From a virus: a stretch of 47,550 bases of DNA. Every line of letters starts with the position of its first letter. The first letter of the stretch is position 1. The stretch is from IMG/VR virus record IMGVR_UViG_3300021495_000009, positions 1-47,550 of that record. One strand, given 5' to 3'. Shown piece by piece: positions 1-47,550 of the stretch. The notes below the pieces were generated by a model that did not search any database, was not told the DNA's origin, and worked only from the letters and a program-made list of their open reading frames with translations. Made by a program: the position numbers and the translations under genes.

Positions 1-363
1 AATAGCAAAATAGCTCTTTCCCTGTCCATAACTCGCATAAATTAAGATGATGTCTGATGGAAACAACAAACATTTATATCCAATGCCAAATGGCAGTGGT
101 ATTTTAAGCTCTGGTTTCAACATATCTTGAAAAGAAGTAGGCGTGGTATGCTTGATGATGCGGTAGTCTCTTGAATTGACTTTCTCTACTTTGCCAAACT
201 CAACAGCCTTGTTCAATATTTTATATGCCGTTGAATATTGACTACTGTTTAATCCAAGAGTTTGCATCATCTCTTTTATGGTAAAAACAAATTCACCGTC
301 ATAGTCTTGGAAACTGTCTAAATACTCCAAGACCAGCTTTAGAACAGAACCCTTTTGCTTCAT
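1..363 (-). CDS. P-loop ATPase, DnaB/RepA-like helicase candidate (partial)
   Basis: The gene runs off the left edge, so only the first 121 residues are visible. Residues 1-70 look like a winged-helix or helical DNA-binding region. They are followed by a Walker A motif, ASYGQGKS, at about residues 110-117, after a hydrophobic strand (DIILIY). This strand-loop layout is typical of RecA/DnaB-fold ATPases, such as phage replicative helicases or RepA-like proteins; the Walker B region lies outside the window. It is the last visible gene of the leftward early block, just downstream of a ribbon-helix-helix gene. A replicative helicase or loader is the likeliest role given the replication initiator at 5.4-6.4 kb, but other ATPases cannot be excluded. 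Confidence 0.7.
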   Translation of the reverse strand, partial: MKQKGSVLKLVLEYLDSFQDYDGEFVFTIKEMMQTLGLNSSQYSTAYKILNKAVEFGKVEKVNSRDYRIIKHTTPTSFQDMLKPELKIPLPFGIGYKCLLFPSDIILIYASYGQGKSYFAI

Positions 364-386
364 TCAGCTTAAGCCCAGATACCACT

Positions 387-539
387 TTAGTCTTTGATTT
401 TGAAATATTGCTTCAATGCCTGCCTTATTATATAGCTCCGATTGACATCTTTTTTCTCACATTCTTTGTCAATCCTTACCAAGTAATCAAGAGGTAAGGA
501 AACTGTTACCGTGGTATTTCTTCCTCGTTGCATCTTCAT
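387..539 (-). CDS. Ribbon-helix-helix (CopG/Arc-like) DNA-binding protein
   Basis: This 50-residue protein has the ribbon-helix-helix layout: a beta strand (TTVTVSLP) near residues 9-16, then two helices (LDYLVRIDKECEKK and NRSYIIRQALKQYFK). Proteins of this family dimerise and bind operators through the paired strands. The start ATG overlaps the stop of the upstream gene by ATGA, so the two are translationally coupled. It could be the repressor acting on the early promoter family in this region, but no target is shown by sequence alone. Confidence 0.85.
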   Translation of the reverse strand: MKMQRGRNTTVTVSLPLDYLVRIDKECEKKDVNRSYIIRQALKQYFKIKD

Positions 540-910
540 TTTGTTCCTCCTGTAAATTGTTTTATACTAAATACGCCAAAATTATATGTATGTCTTATAT
601 CTTCTAACTGCTTTTCATCTAATACCATTAAACGTTTGCCTGTATCTATATCAAACCCCATACTTTTCAAGGTTTTGCCTTCAATTTCCAATACTCCTAA
701 TCCATTTTCTTCAATTTCTTGAGCAATTAGTTTCATAATCTCACGCAATATTCTTACTCTTGTCCCACGCTTTATTTCTTCTTCAAATTGTGCATACTCA
801 TATTTATTAAATGTTTCTATTGTTTTAAGAGCAAATATTCTTTCAATACTAACACCAAAACTTTCATTTCTAATTCTTAAATCCAAATAATCATCTATTT
901 TCTTGCTCAT
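536..910 (-). CDS. Conserved early protein, paralogue of the 25203-25574 gene
   Basis: Function not recognised. The 124-residue product starts with IDDYLDL and continues with an alternating strand/helix pattern. It is clearly related to the product of 25203-25574: the same N-terminal IDDYLDL, a shared central ELI/KLIAQ-type helix followed by 'DIE/EIEENG', and a shared KLLMV/RLMVLD segment. The two genes also share the RBS region (AAAGGAAA upstream of ATG), so the copies arose by duplication. The gene is followed without gap by the ribbon-helix-helix gene. Confidence 0.75.
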   Translation of the reverse strand: MSKKIDDYLDLRIRNESFGVSIERIFALKTIETFNKYEYAQFEEEIKRGTRVRILREIMKLIAQEIEENGLGVLEIEGKTLKSMGFDIDTGKRLMVLDEKQLEDIRHTYNFGVFSIKQFTGGTK

Positions 911-991
911 AAGCTTTCCTTTATTGAAATAAGTTTTTCTTTTATTTCAAGTTTGTTTAATAAATTGAAATAATGTTTTTTTTTCATCTCC

Positions 992-1189
992 TTATCCTTT
1001 AATTTTCTTTAATTCCATTGGATGTAGATAAAATATGCTATTGTCTATCTCTACCTTAATTGCAGTTATTGTGCTAAAAAAGGACACAAATCCAATTACC
1101 TTTGCCGTCTTCCCTTTAATATCAAATATTTCTGTAAGTGGGCAAGGTAAAATTTCTACTATGTCTCCTATTTTAAAAGGTTGTTCCAT
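992..1189 (-). CDS. Small SH3/KOW-like beta-barrel protein
   Basis: The 65-residue product reads as a small beta barrel: FKIGDIVEI at the start, then IKGKTAKVIGFV and a strand-rich C-terminus. 'GDIVEI...GKTAKVIGF' is typical of KOW/SH3-like folds seen in small phage proteins. It lies 2 bases below the stop of the next gene upstream, so the two are probably co-translated. A specific role cannot be assigned. Confidence 0.65.
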   Translation of the reverse strand: MEQPFKIGDIVEILPCPLTEIFDIKGKTAKVIGFVSFFSTITAIKVEIDNSIFYLHPMELKKIKG

Positions 1190-1191
1190 TT

Positions 1192-1620
1192 TTAAATTCC
1201 CTCAAAGCTACTTGATATATCATTCTCTGTTACAATTGGATTTACGGTCTTTTCTGGCAAAGATTTAACCCATTCTATAAACCTTTCTCCTAAAGCATCA
1301 GATATTCCAATCCAATCATTCTCATCATTCCAACCATAAGCACCTATTCCAAAAAAATGCTTATCTGCATTTGGGTCATAAACAACTACAAATATAGCAT
1401 CCTGTAATTTAACTCGTTCTACATATAAATAAAATGAATTGCCCTCTACTTCTCCATTGAAAATAGCAAACGTCTTGCCGTTGGTTCTTAAATAAATCCA
1501 ATTGTTATGTAATTCTATTTCAGTGCCATCAAAACATTTAAAAATCGGCACTGTATTCTTTCCGTTTTCATTCCATGCTTTATAATCCCAACTTGCCTCA
1601 ATCATTTTTAATCCACTCAT
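1192..1620 (-). CDS. Hypothetical early protein (142 aa)
   Basis: No family recognised. The 142-residue protein is rich in aromatic residues and predicted strands (ASWDYKAW, NNWIYLRTNGKTFAIF, GIGAYGWNDENDW). A good RBS (GGGAGG) precedes the ATG. A tiny reading frame at 1617-1706 overlaps its start by ATGA. It is co-directional with the SH3-like gene just downstream. Confidence 0.65.
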   Translation of the reverse strand: MSGLKMIEASWDYKAWNENGKNTVPIFKCFDGTEIELHNNWIYLRTNGKTFAIFNGEVEGNSFYLYVERVKLQDAIFVVVYDPNADKHFFGIGAYGWNDENDWIGISDALGERFIEWVKSLPEKTVNPIVTENDISSSFEGI

Positions 1621-1706
1621 TTTGGCCTCCCGTAATAAAATAATTTAATTTCGTGAAAAACTCTGAATTTGCTAAACTCTCTATAATCCATTAAAAAATT
1701 AACCAA
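1617..1706 (-). CDS. Possible small peptide (29 aa) coupled to the next gene
   Basis: A short frame begins at TTG 1706 behind a strong GGAGG (ATG 1718 is an alternative without RBS). It ends in TGA overlapping the ATG of the 1192-1620 gene. The product is basic and aromatic (VNFLMDYREFSKFRVFH). SD and ATGA overlap are the only support; it may be a leader peptide whose translation feeds the downstream gene. The 1719-1840 stretch further upstream holds no gene that I can see. Confidence 0.35.
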   Translation of the reverse strand: MVNFLMDYREFSKFRVFHEIKLFYYGRPK

Positions 1707-1804
1707 TTTAACCTCCATATTCAAACTTTGAATTTCACCACTTTAGCTAAGTATCCAATATATCACTCTTAAAAGCACCTTTTAAAATTTTGCTCAAAAT
1801 GTAT

Positions 1805-1819
1805 GGGGGGGGAGGGAGG
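1805..1819 (+). other. G-rich run, possible G-quadruplex
   Basis: Eight consecutive G followed by AGGGAGG lie just past the stop of the minus-strand gene at 1841. The minus-strand transcript would be C-rich here. It is the longest G run noticed in an otherwise AT-rich region. A quadruplex on the plus strand or a phase-variable tract is possible; nothing shows either. Confidence 0.35.
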
Positions 1820-1840
1820 TAATAATAAATATATATAATA

Positions 1841-2020
1841 TTATTCTGTTTCATCTTTCTCAATCTCATCTATTATTCTTTTAATATCGGCTAAGGTATC
1901 TGCACGAATAAATATTATTTCGTTCTTTGTAGCTGTATAATATGGGTCACCTGCTGTTAATTCTCTATTGTCTTCATTATAAATATGATAGCCTTTATAT
2001 TCTTCTACAAAAGTTTTCAT
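1841..2020 (-). CDS. Small hypothetical protein (59 aa)
   Basis: The ATG at 2020 is preceded by AAAGGAGT with good spacing. The product (MKTFVEEYKGYHIYNEDN...) ends in an acidic helix, TLADIKRIIDEIEKDE. The start 'YKGYHIY...YYTA...FIRADTLADIK' resembles many small phage beta-beta-alpha proteins, with no assigned function. It overlaps the upstream gene by 26 bases. Confidence 0.65.
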   Translation of the reverse strand: MKTFVEEYKGYHIYNEDNRELTAGDPYYTATKNEIIFIRADTLADIKRIIDEIEKDETE

Positions 2021-2357
2021 TTGGAAACTCCTTTATATTTTCAATCAGTAATATTTCTTCATAAGTTTCCATTGCAACTTTAAAATAATCTTCTATCTTT
2101 TGAATATTCTCATATCTCGTTTTAAAATTACTTATTATTCTTGTAAGGTCTTCAGAGCTAAATGGTGTTGACTTTGGACTATGTTTAAGTTCTATTTTAA
2201 TAAGACCAAGAGAAGTTGGGATTATTTGTGTTTTAATTCCCATCTCCCATATTTTATCTTGTATTTCTTCAGCAAATATATCTGCATTGGCTTTTATCCA
2301 TTGTTCTCTTGCATTATAATTACCTAAATTATCAATCAAGTTCTTTGTTACTTTCAT
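1995..2357 (-). CDS. Hypothetical early protein (120 aa)
   Basis: The start chosen is ATG 2357, since AAGGAGTTTT lies directly upstream; a more upstream ATG at 2375 would place the RBS inside the coding sequence. The 120-residue product is mixed alpha/beta with a helical C-terminal half (EDLTRIISNFKTRYENIQK). No family recognised. It overlaps the downstream 59-residue gene. Confidence 0.65.
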   Translation of the reverse strand: MKVTKNLIDNLGNYNAREQWIKANADIFAEEIQDKIWEMGIKTQIIPTSLGLIKIELKHSPKSTPFSSEDLTRIISNFKTRYENIQKIEDYFKVAMETYEEILLIENIKEFPNENFCRRI

Positions 2358-2368
2358 TTTAAAACTCC

Positions 2369-2470
2369 TTACCACTTTTCTTTATCTGTATGTTTAAAAC
2401 AAATTTGAGCACAAATACAAGAAACTAGCCCAACTAGTAATGCAACAATAAACAATATCAACTTTTCCAT
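2369..2470 (-). CDS. Single-pass membrane peptide (33 aa)
   Basis: A very short frame with a strong RBS (GGAGGAGTTTAA before ATG). Residues 4-24 form one hydrophobic segment (LILFIVALLVGLVSCICA), then a charged tail. Two or three cysteines sit at the end of the membrane segment. It fits the many small phage membrane peptides of unknown role. Support is the SD plus the clear transmembrane helix. Confidence 0.55.
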   Translation of the reverse strand: MEKLILFIVALLVGLVSCICAQICFKHTDKEKW

Positions 2471-2495
2471 TTAAACTCCTCCATATTTTGTTTCT

Positions 2496-2590
2496 GAGCG
2501 AGGTTTAATGGCCTAGACAATGTTTTATATGTCTTTGAGGTTAAAACTGCCTCAGTGTTTAAATATGTGCGTCTGAGAGCAAATAGACTA
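2496..2590. repeat. Dispersed repeat copy A (partner at 19611-19700)
   Basis: This intergenic block resembles 19611-19700 over roughly 75-80 bases. Both contain AGGTTTAA, then GCCT..ACA, then the shared TTTTATATGTCTTTG, then TTnAAAACT and a TTnAAATATG segment. By eye identity is around three quarters. It lies between two minus-strand genes and has no reading frame. The related block sits in the long non-coding zone upstream of the 37-bp repeat array. Confidence 0.5.
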
Positions 2591-2621
2591 TCCATTACAT
2601 ACCCAACTTTTAATTGTTCTC

Positions 2622-3059
2622 TCATTTATAATTCAATAAAAAATCTAAATGGAAACATATACTTAATCCTTTACAAAGTGGCTCTTGAAATTCGGGAGAA
2701 GGCAAAATTACATTCTTTAAATAGTTTCCAAAAATATCATACACACCAGTAAATATAGAACCTTCATACTTAAAAACAAAATCTCCAGATTTAGGTTGAT
2801 ATACAGTAAAGAGTGAATGATAAGGTGCAAGGGCTAATTCAAGTGCTTCATAAAATTCATTATCTATATTACTCAGACCAACTTCTATTTCAGGCGAATG
2901 AGTATGGATTACAATCCAGTCTTGAGGGTGGAGTTGATGCAGTTTCCACCATTCTAAAAAATCAAATTTTATAGAGGCACTATTGCCAATTTTAATTTGG
3001 ACAAAATTCCTAAACGCCCCTTCAACGCCTAAAATTACACCCACTTTTTTGAATGCCAT
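2622..3059 (-). CDS. JAB/MPN-like metalloprotease fold candidate
   Basis: The 145-residue product contains IVIHTHSP followed by SNID, an HxH...SxxD arrangement like the JAMM motif (H-x-H-x7-S-x2-D, here with 8 spacer residues). A candidate catalytic Glu lies upstream in LGVEGAFRNF near residue 14. The order Glu, hydrophobic strand, HTH, SxxD fits JAB domains, which cleave isopeptide or peptide bonds. The one-residue longer spacer makes the call tentative. ATG 3059 lies 2 bases from the upstream gene. Confidence 0.45.
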   Translation of the reverse strand: MAFKKVGVILGVEGAFRNFVQIKIGNSASIKFDFLEWWKLHQLHPQDWIVIHTHSPEIEVGLSNIDNEFYEALELALAPYHSLFTVYQPKSGDFVFKYEGSIFTGVYDIFGNYLKNVILPSPEFQEPLCKGLSICFHLDFLLNYK

Positions 3060-3061
3060 AT

Positions 3062-3280
3062 TTATTTCCTCATTCTATATTGTAATTTATTAAATCTTTC
3101 AACATATTTATTCCAACATTTAATCCACAAACTTTCCAAGCATCTACAATCAATGATACCGAGAGATAAAAGACGAAATAAGTATTCAAAAAGCGTAACC
3201 ATTGTAGATACTAAAAACCAGAAAGCTAATTGTAAATCAAGATGAATAATGAAATTTTTAGTTTCTATTATCCGTTTCAT
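3062..3280 (-). CDS. Putative small membrane protein (72 aa)
   Basis: The product has a hydrophobic central stretch (LAFWFLVSTMVTLFEYLFRLL) that could span the membrane, then a basic C-terminus (VERFNKLQYRMRK). No clear RBS precedes the ATG, which lowers confidence. A 19-codon frame ends with TAA directly before the ATG (TAAATG), so translation could be coupled. Confidence 0.45.
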   Translation of the reverse strand: MKRIIETKNFIIHLDLQLAFWFLVSTMVTLFEYLFRLLSLGIIDCRCLESLWIKCWNKYVERFNKLQYRMRK

Positions 3281-3330
3281 TTAAAATCGTGTTTTATAAA
3301 TTAAATCTTTCTCAATAAATTCTTGAGCTG

Positions 3331-3476
3331 TTAATACCATACTTTAAGAGATAAAATATTGTCCATGCCTTCCACACAAAAGCCTGCTTCGTTTATCTGA
3401 AAGTTATTAGGATTGATTAGGCTGTTAAATTTTTCTCCAGGTGCTTGTAAGTTCTTCTCAAGAGGAATTATTATAA
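3331..3476 (-). other. Open -1 frame continuing the 3471-3701 gene
   Basis: Directly after the GGGG near the stop of the upstream gene, the -1 frame stays open for about 48 codons (IIIPLEKNLQAPGEKFNSL...) and ends at 3331. It has no ATG, GTG or TTG start near its beginning. The composition looks like normal protein. It may be the true C-terminus of the upstream gene reached by a -1 shift or one missing base, or be started from ATA/ATT behind GGAGG. Confidence 0.4.
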
Positions 3477-3701
3477 CCCCGCCTCCGCTTTAGGTAAAAT
3501 ATAAATTGTATCTGAATCCGTCATTTTCCTTACTGTATAAATATAGCCTCCAGCATCAGATTCAATATTAATTCCAGTTTCTTCCAAAATAACAGGAGCA
3601 CATGCTTTAAGTATTTCAGTTTCAGGTGTATCCATTGTAATGCCCATTTGTTGAGCATCTAATGGAATTTCTTTGCTTTCCAAAAGGACTTTAATTTCCA
3701 T
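3471..3701 (-). CDS. Hypothetical early protein (76 aa), perhaps truncated by frameshift
   Basis: ATG 3701 is chosen because TAAAAGGAGGG lies upstream; a more upstream ATG at 3761 would overlap this RBS. The product has the pattern MEIKVLLESKEIPLDAQ...ILKACAPVILEETG. No family recognised. The frame ends just after GCGGGG; the -1 frame then stays open to 3331, so the intact protein may be about 125 residues. Confidence 0.6.
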   Translation of the reverse strand: MEIKVLLESKEIPLDAQQMGITMDTPETEILKACAPVILEETGINIESDAGGYIYTVRKMTDSDTIYILPKAEAGL

Positions 3702-3714
3702 CTCTTCCCTCCTT

Positions 3715-4017
3715 TTAAAGCTTTTTCTTACAAGAAAGACACTGCCAATCTCCATATCCATATTCCTTTATCCACTTAAATATTTGCAATTTATCACAAT
3801 GTGAACATCTATATACAGCATAAAGAACCCCCGAAAATAATTGGAGCTCAAGGGCAGTAATACATTTAGATTTGTATTGATACATATAATCCAGATATTC
3901 AATTGTTTCTTTACTTGCGAAGGGATTTTTGATTTCACGAGACCATTCTTTTAGGAAATATTGTTGTTCCATTTTCAACTTCTCAATCTCGTTTTTTATA
4001 GTATCATATTCTTCCAT
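3715..4017 (-). CDS. Small protein with C-terminal zinc ribbon
   Basis: Residues 1-60 are a charged coiled-coil-like helix (DTIKNEIEKLKMEQQYF). The C-terminus holds two knuckles, CSHC near residue 72 and CLSC near residue 94, a four-cysteine zinc ribbon. RBS AAAGGGAG precedes ATG 4017. It is the first gene downstream of a strong promoter at 4040-4068, so it begins an operon. It may bind nucleic acid or act as a small adaptor; the target is unknown. Confidence 0.65.
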   Translation of the reverse strand: MEEYDTIKNEIEKLKMEQQYFLKEWSREIKNPFASKETIEYLDYMYQYKSKCITALELQLFSGVLYAVYRCSHCDKLQIFKWIKEYGYGDWQCLSCKKKL

Positions 4018-4039
4018 CTCTTTCTCCCTTTAATTGTAT

Positions 4040-4068
4040 ATAATAAAACAACTAATTTATTTTGTCAA
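4040..4068 (-). promoter_or_regulatory. Sigma70-type promoter, spacer-motif family
   Basis: On the minus strand TTGACA (4063-4068), a 17-base spacer and TATTAT (4040-4045). The spacer ends ATTAGTTGTTT, matching the ARYTGT motif in the promoters at 13231, 19283 and 20964. It drives the zinc-ribbon gene at 4017; the -35 box lies inside the 3' end of the next gene upstream. Confidence 0.75.
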
Positions 4069-4609
4069 CCCTTTTAGGTCTAATTTTTTTAAGAATAATT
4101 TTTTTCCCTTCTTGAGTGGTTCTAATGCCTGTAATAAAATAATTTGCCTTTCTTAACTGCTTCCACCATTTCGATGCTATTTCACTATCTGCTACAGTTA
4201 TTAAATGAACTTTATTACTATCATAGGCACTTATCACTCGCAAAAGTGCGTTGTATTCCATATCGTTGGGATTAGGTAGCTTGCAATCTTTTACTTTAAA
4301 TTTATCATAAGGGTTTGGTTGAGGTTCTTCTGGATGCTCGTGGTGATATTTAATTCTAAGTTTGTTTATGACTTGCTGAGGAGAAAGTATCTCCTTTTTT
4401 AGCTTATCATAGAGAAACAAACAGAAAGCTGCAAAGCAATTTTTCTTAGCTCTTAATTTGCAGAAATTCTCTACCGCTTCAATGAACTCCAAATCAGTGT
4501 AATCGTCGCTAGCAATAATTAATTTATTGGCTTCTTCTTTATGAACCACCACATCATTTTTCTTGGCAATGTCCTTAAAGATTTCAAGTCTGCTGTCTGG
4601 ATTGTGCAT
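4052..4609 (-). CDS. Hypothetical early protein (185 aa)
   Basis: The 185-residue protein has a basic C-terminus (IILKKIRPKRVDK) and a central proline-rich linker (HHEHPEEPQPNPYDK). The C-terminal part, HLITVADSEIASKWWKQLR, looks like a compact alpha/beta domain. No family recognised. Its start overlaps the upstream gene by 26 bases. The basic tail hints at nucleic-acid binding, an inference only. Confidence 0.65.
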   Translation of the reverse strand: MHNPDSRLEIFKDIAKKNDVVVHKEEANKLIIASDDYTDLEFIEAVENFCKLRAKKNCFAAFCLFLYDKLKKEILSPQQVINKLRIKYHHEHPEEPQPNPYDKFKVKDCKLPNPNDMEYNALLRVISAYDSNKVHLITVADSEIASKWWKQLRKANYFITGIRTTQEGKKIILKKIRPKRVDKIN

Positions 4610-5075
4610 TGCTTTCGTCTCCTTGGTTGAAAGTTATGTATCTGTTTTCTACTAAACATATTAGCATTTCAGCAAAAGCATTAGGAAGAGTAAATGCACA
4701 TCGGCCTAATGTGCCATAAGTAATACACCAACCTTTGTTATCATAAGTTCTATATAAGTGTAATCCATAAACTTCAACATTAAAAGCTGTACCCTTTTCT
4801 GCATCTTTTTTCAAATAAAGTGGCAACCATTTATCCATTTCTGGACAAGTAGGTGCTTTAATATAATCTTGTAAATGATGATATTCAAATATAAAAAATT
4901 CTTCATATTGTTTTGGTTTGTAAAAATACATTTTATCCATAGTGAAAAATAAATCATAGAACTCGCTATCTTTCCTTAAGCACCAAAACCAGCCTGGTTC
5001 TTTTTGGGGAAACCCTAATTCCTTTAACTTCTTACTTAATTCTACTGAGGGAACTTCTTTTTTTGCCCAGTCCAT
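4584..5075 (-). CDS. Phage conserved hypothetical (163 aa)
   Basis: The N-terminus, VELSKKLKELGFPQKEPGWF, is a pattern met in many phage accessory proteins of unknown function. A later segment (CPEMDKWLPLYLK) and a C-terminal FAEMLICLVEN also match that type. These proteins often sit in early regions of siphoviruses; no activity is established. The ATG overlaps the stop of the upstream gene (TAATG). Confidence 0.7.
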   Translation of the reverse strand: MDWAKKEVPSVELSKKLKELGFPQKEPGWFWCLRKDSEFYDLFFTMDKMYFYKPKQYEEFFIFEYHHLQDYIKAPTCPEMDKWLPLYLKKDAEKGTAFNVEVYGLHLYRTYDNKGWCITYGTLGRCAFTLPNAFAEMLICLVENRYITFNQGDESNAQSRQQT

Positions 5076-5242
5076 TATTTATTCTCCTCCATTTCTTTTA
5101 AAAAATTCTCTATTAGTAAACGAGCATAGGATTTAAAAAACTCAACAAGCCTATCTATTTTCTTTAACTCCTCCCATGTAGCACCTTGTAAATCTCCTGA
5201 AGAAGATATTAGTTTTGCTATCTCTCGTTTAATTTCTTTCAT
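5075..5242 (-). CDS. Small helical protein (55 aa)
   Basis: Starts at ATG 5242 behind GAAAGGAGA. The product is helical and charged (MKEIKREIAKLISSSGDL...KKIDRLVEFFKSYARLL). It ends with TAATG shared with the next gene and starts 14 bases inside the previous one, so it sits in a translationally coupled chain. No function recognised. Confidence 0.65.
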   Translation of the reverse strand: MKEIKREIAKLISSSGDLQGATWEELKKIDRLVEFFKSYARLLIENFLKEMEENK

Positions 5243-5423
5243 GGTTATCTCCTTTCTTTAAGTCTAAATAAGCCCTTCTAAGAAGCTTTAAATCTTGGAT
5301 ATATTCTGGAGCATAATTTTTATTTTCTATGGCTTCATTGTAACTGACTTTGTTTGTAATATCTTTATAAACCTCGTGATAAAGCCATCTTAAAGCAGTT
5401 TCAAAAGCTATTTTGTAATCCAT
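5229..5423 (-). CDS. Small hypothetical protein (64 aa)
   Basis: A helical 64-residue protein (YKIAFETALRWLYHEVYKD..., DLKLLRRAYLDLKKGD). The RBS AAAAGGAGG is placed well before ATG 5423. It lies directly after the replication initiator gene and overlaps the next small gene. No family recognised. Confidence 0.65.
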   Translation of the reverse strand: MDYKIAFETALRWLYHEVYKDITNKVSYNEAIENKNYAPEYIQDLKLLRRAYLDLKKGDNHERN

Positions 5424-5435
5424 AGTTGCCTCCTT

Positions 5436-6437
5436 TTAAACATCCTTTAAAACACCTGAAATAACAGGCTTAATGTGGCTATCATACAAACCATCTTTTT
5501 CTTCTTCAGTAGTTGTCCAGACTTTTTTAGGCTTAGGATACTGCACGCCTGGCTTATCCTCCCAACGCCTCTGAGCAAGGAAAGTGCTCGGATATATTAT
5601 ATATTCTAGTTCCATATTAGGCCATTCATACTTTATATAATTCTCTAAGCCTTCCATTATCTGGTTAAATAAGGCTTCATCAGGATTTATTTTTAACCAC
5701 TCTGCTAAAGCTCCTACTTTGTTTACTTTCCTAGGATATTGTGTCCAGAATTTTTCAAATAGAATTCGTTGCTTTTTAATATTTTCTGGGGATAAGTTAT
5801 TTGGTGGTTTATAGCTGGGTGAGTTATTTTTAGGAGTAAAGGAATTTGGATTTTCTTTTCCACTGATGAATTCACTTCTCTTATTTGAATCTTTAGAGCT
5901 ATATAGATTATTTTTATTTATATTTTTTTTATTATTACTAAAAGAATTATTTATATATTTATTTGCTTTTTCTTTATTGCTATTTTCTTTTTTGCTAGGT
6001 TTATTACTACATTCATTACAAGCAGTGAATTCACTGCTACTAAATGAATCTTCAGAACTATATGAGTCTATGTCTCTTTTACTAATATCGGCCGATGAAC
6101 CCGTCGGCGAGTTTTCAACCGACGGCTCTTCAACCGATGGTTCTTTGGGTAATGGATTTTCATATAGAAAATAATCATAACCTTTCCATTTTCCTTTAGT
6201 GTCTTTTGCCTGTTTCCTAACTAACAATCTCGCTTTTTCTAATTCCCAGATAGCATGTTGAATGGATGCCTTGCCTTCTTTGAGTTGTTTGGTCATTCTT
6301 TCAATTGAGAAACTCCATCCATCAGGTTTAGACTGGATATAAACCCATAATCCCTTTGCTTTTAAAGATAATGTAGGGTCATTAAGAATATGATTAGGTA
6401 TTTGTCCATATCTCTTTTTCACATAGAGTCTATTCAT
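5436..6437 (-). CDS. Phage replication initiator / replisome organiser, winged-helix
   Basis: Residues 8-75 form an HTH_36/DnaD-like winged helix (IPNHILNDPTLSLKAKGLW, then a second helix and wing), typical of phage replication proteins that bind the origin. Residues 105-225 are an S/N/K-rich low-complexity linker. The C-terminal domain, about 228-300 (FEKFWTQYPRKVNK...STFLAQRRWED), matches the helicase-loader-contact region of many siphovirus replication proteins. It is expected to load the helicase, perhaps the partial ATPase at the left edge. The RBS AAAGGAGG precedes ATG 6437. The long linker is unusual. Confidence 0.8.
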   Translation of the reverse strand: MNRLYVKKRYGQIPNHILNDPTLSLKAKGLWVYIQSKPDGWSFSIERMTKQLKEGKASIQHAIWELEKARLLVRKQAKDTKGKWKGYDYFLYENPLPKEPSVEEPSVENSPTGSSADISKRDIDSYSSEDSFSSSEFTACNECSNKPSKKENSNKEKANKYINNSFSNNKKNINKNNLYSSKDSNKRSEFISGKENPNSFTPKNNSPSYKPPNNLSPENIKKQRILFEKFWTQYPRKVNKVGALAEWLKINPDEALFNQIMEGLENYIKYEWPNMELEYIIYPSTFLAQRRWEDKPGVQYPKPKKVWTTTEEEKDGLYDSHIKPVISGVLKDV

Positions 6438-6881
6438 TTAATCCTCCTTTAAATATAAATAATTTCTAGTTGATAATTGGCGTAATTTTTGTATTTCATT
6501 TTCATCCAATTTAGCTATATTACGCATTAAACATAAAGGAAAATATATAATGCCATTTTGTTCCAATGGATATTTTAATAATTTATTCTTATATTTGATG
6601 TCTGTTGGTTGGGAAAGAATATGCAGGTAATTTCCATATATACATCCTTCCATTTCATCAACAAAGAATAGAAATACAGGAATATTATATTTTTTCATGA
6701 GAAATGTGTATTCATCATAATGTTTTTTATCTATTCCGGTATCGGGGTAATAGTTTCGGCGTGCTTTTGTTTTAATATCTACTATACAGATTATTTTTTT
6801 GTTTTTTGAAGCAACAAGTCTATCAAATGGATGTGCTATATTAATATTAGGATGATAAGGTATCATTCCTTTACTCATCAA
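6438..6881 (-). CDS. PD-(D/E)XK nuclease (N-terminus possibly frameshifted)
   Basis: The visible frame from TTG 6881 (or ATG 6878) contains HPFDRLVA and CIVDIKTKARR, a D...DxK core typical of PD-(D/E)XK nucleases. In the same frame upstream, after a TAG TAA, lies KGDLGEFLVDKF, which supplies the conserved N-terminal GxxGE helix of this family, but without a start codon. The +1-offset frame from ATG 6962-6964 (MIQKNSKDWHSK...) joins it if one base is added in the GGG/AAAA run at 6913-6919. The intact protein would then be about 175 residues, overlapping the upstream gene. It is next to the replication initiator, so a replication or recombination nuclease is likely. Confidence 0.65.
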   Translation of the reverse strand: MMSKGMIPYHPNINIAHPFDRLVASKNKKIICIVDIKTKARRNYYPDTGIDKKHYDEYTFLMKKYNIPVFLFFVDEMEGCIYGNYLHILSQPTDIKYKNKLLKYPLEQNGIIYFPLCLMRNIAKLDENEIQKLRQLSTRNYLYLKED

Positions 6882-6932
6882 AAATTTATCAACAAGAAAT
6901 TCTCCTAAGTCACCCTTTTGACTGTTGTCTTA

Positions 6933-8102
6933 CTATGCCAATCTTTTGAATTTTTCTGTATCATTGCCAAAAACATCCCAACCTTTTCTTTTTTCTCTAC
7001 TAAAAACATCAAGACGCCTACCAACAGTTATTTCCTCGACCATCTTATAAAAAGTTTCGGGTTTTCGGCTATGTTCTCGCCTTGGTTCTCTGATAATATC
7101 TCTCCACTTTGTATTTTCCCATATTGGTTTACCTTTTATGCCAATTAAACAAAATTCACATTGCATACTTAACCAGTGCCCCATTCCTATTTTTTTTTTA
7201 TCCCATACCAATATCCCTTTATAATCAAAACCCCATTTATCAAGTAATTCTTTTGCATCAAAGATAAAAGCATGGGTTGTCCATAAAAAACATACAGCAT
7301 TTGAGGCAAAAGGTATCCTTAATTGCAATAATTCCTCTTTGCTCATTTCAGGATATGGGCTTGCAACTCTTGAGCCATCAGGGTCATATTTCCTGCCATA
7401 ATTCCAAGGTGGGTCAATAACAACAACTTCATATTCACCTTGAGGTAAATTTATTTTTCCTTTTTTAATTGCTTCTTTTTGTTGTTCAATTTCTTCTTGC
7501 CGTTCATATATCTTTAAAGCTTTCCCAATAGGAATATCTTTTTCTTTTATCATCCTAATAATTTTTTCTCTTTTTTCTTTTGGTTTATGATAAAGCTCAA
7601 TAATATCCTTTTTTGGATTTTGCTTTAGAATTTCTTTAGGTATTTCTTTTGTTAATTCTTCCACTGCCTCGGCTAGTTGGGCGTCACGGTGAATAGTTAA
7701 CGAGCTTACGCCTGTTTCTTGTGCTATTTTTTCACGGGTCTTAAGGTGTTCAAAATGAACACCTTTTGGCCTCCCAACTTCTTTCTTCTCCAACAAATAC
7801 TTCTTGCCTCTTAAAACACTTGCTTCAAAAGGGTCTAAATTCCGTCTGCTTAATTGGTTATCTATTACCCAGTTGATTGCTTCTTTACGACTGTTAAAGG
7901 ATATATATCTAAACTTTGGTTCTATGCCGTATTTTTCACAAATTTTTAATCGGTGGTGTCCATCTAAAAGAATGTTTTGTTCCTTCCATACAACCAATGG
8001 TTCAGTAAAACCCTCATTCAAGATTTTTTCTTCAAGCCCTTGATATTCTTCTGATTTTAATGGTGGTATTAGTTTCTCAATTTCAGGGTCAATTTTCATC
8101 AT
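6933..8102 (-). CDS. ParB/Srx-like domain fused to MT-A70 adenine methyltransferase
   Basis: Residues 1-90 form a ParB/sulfiredoxin-like domain with the signature LLDGHHRL at 45-52. Residues 95-215 hold a helix-turn-helix (REKIAQETGVSSLTIHRD) and a charged linker. The C-terminal half is an MT-A70-type N6-adenine methyltransferase with the DPPW motif at 230-233 and a WTTHAF strand near 275. Such fusions are known in phages and probably methylate DNA, as an anti-restriction or regulatory activity. RBS GGGGGAGG precedes ATG ATG at 8102-8097. A structured leader with a terminator-like stem lies directly upstream, so expression is likely attenuated. Confidence 0.9.
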   Translation of the reverse strand: MMKIDPEIEKLIPPLKSEEYQGLEEKILNEGFTEPLVVWKEQNILLDGHHRLKICEKYGIEPKFRYISFNSRKEAINWVIDNQLSRRNLDPFEASVLRGKKYLLEKKEVGRPKGVHFEHLKTREKIAQETGVSSLTIHRDAQLAEAVEELTKEIPKEILKQNPKKDIIELYHKPKEKREKIIRMIKEKDIPIGKALKIYERQEEIEQQKEAIKKGKINLPQGEYEVVVIDPPWNYGRKYDPDGSRVASPYPEMSKEELLQLRIPFASNAVCFLWTTHAFIFDAKELLDKWGFDYKGILVWDKKKIGMGHWLSMQCEFCLIGIKGKPIWENTKWRDIIREPRREHSRKPETFYKMVEEITVGRRLDVFSREKRKGWDVFGNDTEKFKRLA

Positions 8103-8117
8103 CTACCTCCCCCAAAC

Positions 8118-8220
8118 AAAAAACCCACACAGACACGGCAAGACTTTTTTGACATGGTGGAAAGCCAAGATATCTTGCTTATCTGTGTGGGCTGTGATTT
8201 GCAAATGCTTTCCACCATCT
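8118..8220 (-). ncRNA. Structured leader or small RNA with interlocked stems and terminator
   Basis: Read on the minus strand from a start near 8219, four arms occur in the order B, A, B', A'. B (8154-8165) pairs with 8207-8218 over 12 bases (ATGGTGGAAAGC); A (8124-8133) pairs with 8182-8191 over 10 bases (CCCACACAGA). The stems interlock, so they are either mutually exclusive or form a pseudoknot. The 3' stem is followed by six U (8118-8123), an intrinsic terminator. A CAAGATATCTTG palindrome lies between. The RNA could be a free 100-nt sRNA or an attenuator controlling the ParB-methyltransferase gene. Confidence 0.6.
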
Positions 8221-8226
8221 TGATTT

Positions 8227-8256
8227 ATTCTTACCAAATTATTTTGGGCTTGTCAA
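8227..8256 (-). promoter_or_regulatory. Promoter for the structured leader
   Basis: Minus-strand TTGACA (8251-8256) is followed after 18 bases by AAGAAT (8227-8232, four of six matches to TATAAT). The predicted start, near 8219-8220, falls exactly at the outer edge of the first stem of the leader RNA. Confidence 0.55.
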
Positions 8257-8262
8257 TATCAA

Positions 8263-8526
8263 TTATTCCAATGAAAGTTCTGCTTTTATGCCTTCATATA
8301 TTTTCCGTAAATGTTTTACACAAAGTTCTTTTGCTTCTTCCACTGTTTTGGTTCTTCCTAATTTATGCCCTCTGTTCCCATGCCACCATGTAGTGTGCCA
8401 TAACCTATCATCTTTTTGGCTTATTGTATATTTTGCATGTTTACCATCTACAAGTTCCAACCAAGGTTGCTCCCATACATAACTTTTCCCCCAAATACCA
8501 TCAATATACTCTTTAAATTTATCCAT
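8263..8526 (-). CDS. Hypothetical early protein (87 aa)
   Basis: The protein is rich in Trp, Lys and His (FKEYIDGIWGKSYVWEQPW, RLWHTTWWHGNRGHKLGR) with a C-terminal helix (TVEEAKELCVKHLRKIYEG). The layout of one strand-rich sheet plus a helix recalls small phage AP2/DUF-type DNA-binding domains but is not a clear match. RBS GGAGG precedes the ATG. It sits between the terminator after recT and the leader promoter. Confidence 0.6.
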   Translation of the reverse strand: MDKFKEYIDGIWGKSYVWEQPWLELVDGKHAKYTISQKDDRLWHTTWWHGNRGHKLGRTKTVEEAKELCVKHLRKIYEGIKAELSLE

Positions 8527-8543
8527 TTTAATCCTCCATATTC

Positions 8544-8615
8544 AAAAATTGCCCACACAGGGCAAACAGGCGAGAAAGGGAGGAGAAAAGGTGGGACCTG
8601 TTTGCCCGTGCAGGC
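8544..8615 (-). terminator. Long hairpin terminator after recT
   Basis: Arms 8551-8570 and 8597-8615 pair over about 19 positions with one bulge: GGGCAAACAGG is perfect for 11, then outer pairs include two G-U in the minus RNA. The 26-base loop is C/T-rich. A run of AATTTTT follows on the minus strand. The 3' arm ends CTGTGTGGG, the same word that ends the leader terminator at 8182-8191. Confidence 0.65.
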
Positions 8616-8621
8616 TTAATT

Positions 8622-9866
8622 TTAAAATAATTCTTCCAGTTCCTTTGCTTTGGTATCAATGGTTAAATAAATTTCCGTTGCTTCTTCTTCGTTTGGAATG
8701 TCATAAACACTTTCATATCCTTTTTCCTTTAAAACTTCATCAACTAGTTTAGAGTCATAGTTTGACAATTGGTCTATAAATTCTACAATCCATTGAGGCT
8801 GAGCTTTCTTTTCTGGTTTAGTTTTTTTAGGTTTTGGAGTAGGAGTAGCAGGCTTATTTTTTGTTTCCCATTCTTTAAATTTCTCTACAAAACTATCCAT
8901 TTTCTTAATGGCTTTTTCTTTTACATACTCCACTGAGCAATTAACACCCTTCGCTACCGTTTCAATATATTCTTTTACTCTTTCTTTATCTAAACCTCTT
9001 TCAGCAATCATATCCTCAAAGCTTAATTCTCTTTTTGGTTCATGAGCTTGGTCTTCAATTTGTTTGGGTTTTTCTTCTTTTTTCTTTTTTTCTTCTTTAG
9101 TCTCTGCATTCTCTACATCAATTACTTTGCCTTGGAAAGTCATTTCTTCTTTAGGTTCTTCTTCAACACTAGGCAACCCAAAATCCTCTTCCTCTTCAGA
9201 AATTGCCAATTCTAATTCAGGAGTTTTTGGTTTCATCTTTAACATTTTCAAGATGGCACTCTTACGCATCATGCTTTCAGGCCACAAATGCCAAGGGCTA
9301 TCTTTACGACCTGATTGTTCAGCCTTTTGATAAGCTAAAGACATATTTCTTCTTTTCTCAATTTCTTCCATTCTGATAATATCAAAACTTTCTTTATCAT
9401 CCTTTCTCCATACAGCGTAAGCTAAATAAGGTTTCCCTGGGTTTTTGGGTGCTGGTTTATGATGCACATAAGCATCAGTGCCCAGTTGATAATCAAACTT
9501 ATCGTTCTCATAGACTACATGGGCTTCTACTTCAGCTCCTGTAACTCTATAAATTAGCTCAATTAACCCCTGATAACCAATTTGAGCATTACACTCTATT
9601 GGATGACCTTGTTTCCTATTATTACGCCTTGGTATTAGATAGACATTATCTCCGCCTGGCAATAAACCCCACTCCGCACATTTCAATAACGCATTCAATA
9701 GACTTTCAGGAGTGCATTGTTGTAGCTGTGGGTTTTTAAATAAAGCATTCCAGAAAGCGGCAATCAAGACATCCTTTTTTATCCACTTAGGCAACACTTT
9801 TAATTTTTCACTTGTTTCAGGAGAAACCAGTTTAGCCTTGATAACTTCTAATTGATTTTTTTTCAT
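8622..9866 (-). CDS. recT: RecT-family single-strand annealing protein
   Basis: Residues 1-230 match the RecT core: TPESLLNALLKCAEWGLLPG, CNAQIGYQGLIELIYR, YLAYAVWRKDD, SPWHLWPESMMRKSAILKM. RecT anneals complementary single strands and promotes strand invasion after exonuclease resection. The protein is much longer than usual (414 versus about 270-300); the extra C-terminal part is a charged linker then two small helical segments (SFEDMIAERGLDKERVKEYI and WIVEFIDQLSNYDSKLVD). The Cas4/RecB-like exonuclease at 11303-11818 is the probable partner. Confidence 0.93.
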   Translation of the reverse strand: MKKNQLEVIKAKLVSPETSEKLKVLPKWIKKDVLIAAFWNALFKNPQLQQCTPESLLNALLKCAEWGLLPGGDNVYLIPRRNNRKQGHPIECNAQIGYQGLIELIYRVTGAEVEAHVVYENDKFDYQLGTDAYVHHKPAPKNPGKPYLAYAVWRKDDKESFDIIRMEEIEKRRNMSLAYQKAEQSGRKDSPWHLWPESMMRKSAILKMLKMKPKTPELELAISEEEEDFGLPSVEEEPKEEMTFQGKVIDVENAETKEEKKKKEEKPKQIEDQAHEPKRELSFEDMIAERGLDKERVKEYIETVAKGVNCSVEYVKEKAIKKMDSFVEKFKEWETKNKPATPTPKPKKTKPEKKAQPQWIVEFIDQLSNYDSKLVDEVLKEKGYESVYDIPNEEEATEIYLTIDTKAKELEELF

Positions 9867-9888
9867 TGCTTACCCTCCTTATTTAATT

Positions 9889-10560
9889 TTATATCCTTCT
9901 TGTTGCAATTTCTACTTCTTGATATATTTCAATCCCTGGTATTTCCCTAACTCCCGCTCTTATAGCTGCATTAACCCTTTTGCTATCCACCATTAAGTAT
10001 TCTCTTGGTATTTTCTCAAAATCCACTATTTTAAATGTCCAGCGTTTCTTTTCATATACAGTGCCATTATCTGTATTTACTTTCAATTTCTCTTTAGGCA
10101 TAGCAATCTCAGGCAATTTTACTGGCTCAATTCCTTTTTCTTTAGCTTCCTTATCCAGTTGTTCTTGCAGTCTTTTTCTTTCTTCTTCAGCCTTCTTTTC
10201 CATTTCCCGCCTTTCTAATTCAAGACGGATTTTATAATCTCTTATCTTAGCCTTTAAATCTCGTTCCAGTTTCAACAATGGATTGAGAAACTCTTTAGCT
10301 CTAGCATTAACCTTTCTTACAAATTGATTAGGAATAGCTATCCTTTTTTTGCGTTCCTCATCTAATTTCTTTTCACATTTCTTAATCATTACTAACATTT
10401 CACTGGCTTTCTCACAGGTCTCATCGTTCACAACCTCAAGAGCCTTTACTTCTTCCCCCAACTCATCAAATCTCTTTTTCAAGGCCAAAAAAGCATTTTG
10501 TGCTTCAATTAGAGCTAGATTGGCCTTAAACTCTGTAAATACTCCGTTACTTTTCTGCAT
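9889..10560 (-). CDS. Coiled-coil recombination-associated protein
   Basis: The 223-residue protein is a long charged coiled coil (residues 15-150), then a small domain, KRWTFKIVDFEKIPREYL...VNAAIRAGVREIPGIEIYQE. This C-terminal pattern is common in phage genes directly upstream of recT. It probably cooperates with RecT or the exonuclease; the biochemical role is not established. RBS is GGAGG-like. It overlaps the upstream YopX gene by 14 bases. Confidence 0.75.
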   Translation of the reverse strand: MQKSNGVFTEFKANLALIEAQNAFLALKKRFDELGEEVKALEVVNDETCEKASEMLVMIKKCEKKLDEERKKRIAIPNQFVRKVNARAKEFLNPLLKLERDLKAKIRDYKIRLELERREMEKKAEEERKRLQEQLDKEAKEKGIEPVKLPEIAMPKEKLKVNTDNGTVYEKKRWTFKIVDFEKIPREYLMVDSKRVNAAIRAGVREIPGIEIYQEVEIATRRI

Positions 10561-10909
10561 TTTTGCCTCCCTTTAATAAGTTTGGGTTTTCCCATATATT
10601 TCCTATTGCTTCTAAATCATACCAATTTATTATCTCGATTGATAAATCCATATAACTACTAGTTATGGGATTTTTTAAATAAAAAGAGCCGTTCCCAAAG
10701 CTAACTATCCATTTATCATAAAAAGAAGATATAATATCTCCCTCATAAATTTCTTTGCCGTTTATATCGGTCAATCCAGTAAATAGCATAAGAATAACAT
10801 TGTTATAAAAGCAACCTTCTATACTTATTTCTTGATGTTTTAACCATATAGCATCAGGTTTCAACATTCTTTTATTCTTCTTATCCCAAGCTCCAACTTT
10901 AATCTCCAT
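10547..10909 (-). CDS. YopX family protein
   Basis: MEIKVGAWDKKNKRML at the start, FTGLTDINGKEIYEGDII near residue 43 and IGNIWENPNLL near the end are the hallmarks of the YopX family (Pfam YopX), small phage proteins of unknown role that form beta-rich oligomers. The order and 120-residue length are normal. RBS AAGGAGG precedes the ATG. A second, broken copy lies just upstream. Confidence 0.88.
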   Translation of the reverse strand: MEIKVGAWDKKNKRMLKPDAIWLKHQEISIEGCFYNNVILMLFTGLTDINGKEIYEGDIISSFYDKWIVSFGNGSFYLKNPITSSYMDLSIEIINWYDLEAIGNIWENPNLLKGGKNAEK

Positions 10910-11287
10910 TTTTAGCCTCCTTTAAGCATAAATTAAATAAATCAAAATTCTCAAACATATTCCCTATTACCTCAATATCATTTTCAGCATTTGGGTCAGA
11001 ACTCCAATATGTTTCTGTGCCATCATTCCATTGGAAAACAAAAGCTCCATGTTTAAAAACAACTTTACCTATCTGGCCACAATCATTTTTACTAAGTCTT
11101 TTTCATAGATTTCTTTACCATTTTTATCTTTTTCCCCTATATAGTGCATGATTACAGAGTGCTTTAAATCTAAATAAATATCTTCTTCAGGAAGATATAA
11201 ATGTCCATATTTAATAGTAATATCACTTTTTAAATCAAAATATATCATCTTATATCCATCAAAAATTCTAAATTTAGTTTCCATCAT
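10899..11287 (-). pseudogene. Second YopX-like gene, broken by -1 frameshift
   Basis: The 5' frame (11287 to 11069) starts ETKFRIFDG and reaches GEKDKNGKEIYEKDLVK, as in YopX. It then stops. The -1 frame continues the family: GQIGKVVFKHGAFVFQWNDG, then DIEVIGNMFEN, and ends at 10899. The break coincides with five A near 11090, so one missing base would explain it. Either natural decay, a sequencing undercall or slippage. A strong AAAGGAGG precedes the start. It is a paralogue of the intact copy beside it. Confidence 0.75.
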
Positions 11288-11302
11288 TACCTCCTTTGAA
11301 AT

Positions 11303-11818
11303 TTATTCCTTCAAGTACCACCACCCGTTTAGAAAATTTAAAAAAGCCTGAAAGGCTTTGGGAAGTTCTTCACTAGGAATAGTATCAACAATAGCAGGCT
11401 TACCATCTTTTTTTAGACGCACCGCCGCCACTTTATCAGGCTTCAATTTTTCAGGTAGAGCATAATAATAAGCTCCCAACTGCATTATCCACGCCTTGTT
11501 TGCTACCTCAGATGTCTTTAAATCCCACAACCATCTTTCACCCTTCCATTCAACCACCATATCAGGATGCCCTATATAACCAAACTGTTCATGTTTTACT
11601 TCAAATTCAGCTCTGATTAATTTTACAGGTAGTAAGCTTCTAAAGGAATTTATGTATCCTTCCAATTCTCCATATTCAGGAATGAACAAACCTTCTAATT
11701 CAGCTACACAATACTTATGAATTAGCTTGCCCCTTTCACATGCCAAGTCCAAAGTATTGCTTGAGACAGGAAATTCTAGGAAAGGTGATATTACTTCTGT
11801 AACCCGTGGGTAATACAT
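11303..11818 (-). CDS. PD-(D/E)XK exonuclease, Cas4/RecB-like
   Basis: The 171-residue protein has the full motif order of RecB/Cas4-type nucleases: RGKLIHKYC helix, E71 in IRAEFEV, D86 in YIGHPDMVV, D99-L-K101 in LWDLKTSE, and Q113/Y117 in MQLGAYYYAL. It probably resects DNA 5' to 3' to load the RecT protein encoded downstream. It is smaller than typical RecE/Cas4 nucleases and lacks the iron-sulfur cysteines. It lies in the same gene chain as RecT. Confidence 0.88.
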   Translation of the reverse strand: MYYPRVTEVISPFLEFPVSSNTLDLACERGKLIHKYCVAELEGLFIPEYGELEGYINSFRSLLPVKLIRAEFEVKHEQFGYIGHPDMVVEWKGERWLWDLKTSEVANKAWIMQLGAYYYALPEKLKPDKVAAVRLKKDGKPAIVDTIPSEELPKAFQAFLNFLNGWWYLKE

Positions 11819-11821
11819 AAT

Positions 11822-12028
11822 TTACTCCCTTAAGCCAAGTCTTTTATTATCTTCTTCCAATACTTCATAGAGAAAAGAGCTAATCCTCTCAATTTCTGTA
11901 TCCGAAAGCCGTTTCTCTATAGGCAAAAGATTATTTAATTCATGAAAGAAATTATGAATTCGGCGGTCATGGTCAATAGGTTCAATTTTGCCATTACGCT
12001 TTATATAATTATAACTTTCCCAACGCAT
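11822..12028 (-). CDS. Small helical protein (68 aa)
   Basis: A charged helical protein (YNYIKRNGKIEPIDHDRRIHNFFHELNNLL, SDTEIERISSFLYEVLEED). No family recognised. RBS AAGGAGG precedes ATG 12028. It is 3 bases from the exonuclease gene, so it may be an accessory protein of the recombination cassette. Confidence 0.65.
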   Translation of the reverse strand: MRWESYNYIKRNGKIEPIDHDRRIHNFFHELNNLLPIEKRLSDTEIERISSFLYEVLEEDNKRLGLRE

Positions 12029-12038
12029 AATTACCTCC

Positions 12039-12266
12039 TTATTCTACAAATGAATGGTTGCAAACAATACAGCCTGTAATACGACTGTTCGACATAATAA
12101 ATGCTCCACAACGAGGGCAAGTATCCCAATTAAGTAAATTCCATTTCTGTTTCACTTCTTCCAGATGCCCTGTTCCCCATAACTCCACCACTTCAGAAAC
12201 CTCTTTTTCAGTAAAGCCTTTGAAGTGATAGGCCATTCGCCGTGCTACAATGCGTTTTTCATTCAT
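12039..12266 (-). CDS. Zinc-ribbon protein (75 aa)
   Basis: CPRCGAF and CIVCNHS near the C-terminus form a four-cysteine zinc ribbon; residues 1-45 are helical with a VVELWGTGHLEEVKQKW segment. RBS AGGGAGGAAG precedes ATG 12266. It lies between the nucleotidyltransferase-like gene and the recombination genes. The ribbon suggests DNA or protein binding. Confidence 0.65.
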   Translation of the reverse strand: MNEKRIVARRMAYHFKGFTEKEVSEVVELWGTGHLEEVKQKWNLLNWDTCPRCGAFIMSNSRITGCIVCNHSFVE

Positions 12267-12267
12267 T

Positions 12268-12948
12268 TCAAACTTCCTCCCTTTTTAATAAGTTATAAAG
12301 CTCTATAAATAAATTACGAGGTATTAATGCAAAGTCATCGGGTGGTATTGTGAGGTCAACAGCTTCTATTTGGTCTAAAAAATCTTCATAATTTTTAAAG
12401 CCACGTCTCACTATATTTATTAAAATTTGTAAAAATGCTTTATTTTTCATTACTCTTGAGATTTCTTCTCTTTTATAATATTTGAATAATCTATTGAGGC
12501 TTGCTAACGGATAATCAGAGCCTGTATAAAAACTATCTCCTATAATTCGTGCCTTTATAAAATCTTCACTTAAATAAATTTCAGAAACTTTCCATGTATT
12601 ATTTTTTTGCAATTCAATTCCTAATTTAATATGAGCAAAATCAAAACTTTCAACTAATTCTTTTAAAGATGGTTTAAAATATTCACAAAATTGCAAAGTT
12701 GTTTGACCCAAAATAATAGTAATTGCATTCCCAGTTACAATTGTAGCCTTTTCTTTTAGTTTTTTCTCTACTTTTAAAAAATCTTTTATTTCTTTAAAGA
12801 AAAAATCATAATCTTTTGGAGTAGAAGCATTTAAGGAATTTCCAGCTAGATAAATAGATTTTAGTTTTAAATAATTAAGAAAATTGAATATTTTTTTATT
12901 CTCCAGTCTCTTTTTAATTCTTTGTTTTATTATTTCTTTTTCGTTCAT
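12268..12948 (-). CDS. Nucleotidyltransferase-fold protein
   Basis: SIYLAGNSLNASTPKDYDFFF at residues 31-51 matches the GS...DxD active-site pattern of the Pol-beta nucleotidyltransferase superfamily. The later segment SFDFAHIKLGIELQ and SLNRLFKYYKREE are found in phage NTase-like proteins. These transfer nucleotides to RNA, DNA or proteins; the substrate here is unknown. The spacing between GNS and DYD is short but in range. The stop is 2 bases from the zinc-ribbon gene. Confidence 0.7.
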   Translation of the reverse strand: MNEKEIIKQRIKKRLENKKIFNFLNYLKLKSIYLAGNSLNASTPKDYDFFFKEIKDFLKVEKKLKEKATIVTGNAITIILGQTTLQFCEYFKPSLKELVESFDFAHIKLGIELQKNNTWKVSEIYLSEDFIKARIIGDSFYTGSDYPLASLNRLFKYYKREEISRVMKNKAFLQILINIVRRGFKNYEDFLDQIEAVDLTIPPDDFALIPRNLFIELYNLLKREEV

Positions 12949-12960
12949 TTTGGCCTCCTC

Positions 12961-13206
12961 CTATATAAAAACTTTTAGTCTAATTCCATCCTTTTTATAT
13001 TTTGAATATTTAAAATCCCTGCACCAAATTATCCCAGATTCCATAATTCCAATAAAGTCTTCAATGCCATCCTTATCTTCAATAAAAACAAAAATAGGAA
13101 TTTGAGAATGAAAAACTGGAATAATTAAAGGTTCTTTCATACATTCAGGATAATAATGACAAAATACGCCTTCTTTGTTAATTGTAATGCTTTTTAATTC
13201 GTCCAT
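12961..13206 (-). CDS. Hypothetical early protein (81 aa)
   Basis: A strand-rich 81-residue protein (SITINKEGVFCHYY, LIIPVFHSQIPIFVFIED, GIRLKVFI). RBS GGGAGGAGA precedes ATG. It is the first gene of a leftward operon driven by the perfect TTGACA-N17-TATAAT promoter at 13231-13259. No family recognised. Confidence 0.7.
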   Translation of the reverse strand: MDELKSITINKEGVFCHYYPECMKEPLIIPVFHSQIPIFVFIEDKDGIEDFIGIMESGIIWCRDFKYSKYKKDGIRLKVFI

Positions 13207-13230
13207 TTTCTCCTCCCTTTTTTCTTTTTA

Positions 13231-13259
13231 ATTATAAAACAGTTAAATTTTTTTGTCAA
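13231..13259 (-). promoter_or_regulatory. Perfect sigma70 promoter, leftward
   Basis: Minus-strand TTGACA (13254-13259), a 17-base spacer and TATAAT (13231-13236): full consensus. The spacer contains TTTAACTGTTT, sharing ARYTGT with the other early promoters. It starts the operon of genes from 13206 down through the recombination genes, and is back-to-back with a rightward promoter 36 bases away. Confidence 0.85.
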
Positions 13260-13294
13260 GAGGTTAAATTTAATTTAAAATCCTTGAAACTATC

Positions 13295-13323
13295 TTGCAC
13301 CCTATTTGCTATTGTATTATAAT
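13295..13323 (+). promoter_or_regulatory. Rightward promoter for the 13373 gene, with AAGCAT inverted repeat
   Basis: TTGCAC (13295-13300), 17-base spacer and perfect TATAAT (13318-13323). An inverted repeat AAGCAT-N8-ATGCTT lies at 13332-13351, at the expected transcript start, and could be an operator or leader hairpin. This is the only plus-strand promoter in the early half that fires an intact gene. Confidence 0.7.
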
Positions 13324-13372
13324 CTTCTTTTAAGCATGCTACTATATGCTTCTTATGTAGGGATAGAAAACC

Positions 13373-13648
13373 ATGCCAAAACGGCTTGTATACCGCATTA
13401 AAACAGAAAAAAATGAAACTGTAACCCTGTATCCACCAAGACTTCATACCTTTGAACAGATTTTGAATTATATTGCATCCATTTGCAAACAAATAGAAAA
13501 GGGATTTATTTCGGAAACTCAAGCAACAACAATTAAGGAATTGATTAGTGTTGCGATAGAGGCCGTGCGTAAAAAACAAGAGTTTGAGAAATATGATGAG
13601 GTAGTAAAGTTCAGAGAGAAAGATGAAGAGGAAGACGAGGAAGAATAA
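13373..13648 (+). CDS. Small acidic-tailed protein, divergent in the early region
   Basis: The only intact plus-strand gene in the left half. The 91-residue product has a beta-like start (LVYRIKTEKNETVTLYP), a helical centre (IKELISVAIEAVRKKQEF) and a strongly acidic end (KDEEEDEEE). No HTH is seen. It sits opposite the strongest leftward promoter and converges 13 bases from the next minus-strand gene. Its divergent position is like that of a regulatory gene, but function is not recognised. The minus-strand frame over this locus is a low-complexity shadow. Confidence 0.7.
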   Translation: MPKRLVYRIKTEKNETVTLYPPRLHTFEQILNYIASICKQIEKGFISETQATTIKELISVAIEAVRKKQEFEKYDEVVKFREKDEEEDEEE

Positions 13649-13661
13649 ATTTGTATTGGCA

Positions 13662-14006
13662 CTATTTAGCATTATTATCTTCCCTCCAAATTACCCATAC
13701 ATTCGTTTTAACCGTATAAAGAATAGTAATCCGCTTTATCTTAGCCTGTTTGCATCTCTGTTTTACAAAGTATTGTGCTATTTTTATGGCATCGCTAGGA
13801 GATAGGTTAGGTTTAAGGGAAATAGAAGTTTTATAAGTGTTTCTGGTGATTTTTCTAGTATAAACCCAGTTAGCAGGTTCACTATTTGCTATTTGAGTGT
13901 CTTGCGATGGAGAATTATGAGGCAGTTCTATTTCTTGCCAGATATGATAACCTATAGCAACCGAGGCAATCCATAAGGCAACCAATAAGATAATCAAATC
14001 TTTCAT
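13662..14006 (-). CDS. Membrane-anchored protein (114 aa)
   Basis: ATG 14006 is chosen because AAAAGGAAT precedes it and it overlaps the upstream stop. Residues 1-22 are a membrane anchor (KDLIILLVALWIASVAIGY). A Pro/Ser/Gln linker follows, then an outer domain with SLKPNLSPSDAIKIAQYFVKQ. It is probably anchored with the C-terminal part outside or in the periplasm; role unknown. Confidence 0.7.
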   Translation of the reverse strand: MKDLIILLVALWIASVAIGYHIWQEIELPHNSPSQDTQIANSEPANWVYTRKITRNTYKTSISLKPNLSPSDAIKIAQYFVKQRCKQAKIKRITILYTVKTNVWVIWREDNNAK

Positions 14007-14179
14007 TTGACTAATTCCTTTTGCAACCTTTTGCACTGCTTATGTAAGGCACTTTCAACTTTTTTCCTGAAATTCTTATTTGCTATGATGCGTTCAAATC
14101 CCTTGATATGCGAGCGATGGCCAACACGAGTGAATCCCACTTTTGGCAATTTCTTTTTTTGGTATTTTTCTTTATACAT
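14003..14179 (-). CDS. Small basic protein (58 aa)
   Basis: Starts at ATG 14179 after GTAGGAGGG and overlaps the next gene by ATGA. The product is highly basic (MYKEKYQKKKLPKVGFTR, NKNFRKKVESALHKQCKR). This may be a nucleic-acid-binding protein. No family recognised. Confidence 0.7.
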   Translation of the reverse strand: MYKEKYQKKKLPKVGFTRVGHRSHIKGFERIIANKNFRKKVESALHKQCKRLQKELVK

Positions 14180-14189
14180 AATTACCCTC

Positions 14190-14681
14190 CTACAAATAAA
14201 ATTCCTTTGCTAAAACATGCTGTAATGCCTCTGCAATATGCATGGCTTTGATTTTATCTTCTTTATCCATTTCACTTATCGTTTTAGCAACTTTAAGAGT
14301 TGCCTCTAGTTCAGAAGGAAGCATCCCTTTGGTTTTATATGCGGTCTTTAAAAAATTCAGTCCTTCCCTTTCTATATTGCTTTTATCAAATTCAAGATAT
14401 TCAAAAGGAAAATCAGTTATTACAAAAGTCATGTCTGTTTCTGCAAAATTAGCTTGATGTTTTTTGATTTCTTCTGGTGTGCAAGTGCATAGTCTGTTTG
14501 TGCAATTGAAATTACCACAAGGACAAGGTTTATCCAGATAAACATCAGTTAGAACGCTAGGGTCTTTATATATTATTTTTTTAATAAAAAATATATCACT
14601 CGTAATAATCAATAATGAATGACTGCCTTTAGAAGCAACATCCAAAACCCTTAAAAAATGTGGTGATTTAAATTTAATCAT
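14190..14681 (-). CDS. ComM/Mg-chelatase C-terminal-like protein without P-loop
   Basis: C53-P-C55-G...C60...C65-T-C67-TP is the zinc-binding insert (CPCG...CxCTP) of ComM/Mg-chelatase AAA proteins, and the C-terminal SELEATLKVAKTISEMDK...AEALQHV matches their helical lid. The Walker A and B half of the ATPase is missing: the 163-residue protein starts with a different alpha/beta segment. ComM promotes branch migration during natural transformation. A stand-alone C-terminal piece may bind DNA or act as a decoy subunit. RBS AAAAGGAGG precedes the ATG. Confidence 0.65.
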   Translation of the reverse strand: MIKFKSPHFLRVLDVASKGSHSLLIITSDIFFIKKIIYKDPSVLTDVYLDKPCPCGNFNCTNRLCTCTPEEIKKHQANFAETDMTFVITDFPFEYLEFDKSNIEREGLNFLKTAYKTKGMLPSELEATLKVAKTISEMDKEDKIKAMHIAEALQHVLAKEFYL

Positions 14682-14694
14682 TTTTAGCCTCCTT

Positions 14695-14769
14695 TTAATT
14701 ATTTATCCATTTACAAATAACCCATCCTGTTAACCAAAACGCTATTACAAAGCCAAAAAAATCAATCAT
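14695..14769 (-). CDS. Membrane micro-peptide (24 aa)
   Basis: ATG 14769 with AAGGAGGAAAC upstream. The product is one hydrophobic helix (DFFGFVIAFWLTGWVICKW) of 24 residues. It overlaps the next gene upstream by 4 bases. The strong SD and overlap support translation. Confidence 0.5.
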   Translation of the reverse strand: MIDFFGFVIAFWLTGWVICKWINN

Positions 14770-14957
14770 TTTTGTTTCCTCCTTGTTTCTTTTGCAATTT
14801 TATTTCTTTTCCTTCGCTTTAATAATAGCTTTGTAAAATGCCCTCTTTTTCTTGAAGAAGGCTTTTTACCAGTTGGATTGAATTTAGCTTGCCCAAACAA
14901 AATACCATGATACTCAAAGAACCTTGTTAGTATTTGTTGATATGTTCTATAATTCAT
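14766..14957 (-). CDS. Small basic protein (63 aa)
   Basis: ATG 14957 is chosen: AAAAAGGGGAAAG lies upstream and the upstream gene overlaps it by ATGA. The C-terminal half is very basic (SSRKRGHFTKLLLKRRKRNK). The upstream extension of the same frame is not conserved-looking. DNA or RNA binding is plausible. Confidence 0.65.
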   Translation of the reverse strand: MNYRTYQQILTRFFEYHGILFGQAKFNPTGKKPSSRKRGHFTKLLLKRRKRNKIAKETRRKQK

Positions 14958-15127
14958 GCTTTCCCCTTTTTTTGTTTCTTTAAATGCCTTTCTGCTGCTT
15001 TTAATCCATCTTGAAATCCCTCCCAATACCCCTGATTATAACAAGTTCTATCAAAAGTAAACTCGTCAGGATGTTTGTAATTTTTCTTTAACTCTGTGTT
15101 TGCTAGTTCTTTGTATTTTTCAAACAT
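14954..15127 (-). CDS. Small hypothetical protein (57 aa)
   Basis: Starts at ATG 15127 behind AAAGGGGGGG and ends in TGA overlapping the next ATG. The product (ELANTELKKNYKHPDEF..., YWEGFQDGLKAAERHLKK) is helical. The 80 bases upstream up to 15208 hold no gene. Confidence 0.65.
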   Translation of the reverse strand: MFEKYKELANTELKKNYKHPDEFTFDRTCYNQGYWEGFQDGLKAAERHLKKQKKGKA

Positions 15128-15208
15128 TTTATTACCCCCCCTTTTGCAAACAATTTAGTCTAGCCTTTTTATTTAACCTCCTTATTTTTAAGTTCATCCT
15201 CTGCACTA

Positions 15209-15511
15209 TTAACTTGGGTTTACTTCTATTATTAGCAAATGCCGTTTGTTATTGTAGTCATCGTAATAAGTGCCTATCAAATGTTTATATTTATCAAAGA
15301 CCATCTTTTCTATTTCATTTTTAATTTTAACTATTTCTTCGTTAATGCTACATTCCCAAGCTATTCTATAATCTTTATATTTGTCTTTTATCCAGTCTTC
15401 AATTTCATTATACGTCTTCTTCCCTATTTGCTCATATTCCTTTGTTTTGAAGTTATAGACCCAGTAGTCATTGAGAATATTTGTATTAATTTTCAATGTG
15501 CCAAGACCCAT
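15209..15511 (-). CDS. Hypothetical early protein (100 aa)
   Basis: Alternating charged helix and strand segments (YWVYNFKTKEYEQIGKKTYN, EDWIKDKYKDYRIAWEC). Its ATG lies inside the 3' end of the small upstream gene (26-base overlap), pointing to coupling. No family recognised. Confidence 0.6.
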   Translation of the reverse strand: MGLGTLKINTNILNDYWVYNFKTKEYEQIGKKTYNEIEDWIKDKYKDYRIAWECSINEEIVKIKNEIEKMVFDKYKHLIGTYYDDYNNKRHLLIIEVNPS

Positions 15512-15599
15512 ACCGTTTTAGGCGAGTTTTGATTTTGGTTATTTTGTCTTCATACTTGTCTTTGATTGCTTGTTTTATTTCATTGCTTATTTTTCTCAT
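15486..15599 (-). CDS. Small helical peptide (37 aa)
   Basis: Begins at ATG 15599 with a strong GAAAGGAGGG. It is basic and helical (MRKISNEIKQAIKDKYEDK). It lies just after the terminator at 15622-15660, so read-through controls it. It overlaps the next gene by 26 bases. Confidence 0.5.
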   Translation of the reverse strand: MRKISNEIKQAIKDKYEDKITKIKTRLKRYGSWHIEN

Positions 15600-15621
15600 C
15601 CTTCAAACCCTCCTTTCAAAA

Positions 15622-15660
15622 TAAAAAAAAGCCCGATGCTCCAAAAGGAACACCGAGCCT
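15622..15660 (-). terminator. Intrinsic terminator
   Basis: In the minus RNA a 12-bp stem with three G-U pairs (arms 15631-15642 and 15647-15658, loop of four) is followed by eight U (15623-15630). It ends the unit of genes 16112-15690. Confidence 0.85.
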
Positions 15661-15689
15661 TTAAGTTTAGGGTAGGTGTTTAAATTTTT

Positions 15690-16112
15690 TTATATAGTTA
15701 AGTTCTTTTCCTGTTCAATTAGTTGCTCTATTTTCTCTTGTATTTTACTAAGTGCCTCTTTAGCTATCTCAAAGTCTTGTTTTGTTGCCTTGTCTGCAAT
15801 TGTCCAGTTTAATTTTTTAGTGGTATAGTCAAATTCTTTATAAACCAGTCGCTTCCAGCCAAAACCCGTATCAATACATACAGCAGGAAAATAACAATTG
15901 CCTCCATCTGTGAAGGCTAGTTTCCCTAGTATCAACCCCGTTTCATGGCAAGGTTGGTTGTAACAAGCAGTGCAATGACCACAACAACCCAGAATGCGGA
16001 TTTCTTCAAATGCGTCTTCTAATTGTTCGTGGAGTTGTCCCAAAATCTTTGCCCAAGTTGCCCGCCTATTTTGACGAGCCTCAATTAACTTTTTAATTCT
16101 TTCCTCTAACAT
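15690..16112 (-). CDS. Cysteine-rich protein (140 aa)
   Basis: Helical ends flank a Cys/His cluster, GCCGHCTACYNQPCHETG at about residues 42-59, a likely zinc- or metal-binding site. A strand region, GNCYFPAVCIDTGFGW, follows. No family recognised. It lies upstream of the terminator at 15622. Confidence 0.65.
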   Translation of the reverse strand: MLEERIKKLIEARQNRRATWAKILGQLHEQLEDAFEEIRILGCCGHCTACYNQPCHETGLILGKLAFTDGGNCYFPAVCIDTGFGWKRLVYKEFDYTTKKLNWTIADKATKQDFEIAKEALSKIQEKIEQLIEQEKNLTI

Positions 16113-16118
16113 TTTTAC

Positions 16119-16379
16119 TTACCTCCTTTCTTTCTCTATTTGTTTTAATGCCCAGTCATAATTATCTTGCCCATCGGGCAACAATTCAGGTTCTGGGCAT
16201 TCATGAAAGGCGAGATAGTTAAACGTATCAATTCCCTCATTTACATCTTGAAAACTTTCCAAAACAGTTTTAATCCGTCTCGCCGTTTCCAAATTTCTGC
16301 AAACAATTCCATTCATTTGATTAGGCACAATATAAAACGTGCCTTGATTATCCACTCCTTGTCCTATTTGAATAGTCAT
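16119..16379 (-). CDS. Hypothetical early protein (86 aa)
   Basis: The 86-residue product has a strand-rich start (TFYIVPNQMNGIVCRNL) and a helical end. It resembles small phage proteins that follow zinc-ribbon genes, but no function can be given. It lies 2 bases from the upstream stop. Confidence 0.65.
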   Translation of the reverse strand: MTIQIGQGVDNQGTFYIVPNQMNGIVCRNLETARRIKTVLESFQDVNEGIDTFNYLAFHECPEPELLPDGQDNYDWALKQIEKERR

Positions 16380-16381
16380 TG

Positions 16382-16561
16382 TTACTTACCTCCTTTCTTC
16401 AATAATTTTTCTGTTACCCGCTCAGCACCAATGAGATGCCTACGCAAAGTGACTATTTGAGCTTGTAATTTAGCAAGGCATTGAGGACATATACCGTGAG
16501 TAGTGCCCTCGCCTTGCTTTGTGCCCATTACTTTCTTGCACCATGCACAAACGATAGTCAT
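16382..16561 (-). CDS. Zinc-ribbon protein (59 aa)
   Basis: Starts ATG 16561 after GGAGGTGG. CAWCKKVMG and ICPQCLAKL form a four-cysteine ribbon, in the arrangement found in small proteins and PAS/histidine-kinase-associated ribbons ('CAWCKK...GICPxC'). A helix follows. ATGA overlap with the upstream gene. It may be a small DNA- or protein-binding module. Confidence 0.75.
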   Translation of the reverse strand: MTIVCAWCKKVMGTKQGEGTTHGICPQCLAKLQAQIVTLRRHLIGAERVTEKLLKKGGK

Positions 16562-16911
16562 GATAATACCACCTCCTTGTTTAGTATTTTTTCATATTCT
16601 TGGATTCCTTTCTTTAAAATGTCTAACGCTTCTTGATAATCATTGACCACTTTACAAAAGCCTAATTGTTTGCGTTCCTTGTTTGGCAATGTTAAGCTAA
16701 CCTGTATCAAATATTCTTTACCTTGATAAGATTCAACTGATGCATACAGCCCGTCTGTGAGATTTGTCCAATAACTATTTCTAACATGATGGCTATAAAC
16801 TGCATACTCATAACCGCCCTCTGATGTAAAGTTTCGTTGTATCACTAGCGTTTTTTGGTTCTCAAATGCAATGTATCGGGTAGGATATTCACAGGTTGTT
16901 ATTTCTTTCAT
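16558..16911 (-). CDS. Hypothetical early protein (117 aa)
   Basis: ATG 16911 follows GGAGGGTTTGAAA. The product is strand-rich (TRYIAFENQKTLVIQRNF, EYAVYSHHVRN) with a C-terminal helix (EALDILKKGIQEYEKIL). No family recognised. The next gene overlaps by ATGA. Confidence 0.65.
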   Translation of the reverse strand: MKEITTCEYPTRYIAFENQKTLVIQRNFTSEGGYEYAVYSHHVRNSYWTNLTDGLYASVESYQGKEYLIQVSLTLPNKERKQLGFCKVVNDYQEALDILKKGIQEYEKILNKEVVLS

Positions 16912-16930
16912 TTTCAAACCCTCCTTTTTT

Positions 16931-17593
16931 TTAATATGGACAGGACTCTTCTAAATAAAAATCTCTTTCATCTTCACAAAACCGTATGTCAATTTGTGAG
17001 ATTTTCGGTTCATATATAACATGTGGAAGGTCATAAAAGGAAACTTCTCGGATAGTAGTCTCATTTTTCACATAGACCTCATTAATTCGGATGAAACTAC
17101 TGCGGCCACGATATGCAGAAGTGAAAAATAAATTTGAAACTCTTTCTTTTTCCAGAGACATAACAAATTTGCTGAAATTTTGATATGATTTAAAGTTTTC
17201 TAAATTAATTTTTTCTTTGAATTCAGAAACATTTATTCTTGCTGAAAGTTCTATTTTAGGAACCCGTAGTATTATTTTTTGGAATTTTTCCACATGGTCA
17301 ATGATGGAATTGATCGTATCAAACACCCGTGAGAGAATGAGCTCTAGATTGCTATTTTTCAGCCAGTGCTTTTCAATATATTCCACAGTAGGAGGTTCAT
17401 ATACAATATCAGTTCTGCCATTATCACTCAGCCAGATATTTCCCCATTTGGTGGTGATGCACGGTTCACGGAGACGGTAGGACGGGACACCCAGTTCCTG
17501 AAAAAATTTCCGAAGGAATACCAATGAATTTTGTATATCATTGGCGTCCTTCGCCCAAAAAAGTTTTTCCAGCCCTTGTTGTAGTTTTTTCAT
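16931..17593 (-). CDS. Hypothetical early protein (220 aa)
   Basis: ATG 17593 is chosen for AAAGGAGGGTTGG directly upstream; earlier in-frame starts would lie across the terminator hairpin. The N-terminus is helical (KKLQQGLEKLFWAKDAND). The middle contains strands (GNIWLSDNGRTDIVYE). No motif recognised. It is the first gene after the terminator at 17619. Confidence 0.65.
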   Translation of the reverse strand: MKKLQQGLEKLFWAKDANDIQNSLVFLRKFFQELGVPSYRLREPCITTKWGNIWLSDNGRTDIVYEPPTVEYIEKHWLKNSNLELILSRVFDTINSIIDHVEKFQKIILRVPKIELSARINVSEFKEKINLENFKSYQNFSKFVMSLEKERVSNLFFTSAYRGRSSFIRINEVYVKNETTIREVSFYDLPHVIYEPKISQIDIRFCEDERDFYLEESCPY

Positions 17594-17618
17594 TCCAACC
17601 CTCCTTTCCTTCAAAATT

Positions 17619-17663
17619 AAAAAAGGCCGAGCCAACAGGCGTATTGCCTGTCAACTCGGCCTT
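17619..17663 (-). terminator. Strong intrinsic terminator
   Basis: A fully paired 16-bp stem in the minus RNA (arms 17625-17640 and 17646-17661, including G-U pairs) with a five-base loop, followed by TTTTTT. It separates the 17695-18153 gene from the 17593 gene. Confidence 0.9.
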
Positions 17664-17694
17664 GCGTTGCTCAAAAAGAGCGGTGCGTTGCCGA

Positions 17695-18153
17695 TTAGTC
17701 TAGCTTCACATTTAATTCTTTTGCAATTCTAAAAATAACTTCAGGACTACTTTTACGGAGGACATCCTCAATTCTCCGTCTTATCTTTTTAATTCTCTCC
17801 ACTCCTTTCTTTTCTTCTTCCAGTTTCCTGATAGCTTTCCTAACTTTCTCAGCAAACTCATTAGCCTTTTTCTCGGAAGAGAATTCACCAGAATACATGT
17901 AGTAATCATCAGAACGAGTGCAATCAAGAAAATGCTCATCTGGGTAGAACCCGTAATCCCGCAACCCCAATGCCTCGTTCAATTCATGAGAAGTAAAAGG
18001 TAATTGAACCGTGCCCCATCCTTCAGGATGTTTCGCCTCATTAACTTTCACTTTGTAAACCGTTTCCCCACTTCTATAAGGATTACTGCTAGAACTTAAA
18101 ACCACTTCCACCTTAATCCCTTCAAATGTTTTTCCTTTGTTAATCCACCTCAT
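17695..18153 (-). CDS. Hypothetical early protein (152 aa)
   Basis: A strand-rich N-terminal half (IKVEVVLSSSS..., GETVYKVKVNEAKH) and a charged helical C-terminal half (RIKKIRRRIEDVLRKSSPEV). No family recognised. The RBS GGAGGAAGAG precedes ATG 18153; a hairpin lies just upstream. Confidence 0.6.
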   Translation of the reverse strand: MRWINKGKTFEGIKVEVVLSSSSNPYRSGETVYKVKVNEAKHPEGWGTVQLPFTSHELNEALGLRDYGFYPDEHFLDCTRSDDYYMYSGEFSSEKKANEFAEKVRKAIRKLEEEKKGVERIKKIRRRIEDVLRKSSPEVIFRIAKELNVKLD

Positions 18154-18170
18154 CTCTCTTCCTCCTTCCC

Positions 18171-18200
18171 CTTCCCTTGCCTAAGCGATGGCTTGGGAAG
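18171..18200 (-). promoter_or_regulatory. Leader hairpin near the RBS of the 18153 gene
   Basis: Arms CTTCCCTTGCC (18171-18181) and GGCTTGGGAAG (18190-18200) pair with a central 2-base mismatch and an 8-base loop. It sits about 10-20 bases upstream of the SD of the 17695-18153 gene, so it may affect translation or terminate weakly. Confidence 0.45.
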
Positions 18201-18249
18201 GAGTTTGGCTGGCCTTATAGGTTTAAGAGGCTTTGCCCCACCAGCCAAT

Positions 18250-18294
18250 AAAAAAAAGCCCAAGCCAAAGAGACATAATCCTTAACTTGGGACT
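18250..18294 (-). terminator. Intrinsic terminator
   Basis: Minus RNA CCCAAG (18264-18259) pairs with CTTGGG (18291-18286) with flanking AG-CT pairs around one bulge, followed by seven or eight U. The upper arm overlaps the stop of the 18282-18497 gene. Confidence 0.75.
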
Positions 18295-18497
18295 ATTTGC
18301 TTTTTAATCAACTCGTATAAATATCCAAATTTAGGGTGATAATATTTCTGGTAAACTCTGATTACTATTTTGTTAGGATTGATAATTAATTTATGCTTTT
18401 CTATTAGTTTACCTCTTTTCTTAAGCAACCGCTTTGCTTCACTTGGTAGATCACTTGTATCTATTAACTCCTTGCCTCTTGACGGCCTCGCTCTCAT
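18282..18497 (-). CDS. Small basic protein (71 aa)
   Basis: Basic product (MRARPSRGKELIDTSDLP, KRLLKKRGKLIEKHKL) with a later segment KIVIRVYQKYYHPKFG. The RBS AGGAGGCAAAAG precedes the ATG. Probable nucleic-acid binding; no family recognised. It is the last gene before the terminator. Confidence 0.65.
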   Translation of the reverse strand: MRARPSRGKELIDTSDLPSEAKRLLKKRGKLIEKHKLIINPNKIVIRVYQKYYHPKFGYLYELIKKQIVPS

Positions 18498-18515
18498 TCT
18501 CTTTTGCCTCCTTTT

Positions 18516-18800
18516 TTATATAATGCCTTTGTTTATAAAATTTTGTATTATCTCCGCTTCTTTTAAATTAATAGGGAAGCCACTTTCTTTTAGCTCTCCT
18601 ATATATCTGAATCTTACCAAAGGTAGGTTTATCACGCCTTCTAGCTCTGAATTGTTTAAATGTCTTAAGAAGTGTTCATATCTAAGGCTATTTTTAACCA
18701 TTTTCCCACATATCCTACATATACTTGCTTTAGCACCCTTCCTAAAACCATGTTTTAATATATTGCTTTTTTTACATTCAAATAAATTTATGAATCTCAT
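18516..18800 (-). CDS. C2H2 zinc-finger-like protein (94 aa)
   Basis: CRICGKMVKNSLRYEHFLRH at about residues 27-46 has C-x2-C-x11-H-x3-H, close to a C2H2 finger as in MucR/Ros or phage zinc-finger proteins. The remainder is helical (NSELEGVINLPLVRFRY). A DNA-binding regulator is likely. RBS AGGTAATAAAA is moderate. Confidence 0.6.
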   Translation of the reverse strand: MRFINLFECKKSNILKHGFRKGAKASICRICGKMVKNSLRYEHFLRHLNNSELEGVINLPLVRFRYIGELKESGFPINLKEAEIIQNFINKGII

Positions 18801-18805
18801 TTTTA

Positions 18806-18997
18806 TTACCTCCGTTTGTTATTGATTTTCTCTAATGCTTTAATATTGATATAATTGTTAGGTTCTAAAATGGCATATGTCTCTATTCCTCTTCTTTGGA
18901 GATTCTTTACAATATATTTTCTGTCTTTTAAATAATGGTAGGCTTTCATTAGCCTATCTTCTCTTATTTTGACTATATCTCCTTTTCTAATTCTCAT
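18806..18997 (-). CDS. Small KOW/SH3-like protein (63 aa)
   Basis: MRIRKGDIVKIREDR...YIVKNLQRRGIETYAILEP is a small beta-barrel pattern with a KGDIVKI start, as in KOW/YodC-like folds. No specific role. RBS GGAGGTTAATAA precedes the ATG. Confidence 0.6.
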   Translation of the reverse strand: MRIRKGDIVKIREDRLMKAYHYLKDRKYIVKNLQRRGIETYAILEPNNYINIKALEKINNKRR

Positions 18998-19049
18998 TTA
19001 TTAACCTCCATTAATTTTGGTTATACCAGCCATAAACAACCCAAATACT

Positions 19050-19253
19050 TTACTCATAAACTGTCCCTATAAATTTAATTGTTTTTATTTTCACATTAGG
19101 CATTTGAGATTTAATTCTATTAACCCACTTATCCCAGTTTTGGTATATCACTGTTGACAAATTGCCTTTAGAAATTTCAAAGTCTGCTCTTTTAGTATAG
19201 TTGTTTACTGTCCGATACTCAAAAATTGCAAACCGTTTTTTCTTTGTTCTCAT
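19050..19253 (-). CDS. Small hypothetical protein (67 aa)
   Basis: ATG 19253 is chosen because GGGAGGAAGG lies upstream. Product: basic start (MRTKKKRFAIFEYR) then a compact alpha/beta segment (WDKWVNRIKSQMPNVKI). First gene of an operon driven by the promoter at 19283-19311. No family recognised. Confidence 0.65.
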   Translation of the reverse strand: MRTKKKRFAIFEYRTVNNYTKRADFEISKGNLSTVIYQNWDKWVNRIKSQMPNVKIKTIKFIGTVYE

Positions 19254-19282
19254 TTTCCTTCCTCCCTTTCCCATGATACCAT

Positions 19283-19311
19283 TCTATACCACAACTAAAT
19301 TTTTTTGTCAA
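19283..19311 (-). promoter_or_regulatory. Sigma70 promoter, spacer-motif family
   Basis: Minus-strand TTGACA (19306-19311), a 17-base spacer and TATAGA (19283-19288). Spacer contains ATTTAGTTGTGG, in the same place as the motif in the other early promoters. It fires leftward into the gene at 19253. Confidence 0.8.
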
Positions 19312-19784
19312 GCCTTTTTTATGAAAAAATTACATTCATTTAAATTTCCTTAACTTCCCGATTTTTCAAAGGAAGTTGCTTATTATGGCCTTTTTAACTG
19401 AAAAAATTTTTAAAGAAAATGAAAAAATTTTCTGGCTTATGAGTGCCTTTGTGTGTAGGATTCACTTGCTAGCTTATGCGTGAGGTTCTAGTTTAGTTGC
19501 TATTGAGTGCAGATATAGCAGAAAGGCTTGTTTGAGTGTTTGAGTGCCTGAAAAACGGCTTTGAGTTGCTTGATTATCAAGGCTTTGAGAGAAATACGCA
19601 CATATTTAGCCTGTGAGTAAGGTTTAAGCCTCAACAGGATATTTTATATGTCTTTGCCTTCAAAACTTGCTTACAATTGAAATATGAAGGCGTTTTGTGT
19701 GAGTGAGTAGTTTAAAACGGCTATTTTGCCTATTACCCTATTGCCTATTGGAAACCCCCAAAAATCCCTAAAAATAGACCCCTT
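19312..19784. other. Non-coding zone A, AT-rich leader part
   Basis: No reading frame of note on either strand. The first 130 bases resemble 20993-21130: both have TTGTCAAG, a poly-T stretch, AAGTTGC, then AAAAAATTT and a TGGCC word. 19611-19700 is a dispersed copy of 2496-2590. Some decayed repeats (for example ATCAAGGCTTTGAG at 19575) are in phase with the 37-bp array that follows (222 bases, six periods, before its first core). This zone may be a replication origin or partition site. Confidence 0.55.
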
Positions 19785-20080
19785 GAAACGCAGGAATATC
19801 AAGGGTTTCAGAGGTGTTTGGAAAGCCTACAGCCTCAAGGGTTTCAGGGGTATGTTCTAGGATGCAGGAATAATAAGGCTTTCAAAGGCATGGCTGAAAC
19901 ATAGAATTGACAAGGGTTTTAGGTGCGTGCTTGAAATGTAGGATTGATAAGGCTTTCAAGGGTGGTTCTAGGATATAGGATTGATAAGGGTTTGAGAAGC
20001 ATGGCTAAAAGGCAATAATGACAAGGCTTTCAAAGGGGTATCTGGAAGGCAATAATAGCAAGGGTTTTAGGAGTGGGTAA
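19785..20080. repeat. 37-bp degenerate tandem repeat array A (8 units)
   Basis: The core CAAGG or TAAGG recurs at 19800, 19836, 19874, 19911, 19948, 19985, 20022 and 20059, spacing 36, 38 and then 37 five times. Consensus about GAAACGCAGAAATAG then CAAGGGTTTCAGAGG. Many junctions have TTTCA...TGAAA inverted arms around a loop of 10. The units vary, unlike CRISPR repeats. Period 37 rules out a protein frame. Candidates: iterons of an origin, centromere-like site or repeat RNA. Confidence 0.8.
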
Positions 20081-20284
20081 TTTTGGAGGTAGGGAAGTAT
20101 GATTTTAAGTGAGTATGGTTTGGAAGATAAGGCGTTTATAGTAGGAAGTGTTTTAGGAAGGCTAAAGGAAAATAGGAAGGCAAGGCTAGAATAGAAGCAA
20201 AGTAGGAAAGACTAAGCTAAGGCAAGCTAGGTGAAATAAGAAGCAAGGCTAAGCTAGGAAAGGCTAAACAGAAAGTCAAGGCAT
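20081..20284. repeat. Purine-rich short-word repeat stretch
   Basis: The 200 bases after array A are made of repeated purine-rich words such as AAGGCTA, GGAAGGC and AAGCTAGG in imperfect copies. The strand is G/A-rich on plus and has no reading frame. It abuts the terminator at 20285-20314. Confidence 0.5.
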
Positions 20285-20314
20285 AAAAAAAGCCCAGGCC
20301 GTGAAAACCTGGGC
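20285..20314 (-). terminator. Intrinsic terminator
   Basis: GCCCAGG (20292-20298) and CCTGGGC (20308-20314) form a 7-bp stem, followed on the minus strand by seven U. It ends leftward transcription from the three small genes at 20421-20934. Confidence 0.85.
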
Positions 20315-20420
20315 AGTGAGGAAATTTATCCGCTATAATATTTGGTGTTCGTTAAAAGAATAATAATCATCACAATTTCTAGTTCCAAAAAACCGTAAAA
20401 GTTTTGATTTTATATATCAT

Positions 20421-20630
20421 TTATCTCGCCTCCTTATATCCACATTTTGTCATTAAATGTTTAATAGCCATATCAATGCTCACTCCGTCCTTAATACGAA
20501 CATATTTTTTGTATCCATAAGGTGACCGTCTTAATACTTGCTTGTCGCTTCTAATTGCTATGACTAGCCCCGTTCTAGGATTAATTAATTTTTTGACAAG
20601 TTTAAAACCTCTACCGTTTAACTTTGCCAC
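20421..20630 (-). CDS. Small basic protein (69 aa)
   Basis: Starts at GTG 20630 after GGAGGTAAG. Basic product (AKLNGRGFKLVKKLINPR, RRSPYGYKKYVRIKD) ending in a helix (DMAIKHLMTKCGYKEA). Possibly DNA binding. It is downstream of the 20785 gene and 15 bases from it. Confidence 0.65.
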   Translation of the reverse strand: MAKLNGRGFKLVKKLINPRTGLVIAIRSDKQVLRRSPYGYKKYVRIKDGVSIDMAIKHLMTKCGYKEAR

Positions 20631-20644
20631 TTTACTTACCTCCT

Positions 20645-20785
20645 TTATTCTTTATCTATAACCCAGACCTCGTAAACGCCTCCATCTTTCATGATGGAAG
20701 CGTCTTCATAATGACCGCTGGCCATGAGTTCAGCGGCCAAGTCTTCAGCTTCCTTAAATGTATCTACTACTGCTACCATTCTCAT
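20645..20785 (-). CDS. Small protein (46 aa)
   Basis: ATG 20785 is the start; AAAGGAGGTGATAAT precedes it and the upstream gene overlaps by ATGA. Product MRMVAVVDTFKEAEDLA...GGVYEVWVIDKE is a small alpha/beta unit. The Met at 20842 in the same frame lies inside the upstream gene and is unlikely to be used. Confidence 0.65.
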   Translation of the reverse strand: MRMVAVVDTFKEAEDLAAELMASGHYEDASIMKDGGVYEVWVIDKE

Positions 20786-20934
20786 TTTATTATCACCTCC
20801 TTTAAAGATTTTGGCCTTGTAGCCATTTTTGAAGTTACCCACTTGCCATTTTTAAAGAATTTAGGAGCTTCACTCATTCTAGTGGGTTTTTGAAATTCAA
20901 CCTTTCCATGTTTCCTTATCCAATATCCTTGCAT
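20782..20934 (-). CDS. Small hypothetical protein (50 aa)
   Basis: ATG 20934 has GAAAGGAGGAGGAGAA upstream. The product (MQGYWIRKHGKVEFQKPTR...NGKWVTSK) is basic and strand-rich. First gene after the promoter at 20964-20992. No family recognised. Confidence 0.65.
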   Translation of the reverse strand: MQGYWIRKHGKVEFQKPTRMSEAPKFFKNGKWVTSKMATRPKSLKEVIIK

Positions 20935-20963
20935 TTCTCCTCCTCCTTTCTCAATTTTAATCA

Positions 20964-20992
20964 ATCCTAACACAGTTTAATTATCTTGTCAA
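20964..20992 (-). promoter_or_regulatory. Sigma70 promoter, spacer-motif family
   Basis: Minus-strand TTGACA (20987-20992), a 17-base spacer and TAGGAT (20964-20969). The spacer has AATTAAACTGTG, aligning with the other three spacer-motif promoters. Confidence 0.75.
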
Positions 20993-21250
20993 GGCATTTT
21001 TCAAAGAAAATTAGATTTTTTTCAAAAAAAGTTTTTCAATGTAAGTTGCCAATAAATCAAGGAAAGTGCGTTTTAAGGCGTTTGGGTAGAAAAAAAATAT
21101 TTTTTGGAAGTGAAAAAATTTATATGGCCTCACTTAATAGATTGCAACCAGATTGATTGAGTATCTTACTTCCTTCAGAAAAAGAACATGGTTGTTATAG
21201 CCTTATCTTGGTTATTATTTAGCCTTCAGATTGCCAAAACGGCCTAGCCT
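20993..21250. other. Non-coding zone B, AT-rich leader part
   Basis: No reading frame is seen. Homopolymer A and T tracts alternate with short G/C words (TAAGTTGCC, GGCGTTT, ATGGCCT). The layout matches zone A at 19312-19440, upstream of the first array. This suggests duplication of a whole promoter-plus-array module. Confidence 0.5.
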
Positions 21251-21435
21251 AAAACATAACAATAGCAAGCCTTCTAGCATAGGCTTTGAAATATAGAACT
21301 GGCAAGGCTTACAAGACCGCCTCTCAAACATAGCAATATCAAGCACTTCAAAGGCACTCATGAAAGCCTACAATAGCAAGCGTTCTAGCTATGCCTCTGA
21401 AACGCAATAATGACAAAGGTTTTAGAAGGTAATCG
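21251..21435. repeat. 37-bp degenerate tandem repeat array B (5 units)
   Basis: CAAG cores at 21266, 21303, 21340, 21377 and 21414 are exactly 37 bases apart. Unit consensus about GAAACATAGCAATAG then CAAGGCTTCTAGAG, the same family as array A. The last unit overlaps the start of the plus-strand methyltransferase remnant region. Confidence 0.8.
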
Positions 21436-21541
21436 TAAGTGCCCAATTTACCGAAAGATTCGGAATGAAGGGCAAAAGGGCTTAAAGCTGGTCTCCCTCA
21501 AAATTTTTTTTAAATTTTTTTTATGTTATAATGTAGGTGCT

Positions 21542-21842
21542 ATGTGGAAGGATAAGTTTCCGGAGGAAGGAATTTACTATCAGACGGGTAATGGAATTTT
21601 GTATTGTGGTGATTGTTTAGAAGTAATGAAGGGATTTCCTGCCGTTGGGACTGGTAAAAGAACTTATTTATTTTTATTCAGATGAAGATGATTTAGTATT
21701 AGACCCCTTTCTTGGTTCAGGAACAACTGCTGTGGCATGTGAAAGACTAAATCGTAGATGGATAGGGATAGAGATAAGCGAGGAATATTGTAAGATAGCC
21801 AAGGAAAGGATATTGAAGGAGAGTAGTAGATTGCCATTGTAG
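21542..21842 (+). pseudogene. DNA methyltransferase remnant with internal deletion
   Basis: The 5' piece (from ATG 21542) gives [16 protein letters not shown], the usual start of N4/N6 methyltransferases just before the DPPY strand. The 3' piece, in another frame from about 21645, gives [20 protein letters not shown], the SAM-binding motif, then [13 protein letters not shown]. The catalytic DPPY block and roughly 100-150 residues are missing. A TATAAT box lies at 21527-21532. It is a relic on the strand opposite its neighbours, probably from horizontal transfer. Confidence 0.8.
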
Positions 21843-21846
21843 CTAT

Positions 21847-22188
21847 TTAGTTTTCCTTTCTAAAATCCTTCATAATACTTATTACATCACCAAGATGGAA
21901 TGTAATTAAATCGCCAGGGGATAGGTTGGTGATATAGACGGGTTTACTATTTAGTTCACCATATACATAAGTTTCAACTATTTTAATGACTTTAACCCAC
22001 ATTTCTTCTTTTTCAATGACTTCATCAGAAGCAAAGATAAGTTTTACCAAATCACCTGGTTCAATATTAAGTAATTCTTCTCTAGTTGGAAGTTCAAAAG
22101 TTTCTAAGATAGGTGGTCTGCAAATGTAATATCCGTGGTATGGTGGTGATGCTGAGGTTGTTGCGGATTTGAATTCGTATTTATTCAT
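21847..22188 (-). CDS. DUF2314-like protein (113 aa)
   Basis: EPGDLVKLIFAS...EEMWVKVIKIVETYVYGELNSKPVYITNLSPGDLITF fits the pattern of small DUF2314-type beta proteins ('GDxVKVxF...MWVxV...GxLxNxP...GDxVxF'). Function is unknown. ATG 22188 follows AAGGAGTTGCAA. It overlaps the upstream gene by 8 bases. Confidence 0.55.
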   Translation of the reverse strand: MNKYEFKSATTSASPPYHGYYICRPPILETFELPTREELLNIEPGDLVKLIFASDEVIEKEEMWVKVIKIVETYVYGELNSKPVYITNLSPGDLITFHLGDVISIMKDFRKEN

Positions 22189-22486
22189 TTGCAACTCCTT
22201 GTTCCGTATTCTCCAATTCTTTTAATCTGTCCTTGCAAAACTCAATCATTTCTTTGTATTTATCGGCTATGTCTTTCTCTGTTTCTTTTATAGCTTTTTC
22301 TATGTAACTCTTTATTGCTAAATCAACCAATGCTCCTATGTCTCCTTCCACTTTTGCAATCTCAATAAATTTCTTTTCGGGATGTCTTTCCGTTTGCAAA
22401 TAAACTTCCATAGTTCCTACTTCAATTATTCTCAGCGTTTCCCCTTCAATCGCAATCCAAATTCTTGGCACTACTGGTATTAACAT
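22181..22486 (-). CDS. Hypothetical early protein (101 aa), paralogue of the next gene
   Basis: The start, RIWIAIEGETLRIIEVG, is beta; the middle, VEGDIGALVDLAIKSYIEKA, recurs in the broken gene at 22502-22725 as VQGDVGDLVELALKTYLN. The C-terminal half is a long helix. No function recognised. RBS AAGGAGAA precedes the ATG. Confidence 0.65.
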   Translation of the reverse strand: MLIPVVPRIWIAIEGETLRIIEVGTMEVYLQTERHPEKKFIEIAKVEGDIGALVDLAIKSYIEKAIKETEKDIADKYKEMIEFCKDRLKELENTEQGVANE

Positions 22487-22501
22487 TATTAATTCTCCTT
22501 A

Positions 22502-22725
22502 TTAAATTCCTGCTTCCTTACAAATTCTAGCATTTATAGCTTCATAATTTAAGTATGTTTTCAAGGCAAGTTCCACCAAATCGCCTACATCTCCTTGCAC
22601 TGTATATATTGTATAAAATTTCCATCGGGGAAGGATTTTTGTAATCTCTCTAAATTTCGCCAATCCTTTTCTATTATCAAATCAGTTTTTCTTTCACCCA
22701 CTATTGCCAAAATAATAGTTTTCAT
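22502..22725 (-). pseudogene. Frameshifted paralogue of the 22181-22486 gene
   Basis: ATG 22725 has AACAAGGAGGC upstream. The first frame (MKTIILAIVGERKTDLI...SFPDGNF) ends at 22585. The -1 frame, readable from about 22620, continues FYTIYTVQGDVGDLVELALKTYL and ends at 22502, aligning with the intact neighbour. The shift lies near AAATTTT. One missing base would restore a single protein of about 73 residues. Confidence 0.65.
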
Positions 22726-22744
22726 ACTTCTGCCTCCTTGTTAA

Positions 22745-22960
22745 TTATTCTAAAACTAAAACTTTTACTGGTTTACCCTTATAAATATCATCAAAGTATC
22801 TTCTTACTGTAAAAATGTCATATTCTAGTCTTACCTTCCAGTTAAATTTCAATGAGGCATTTTCATTTATTTCCATAATATATCCCACCAATTTAGCCAA
22901 GATATCTATCTTAGTTGGTTTTGAGCTATACAAAGAAATTTCAATATTTCTTTCTGCCAT
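22745..22960 (-). CDS. Small hypothetical protein (71 aa)
   Basis: ATG 22960 follows GGGAGGTTGTATA and overlaps the upstream stop (TAATG). Product: NIEISLYSSKPTKIDIL..., then LEYDIFTVRRYFDDIYKGKPVKVLVLE. No family recognised. Confidence 0.6.
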   Translation of the reverse strand: MAERNIEISLYSSKPTKIDILAKLVGYIMEINENASLKFNWKVRLEYDIFTVRRYFDDIYKGKPVKVLVLE

Positions 22961-23276
22961 TATACAACCTCCCATTCTTTCAATTCGTCTAGTGCTAATT
23001 GTAATTCATAAATTAATTTAGGTCTTAGTGTTTCAATTAGTTGGTATGTAGATAATGGAGCAGTGTATAAATGATAATATAATTCAGTTGAGGAAAGTAA
23101 TAGATTATCTTCTTTAATGGTTGAAATACCTCTTAAGTGGCAAGAAATATCATAAGGCACTCTCCATGCGAATATTTTAAATGCAATATATTTAATTTTG
23201 TTAAACCAAATACTGTCTTCTATAAGATAGATGAATGTTTTATTTAATTTTATAGTTAAAGAATATTTTGAACGGT
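22960..23276 (-). pseudogene. C-terminal part of a frameshifted gene
   Basis: The visible start at GTG 23160 has no RBS. The same frame is open upstream to about 23276 without a start (KYSLTIKLNKTFIYLIEDSI, then KIFAWRVPYDISCHLRG). It continues the 23256-23468 gene in the -1 frame through an AAAA run at about 23275. The joined protein would be about 168 residues. The C-terminal helix is LRPKLIYELQLALDELKEW. Confidence 0.6.
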
Positions 23277-23468
23277 TTTCTTGAGCAAACCCAAGATATG
23301 TTCACAAGTAAATTCTACACCTTCGGTCAAAGGGTATTGATATGGTTTTAGATATATTCCGTATTTATGATATGAAAATATATGAGGACGGTGCTTGTAT
23401 TGAAATAGAAATTGTGTTGCTTCTTTTATTTTATCATTTTCAATGTGTAATTTATTGTAATTTTTCAT
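23256..23468 (-). CDS. N-terminal part of a frameshifted gene (70 aa visible)
   Basis: Starts at ATG 23468 overlapping the upstream gene by 17 bases. The product (NKLHIENDKIKEATQFLFQY...YLKPYQYPLTEGVEF) ends abruptly at VQNIL. The -1 frame continues into the 22960-23276 piece. It is probably one gene broken by one base, or expressed by slippage. Function unknown. Confidence 0.55.
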   Translation of the reverse strand: MKNYNKLHIENDKIKEATQFLFQYKHRPHIFSYHKYGIYLKPYQYPLTEGVEFTCEHILGLLKKTVQNIL

Positions 23469-23958
23469 TCTTAATTTTCTTGGCTTCTTTGCAAATATAA
23501 TCTAACATTTTAGATAATAAGTCTTTTTCTTCAAGATATTGTTGAGCTAGCTGTATAAGTTCTTTAAAAGCTTGAATATCGCACTCACGAGCGATAACAG
23601 GAAGTTTTATTCTTTGTTTGCAGTGAGGACAGGTAATTTGGGCTAGGTCTGGTTGTCTTAATGTATCCAAAGCTTTCTCAAGTTTATCCCAGTTAAATAA
23701 AGAAATTTTCTTTTCTATATACATCATTTTATTGCTCCTTTTATGCTCATCTAGAATTTGGTATAAGTTTGCAATAAAGTTTCTAATTATCTTATCTTCT
23801 TCATGTTTCAACTCATCTAATAAATTACCCATATACAATCGGATTTTCGCATCAATACTTTCTTGAAATATTTTATTTCTTTCAAGTTCATATCTTACCG
23901 TATTGAGATTATAAAGAAATTGAGTTATTTTTTCTACTATTTTATCTTTCAGCCTCAT
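23452..23958 (-). CDS. Coiled-coil protein with zinc knuckle (168 aa)
   Basis: Mostly helical. QITCPHCKQRIKLPVIA near residues 107-123 contains one C-x2-C knuckle with no second pair in this chain. The C-terminal part is a helix (FKELIQLAQQYLEEKDLLSK). It overlaps the upstream gene by 17 bases. No family recognised. Confidence 0.65.
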   Translation of the reverse strand: MRLKDKIVEKITQFLYNLNTVRYELERNKIFQESIDAKIRLYMGNLLDELKHEEDKIIRNFIANLYQILDEHKRSNKMMYIEKKISLFNWDKLEKALDTLRQPDLAQITCPHCKQRIKLPVIARECDIQAFKELIQLAQQYLEEKDLLSKMLDYICKEAKKIKNEKLQ

Positions 23959-24352
23959 TTAATCCTCTCAAGAGTCTTCTCCAAATGTATGGAGGTATTT
24001 CACTAAACATTTTTAAATAAATGAGCTGCTTATTTTCCAGAATTACTAAATGTTTGCAATCTCCAATACAGATATGTTTCAAAGGTTTACCTGCAATATT
24101 TATCCAAACAGACCCTTTATTTTCAATTTCTCTGCCTACAAGCTCAATAACGCATTGCTTTAAATATTCCTTAACTCTCATCATTTCATTTTTTTTGGCA
24201 TTTAAAGACTGTGAAATCCAAAATTCAGAGTCATATCTTCTTATTATCCACAGCTTAAATAATATTTTGAAGATTTTTTCACCCTTCAAATTATCAATCT
24301 TTTCAATAAACATTCCATTATCTAAATGCTTTGGAATAAAAGAATTATTCAT
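23942..24352 (-). CDS. Hypothetical early protein (136 aa)
   Basis: Helical N-terminus (FKILFKLWIIRRYDSEF), a strand region with KHICIGDCKHLVILENKQLIYL, and a basic end. RBS AAAGGAGGAAATAC precedes ATG 24352. No family recognised. A pair of Cys may be structural. Confidence 0.65.
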   Translation of the reverse strand: MNNSFIPKHLDNGMFIEKIDNLKGEKIFKILFKLWIIRRYDSEFWISQSLNAKKNEMMRVKEYLKQCVIELVGREIENKGSVWINIAGKPLKHICIGDCKHLVILENKQLIYLKMFSEIPPYIWRRLLRGLNEAER

Positions 24353-24379
24353 TTTTAGTATTTCCTCCTTTACATAATG

Positions 24380-24583
24380 TTAAATTCCCCATCGTTGAAT
24401 ATCTGGTCCTACTCTTACATTCACATTTGGGTTGGGATGCAGGTATGAAGGATTATCACTTCTCAAGCGGAAGATTGCTTCTGCTTCTCTTCTAGCTTCT
24501 TTATAAGCTTCTTTAATATCTTCTGCATCCACATAAAACTTAACTATATCTCCATATCCTGTTGCTGTAACATTGTAAGTCAT
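24380..24583 (-). CDS. Small hypothetical protein (67 aa)
   Basis: MTYNVTATGYGDIVKFYVDAEDIKEAYKEARREAEAI is a strand-strand-helix pattern common in small phage proteins. RBS AAAGGAGATAAAC precedes ATG. It lies inside the 3' part of the upstream frame, which may itself be overextended. Confidence 0.65.
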   Translation of the reverse strand: MTYNVTATGYGDIVKFYVDAEDIKEAYKEARREAEAIFRLRSDNPSYLHPNPNVNVRVGPDIQRWGI

Positions 24584-24929
24584 TGTTTATCTCCTTTCGT
24601 TTTGAGTTATCATCATCTTCCCTGTTAGATATTTTTTTATACTGTCTAATCCAATATTTATTATTCTTCTTACCATTGATTTCAAAGCCAATATCAATGC
24701 ACTTACCATTAGGTGAACAAACATATACTTTATAACTATTTGGCGGAGCTGGGATAGTTCCTATGATTTGAGGATTGTTTTCAAAGAAAACCCAATCTAT
24801 CATACTGAAACCGTTTTCACTAAAGGTTAATGGAGAACAAATAATTTGTCTTTCTTTGGCATTCTTGAAAACTACAAAGCCAATTATTGCATTTCTTTCA
24901 ACTGTAAAGTCAGAAAGGTTTATATTCAT
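24540..24929 (-). CDS. Hypothetical early protein (129 aa, C-terminus uncertain)
   Basis: The first 100 residues look like a beta-rich domain (VERNAIIGFVVFKN, IICSPLTFSENGFSM, SYKVYVCSPNGKC). The last 28 residues overlap the next gene out of frame and look random. A -1 shift in the A7 run around 24633 would end it naturally at IRQYKKNI. RBS AAGGGAGT precedes the ATG. Confidence 0.6.
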   Translation of the reverse strand: MNINLSDFTVERNAIIGFVVFKNAKERQIICSPLTFSENGFSMIDWVFFENNPQIIGTIPAPPNSYKVYVCSPNGKCIDIGFEINGKKNNKYWIRQYKKISNREDDDNSKRKEINNDLQCYSNRIWRYS

Positions 24930-24931
24930 TC

Positions 24932-25210
24932 TTACTCCCTTATTTTAATTAAATCTTTGCAAATTTCTTCTTTTGCTTCATATCTAAATAACAGTTCTTC
25001 AAATAAATCCCGAATGTATCTATAAATACCCTGTTGTTCATAGTCATTTGATTCTTGAAGTGCTAACCTTTCATAATCTTCTTTAATTTGTTTAACCAAG
25101 CCAAGGCGAATATCCACAATTAAACGGTCTTGGGAATATCCAGAGTTCATAATATCATGTTGCTCAATGCAAATTAACTTGATTGCTTTAATATCACAGT
25201 CTTTATTCAT
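24932..25210 (-). CDS. Hypothetical early protein (92 aa)
   Basis: Helical product (RLIVDIRLGLVKQIKEDYERL, RYIRDLFEELLFRYEAKEEI). The ATG overlaps the upstream stop by 8 bases; RBS is a GGGGGG run. No family recognised. Confidence 0.6.
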   Translation of the reverse strand: MNKDCDIKAIKLICIEQHDIMNSGYSQDRLIVDIRLGLVKQIKEDYERLALQESNDYEQQGIYRYIRDLFEELLFRYEAKEEICKDLIKIRE

Positions 25211-25574
25211 TTGGTTGTCCCCCCTTTTTTTTATTATAAAAATAAATTAAATCATGCATTTTCTCTAATTGTTCTCCATCTATAACCATTAAAAGCTTAT
25301 ATCCAATTATATTTGCTAATTTGCATTTTAATGGCTTATTTGCAAGCGTTGCTTCCTGAATTCCATTTATTTCAATGTCTTGAGTTATCAACTCCATAAG
25401 CCGACATTTTATCATATGTTTTAATTCACTTTCTATTTCTTTTTTATGAAGAAAATAATATGTTTTATCAAATACTCTTTGTTCTTTAAGTGAAATTTTC
25501 ATCTCAACGATAATATTTGAATTATCATCCAATTCAACTTTCAAATCCAAATAATCATCTATTTGCTCACTCAT
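25203..25574 (-). CDS. Conserved early protein, paralogue of the 536-910 gene
   Basis: Starts MSEQIDDYLDLKVEL. It matches the 536-910 gene at the start (IDDYLDL), in the middle (MELITQDIEINGI against MKLIAQEIEENGL) and near the end (GYKLLMVIDGEQLE against GKRLMVLDEKQLE). The conserved pattern is KL/RLMV(L/I)D. The two RBS regions also match. Function unknown; the two copies lie at the two ends of the early region. Confidence 0.75.
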   Translation of the reverse strand: MSEQIDDYLDLKVELDDNSNIIVEMKISLKEQRVFDKTYYFLHKKEIESELKHMIKCRLMELITQDIEINGIQEATLANKPLKCKLANIIGYKLLMVIDGEQLEKMHDLIYFYNKKKGGQPNE

Positions 25575-25584
25575 AAGTTTTCCT

Positions 25585-26046
25585 TTATTGTAAAGACTTA
25601 TTTGCCTGAATTATTCTTTCAATAACTGCTAATCTTTGAGTTAAAGCTACATTAGCATTACTTAATTTTTCCAATAAATCATAGACCCTTGAGAAATTTT
25701 TATATAAATCCATTACTTGTTTATTATAGACAGGAGTCTTGCTACTTTCTGAGAAGCCAGTAAGGAATGATTTAAACTGCTCATTAGTTATTTGGTTTAT
25801 TCTTAATATTAATTCAATTGCTTCCTGTCTGGTAAATCCCTGCTTTGTTAAATGTTTAAGCATCGTTCCATATAATTTAGCTTTTTTCTCAGATAAATTT
25901 ATCAATCCATCTAAGGCTGAATCTATAACATTGTAAATAACATTCTTTATTAACTGCCAGAACTCATCTATTAAAGCTTTCATTTCTGGGTCATTTTTCA
26001 AACCTGTTAATACTTCCTTGATATCCTTTAAGTCATTAGATTGCAT
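25585..26046 (-). CDS. Helical hypothetical protein (153 aa)
   Basis: ATG 26046 follows GGGAGGATTATA. The product is almost all helix with TMLKHLTKQGFTRQEAIELIL, a pattern met in host surface-protein or coiled-coil phage proteins. The C-terminal NANVALTQRLAVIERIIQ is coiled-coil-like. No family recognised. Confidence 0.65.
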   Translation of the reverse strand: MQSNDLKDIKEVLTGLKNDPEMKALIDEFWQLIKNVIYNVIDSALDGLINLSEKKAKLYGTMLKHLTKQGFTRQEAIELILRINQITNEQFKSFLTGFSESSKTPVYNKQVMDLYKNFSRVYDLLEKLSNANVALTQRLAVIERIIQANKSLQ

Positions 26047-26353
26047 TATAATCCTCCCGTATATCAATAATTTTATAATGCTTGTTTCCTTGTTTATCTT
26101 CAGTCATTTCAAATTCAAAGATGTAATGAGGAATTCTAAACATTATTTCTATTATATCACAACATCTAAATTTTGGGTGATAAGCTGTATATTCAATCGT
26201 TTCTTGCCAAGGATTATATTTTGCATCTATAATAATAAATTCAGAAAATAAAGTTCTTAATTGTTTTAAAAATTCCTTGTCTTCTTCACTAATTGCTTTG
26301 CGTAATATTTCTGTTGCTATATGGAATTTCCCAATTCTTAATTTTTGTTCCAT
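26036..26353 (-). CDS. Tandem paralogue 1 (105 aa)
   Basis: ATG 26353 has AGGAGGAAAGAGGAA upstream, so it is the start. Core LRKAISEEDKEFLKQLRTLF is identical to that of the next gene upstream. The 101 bases 26219-26319 are identical to 26619-26719. After the core, the products diverge. No family recognised. The shared part forms an alpha/beta unit ending FIIIDAK. Confidence 0.7.
   Translation of the reverse strand: MEQKLRIGKFHIATEILRKAISEEDKEFLKQLRTLFSEFIIIDAKYNPWQETIEYTAYHPKFRCCDIIEIMFRIPHYIFEFEMTEDKQGNKHYKIIDIREDYNAI
26219..26319. repeat. 101-bp direct repeat, copy 1
   Basis: Identical to 26619-26719, exactly 400 bases away. It lies inside two tandem paralogous genes. Perfect identity next to diverged flanks implies recent duplication or gene conversion. 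Confidence 0.9.
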
Positions 26354-26360
26354 TTCCTCT

Positions 26361-26415
26361 TTCCTCCTTGATTTAATATAACATGAAGGAGCTGACTGAA
26401 TAGTATGACTTCTGT
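26361..26415 (-). promoter_or_regulatory. Repeated upstream region, copy 1
   Basis: Resembles 28006-28057. Shared words on the minus strand: AGTCATAC, TCAGTCAGCTC, TTCATG and ATATT, ending at the SD GGAGG. Each copy lies directly upstream of a gene start. It may be a promoter or operator cassette that was duplicated with the gene. Confidence 0.55.
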
Positions 26416-26447
26416 CTTTAGTTAGTATCATTATCATTTTTATTCAT

Positions 26448-26768
26448 TTATATTTCCTCCCACATATCAATATTAACAATTGTGTAATGCTCATTGTTCT
26501 GTTTATCTATGATTTCTTTAAGTCCAATGATGTAAATAGGTATCTTATTGCCTTCTGGGATGGGTCGGAACTTTGGATGATAAGCTGTATATTCAATCAT
26601 TTCTCGTGCAAAGTTACATTTTGCATCTATAATAATAAATTCAGAAAATAAAGTTCTTAATTGTTTTAAAAATTCCTTGTCTTCTTCACTAATTGCTTTG
26701 CGTAATATTTCTGTTGCTACATGAAACTTACCAATTTTTAAATATTTTGTTTGGTAATGTTTTTTCAT
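26448..26768 (-). CDS. Tandem paralogue 2 (106 aa)
   Basis: Product YLKIGKFHVATEILRKAISE... matches the 26036-26353 gene over residues 9-65. The C-terminal part (NKIPIYIIGLKEIIDKQNNEH) is diverged but keeps the same length and a related DKQ-N-HY-I ending. Function unknown. Part of the duplicated 400-bp unit. Confidence 0.7.
   Translation of the reverse strand: MKKHYQTKYLKIGKFHVATEILRKAISEEDKEFLKQLRTLFSEFIIIDAKCNFAREMIEYTAYHPKFRPIPEGNKIPIYIIGLKEIIDKQNNEHYTIVNIDMWEEI
26619..26719. repeat. 101-bp direct repeat, copy 2
   Basis: Identical partner of 26219-26319, offset by exactly 400 bases. Confidence 0.9.
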
Positions 26769-26784
26769 TCACTATATATGCCTC

Positions 26785-27537
26785 CTATGCTAATTTCTTT
26801 AATAACTTACACCAAATAGTTGGGTCAATTATTAAAGGTTTTCTTTTATCTCGTAAAATGAAACGATTTTTCACGTCTTCTAGAGTGATTACTTTGGAAT
26901 GAAGCTCTTTACTTATTTGGTCTTTATCATTGGATAAAATCCAGCAATCTTTATCTTTTGCTCCTGCTAACATAAGCTGGAAATGTTTTTCTTCCTTTGT
27001 TGATTTATAATATTCACATATTTCCTGCAAAGCTGTAAAATAAGCCTTTAAATATTCACTCTTTCTGTCTATTCTTCTTTGTTCATCCTCTAAAACTTTT
27101 GTTGAGTTCATCCAAATATCTACCATTTTCAGATATTCTCTTGCGACACTTTTCTTTGTTTCTTGAGAATGATGGTTAATCCATGCTCGTTCTAAATTTT
27201 GAATGGCTATTTTTACTGGTAGATTGAAATGTTGCCAACAATCCTGCAAAGCAAGAGCATAATTTTCAAAATCATACCAGCAATCCAAAGCTTGGTTCAT
27301 TGCATTTATCACCATGTGTTCTTTCTGATAATATCCAAATTTATACCAGTGATGTTCATTTTCAATTGAGTCTTTACCTTGCAAAGGAGTGCGAAATACT
27401 GATGTAATAAAATTTGGTGTGCCAAAATATTTATCAAACTTTCTTAATGCTTCACAATAATCCAAGGCGGCATGTTCTACATGCTTGCATTCTTCAAAAA
27501 TTTCTATCCAAGACTTATCTTTGTTCTTTTTCTGCAT
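26785..27537 (-). CDS. Hypothetical early protein (250 aa), paralogue of the next gene
   Basis: ATG 27537 follows GGAGGGAATA. The helical N-terminus KKNKDKSWIEIFEECKH matches KKNKDKTFIEIMEECKK in the next gene, and YLKMVDIWMNSTKVLEDE matches its YKGYVDEWLNSETVINQE. The C-terminal 80 residues (EDVKNRFILRDKRKPLIIDP...) are unique. Function unknown. It overlaps the upstream gene by 23 bases. Confidence 0.7.
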   Translation of the reverse strand: MQKKNKDKSWIEIFEECKHVEHAALDYCEALRKFDKYFGTPNFITSVFRTPLQGKDSIENEHHWYKFGYYQKEHMVINAMNQALDCWYDFENYALALQDCWQHFNLPVKIAIQNLERAWINHHSQETKKSVAREYLKMVDIWMNSTKVLEDEQRRIDRKSEYLKAYFTALQEICEYYKSTKEEKHFQLMLAGAKDKDCWILSNDKDQISKELHSKVITLEDVKNRFILRDKRKPLIIDPTIWCKLLKKLA

Positions 27538-28000
27538 TATTCCCTCCATTTTCTTGATTAATTACTGTTTCGCTATTTAACCATTCATCCACATATCCTT
27601 TATATTTACGAGCTAAGTCCTTAATTTGTTCTTCATTAAGGTCTCCACCATCACGAAATAGAGTGTATAGGATATGTTCAACTTTAGGATTAAAATAATG
27701 CCATATCTTTGCAATATGATTTAGATAATGAAAATACTCATAGATATGTTTTTCATTATTTAGATATTCAAAAACGCCTTCAATATCCTTTGGCCATGAG
27801 ACCAAATACTCTTCTACAATACTTTGTCCTCTTAAAGGATAAGTAAAGACTGTTTTAATCCATCTATGAGTTTCACCTAATGCAACTATTATATCAGGTC
27901 CTCTCAAAGCGGTGATATAATTCCAGAGTGCTTCTCTGCTATGTTTCTTACACTCTTCCATGATTTCTATAAAAGTTTTATCCTTGTTTTTCTTGCCCAT
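27515..28000 (-). CDS. Hypothetical early protein (161 aa), first gene of the left operon
   Basis: Paralogue of the 26785-27537 gene at both ends, but about 90 residues shorter. Helical throughout; IKTVFTYPLRGQSIVEEY corresponds to ITSVFRTPLQGKDSIENE in the larger copy. It is the last minus-strand gene before the divergent intergenic region and probably the first one transcribed leftward. RBS AAGGAGGAAAAG. Confidence 0.7.
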   Translation of the reverse strand: MGKKNKDKTFIEIMEECKKHSREALWNYITALRGPDIIVALGETHRWIKTVFTYPLRGQSIVEEYLVSWPKDIEGVFEYLNNEKHIYEYFHYLNHIAKIWHYFNPKVEHILYTLFRDGGDLNEEQIKDLARKYKGYVDEWLNSETVINQENGGNNAEKEQR

Positions 28001-28201
28001 TTCTTTTCCTCCTTGAATTCAATATGGCATGAAAGAGCTGACTGAGTGGTATGACTTTTATCTTTTGACAGGTCTATCTTGATTAAATCAGGGTGGGGAT
28101 ATGTGCCTTTTTTCTGCACCATTAAGATTAAATTATCATGTTACTTTTTCTTTGTCAAGACCTAACTTGACTTTTCCCTTGATTTGTGTTAACTTTGGTA
28201 T
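28001..28201. promoter_or_regulatory. Divergent early/late intergenic region
   Basis: The switch point between leftward and rightward genes. Leftward: TTGACA (28153-28158, minus) with AT-rich GATAAT 15 bases away or TAATTT at 17; moderate. 28006-28057 is the second copy of the repeated upstream cassette. Rightward: TTGACT at 28167 with no good -10, so the late promoter may need a phage factor. No gene is seen here. Confidence 0.5.
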
Positions 28202-28453
28202 ATGGCAGGAAAGAAAGCTAAAAAAGACAACAAAGTTTCAAGTAAGCCAAAGCCCACAGTTTCTCCTTCTAAGCCTAAACCTCAATCTCAACCTCAGCCT
28301 AGACCGAAGCCTAGACCTGTTAAAACATTGGCTGATGCTTTGAATTATCTTAAAGTTTCAAGGAAAGATGTTGCAAGAGTGCATGAGTTTGAAGACCGCT
28401 TTCTGATTGATTTGAAAGTTGGTGGAAGGCAAGTTGTAGAGAAGACAAAATAA
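28202..28453 (+). CDS. Small Pro/Lys-rich protein in small-terminase position
   Basis: Residues 1-40 are a low-complexity Lys/Pro/Ser/Gln stretch. Residues 40-83 form a compact unit (VKTLADALNYLKVSRKDVARVHEF, then FLIDLKVGGRQVVEK). It lies directly upstream of the large terminase, where small terminase is usually found, but no helix-turn-helix or terS motif is clear. Start ATG 28202 lacks a good RBS. It is probably the first late gene. Confidence 0.6.
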   Translation: MAGKKAKKDNKVSSKPKPTVSPSKPKPQSQPQPRPKPRPVKTLADALNYLKVSRKDVARVHEFEDRFLIDLKVGGRQVVEKTK

Positions 28454-28461
28454 GATAGGGC

Positions 28462-30024
28462 TTGAGTGATTTAGAGGTGATTGAACTTAATTTTAACAGT
28501 AGAGGTTTAGCACCGTCTTTAAGAAAAATTTTTCAAAAAGACCCATTAATTTTTCCTGAGAAAGTTTTAGGAGTTACTCTTTGGGATAAGCAAAAAGAAA
28601 TTTTTAGAGCTATCTATGAGAATGAACGAGTTGCAGTGCCTGCATGTAATCATGCAGGCAAAACTCATACCGCTGCATGTCTAACCCTTGCATTTCTTTT
28701 TACATATTATCCTTCTAAAGTTATTACAACTTCAGCATTCAAAGAACAAGTTAAGGATGCATTATGGAGTGAAATCAGAACCAGAGTGAGATATTCAAGA
28801 ATACCGTTAATGGAAGAAAAGCATGTAACAACTATGGGAATAAATTTAGGCCCTGATTGGTATGCTGTGGGTTTAAGACCTCAAGACTCTTCTCAAGAGG
28901 CTTTCCAAGGAAGGCATAGCCCTAATATATTATTAATTCTGGACGAATCAAGTGGGGTAGGTGAGAATATTTGGGAATCAGCCGAAGGATTGATGACCTC
29001 TGCCAATTGTCATTGGCTTGCACTTGGCAACCCATTTGACCCATTATCCCCATTTGGAGAAGCCTGTAATAGCGATGAATGGGTAACCATTCATATCTCG
29101 GCTTATGATACACCTAATGTTAAGGCAGGAAGGAATATTTATCCTCGGTTAATGCCTTGGGATTGGCCTGAGAAAAAGAAAAAGCAGTGGGGTGAAGATA
29201 GTGCGAGATACCAAATTAGAGTTTTAGGCCGATTTCCTGAAAGAGAAGAAGAAAAGTTAATTCCTTATTCACTCGCAAAACAAGTCTTTGAAAGAAAATA
29301 TAATCGTTGCACTGATGAGACACTGGTAATTGGTCTTGACCCAGCAGGATTAGGAAAAGATAAAACAGTTTGGGTGTTAAGACAAGGCTCATCCATTGTT
29401 ACAATAAAATGGGTTTTAAATGCAACGGATGAGGCAATTGGAAGAAGAACTTTAGAATTAGCAGAGATTTATAGAAGTGCTAACAAACCAACGATTATTA
29501 ACATAGATGGTGGATGGGGCAAAGGGATATATGAATATCTCAGGAAACATGGTAATCCTGAAAAAGTAAAAATTAACTTGGTTTTTTTATCATCCAAACC
29601 AGAAAATGATGAAAATGAATATTATAATTTGAGAACTCAAGTTGGTTTTAGATTGAAAGAGGCTATAGAAAGAGGATTATGTTTATCTCCATCAGCTAGA
29701 ATAGTAAAGGATGCTTGGCTATCTGATATAACTGCTATAAAAGTCATTGAAGACCCCAGAACTGGAAAAAGAAAATTAGAGAATAAAAGAAAGCTGAAGA
29801 AGCGGTTGAAGCGTTCTCCCGATTTTTTAGATGCTACATTACTTAGCTTTGTTTCAAGTTATAGAACTCCTCCTGCTATGGTAACGGTCTCGGAATTTCA
29901 ATATAAAGAAGCAAACAAAGAAATGATTGATAACTCTATGTTTCCATCTATGATGCACCAATTCAAGATTAAAAGAAGAAATCCAATATTCTTTTTCAGA
30001 AATAACATCAGGAGGTTCTCATGA
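28462..30024 (+). CDS. Terminase large subunit (TerL)
   Basis: The motor that packages DNA. Walker A is ACNHAGKT at residues 61-68; Walker B LLILDE has D161-E162. The RNase-H-like nuclease domain has VIGLDPAGLGKD (D293), NIDGGWGKG (D349) and DFLDATLLSF (D457). Length 520 is typical. The start is TTG 28462 after GATAGGG. The N-terminal acidic DE adjoins SSGVGENIWES. It is followed by a coiled-coil membrane protein and then the portal, an unusual insertion. Confidence 0.95.
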   Translation: MSDLEVIELNFNSRGLAPSLRKIFQKDPLIFPEKVLGVTLWDKQKEIFRAIYENERVAVPACNHAGKTHTAACLTLAFLFTYYPSKVITTSAFKEQVKDALWSEIRTRVRYSRIPLMEEKHVTTMGINLGPDWYAVGLRPQDSSQEAFQGRHSPNILLILDESSGVGENIWESAEGLMTSANCHWLALGNPFDPLSPFGEACNSDEWVTIHISAYDTPNVKAGRNIYPRLMPWDWPEKKKKQWGEDSARYQIRVLGRFPEREEEKLIPYSLAKQVFERKYNRCTDETLVIGLDPAGLGKDKTVWVLRQGSSIVTIKWVLNATDEAIGRRTLELAEIYRSANKPTIINIDGGWGKGIYEYLRKHGNPEKVKINLVFLSSKPENDENEYYNLRTQVGFRLKEAIERGLCLSPSARIVKDAWLSDITAIKVIEDPRTGKRKLENKRKLKKRLKRSPDFLDATLLSFVSSYRTPPAMVTVSEFQYKEANKEMIDNSMFPSMMHQFKIKRRNPIFFFRNNIRRFS

Positions 30025-30320
30025 ATAGTGATGATAGGTTATTGAAGATAGTAAAAGAAATGTTAAAAGAGACCATTCAAACTCATGTAGGATATATTCG
30101 TAAGGATTTAGAACGGTTTGATGGTAATTTCAAGATTTTATTTAAAAAGCATGATGATACCTTACAGCAAATTGCAAAGCTTAATGCTACAAAGAATAAT
30201 CACGAGCAAAGAATTGGCAAACTTGAGAAAAAAAATCGGATTAATACTGTTATTTCAGGCTTATTTGGCTTTTTGGGAGGAGTATTTTGGCAAGCCTCAG
30301 AAAAGTTTTGGGGTAAATAA
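30021..30320 (+). CDS. Coiled-coil membrane protein between terminase and portal
   Basis: Residues 1-70 form a charged coiled coil (KHDDTLQQIAKLNATKNNHE), then a single membrane helix (VISGLFGFLGGVFWQ) at 75-90. The layout is like XhlA-type or holin-associated proteins. It overlaps the TerL stop by ATGA. Lysis genes are not usually here, so the role may instead be in packaging or membrane tethering of the packaging motor. Confidence 0.7.
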   Translation: MNSDDRLLKIVKEMLKETIQTHVGYIRKDLERFDGNFKILFKKHDDTLQQIAKLNATKNNHEQRIGKLEKKNRINTVISGLFGFLGGVFWQASEKFWGK

Positions 30321-30337
30321 AATTTAAGGAGGAAGAT

Positions 30338-30562
30338 ATGAAAAGGGCTTACACTGAAATGAGCCAAGAGGCATTTAAAGAAATTTTAGGAGATGCTTTA
30401 CCTGAAGATGCACAGATTTACGGCTTTGAAATAACACCTAATACAGCAAGCATTCGTATTTATTTTTACTCAAATGAAGCTCCTGATATGCCTGAGACTA
30501 CTATGGCAGCCTTTTATTATCCAGTTACAGAAGAAGAGCCTAAGAAACAACGGAGGAGATAA
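30338..30562 (+). CDS. Small hypothetical protein (74 aa)
   Basis: MSQEAFKEILGDALPEDAQI..., a beta-rich centre (NTASIRIYFYSN) and a basic end KKQRRR. RBS AAGGAGGAAG precedes the ATG. No family recognised. Located between terminase and portal. Confidence 0.65.
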   Translation: MKRAYTEMSQEAFKEILGDALPEDAQIYGFEITPNTASIRIYFYSNEAPDMPETTMAAFYYPVTEEEPKKQRRR

Positions 30563-30565
30563 TAA

Positions 30566-31873
30566 TTGCCATATTTTATCAAAAAACCAAGTCCTAAGCC
30601 TGCAAGATTTTTTGAAGCTACTAAGCTTTCTTTGCCAGGTGGTGAAGAAACAAAAGAAGAAGATTGGGCTGGGTGGAGAAAAATCTCTGGTATAGGATTG
30701 TTAAGAGAGTTACGCACCGATGTATTCGTTAAGATGAGTCGTTTAGCCAAATGGCTTTATGACTCAAACCCCTTAGCCAAAAGGATAATTGAATACATCA
30801 AGAACTTTGTGGTAGGAGAAGGAATTTATTTTGAAACCACCGATAAACGAGTTCAAGAAGTATTAAATGCGTTCTGGTTTGATGATGTAAATAATTGGCC
30901 TCTTAAACAGCACGATAGAATTTTAGAGTTATGTCTTTATGGTGAGTGTATTTGGCCTGTTACAGTAAATCCTGCTAATGGTCATATAAGATTAGGATAT
31001 ATTGACCCTTTGGAAGTTAAAAAGGTTGTGCCTCATGAAGAAAATTGTTTGATTTTGGATAAGATTATTTTATATGCTCCTCTCAATAAGAAAAACGGTA
31101 AAAAAAGAGAACTCAAGATAATTCGTAGAGATGAAAACCCAAATAGCGATACCTATGGATACCTAACAGGTGAAACCTTTTTCTTTGCCATTAACAAAGT
31201 TTCAAATGCGACAAGAGGTGCAAGTGATTTGCTACCCTTGATAGATTGGATTGACTCTTATGACCAGTTCTTATTCACAAGACTTGAAAGACAAATGAAT
31301 ATCAATAATTTTTGTTGGGATGTAACCCTAGAGGGTGCAGATAAACATGAAATAGAACAATTCCTTGATAATTTACCACCTCCTTCGCCTGGGACAATTA
31401 GAGCACATAACGAGAAAGTTAAATGGGATGTAGTTGCTCCTAAGCTTGAAGCAAGAGATGCAAATCAAGAAAGCCGTTTGATAAGAAATCATATTCTAAG
31501 TGGTGCGGGGTTTCCACCTTATTATTTTGCAGATACAGAAGGAGTAAGGGCGGTTGCTTATGAGCAAGCTTTCCCTACTGAGAAGATGCTTATTACCAGA
31601 CAGAAATATTTTAAAGCAATGATTGAATATGTATTCAATTTTGTGATAGACCAAGCAATTCTTCATAAAAGATTACCAAGGAATGTTAATCGTAAGTTTG
31701 AAATAATCTTTCCTGAAATCTCATTAAGAGATATAGAACGGTTGAGTAGAGCATTTAAGAATATCACTTTATCGATAGAGCATTTAAAGCAGAATAATTT
31801 AATTTCAGATGAAGAAGCTAAAAAGATTATTAGAAATCTCCTTAGTCAGATGGGCGTGGATTTAGAGAGATGA
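30566..31873 (+). CDS. Phage portal protein
   Basis: Portal signatures: SNPLAKRIIEYIKNFVVGEG (typical start of portal helices), RILELCLYGECIWPV, IRLGYIDPLEV, NATRGASDLLPLIDWIDSY and VAYEQAFPTEKMLITRQ. The portal ring is the DNA gate at one capsid vertex and the terminase docking site. Length 435 is usual. The start is TTG 30566 after CGGAGGAG. It overlaps the next gene by ATGA. Confidence 0.93.
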   Translation: MPYFIKKPSPKPARFFEATKLSLPGGEETKEEDWAGWRKISGIGLLRELRTDVFVKMSRLAKWLYDSNPLAKRIIEYIKNFVVGEGIYFETTDKRVQEVLNAFWFDDVNNWPLKQHDRILELCLYGECIWPVTVNPANGHIRLGYIDPLEVKKVVPHEENCLILDKIILYAPLNKKNGKKRELKIIRRDENPNSDTYGYLTGETFFFAINKVSNATRGASDLLPLIDWIDSYDQFLFTRLERQMNINNFCWDVTLEGADKHEIEQFLDNLPPPSPGTIRAHNEKVKWDVVAPKLEARDANQESRLIRNHILSGAGFPPYYFADTEGVRAVAYEQAFPTEKMLITRQKYFKAMIEYVFNFVIDQAILHKRLPRNVNRKFEIIFPEISLRDIERLSRAFKNITLSIEHLKQNNLISDEEAKKIIRNLLSQMGVDLER

Positions 31874-34800
31874 TGCGTATAACTGAACTTCATTTAGAGC
31901 AATTTAAAAAAGAAGGGGTTGATTATGACATTAAACATGCCAAAACTAGATGGAAAGAGTTGCTGTCTGATTTGCGTTTTTTAGGCAATAGTGGATACCC
32001 AAAATTAGTTAGAGGCGAGAAATGGTCAAACTGGGATATGGATGACCTTCTCAGTTATTTTGGTGCTATTGTTGATGCCCTTCGTTCTGTTTATTTCCCC
32101 TTGATACCTCCCTCTAAAGATGACCCAAGATATAATACAAGCTACTGGAAGGCTTATCGTAAGGCTGAAGAGAAAGGTTATATCAAATCTAAGCCACCTA
32201 AACCAGAAGAAGTATCTGAATGGGATAAAAAACGCAAAGATATAATCAAGACATCTTTAGAAGAAGCTAAAAGAAAGATAGATGGCCTTTATTTAACTTA
32301 TCCACATGGAGAGTTATTTTGGACAAAAGAGAAAACTTTGTTAGTGAAGACTAGAAAATTTGACTTATCTAAGCCTCATTACCTTATTGATGATGGTCTT
32401 TGTTATGGAATTATCTCATTCAAAGAACCCAAAAAAATTACCAAAAAGCAGTTCTTTACAGAGGATTTAAAGAAAAAACATCGCATCCTAGATACAGAAG
32501 CTTGGCAGTGGTGGAGAATGTCAAGAGACAATGCAGTTGAGCCTGAACTTTGGGCTTATGAGGTTAAAAAATTTGAACCGTTTGAAATACCTGAAAGAAT
32601 AAAAATACCAAAAGGCATACAGGTTATAATTGATGCAGATAATATTGAATTTGTGGGAAAGGATGAAGAACAACCTGCAAGGATTGATTGGCCTACAATG
32701 ACTACCAAAGAAGCAAGGACTGATTACATTAAATTCTATGGCACTAAGGGATATATAGAAGAAGAGAACGATGAACATAAATACCATACCTGTATTTTGT
32801 TATCTTTAAATGACACAAATATCTTATTGGATTATGGTGAGAGGCATCCTGAAGAAATAAAAGAAAGAATAGATGTGGTATTGAATTCGCATCGGCACAT
32901 TGACCACATCTGTCCTGAAATATCAAACTTTGTTTGTCCTTTATATATATCAAAAGAAACTTTAAACAGAGTAGATTTCTCTTTGCCTGAAGATGCAAGA
33001 ATTTATGAAGCCAGAAAAGCATTTAGTATTGGTAATATAAAAATTATTACTTATCCAGTTTATCACTCCATCCGTGCTCCTATGCATATTTTCAAGATTG
33101 AGACAGATGACCTTGCAATTGGAGTAATGACTGATTTTTTGGCCTTTGAAGAAGTAGAAGATGAAGAATTTTTCTATCCAAATCTAGACATAGTCATAAT
33201 AGACGGTAGTAGCATTACAAAAGATTTAAGAAGATGGAAGGAAGACCATAACTTAATATTTGGTCATAAAAGCGTAATTCACCAAATTGAGAGAATTAGA
33301 GATAGATGTGAAAAAAATCCAATAATAATCCTCACTCATATTGGGCGTGAAGGCATAGAGTGGGGAGACTTACAAATATTACAATATTTACATGAAAGAT
33401 TTGCTGGAATGCACATATATATTGCCAAGGATGGAAGTGTATTTGATTTAAAAACAAGGCGGTTTACTGAGGCATTCAAAGGTGAGCAAATCTGTAAAGA
33501 CATAGTTGCAAACTTGCCTTCTTTTACATGGATACCTGAATTTACAAGCATTACAGGCTCTACTTTATTTACAAAAGACCATGCACCAAGAGACTTGGAT
33601 GTAATGTGCAAAGCGGAGGAGATAAATGGGAAATGGTATATACCTGTGGATACATCATTATTGCTTAAATTGCAACGAGCCTATCAATATGCAACAAAGA
33701 AAGTCTTAGGCAAGGCAATCAAGCCTGAGTTCCCACCTCCAAGCTCTGCGGGCCCAAATTGGGCTTCCATTCCTGCTTATGATTTAAAACTTGTGCCTAG
33801 AAAAAACCCAGAAGTAAGAAGGACAGGAGAAGAAGAGTTTGAAGAAAAGGTTTATGGAGTGGATTTTAAGGAGAAGCTAAGGTTACGCACCAAATCCAAA
33901 GATATTGAAAAAATGGCTCAGCAATCCCTAGAAGAGGATAAAGTCAAACCTCTTCGCTTTTTCATGCCTCTTAAGCCTATAAGAGTTCAAGGAAAGCATG
34001 GAGAAAGAAATACACCAGAAAGGCTAATAGAGTTATTTGAGCCTGAACATTATCCAGTTTATAACTCGGTAAAAAGGGATGGCTTCAGAACCATTCTAAT
34101 GCGAGATGGAGATAAAGTTGTAATTTATTCAGAAGATGGCAATGATATAACAAAACAGTTACCTACAATTGTTGATGCAGTTAAAAAACTTAAAGCAAAA
34201 TCAGTTGTTTTAGATGCTGAATGTGAGTTATGGGAAGATGGATACCATCATCCAAGAGAAGCAGCCATTGCTAAAATTCATTCTAAGGCAATAGATGATA
34301 AGGATTTAATTGCCAATTTATTTGATTGTGTGTATTTAAATGGTGAAGATTTACATAAAGAACCATTTGAAAAGAGATGGAAAGCATTAAATTCTCTTGG
34401 CATTAAATATTCAAAAGAAACTAATTTAAACCCAGAAGAAAAACTTAATATTATTCCCCATATCTTATGTAAAACTCCAAAAGAATTGCTTAGAGAAACA
34501 GAACGCATGAGAAAGGTTAGATCAAGTGAAGGCTGTGTAGCTATTGCCCACAATGCAACTTATCCATTGGATGGCAAACCAGATGACAATTCATTTTGTA
34601 AGTTTCACAATAATGTAGTTATAAGGGGAATAGTAATTGAACCTGTGCAAACAAAAGTAAGCACGGTATATAATTTATCCTTTGGCTGTTTAGCAGGCAA
34701 GCATGAAATCCTAAAGAAAGACCAGACAGAAGTAGGTCCTTATGAAAAAGTTTTAACCATAGGAAGCACTTTTGCTGCACCTTATGTAAAACGAGGTAGT

Positions 34801-36903
34801 GTAATTGAGGTTGAATGTGAAACAATTAACCATATTATACATGAAGATATTGAAGGTAATCCAGTAGAAATTACAGCTTGGGCACCTAGATTTATGCGGG
34901 TAGTGCCAGGTGCTAAGCCAGATAGCATAGATGATATTCTTAGAAAGGCTAGAAAAGAAAATCATGTTTTGCAAGAGAAAATAATCAAATCAGATGGCAC
35001 AGTAATATATAAAGAAGCAAGAAAAGAGCTTTATTGCTTTCTTACAGAAGAACCTACATTAACAAGCAAAATTAGTGATAGATTTGGTGCAGCTAAGTAT
35101 GCCATATTTTTTGAGCCTGCTACTTATCATTTTGAGGCAATAGATTTATCCAATTTTGTAACAGGGATTGAAATTACAAATTTAATAAAGGAACGCAAAG
35201 CTACAGAAGTTATTACAAATCAGATAGGAAGATTTAGCAGAGAAGCATTGAACAAAGCTGGAATTAAGATTATTTTTGCTCAAGGAAAGGTTGAAGATTA
35301 TTTGAATAAAAAACTAGGTGAAAGTCCACTTTTAAAAGAAGCTATATTAAGAGAGCAAGACCCGTATATGCAGTATTTTGACGAAGATAAAGAGCATAAA
35401 TTTTGTGCCCATCACCACTACAGGTGTGCTTTAAAAGAAGTTTTAAAAGAAATAGGCAGAGAAGATTTATGGCCTAAAGAAGAACCAAGCCCAGAAGAAT
35501 GGGCTAAATTATGGCCTAAGTGGTGGCCTGAAATAAGAAAGGTATTGGAAGAATATTATGATGCACATCCCAATTTTGAGCATTCACCTAGCGTTCATTG
35601 TGATTTACGCATGGAGACTGATACCAAAGGAGTTTTAATTGGTTTTACTCTTAATGACCAAATTAAAGACCGTCCACAATTTTTTCCTTTGAGATTGAGA
35701 AAATCTGAAGGTAAATATAGTGCAGAGGAATATGATGATGACCCTGAAAATTGGAAAATAAACTATAATACTGGTGAATTTGCTAAAAGAGTTAAAAAGG
35801 GAGGAGCTAAAGCCCCTGTTTCATTGATAAGTGAACGCAAAAGTTCAGAACCTAGTAGTTGGTTAACTTATGAGGGCTTTCAATCTCCGAGAAATGTGGC
35901 TGCTACAAGATATGGCTATGCTGTATTGCATTTAATAAGAAAATTAGGCGTTGTTGAGACGGGTTATCAGAGTTCCTATTTCCATGAACTATTCTTACAT
36001 TTCCCTAAAGATGGCAATAAACCTCCATTTTATTGGAGATTGATGTTTAGATATTTAAAGCGTCCTTTTAAGGAAGCAATTGAAAGGCAAGATTATGAAA
36101 CATTATCAGAGTGTGTATATCTTGAAGATGGTGAGGCTTTAGAAGAAGGAATTTATTTAGAAGCAGAAAGAATTATACCCGTTTCAGAAGAAGGATGGGG
36201 CAAATTAGAAACAGGCTGGTTATGTATATATGGTGTTGATAAAACTCCTTACATTATTTCAGACCGTGCAGTTAAATTGAAACGCATGTGCCCTTATCCT
36301 TACAGTGCTTTACCCAGACATATTAAAAAGCAAATACCACCTGAGTTTCATTATTGGAAAGAAAAAGACATGAAGAAACGGATTGAGATAAGGGATGCCT
36401 TGGTTAAAGCTATCAAAGAGAAGAAAGTTATTCTAAAAGAAAGCATAGTAAGAGATTATATTCTCCAAATACATTACAGTGAGCCAGCCGAATTAATCAA
36501 GCGTCGTAGCCCAGCTCACAAACATTACGACCTCCGCATTGATGGAGACCTAAAAAAGAAAACAGGCCATATATTTCATGCAGTTTTAGAACTTAATCCT
36601 TTAGAAGTTGACTCCACCTCTGCATATTTAAAGAAATGTAAAGGAGATGAAGGCGGAGTGAATTGGATGGAGGTTGGGAAAAATAAGACAGTTAAGTTTA
36701 CTAAAGGATATGGAACATTTGAAAAGAATGAGCCTGGATATGTTAAAGCATTGGATTGGGGTAGAGTATTAGTTTTGGAAGACTCACCTTTATTTAAAAA
36801 GTTTCAATTTAAAGGTAAACAATTAAAAGGAATTTGGATAATGCACAGAAGTAGCCCTGAAACTGATATTTGGATTTTTGAGAGGTCAAAGGACATTGGT
36901 TAA
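31870..36903 (+). CDS. Giant multidomain MBL-nucleotidyltransferase-ligase-NifX-phosphoesterase protein (1677 aa)
   Basis: Domain order by motif: residues 1-135 helical; about 138-255 PUA/ASCH-like (LYLTYPHGELF, AYEVKKFEPFEIP); 290-535 metallo-beta-lactamase fold with H341, H343, D345, H346, H399, D422 and H490 all present; 555-620 Pol-beta-type NTase (TGS at 562-564, D575-L-D577); 700-915 ATP-dependent DNA ligase adenylation domain (K735 in VKRDGFR, SEDGNDIT 754-761, LDAECEL, EGCVAIA, K911), then an OB fold to about 1020; 1050-1155 NifX/Nitro_FeMo-Co-like (CFLTEEPTLTSKISDRFG); PE-like HCDLR at 1243-1247 and HYDLRI at 1552-1557. Probably end-processing and joining of DNA. Its place between portal and capsid suggests virion incorporation. 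No Ku gene is present. Confidence 0.85.
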   Translation: MMRITELHLEQFKKEGVDYDIKHAKTRWKELLSDLRFLGNSGYPKLVRGEKWSNWDMDDLLSYFGAIVDALRSVYFPLIPPSKDDPRYNTSYWKAYRKAEEKGYIKSKPPKPEEVSEWDKKRKDIIKTSLEEAKRKIDGLYLTYPHGELFWTKEKTLLVKTRKFDLSKPHYLIDDGLCYGIISFKEPKKITKKQFFTEDLKKKHRILDTEAWQWWRMSRDNAVEPELWAYEVKKFEPFEIPERIKIPKGIQVIIDADNIEFVGKDEEQPARIDWPTMTTKEARTDYIKFYGTKGYIEEENDEHKYHTCILLSLNDTNILLDYGERHPEEIKERIDVVLNSHRHIDHICPEISNFVCPLYISKETLNRVDFSLPEDARIYEARKAFSIGNIKIITYPVYHSIRAPMHIFKIETDDLAIGVMTDFLAFEEVEDEEFFYPNLDIVIIDGSSITKDLRRWKEDHNLIFGHKSVIHQIERIRDRCEKNPIIILTHIGREGIEWGDLQILQYLHERFAGMHIYIAKDGSVFDLKTRRFTEAFKGEQICKDIVANLPSFTWIPEFTSITGSTLFTKDHAPRDLDVMCKAEEINGKWYIPVDTSLLLKLQRAYQYATKKVLGKAIKPEFPPPSSAGPNWASIPAYDLKLVPRKNPEVRRTGEEEFEEKVYGVDFKEKLRLRTKSKDIEKMAQQSLEEDKVKPLRFFMPLKPIRVQGKHGERNTPERLIELFEPEHYPVYNSVKRDGFRTILMRDGDKVVIYSEDGNDITKQLPTIVDAVKKLKAKSVVLDAECELWEDGYHHPREAAIAKIHSKAIDDKDLIANLFDCVYLNGEDLHKEPFEKRWKALNSLGIKYSKETNLNPEEKLNIIPHILCKTPKELLRETERMRKVRSSEGCVAIAHNATYPLDGKPDDNSFCKFHNNVVIRGIVIEPVQTKVSTVYNLSFGCLAGKHEILKKDQTEVGPYEKVLTIGSTFAAPYVKRGSVIEVECETINHIIHEDIEGNPVEITAWAPRFMRVVPGAKPDSIDDILRKARKENHVLQEKIIKSDGTVIYKEARKELYCFLTEEPTLTSKISDRFGAAKYAIFFEPATYHFEAIDLSNFVTGIEITNLIKERKATEVITNQIGRFSREALNKAGIKIIFAQGKVEDYLNKKLGESPLLKEAILREQDPYMQYFDEDKEHKFCAHHHYRCALKEVLKEIGREDLWPKEEPSPEEWAKLWPKWWPEIRKVLEEYYDAHPNFEHSPSVHCDLRMETDTKGVLIGFTLNDQIKDRPQFFPLRLRKSEGKYSAEEYDDDPENWKINYNTGEFAKRVKKGGAKAPVSLISERKSSEPSSWLTYEGFQSPRNVAATRYGYAVLHLIRKLGVVETGYQSSYFHELFLHFPKDGNKPPFYWRLMFRYLKRPFKEAIERQDYETLSECVYLEDGEALEEGIYLEAERIIPVSEEGWGKLETGWLCIYGVDKTPYIISDRAVKLKRMCPYPYSALPRHIKKQIPPEFHYWKEKDMKKRIEIRDALVKAIKEKKVILKESIVRDYILQIHYSEPAELIKRRSPAHKHYDLRIDGDLKKKTGHIFHAVLELNPLEVDSTSAYLKKCKGDEGGVNWMEVGKNKTVKFTKGYGTFEKNEPGYVKALDWGRVLVLEDSPLFKKFQFKGKQLKGIWIMHRSSPETDIWIFERSKDIG

Positions 36904-37105
36904 GTTTAATTTTAAAAGATTTAAATGTCCAAAGGATAAGCACTTTTTACTTGCTGAAGATATTAAGGATGGTGCAATAGAAGTATATTGTAAATACTGT
37001 AAGACTACATACCGTATGGCTTTTAAAGAGGGTAAACTTATAAGCTTAAGTGAAATTCAACAAAAGAAAGTTGAGTGTCTTGACAAAATTAGAAATAAGG
37101 TTTAA
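36896..37105 (+). CDS. Com-like zinc-ribbon protein
   Basis: FKCPKDKHFLLAED then VYCKYCKTTYRMAF resembles Mu Com, a zinc-binding translational regulator of mom, though the first knuckle has only one Cys. TTG 36896 after AAAGGA is chosen; TTG 36878 in the same frame is possible. It overlaps the end of the giant gene by 8 bases, so the two are coupled. A role in RNA binding near the capsid gene leader is an attractive inference. Confidence 0.55.
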   Translation: MVKFNFKRFKCPKDKHFLLAEDIKDGAIEVYCKYCKTTYRMAFKEGKLISLSEIQQKKVECLDKIRNKV

Positions 37106-37124
37106 AATATAAAAAACTAGAAAA

Positions 37125-37202
37125 CTGCCTCTCATAAGAGAGCAGAGAATCACTTGGGATTAAAGGCTCAGTAAGCAGGAGAGAGGCAAGCTTGCTGGGC
37201 TT
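37125..37202 (+). promoter_or_regulatory. Structured translational leader of the capsid gene
   Basis: A 13-bp stem (arms 37164-37176 and 37190-37202, including three G-U) ends immediately before ATG 37203 and displays the SD AGGAGAGAGG in its loop (37177-37189). A second hairpin (37125-37133 with 37138-37145) carries GCCTCTC, which could instead pair with GAGAGGC of the SD loop (37181-37187). This gives two exclusive structures, as expected for translational control. Confidence 0.55.
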
Positions 37203-39539
37203 ATGGAAAATTTCAAACCAAGTGATTTTTTAGAAACCTTCCAAGGCAAGTTCCTTCCTTTACTTGAATCGGCCAGAGGTGATGAATGGGATGTTGTTTT
37301 AATTGAGGCAGGCCGAAGTAAGGGAGGAAGTCAAGGGCAAATTTTATATCCTGAAGAAGTTCTCAAAAGAGCAGTTCCTCTCTTTGAAAATGCCAAGTGT
37401 TATGCCTTTGAATTTAGTGGTCAAATTTATGACCATCTTCCAGAGAATATCAAACAAGCAGTGCCTCAAGGTTTTGCAAAAAATCTTGTAGGTTATTTTA
37501 CTTCTCCTAAATTAAAGAAACTTCCCAATGGAAAGAAAGGTATAGTTGCAAAATTTCATGTCATAGCCGATTGGCTTAAATCTGCCCTTAAAAATGCTGG
37601 AAATAAACTGCCTGAGCTACTGGGCTTTTCCATAGATGCAGAGGGAATTGTTGATAGAAGTCAAGGCATGGCTTTGTCAATTGATAGAGTGGATAGTGTT
37701 GATTTAGTCACATATCCAGCAGCAGGAGGCAGATTTTTAAGAATGGTGGCATCTAGGCTTGCTGCCAGTATTGGAAAGCAAGAAGAGGGGCAAAAAGAAG
37801 GATTAAATAGAAAAGGAGGTAACAGCATGAACCCTATGTTACTGGCAATCAAAGGATGGAAAAGTGGTCTCCAAGAGGGACAGGCGGTAGAAGCTACTGA
37901 TGATGTAGTTTCTGCAATCTTTGGCAATGTATTGGATGAGGAAGTGATTAAAGAGTCTCGTGACGAATTAAAGGAGATTATTACTCAATGTGTTGGCTTT
38001 TTAAGTGAGGGAAAAGAAGAGTTAGCCGAAGCCCTTATTACAGGGATTGTTGAGGCTAAGAAGAAGAAAAAGAAAAAAGACGAGTATCCTACTCCAGCAG
38101 AAAAATATCCAGCACCTCAAAAGGCTTCTCAAGAAGAACCTAACGGTGATATGGAAGAGGCTAAAAAGAAAAAGAAAGATGAATATCCTGCTTATCCTGA
38201 AATTCAGAAGCAATCCCAAGATTTAGAAGCTCTCAAAAATGAGATTACCAGACTGAAGCTAGAGAAGTATTTAGAAGAAGCTCTTAAAGAGTCTGGTTTA
38301 ACCAGCGTATCTAAAGAGCAAATCAGAAACATGCAGTTTAGTTCTACTGAAGATATAGACAAGGCTATCGGAAATATGAAAGATTTAGAGGCCAAGTTTA
38401 TGCAGGAAGCTGGAGTTTCAAGCAAGGTTGAAGCAGGTAATACAGAAGGTGAAAAAGTATTGCAAATGATTGAGGATGTATTAGAGGGTAAATCTCATAG
38501 CATCAAAGAGGCTTATATCAGGTTTACTGGTGATAGAAAGGTAACTGGTTTAATTAAGGAATGTGCAGGACGGGGTAAGGCAAGGATTACTGCGAGCTTG
38601 ACGACTTCTGATTGGGCAGAAGCTCTAGGCGATACTTTAAGACGCAAACTTATAAAGGAATATAAAGTATCTGGATTAGATGACTGGAAAAAGATAGTAT
38701 CTGATATTGTGCCTTTACCTGATTTTAGAGACCAGCACTGGATTAGATTAGGTGGGTATGGTGAGCTTCCTTCTGTATCTCAGGGTGCGACTTATACAGA
38801 GCTAACTAGTCCAACAGATGAAGAAGTAACCTTGTCTGTCAGCAAAAAAGGTGGCCTTGAATCGGTCACACTGGAAATGATAAAGAATGATGACATTCTT
38901 GCAGTTAGACAAATTCCTAAACGGTTAGCAAGAGCTGCTGCACAGGCTCTCTACAATGCCATATTTGATGATATTTTAAAGGATAATGCAACAATCTATG
39001 ATAATGTTGCTTTATTCCATGCAAGCCATAGTAATTTAGGTTCTACAGCTTTATCGCCAACATCCTTTATGGCAACCAGAAAAGCGATGGGACAGCAGAC
39101 TGCTTATGGAAATAGTGAGGAATATTTAAATCTTTATCCTAAATACTTGATTGTGCCACTTGACCTTGAAGATACAGCATTCAAACTCTGTCATTCACCT
39201 GTATTTGTAAACACTGCGGAATATTACTCTGGTGGTGGTGCGGCTGAAGCTGCAACTACTCCTAATATTGTGCCTCAGAAATTTAAAACTGATTATATTG
39301 TAGTGCCTAGATGGACTGATGCTAATGATTGGATTGCTGTAGCCGACCCGAATATGTGTCCTACAATTGTTGTTGGCTTCTTAGATGGCAATGAAGAGCC
39401 TGAAATATTTATTCAAGACCAGCCTTCAGTTGGTAGCTTATTCTATGCTGATAAAATTGTTTATAAAATCAGGCACATTTGGGGCGTAGCCGTATTTGAT
39501 TATAGGCCGTTTTATAAACATGCTGTAACTGGTGGATAG
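37203..39539 (+). CDS. Fused head maturation protease, scaffold and major capsid protein (778 aa)
   Basis: Residues 1-185 look like a prohead serine protease (YDHLPENI with His78, LLGFSIDAEG with Ser143, VDSVDLVTYPAAGG). Residues 209-420 are a Lys/Glu-rich scaffold with two EAKKKKK...DEYP repeats and coiled coil. Residues 440-778 are a Mu gpT-type major capsid protein (TSDWAEALGDTLRRKLIKEY, VSQGATYTELTSPTDEEVTL, LARAAAQALYNAIF). A strong internal SD gives a start at Met209. Usually these are separate genes. The protease must cut itself free during maturation. Confidence 0.85.
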   Translation: MENFKPSDFLETFQGKFLPLLESARGDEWDVVLIEAGRSKGGSQGQILYPEEVLKRAVPLFENAKCYAFEFSGQIYDHLPENIKQAVPQGFAKNLVGYFTSPKLKKLPNGKKGIVAKFHVIADWLKSALKNAGNKLPELLGFSIDAEGIVDRSQGMALSIDRVDSVDLVTYPAAGGRFLRMVASRLAASIGKQEEGQKEGLNRKGGNSMNPMLLAIKGWKSGLQEGQAVEATDDVVSAIFGNVLDEEVIKESRDELKEIITQCVGFLSEGKEELAEALITGIVEAKKKKKKKDEYPTPAEKYPAPQKASQEEPNGDMEEAKKKKKDEYPAYPEIQKQSQDLEALKNEITRLKLEKYLEEALKESGLTSVSKEQIRNMQFSSTEDIDKAIGNMKDLEAKFMQEAGVSSKVEAGNTEGEKVLQMIEDVLEGKSHSIKEAYIRFTGDRKVTGLIKECAGRGKARITASLTTSDWAEALGDTLRRKLIKEYKVSGLDDWKKIVSDIVPLPDFRDQHWIRLGGYGELPSVSQGATYTELTSPTDEEVTLSVSKKGGLESVTLEMIKNDDILAVRQIPKRLARAAAQALYNAIFDDILKDNATIYDNVALFHASHSNLGSTALSPTSFMATRKAMGQQTAYGNSEEYLNLYPKYLIVPLDLEDTAFKLCHSPVFVNTAEYYSGGGAAEAATTPNIVPQKFKTDYIVVPRWTDANDWIAVADPNMCPTIVVGFLDGNEEPEIFIQDQPSVGSLFYADKIVYKIRHIWGVAVFDYRPFYKHAVTGG
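37811..37829 (+). promoter_or_regulatory. Internal RBS and start (Met209) for scaffold-capsid
   Basis: AAAAGGAGGT (37811-37820) is followed six bases later by in-frame ATG 37827. The protein from here begins MNPMLLAIKGWKSG and lacks the protease. Nested starts of this type are used by phage lambda for its scaffold. The ratio of full-length to short form would set protease copy number. Confidence 0.7.
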
Positions 39540-39547
39540 CATGATTA

Positions 39548-39589
39548 AGCTTAATGCCTCATGTCTTACTTGGTATGAGGCATTAAGCT
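39548..39589 (+). terminator. Perfect 15-bp hairpin after the capsid gene
   Basis: AGCTTAATGCCTCAT (39548-39562) and ATGAGGCATTAAGCT (39575-39589) pair perfectly around 12 bases. No U run follows, so it may be a processing or stability hairpin that sets the transcript end, or a weak terminator. Confidence 0.6.
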
Positions 39590-39620
39590 ATTGAAATCAA
39601 AGAAATGATAGGAGGTAACA

Positions 39621-40034
39621 ATGGCAAAAATAATAGCAGGTGATATTCCTTCTCATACACAATCGGTATTGTTTGAGGTAGCAAGTAGAGGCACGAATGC
39701 TGATACCGATAGTAATCTTATGTTCAGGGCACCTAATGATATGAAGGTGAAGAAGGCTTATGTTACTTTCAAGAGTGCTATAACTGGTGCAGATTCAAAT
39801 TATTGCACTGTAAGGGTTAGAAATTTAGGCACAAATGGAAGTGGCACTACTGATATTGCAACTTTGGCTTTTACTTCAGGCGTAACTGCTTCTGCTAAGG
39901 TTCCCAAAGCATTAACTTTAGCATCTGATGTAACTGTGGATGAAGGTGAAGTTTTGGTAGCCCGTATTGACCATGAAGGAAATGGTTTAAAATCAGATAT
40001 AGCGATATTACAAGTAGATTATACTTGGGAATAA
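39621..40034 (+). CDS. Capsid decoration-like beta protein (137 aa)
   Basis: Directly after the capsid gene with SD AGGAGGTAAC. The product is a beta sandwich of alternating strands (SVLFEVASRG, KVKKAYVTFKSAI, CTVRVRNLG, GEVLVARID). Capsid cement or head-fibre proteins are found here and have this look. Functional identity is an inference from place and composition. Confidence 0.6.
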   Translation: MAKIIAGDIPSHTQSVLFEVASRGTNADTDSNLMFRAPNDMKVKKAYVTFKSAITGADSNYCTVRVRNLGTNGSGTTDIATLAFTSGVTASAKVPKALTLASDVTVDEGEVLVARIDHEGNGLKSDIAILQVDYTWE

Positions 40035-40043
40035 TTAAAACGG

Positions 40044-40098
40044 AGTAGCCTAGTCTGGACTAATTGGCAAAGACCTCTAATAGCAGAACTAGGCTACT
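40044..40098 (+). terminator. 11-bp hairpin after the decoration gene
   Basis: AGTAGCCTAGT (40044-40054) and ACTAGGCTACT (40088-40098) pair perfectly around 33 bases. The sequence after it is AT-rich but has no long U run. With the similar hairpin at 39548 it brackets the decoration gene. Confidence 0.5.
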
Positions 40099-40132
40099 TC
40101 ATAAATAAAATAAAAGGCTAGGTTGGCTTTGA

Positions 40133-41329
40133 ATGGCACTAGCAAATTTTGAATACATCAACCCATCTCCAACTCTTTTCATTGTTACTGGATGTCCTCG
40201 TTCAGGAACTACCTTTCTAATTGAACAAATCAAAGAATACCTTAAAGTGCCAGTGTTAGGATATGACGACCTAGGTTTACATAGAGAATGGAAAACTGCA
40301 ATAGCAGCTAATTCCATTCTTTTGGGAGATATATTTGCAGATTTAAAACCAGAAATGCCTAACAATGTTAACATGGAAAAACAATTTGAAGAATTTAAGG
40401 AATTTCTTGTATCTAGTAAGGATGAGTTTATTGAGCATCCAATGTATTTTTTTAAAGACCCAAGGATTTGTTATACATGGCCATTCTGGATGAAATTATT
40501 TGAAATTAGGATTATTCATATAGTTAGAAAGTTTGAAGGTGTTTTTAATAGCATTGACCAAGTAGATAATGTTGGTGGTAAAGAAGTTAAGTTTAGATGG
40601 ATTAAGCCTAAAAATCAGTGGAAAATAATTTGGGAAAATCATGTAAATAAAGCTAGAGAAAGCAATGAATATCTACCTTATTTAGAGATACCATTTGAAA
40701 GTTTTGTTGAAAATCCAAAACCTTGGATTGAAAAGATTGCTAACTTTGTTAAAGCTCCTGAAAAATGTTTAAATTTAGGCAGTGGTTTAGCACCGAGGGC
40801 AGGGAAGGAATGGGTGAATTTAGATTATAACCCCGATTATATACCACCTGCTAAATATGGTGTAAATGGAGTTGTTGCAGATTTGGAAAGTCCATTGCCT
40901 TTTAAAGATAATACCTTTAGTTTTATTCTTGCAAACCATATCCTTGAACATATTAAAAATTATGAACAATTGATGTGTGAGATATATAGAGTATTAAAAA
41001 TTGGAGGCAGATTGATAATTAGAGTTCCTTATGCGTTTTGCCGTGCTGCAATAGCTGACCCATCGCATGTAAGACAATTTGTTCCAGAGTCGTTTTTTCA
41101 TTTTTTGCCTGATAATTTAGGGCCTGTTGCAAATCGTAAGTTCTGGGGAACATTCAAGTTAATTGATTTAGAAGTGATTAAACATGATAGGCCAGGGATA
41201 GATAGGGGTGAAGTCGGGAGCTTCTTTAGTGAAATTTTTTGTGAATTAGAAAAAATACCAAAGCAAGAGCCGCCTAAACCTAAATGGATTGAGAAAGAGG
41301 ATGAGCAAAGGCAAGGCGATAATATTTAG
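40133..41329 (+). CDS. Sulfotransferase-methyltransferase fusion (398 aa)
   Basis: Residues 10-205 have a sulfotransferase PAPS-binding loop, TGCPRSGTTFLIEQI (19-33), and the 3'-phosphate segment IRIIHIVRKFEGVFNSI (125-141). Residues 210-330 are a Rossmann methyltransferase: LNLGSGLAPRAGKEWVNLDY (213-232), acidic strand and ILANHILEHI (265-274). Sulfotransferases move sulfate from PAPS to sugars or proteins. A domain pair with a glycosyltransferase next door suggests tailoring of a glycan. No signal peptide. The RBS is weak. Confidence 0.85.
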   Translation: MALANFEYINPSPTLFIVTGCPRSGTTFLIEQIKEYLKVPVLGYDDLGLHREWKTAIAANSILLGDIFADLKPEMPNNVNMEKQFEEFKEFLVSSKDEFIEHPMYFFKDPRICYTWPFWMKLFEIRIIHIVRKFEGVFNSIDQVDNVGGKEVKFRWIKPKNQWKIIWENHVNKARESNEYLPYLEIPFESFVENPKPWIEKIANFVKAPEKCLNLGSGLAPRAGKEWVNLDYNPDYIPPAKYGVNGVVADLESPLPFKDNTFSFILANHILEHIKNYEQLMCEIYRVLKIGGRLIIRVPYAFCRAAIADPSHVRQFVPESFFHFLPDNLGPVANRKFWGTFKLIDLEVIKHDRPGIDRGEVGSFFSEIFCELEKIPKQEPPKPKWIEKEDEQRQGDNI

Positions 41330-42326
41330 AGGATACATGGCCATAGGTGATGCACTTTATACATCTGCATTGCCTAGGTTAATGAAAGAGGATGGTTATG
41401 AGCAGGTAGATGTTGCTGTTTGGCAGACAAATCAGCATGTATTCTGGAATAATCCTTATGTTGATAATATTAGAGTATTTCCAAATGATTTAACAGAAAA
41501 AGAGTTTGAACATTACTATAATAAATGGAAAGAGGAATACGATGTTATTGTGGATTTAAGGTGGACAATAGAAAGCAAATATTTATTTAGAACGGATGCT
41601 CCTTTACCACCAATAGAAGAAAGAAAAGAGAAAAATAAAGGCAAGAATTATTATAGAGTTACAATGGAAGTTGCGGGATATAAAGTAGATAAAGGCAAGC
41701 CCGAATTATATTTATCTGATGAAGAAGAAAAGTTGCTTAATGAATTTAAGAAAGAGAATCCTAAGTTTGTGATTTGGCAATTATACGGCTCATCCAATGC
41801 AAAGCAATTAGTAAGAGCACCGATATGGATTACAGAGATTATGAAGCAAGTGCCTGATTGTAAGCATTACTTAGTAGGTAATGCCCATTTTAGCACTAAG
41901 AGATTATTTGGTTCAGATAATGTTAAATGTGTAGCAGGTATTTGGGGGTTAAGAACCTCTATGCTTATGTGTAAGTATGCTAATTTGGTAGTTGGGCCTG
42001 AGTCTGCTATAACTAATGCTTCAGGTGCTTTTGATACGCCTAAGTTGATAATGTATTCAGGAGTATTACCTGAAAATCTTGGGGGTGATTTTGAAAACCA
42101 TTATGGTTTCTGTCCTAAATGTGAATGTTATCCTTGCTATAAAATCAGTATTAGTCCAAAAGAAGTTTGGAATTTGAAAAAGAGAAAGCTTGCTTATGCA
42201 AATATGGAAGAATGCAGAGTTAAAGACCCATTTGATTGTTATAGGTATTTAGGATTTAAATGTACATTAAGCCTTCCAGAGCAAGAGATAATAGAGAAGG
42301 CTGTAGATATTTTAAAACATAGTTAG
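41301..42326 (+). CDS. GT9-type glycosyltransferase
   Basis: KAIIFRGYMAIGDALYTSALPRL near the start and VVGPESAITNASGAFDTPKL near residue 240 are hallmarks of ADP-heptose:LPS heptosyltransferase-like GT-B enzymes. The C-terminus adds a Cys-rich patch, FCPKCECYPCYKISIS. ATG 41301 is chosen over TTG 41289; it overlaps the sulfotransferase gene by 29 bases, so the pair is coupled. Located in the head module, it may modify the virion or the host surface. Confidence 0.85.
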   Translation: MSKGKAIIFRGYMAIGDALYTSALPRLMKEDGYEQVDVAVWQTNQHVFWNNPYVDNIRVFPNDLTEKEFEHYYNKWKEEYDVIVDLRWTIESKYLFRTDAPLPPIEERKEKNKGKNYYRVTMEVAGYKVDKGKPELYLSDEEEKLLNEFKKENPKFVIWQLYGSSNAKQLVRAPIWITEIMKQVPDCKHYLVGNAHFSTKRLFGSDNVKCVAGIWGLRTSMLMCKYANLVVGPESAITNASGAFDTPKLIMYSGVLPENLGGDFENHYGFCPKCECYPCYKISISPKEVWNLKKRKLAYANMEECRVKDPFDCYRYLGFKCTLSLPEQEIIEKAVDILKHS

Positions 42327-42335
42327 GAGGAAAGA

Positions 42336-42641
42336 ATGATTGGTGGAGTAACCATAGAAGAATATGATGCTTATGATAAGGAAACAATTACTGTAGGCTC
42401 AACAGCAGTGGGCTTTACAAGTAGTAAAATTACTAATTGTAAAGTTGCCTTTTGCACTCTTGATACAGGTGGTGGAGCAATTAGATATTGGATTGATGGC
42501 TCAACACCAACTGCCACATCAGGTCATTATGTAGCTGCTGGAGATAGTTTTACCATTGTGGGAACTAATAATATTCGGAATTTTAAAGCAATACGAGTGG
42601 GTGCAGATGATGGCACATTACAAGTAACATACAAAAGGTAA
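42336..42641 (+). CDS. Small beta-sandwich protein (101 aa)
   Basis: VTIEEYDAYDKETITVGSTAVGFTSSKI then AIRYWIDGSTPTATSGHYVAAGDSFTIVG is a pattern found in small phage virion or decoration proteins. RBS AGGAGGAAAG precedes ATG. Role in capsid or connector decoration is inferred from position. Confidence 0.65.
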   Translation: MIGGVTIEEYDAYDKETITVGSTAVGFTSSKITNCKVAFCTLDTGGGAIRYWIDGSTPTATSGHYVAAGDSFTIVGTNNIRNFKAIRVGADDGTLQVTYKR

Positions 42642-42647
42642 GAGAAA

Positions 42648-43205
42648 ATGCGAATACCAGCTAAGTTAGAAAATATAAATAAAGTTTTAGAGCAAATTAA
42701 AGCCGATATAAAAAATCGTATTCTAACAGCAGGACAACGAACTACTGAGCAAACAACTCAACTAAGCTGGGAATTAATGAAAGAACATGCACCAGTGGCT
42801 TCTGGTAGTTTGAGAGGTTCAATAGGAAAAAGAGTTATTTATGGTTACCCAATAATGTTTGGTGTATCAATGACTGGATTATCACCAAGAAGAAGTAGTG
42901 GTAAGAGAGTTTCAACTGGATATGCACAAGCAGTTGAATATGGAGTGCCTGCTGGTGCTTATGGGTATGAACAACATGGCAGGAATTATTCAGGAGTGCC
43001 ACCTTGGGGTGAAGGCTCAAGATTATATGAATGGGTTAGGCTTAGAGGTTTATCTCCTGCTTTGGCTGTTTCTGCTAAGATTGCTCGTAAAATAGGACGG
43101 AGGGGGATTACGGCAAAGCACTTTATTAAGAAATCTCATTCAGTCTTGGTAGGTAGATTACCAGATGTAGTAAGAAGAATATTTGACAAACATTTACATT
43201 TTTAG
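42648..43205 (+). CDS. HK97 gp10-like head-tail/neck protein
   Basis: LSWELMKEHAPVASGSLRGSI and VEYGVPAGAYGYEQHG match the HK97 gp10 family (neck or tail-completion). YAQAVEYG and AKHFIKKS near the C-terminus are usual too. Usual order, between connector and tail terminator, agrees. Length 185 is slightly larger than HK97 gp10. Confidence 0.8.
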   Translation: MRIPAKLENINKVLEQIKADIKNRILTAGQRTTEQTTQLSWELMKEHAPVASGSLRGSIGKRVIYGYPIMFGVSMTGLSPRRSSGKRVSTGYAQAVEYGVPAGAYGYEQHGRNYSGVPPWGEGSRLYEWVRLRGLSPALAVSAKIARKIGRRGITAKHFIKKSHSVLVGRLPDVVRRIFDKHLHF

Positions 43206-43220
43206 AGGTAAATTGATGTT

Positions 43221-43670
43221 ATGAGTTTGAGCACAATCAGAAGTGAAATTAAGAGCATAATGGAAGATATTTCTGAAATAGGCAAAGTGTATGATTATTT
43301 GCGTTGGGATGAAAGTAGCTGGGAAGGCTTTTTTAATTTATTTAAGACTGATAGCACTCAGCATGGTTGGATGATAACTAGAATAAGCACAACAGAAGAT
43401 AGAAGATTTGAGACAGAACATAATTTAAGGCATTATACCTTTAAGATAATAGGTTTTTATCCATTAAAGGATAAAAGTGCTACTGAAAAAACTTTTCAAG
43501 ATTTGATTGAGACTGTATGTTCAACATTTAGGACAAATTATAATTTAAATGGGACTTGTTTAGATTCAGACCCACCAGAAGTAACTATAGTAGAAAATCG
43601 GATATATGGTTCTATCCTTGCACATTATACAGAGATTTTATTAAGAGTTAGAGAAAGAATTACTTTGTAA
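43221..43670 (+). CDS. Tail terminator-like protein
   Basis: A start helix (LSTIRSEIKSIMEDIS), a beta-rich centre (HYTFKIIGFYPLKD) and a C-terminal helix. The order (gp10-like, this, tail tube) is that of the tail terminator. ATG 43221 lies after GAGGTAAATTG. The family match is by position and length, not strict motif. Confidence 0.65.
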   Translation: MSLSTIRSEIKSIMEDISEIGKVYDYLRWDESSWEGFFNLFKTDSTQHGWMITRISTTEDRRFETEHNLRHYTFKIIGFYPLKDKSATEKTFQDLIETVCSTFRTNYNLNGTCLDSDPPEVTIVENRIYGSILAHYTEILLRVRERITL

Positions 43671-43680
43671 GGAGGTAAAA

Positions 43681-43821
43681 ATGGCAAAACGATTGAGATT
43701 TCAGAGTAGAGCAGGAGGACATTATTCACCTACTCCTGCCAAGGTGGATAAAGAGGTTAAGATAACTAAGATAAAAGAACCTAAACAAAATATTAAAGGC
43801 AAAGGAGGTAAAGAGAAATGA
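43681..43821 (+). CDS. Small basic protein between tail terminator and tail tube (46 aa)
   Basis: SD AAGGAGGTAAAA and ATG 43681. The product MAKRLRFQSRAGGHYSPTPAK...KGGKEK is basic and overlaps the next start by ATGA. Short basic proteins of this look occupy this slot in many siphoviruses; function unknown. Confidence 0.7.
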   Translation: MAKRLRFQSRAGGHYSPTPAKVDKEVKITKIKEPKQNIKGKGGKEK

Positions 43822-44792
43822 GCTTATTACTTAGAAGGAGCGTTTTGTTAGGCAAGGTTGAGGATAATTATGGAACGGATGCCTCTCCTACAACTGCGGA
43901 TGCAATTTTATGTGCAGCTCCTACTGTAACTCCAGCGGGTGATTTATTAACGAGAGACTTTGTTAGGTCTTCAATTTCACCTTATCCTCATGTCATTGGT
44001 GCTAAAACAGTAGAAGTAACTTTTGACACAGAAATCAAAGGTTCAGGCACAAATTCAAGCACATCTACTAGTGCAATCATTCCTGAAATTGGAGTGTTAT
44101 TTAGGGCATGTGGATTGAGTGAAACTGTAACTTGGGGTTCTACTTCTGGCACGCCTACTACTTATAATGATTTAACTGCATCTTATCAACCTGTATCCAC
44201 TAATTTTGAAAGTGCTACAATTTATGTTTATTTTGACGGAGTGCTTCATAAAATAGTTGGATGCAGAGGTAGTGCTGTATTTACTTTAGATGCGGGTGCA
44301 TTTCCTAGGATTAGCTGGACTTTCAGAGGTTTCTATCAGGATGTTGTAGATGCAAGTATGGTAACGGGTGTTTATGATGATACTAAACCGCCAATTGTTG
44401 AAAGCATTGTTTTAACGTTAGGCTCTTACTCACCGAAAGTGCAATCGGTTAGTATTGATCTTGCAAATACTATTGCAGAAATTAGAGATGTGAATGCTTC
44501 TGAGGCAGTGAGAGAAATTGCAATTACAGATAGAGATACCAATGGAAGAATTAATCCTGAAATGGATTTAGTTGCTAATTATGATTTCTTTGGTATCTGG
44601 AAGAATGCCACTGAAAAAGCTATGAGTTGCACAATTGGAAGTTCAGGTGGAAATCGTATAATCTTTTCTTGCCCTTCAATTCAGGAAAATAGTTTGGCTT
44701 ATGGCGATAGAGAAGGAATCAGAACATTGGATATTCCAATCAAACTGGCAAGTGAATCTGGGGATGATGAATTAGTAATTAAGTTTACTTAA
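43818..44792 (+). CDS. Major tail tube protein
   Basis: Starts MSLLLRRSVLLGKVEDNYGTD, with later ISPYPHVIGAKTVEVTF..., IIPEIGVLFRACGL and a C-terminal domain DIPIKLASESGDDELVIKFT. This pattern is common to phage tail tube proteins. The tail tube is the DNA conduit. Length 324 includes an Ig-like or extra beta domain. Absence of a sheath gene next to it supports a siphovirus tail. Confidence 0.82.
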   Translation: MSLLLRRSVLLGKVEDNYGTDASPTTADAILCAAPTVTPAGDLLTRDFVRSSISPYPHVIGAKTVEVTFDTEIKGSGTNSSTSTSAIIPEIGVLFRACGLSETVTWGSTSGTPTTYNDLTASYQPVSTNFESATIYVYFDGVLHKIVGCRGSAVFTLDAGAFPRISWTFRGFYQDVVDASMVTGVYDDTKPPIVESIVLTLGSYSPKVQSVSIDLANTIAEIRDVNASEAVREIAITDRDTNGRINPEMDLVANYDFFGIWKNATEKAMSCTIGSSGGNRIIFSCPSIQENSLAYGDREGIRTLDIPIKLASESGDDELVIKFT

Positions 44793-44817
44793 TTTTTAAA
44801 AAATAAAGGAGGTAAAG

Positions 44818-45264
44818 ATGGCAGCACAAGGGTTTGACCTCTCTTTGGATGAGGATATTATTAGTTTGGTAGATTATCAGCATGGTGAGGAGTTTCAGTT
44901 AAAACACTATGTAAGAAGGCCAACGACCTCAGAATACAAAGAGTATAGACGCAAGATTTCTGAGTTTAAAGGAGGATTCAGGCGTTTTAAATGGGAAGAT
45001 AGAGGTGCAGAAGCAGCCGAATGGTTGTATGAGAAGATAATCCAGAGAGTAGAAGGATATACCTTCAAAGGCAAAAATATTATGTCTGTTACTAAAGAAG
45101 AATTGGAAGAGCTTGGTAATAAACGAGGCGAAAAATACTCTAGTTGGAAATCGTTAATTCCAATCAGGCATAAGATATTTGTAATTGATAAGGTTGCTGG
45201 ATTAATACTTGAAGGTGAGACAGAAATGGAGGAAAGCTTGGGGGAATCTTCAGGCAATTCTTAA
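44818..45264 (+). CDS. Tail assembly chaperone, upstream frame
   Basis: 148 residues in the slot between tail tube and tape measure, with FQLKHYVRRPTTSEYKEYRRKI and a helix-rich C-terminus. AAAGGAGGTAAAG precedes ATG. The frame ends soon after a GGGGG (45240-45244) where a -1 shift would join it to the next frame. This matches the lambda G/GT layout. Confidence 0.75.
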   Translation: MAAQGFDLSLDEDIISLVDYQHGEEFQLKHYVRRPTTSEYKEYRRKISEFKGGFRRFKWEDRGAEAAEWLYEKIIQRVEGYTFKGKNIMSVTKEELEELGNKRGEKYSSWKSLIPIRHKIFVIDKVAGLILEGETEMEESLGESSGNS

Positions 45265-45545
45265 AGCATAGCTGTAATCCTGCGACTTGTGATGCGTATA
45301 AGATTTCACAAGGAAAGGCTTGTGAGGGTTGCCCAGATAATCCTGATAATTGGCAGAAAGAATTTGAGCCTGAGTTGCTTACATTCTCGAACCATATAAT
45401 TTGGCTACATACTTTGAGACTTTCGGGATGTGGATTTCAAATGGATGACCTTGGTCTTACTGAATGGAAGGGATTAGAGATACTGGAAAGAGAGATAAAG
45501 AAAAAAGAATTAGAAGACGTTGAAAAAATGAAACACAAGAGGTAG
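45219..45545 (+). CDS. Tail chaperone -1 frame extension (T-like)
   Basis: Open from 45219 to TAG 45545 with no ATG or GTG at its beginning. The product begins GGIFRQFLKHSCNPATCDAY and has a Cys cluster, CNPATCDAYKISQGKACEGC, as expected of the downstream half of phage tail chaperones. It must be reached by -1 frameshifting, most likely at GGG of GGGGG near 45240. Without the shift the frame cannot start. Confidence 0.75.
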   Translation, partial: DRNGGKLGGIFRQFLKHSCNPATCDAYKISQGKACEGCPDNPDNWQKEFEPELLTFSNHIIWLHTLRLSGCGFQMDDLGLTEWKGLEILEREIKKKELEDVEKMKHKR

Positions 45546-45550
45546 GACAA

Positions 45551-47550
45551 TTGGCAAGAGGTGGCTACGATGTAAGTATAACTATAACCACTCAATGGAG
45601 GGAGGGTGGCAAACCACCTTCCCCTCAAAAAATTGAAAGAATTAAAAAACCCATTCGGGATTTAAATACTGAAATTCGCAAACAACAAGGATTATTATCC
45701 AAACTTTATAATAACTGGAAAAGCACCTTTGCTGTTTTTGCTGCTGGTTACGCAACCGTGGTGCTCTTCTTATCAGTTATGAGAGCACTTAAAAATGAAT
45801 TTCTTTTAGGATTTAAGGCAATAGAAGAATATAGGCAAAGTGTAATTTCTTTGAGTGCTACTACAATGATGTTTATAAAAACAACTGGAGATTTGTCTAA
45901 AGATTGGGAAGCAGCCGTAGGATATGCTAAACAATTAGCCCAAAAAGCCGAGGAGTTGGATGTTATTTTTACAGGAACTGCAAAAGAACTTCTCTTGGCT
46001 GCTAGAGCTTTGACAACTATGGGTATAGAAATTGATACCAGTAATAAAAAACAGCTACAATCTTGGGTTGCACTTGCTGAAGCTGCAAAGGCGGTAACAA
46101 CGGGAGCTAATAAGGAATTTCAAATAAGACAAGAAATACAAGCTTTATTAGAAGGACAAACTAGACAGGGTGCTACTCTTGCAAGAATTCTGGATAGACA
46201 ATTGAGAACAGTAGAAGGATATAAAGGAGGACTTAAAGAAGCCTTAGAAATTTGGAAAGCCAAGGGAACAGTGCTTGAAGAACTGAGCAAAAGGCTACAA
46301 GGTTTTAAACAAGCCCAAAAAGATATTAGGGATTTAATCTCCACTCAATGGGCAACCTTATCTACTATTAATCGCCGAGTGCTTAGACAAGGATTTTTGC
46401 CTGCTTATCATGAAATTAACGAGTTATTAAAGAAACAAGTAGATTATTATACCGATACAGAGCATGGATTAGATAGACAAAGAGATTTAGCTAACAGAAT
46501 TGCCCTTACTTGGATTAAGGTTAATGCAGCTCTAAAAGTAGGATATTTCTTATTAACAGCTACCATTGATTTAGTAGATAAGTTTTGGTTCAAGGAAGGA
46601 CGTTGGCAAAGAATTAAAGAAAAAGCAACTGAGTTTGCTGGTGGTTTAGCCATAATCTTTATGAAAATGTTAGGTAAGAGTGAAGAAGAAATAATAAAAT
46701 TTGTAGAGGATACTGAAGCTGCTTTAGGACGAATGCCCAAAACAACTCAAGGGGCTACAAAAGAACATTTATCTTATATAGAACAATTAGTTTCGGATGC
46801 AAAAAAATTCTGGACAGATTTATATGATACCTATGTCAAATTAGGAGTTGCAGCATATCAAAGAGATTTAGCTAATTTACAAAATACTGAAAAAGAACGA
46901 ATTGAATTGATAAAACGAAAACAACAGAAGCAAGAGGAAGGAATTAAAAAAGAAATAAGTAATATTCAAAAAATCCGTGATGTTTATAATGCTTTGTTAA
47001 TGGATTACGAGAGATATGAAAGCCAAAAAAAAGAAATTTCTCAAGAAATGGCTACTGAAAAATTAAGAATTGAGGCTAAGCTTACAGGTAGCTTAGAAGA
47101 CCAATATAAATATCGCATGAAACAAGTAGAAGAATGGGAAACTCAAAAATGGAACAGAGTTTTATCTATCAATAGCGCAATGTGGAGAAAAATAACCAGC
47201 GAAGAAAATAAAATTAGAGCACAAGCAGCTAAAGAAGGCAGGACTACAATTGAGCAATTATATTTAGATGAATTATATAAACTTGATGAATTAGCAGGAA
47301 TGAAAATTCAGATTTTAAAAAGCACAGCCGAAAAAGAAATTGAGATAAGAAAAACAGTAGCAGAAAAACAGAAAGAGATTTATGATGATATATATACTCA
47401 TACTATAGATTTAGCACAAACTTTTCAAAATACGATTTCCGATGCTTTTGAAGGCATAGTCTTAGGAACACGCAAACTTTCAGATGTTTTTAAGGCCATG
47501 CGGGACGCCTTGGTGCGAGAGTTTGCAACGGGTTTAGCTGGAATGATTAC
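45551..47550 (+). CDS. Tape measure protein (partial)
   Basis: Frame open from TTG 45551 (after AGAGGTAGGACAA) to the window edge, at least 666 residues. An early hydrophobic stretch is followed by long amphipathic helices (SLSATTMMFIKTTGDLSKDW, then KIQKLE-like coiled coils). The segment SDAFEGIVLGTRKLSDVFKA near the edge is typical of tape measure C-terminal parts. It sets tail length and is ejected with DNA. The C-terminus is missing. Confidence 0.88.
   Translation, partial: MARGGYDVSITITTQWREGGKPPSPQKIERIKKPIRDLNTEIRKQQGLLSKLYNNWKSTFAVFAAGYATVVLFLSVMRALKNEFLLGFKAIEEYRQSVISLSATTMMFIKTTGDLSKDWEAAVGYAKQLAQKAEELDVIFTGTAKELLLAARALTTMGIEIDTSNKKQLQSWVALAEAAKAVTTGANKEFQIRQEIQALLEGQTRQGATLARILDRQLRTVEGYKGGLKEALEIWKAKGTVLEELSKRLQGFKQAQKDIRDLISTQWATLSTINRRVLRQGFLPAYHEINELLKKQVDYYTDTEHGLDRQRDLANRIALTWIKVNAALKVGYFLLTATIDLVDKFWFKEGRWQRIKEKATEFAGGLAIIFMKMLGKSEEEIIKFVEDTEAALGRMPKTTQGATKEHLSYIEQLVSDAKKFWTDLYDTYVKLGVAAYQRDLANLQNTEKERIELIKRKQQKQEEGIKKEISNIQKIRDVYNALLMDYERYESQKKEISQEMATEKLRIEAKLTGSLEDQYKYRMKQVEEWETQKWNRVLSINSAMWRKITSEENKIRAQAAKEGRTTIEQLYLDELYKLDELAGMKIQILKSTAEKEIEIRKTVAEKQKEIYDDIYTHTIDLAQTFQNTISDAFEGIVLGTRKLSDVFKAMRDALVREFATGLAGMI

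Follow-up and report, generated by a model that had tools for sequence, protein, structure and literature searches.

A predicted end-healing and end-sealing protein encoded among the head genes of an environmental virus

What might a very large multidomain enzyme be doing between the portal and capsid genes of a virus? The question is raised by a 47,550-nucleotide stretch of viral DNA (IMG/VR record IMGVR_UViG_3300021495_000009, hereafter the window), in which a single intact open reading frame (ORF) at positions 31870–36903 (+) encodes a chain of 1,677 residues. A first-pass annotation had proposed that one gene at this place joins a metallo-β-lactamase (MBL) domain, a Pol-beta-type nucleotidyltransferase (NTase), a ligase with an OB fold and LigD-type phosphoesterase (PE) motifs. 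The gene is indeed uninterrupted, its start overlaps the portal stop codon through the sequence ATGA, and all of these domains are found on the one chain within the head module, with every motif residue cited for the MBL, NTase and ligase at its position. The host of the window virus is probably an archaeon. The relevant features are as follows.

28462–30024, + strand: terminase large subunit (PHROG phrog_2, 5.2e-29)
30566–31873, + strand: portal protein, its stop overlapping the next start (phrog_10963, 3.5e-39)
31870–36903, + strand: 1,677-residue fusion protein (L002 and L005 carry intact homologues)
31870–32277, + strand: N-terminal helical region, residues 1–136 (helices in a low-confidence model)
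32278–32664, + strand: conserved domain, probably ASCH/PUA-like as judged by its sequence pattern, residues 137–265 (the L008, L014 and L016 proteins begin with a homologous segment)
32719–33459, + strand: MBL domain, residues 284–530 (Pfam Lactamase_B_3; phrog_392)
33478–33822, + strand: Pol-beta-type NTase with GS 563–564, D575, D577 and D638 (conserved in nearly all family members)
33762–33763, + strand: site between W631 and A632 where an intein interrupts the L005 homologue (LAGLIDADG_3, 2.5e-7)
34018–34932, + strand: ATP ligase nucleotidyltransferase core and OB domain with K735, E784, E887 and K911 (Pfam DNA_ligase_A_M; match to ligase 4eq5)
35020–35349, + strand: NifX/dinitrogenase-cofactor (RNase H-like) domain (Pfam 8.6e-8; model pLDDT about 71–89)
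35344–36429, + strand: PE1, a LigD-type PE with a C-terminal extension; H1183, H1243, D1245 and R1247, with W1331 at the Tyr88 position (hhalign, PDB, Pfam)
36451–36897, + strand: PE2, a second LigD-type PE; Q1533, H1535, H1552, D1554 and R1556 (hhalign)
37203–39539, + strand: head maturation protease–major capsid fusion, downstream of the fusion gene (Phage_capsid_4, 1.6e-47; phrog_133, phrog_15531)

A chain of such unusual length and domain mix could be an assembly chimera of separate genes. This explanation has almost no chance of being right, because the same fusion is intact in the independently assembled contigs L002 (95% identical) and L005 (76% identical, with an intein) and is partially present in L003. 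The domains of the fusion protein are under purifying selection, with dN/dS values of 0.03–0.12 against L005 in those domains for which the ratio could be computed.

Identity of the domains

The domain architecture is nearly certain. Three Pfam families match above their cut-offs, namely DNA_ligase_A_M (1.5e-18), Nitro_FeMo-Co (8.6e-8) and Lactamase_B_3 (1.1e-6). AlphaFold models of residues 1–700 and 1040–1677 have mean pLDDT values of 45 and 43 and are usable only for the NifX domain, which yields a Foldseek match to PH0822 (1.5e-5); a Foldseek search with the low-confidence model of residues 1–700 returned no meaningful match.

The N-terminal helical region resembles one located ahead of the ASCH-like domain of L016 and L017. 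Residues 137–265 gave no database match, and a PDB profile search seeded with few sequences was likewise empty. The MBL domain carries the complete ligand set proposed for it (H341, H343, D345, H346, H399, D422 and H490), and these ligands are retained in the distant homologues L078 and L081. However, the suggestion that it is an Artemis-like nuclease fails, because the interval from D422 to H490 is only 68 residues and the matches are to Lactamase_B_3 and generic metal-dependent hydrolases. In Artemis/SNM1 enzymes the MBL fold accommodates an inserted beta-CASP domain, for which there is no space here.

The NTase is assigned from its motif and the family profile. The expected GS (563–564) followed by DLD (575–577) is present, and the GG/GS-then-DxD pattern is nearly invariant among family members. 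An early PDB profile search with few sequences found nothing, and a larger family alignment gave weak matches (E values of 0.5–0.9), all to the Pol-beta superfamily. An hhalign comparison scored above shuffled controls, yet with a probability of only 11%. The family profile thus points weakly but uniformly to enzymes of the Pol-beta, Pol X and TdT type. The third acidic residue is D638 in the clade of the window protein and D, N, E, R or A elsewhere, in a part where the model is unreliable; the L005 intein lies a few residues before this position.

The ligase core has all of its anticipated elements (K735-R-D-G, SEDGND from residue 754, E784, EG at 887–888 and K911), and its K, G, E and EG-K motifs are nearly invariant in the family. 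The OB fold is also present, the best stretch against ligase 4eq5 spanning residues 695–1025. The idea that this ligase is specially LigD-like was not upheld. The core scores closer to archaeal replicative ligases (Lig1) than to archaeal LigD ligases, so that a LigD origin is unsupported by these scores, and the fusion protein misses the NCBIfam LigD equivalog cut-off (57.9 versus 373 bits). No primase-type (AEP) polymerase domain was matched in the Pfam or NCBIfam domain tables for the protein.

The LigD-type PE motifs were correctly recognized, although they belong to two domains, the second of which had been left unseparated. Comparisons by hhalign gave probabilities of 95.4 and 93.4, against shuffled maxima of 0.6 and 2.9. 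Pfam LigD_N is matched by 7 of the 19 PE1 domains in the family (best 1.8e-7). PDB profile searches with few sequences returned nothing for either PE domain, a PE1 alignment built from nine sequences proved too diverse to scan contigs, and a larger alignment succeeded for PE1, for which all five matches are LigD-type PE structures. The H/D/R set of PE1 is nearly invariant in the family, and four of six LigD active-site residues are retained; the positions of His84 and Tyr88 differ, the latter being Trp. In Pseudomonas aeruginosa LigD, mutation of either His84 or Tyr88 abolishes activity (PMC8656161). The two changed positions therefore indicate that the activity or substrate of PE1 may differ from that of the LigD PE.

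Could the substrate be RNA? Small NTases and ligases are found in RNA repair, and the protein might mend tRNAs or other RNAs cut by host defence nucleases, with a CCA-like NTase, an RNA-binding ASCH-like domain and an RNase-like MBL. Also consistent with this model are the recurrence of the ASCH/PUA-like domain in the family, a weak RNase_Z match of the MBL (E = 0.061) and the ability of LigD PE to remove 3′-ribonucleotides (PMC8656161). In contrast, the ligase has its best matches in the DNA ligase family and among archaeal DNA ligases, the PDB matches of the NTase favour DNA Pol X and TdT, and a DNA adenine methyltransferase is among the domains joined to the family core. We consider an RNA repair role unlikely.

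A family of head-module enzymes

A search for the same architecture elsewhere revealed that the 1,677-residue chain represents a single variant within a broader, undescribed family of multidomain enzymes in the head modules of environmental head-tailed viruses. A conserved core of NTase, ligase, PE1 and PE2 resides in the head gene cluster of 22 non-redundant loci, in 15 of them as one chain, and occurs in two domain orders; it sits beside portal, terminase, head protease or capsid genes. The archaeal virus ANMV-1 is one of these loci. The MBL and NifX domains are additions to this core in the clade of the window protein, the MBL having been acquired at least twice within the wider family. L092, L094 and L009 lack a recognizable ligase or NTase, and a degenerate ligase in the middle segment of L009 was not demonstrable (hhalign 0.2%). 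For vir525, the nearest terminase match, the stretch examined contains no annotated ligase.

Among 50,697 phage records, the core was found only in ANMV-1, a virus of an archaeal methanotroph, whose protein (AJP62006; KP703175) is annotated merely as ‘ATP-dependent DNA ligase’. As in the window, NTase, ligase, OB, PE1 and PE2 lie in one chain that directly follows the portal gene; unlike the window protein, it has 866 residues, no MBL or NifX domain and a degenerate PE2. The words ligase and portal are absent from the main text of the ANMV-1 genome paper (PMC4372165). The first-pass annotation knew of no described protein with this exact domain set, and we found no published description of the fusion in the open literature; the core itself, however, recurs in ANMV-1 and in roughly 30 further loci.

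In each of seven loci, parts of the core share a single ORF with a head-maturation protease. The protease is of the XkdF type in L009 (Pfam 1.7e-23) and, by profile, in five other loci, and is of an unrelated type in L018 (phrog_976, 2.7e-28). A D12 DNA methyltransferase (DNA adenine methyltransferase) is fused in L017 and L019. Because fusion to head-maturation proteases recurs, packaging into the virion appears more likely.

These same fusions bear on two other explanations. Together with the head neighbourhood and the loss of ligase or PE2 residues in some members (PE2 is degenerate in several), they would suit an internal head or scaffold protein whose role is mainly structural and whose domains derive from old enzymes. 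This is highly improbable, given that the catalytic residues of the ligase, NTase, PE1 and MBL are kept across very distant members and that dN/dS is low. Alternatively, a late replication or packaging enzyme could remain in the cell, where, ahead of packaging, it would clear 3′ blocks and seal nicks, acting on the concatemer or at the packaging motor, and would never form part of the virion. The ligase and PE fit nick repair, and the head-operon position and ATGA overlap with the portal gene suit late expression, but the recurrent prohead-protease fusions indicate the prohead interior rather than the cytoplasm. We consider this, too, unlikely.

A possible virion-borne route to end repair

The interpretation we prefer, at even confidence, is a Ku-free protein that is made with the head, packaged and delivered, and that heals and seals DNA ends. 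The protein would be produced together with portal, protease and capsid, enter the prohead and be ejected along with the genome. The PE would then produce clean 3′-OH ends, the NTase would add one nucleotide or fill a short gap, and the ligase would seal the ends without Ku, such that the genome is circularized or its nicks and breaks are mended. In the clade of the window protein, a metal hydrolase and a NifX-fold domain have been added to the core; at other loci a DNA adenine methyltransferase is attached, an arrangement also seen in protective payloads. We infer the packaging, the DNA substrate and the order of steps; genome end joining after injection, as originally proposed, is possible. 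No Ku was found in the window, as first noted, nor in seven related contigs and three MAGs, although contigs may be incomplete; a Bacillus subtilis control was positive.

A close known parallel is bacterial and archaeal LigD, in which PE, ATP ligase and a nucleotide-adding domain also share one chain, and whose domain order can likewise be shuffled (PMC8656161). Unlike LigD systems, the window protein has a Pol-beta-type NTase in place of a primase-type (AEP) polymerase, two PE domains and no Ku found. Mycobacteriophages Omega and Corndog are reported to encode Ku and to use host LigD (Pitcher 2006, as cited in PMC7719229). They resemble the proposed system in exploiting end joining during infection; however, they bring Ku and borrow LigD, whereas the window virus brings PE, NTase and ligase.

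Two further comparisons concern protein architecture. Polyvalent phage proteins are similarly very large and multidomain, and the window protein also resembles them in its head or packaging neighbourhood; they are predicted to be delivered with DNA, and some carry Pol-beta NTases (Iyer et al. 2017, PMC5512222). The core described here is instead of repair type, and the main text of that study contains no LigD or metallo-beta-lactamase and mentions ligases only as RNA ligases. Pseudomonas phages and related ones encode methyltransferase–prohead protease fusions (phrog_1530), which place a nucleic-acid enzyme on an XkdF-type head protease, as in this family, but their annotated records showed no NTase, ligase or PE core.

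More tentatively, the family may be a virion-carried, Ku-independent end-joining machine, comprising a Pol X-type NTase, a ligase and a double LigD-type PE and often tied to a head protease, that repairs or circularizes the incoming genome of archaeal and perhaps bacterial viruses, with swappable MBL or methyltransferase parts directed against host defences. Some thirty further environmental viruses have relatives of the protein at the corresponding position, and the proteins therefore look like an overlooked, widespread toolkit, one that may travel inside virus particles. Viruses are known to recruit host end joining through Ku, but we found no described virus family whose head gene cluster encodes LigD-like enzymes for healing and sealing. 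The ANMV-1 gene would be re-annotated, and the family could provide a single-chain enzyme whose end-repair chemistry may be useful. If the protein is packaged, some viruses would begin infection with a ready-made repair kit.

An intact fusion gene in the head module

The fusion gene (31870-36903) is one uninterrupted frame of 1677 codons, beginning within the portal gene stop codon (ATGA overlap) and followed by a gene for a 778-aa head protease-capsid fusion. All motif residues listed for its product in the first-pass annotation were found at their positions. Pfam matches of the ligase, metallo-beta-lactamase (MBL) and NifX domains exceed curated cut-offs, and the alignment to ligase 4eq5 extends across the OB domain.

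The proposal of a single-chain gene is borne out by the same intact gene in the related viral contig L002 (95% identical). The homologue in contig L005 (76% identical) is a 2036-aa frame that includes an inserted intein with a LAGLIDADG domain. This intein (L005:9900-11000, protein P0002) sits in the nucleotidyltransferase (NTase) domain, a few residues before the position aligned with D638, a proposed third acidic residue. Because the gene recurs in L002, L005 and, for its first two thirds, contig L003, an assembly chimera of separate genes is ruled out; contig L004 holds a copy broken in its assembly. The gene is neither a chimera nor decaying. Pairwise dN/dS against L005 is 0.03-0.12 in each domain where it could be computed, PE1 being left out because its silent sites are too diverged, and against L002 it is 0.00-0.14 in all domains but the N-terminal helical region (0.30).

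Other features of the window are as follows.
6933-8102 and 8622-9866, minus strand: MT-A70 methyltransferase and RecT-family annealing protein
19857-20071: 37-nt unit repeated in tandem, in a region without long ORFs
26169-26346 and 26569-26746: direct repeat of 178 nt, 90% identical, 400 nt apart
40133-41329: head-module gene of 398 aa with sulfotransferase (17-207) and methyltransferase (222-296) matches

Relationships of the core domains

The claim of LigD-type phosphoesterase (PE) domains is upheld by several comparisons. Profiles of PE1 and PE2 align to the LigD PE domain with hhalign probabilities of 95.4 and 93.4 and scores of 59.6 and 49.9, where 100 column-shuffled controls scored at most 17.8 and 21.1, respectively. 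Furthermore, 7 of 19 PE1 domains match Pfam LigD_N (best 1.8e-7), and a PDB search with the PE1 profile gave five matches, every one a LigD-type PE structure (best 3p43, E=0.0043). In PE1, conservation is 90% or higher at the equivalents of His42, His48, Asp50 and Arg52. PE1 departs from LigD at the positions of His84 and Tyr88, with an invariant Trp at the latter, and since Pseudomonas aeruginosa LigD needs both the His and the Tyr for activity (PMC8656161), PE1 chemistry may differ from that of the LigD PE. PE2 of the window retains Q1533, H1535, H1552, D1554 and R1556; ANMV-1, an archaeal methanotroph virus, and other members lack equivalents of the last three.

Ligase nucleotidyl-transfer motifs are kept throughout the family. 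Archaeal Lig1 ligases score up to 77 bits with the family ligase profile, whereas archaeal ligases adjoining a LigD-type PE reach about 32 bits at most. By these scores, 'LigD-like' therefore describes the PE domains and architecture, not the ligase's origin. The fusion protein has no Pfam match to the Lig1 N-terminal DNA-binding domain.

The NTase motifs G-[GS] and DxD are near-invariant across about 30 members. Aligned by hhalign to an archaeal PF01909 set, exactly these motifs are paired, above shuffles, at a probability of only 11%. A 26-sequence NTase profile matched 23 PDB sequences (E 0.5-0.9), all from the Pol-beta superfamily and with TdT and repair DNA polymerase X among them. The domain is predicted to be Pol-beta type because these matches, though individually insignificant, are uniform.

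Family architecture and the head module

A search for the same fusion in other phage contigs, suggested by the first-pass annotation, returned intact fusions in L002 and L005 and a core homologue in ANMV-1 (866 aa, annotated ATP-dependent DNA ligase) immediately after the portal gene of that virus. Homologues occupy the same place on IMG/VR contigs and on others assigned to Methanophagales and Methanosarcinales genome bins; in a set of 50,697 phage records, the core was found only in ANMV-1. In ANMV-1, AJP62005 (L006:1913-3193), annotated as a MutT-like phage hydrolase, matches Pfam Phage_portal_3 (3.2e-22) and is a mis-annotated portal protein. A 1166-aa repetitive, very cysteine-rich protein with a short MuF-like C-terminus (L006:5868-9368) adjoins the ligase gene.

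Per-domain HMMs built here detect all four core domains in 22 non-redundant loci, on one chain in 15, most commonly in the order NTase-ligase-PE1-PE2. Loci L089, L095 and L097 have NTase-PE1-PE2-ligase-XkdF protease, and L007, L017, L018 and L019 divide the core among adjacent genes. The NTase is tandemly duplicated at L018:5392-8085, and a 1914-aa member (L088:4228-9969) has an extra ligase-like domain (about 4690-5184) ahead of the usual core. In G001 (the MAG of L011 and L013), three separate ligase matches that fall short of the Lig1 cut-off are spread over different contigs and suggest that the bin holds several copies of this virus type.

Accessory domains vary. MBL follows the ASCH-like domain in the window clade and is N-terminal, ahead of it, in L078 and L081; all seven metal ligands are conserved, these two loci included, and on the ligase tree its distribution requires two changes. 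Family loci scanned with our HMMs gave no NifX outside the window clade.

In the window and most related loci with flanks, the gene adjoins portal, terminase, protease or capsid genes. Head-maturation proteases work inside proheads, and in seven loci core domains share a chain with one: an XkdF type in L009, L089, L092, L094, L095 and L097, and an unrelated type in L018. This neighbourhood and these fusions make entry of family proteins into the particle plausible; nick repair within the cell, by a protein that stays cell-bound, is a less likely alternative.

Predicted function and host

Judged from its domains, the core comprises the putative parts of a heal-and-seal system. DNA is the most likely substrate, given the kind of ligase present and the partnership with DNA methyltransferases (a D12 adenine methyltransferase is fused in L017 and L019); RNA repair is a less likely role. 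As the first-pass annotation noted, Ku is absent, none being found in any contig or MAG searched, and any bridging of ends would thus have to come from the fusion protein itself, another factor or cohesive ends. The nearest named relatives of the window are viruses of anaerobic methane-cycling archaea, and its host is therefore likely to be archaeal.
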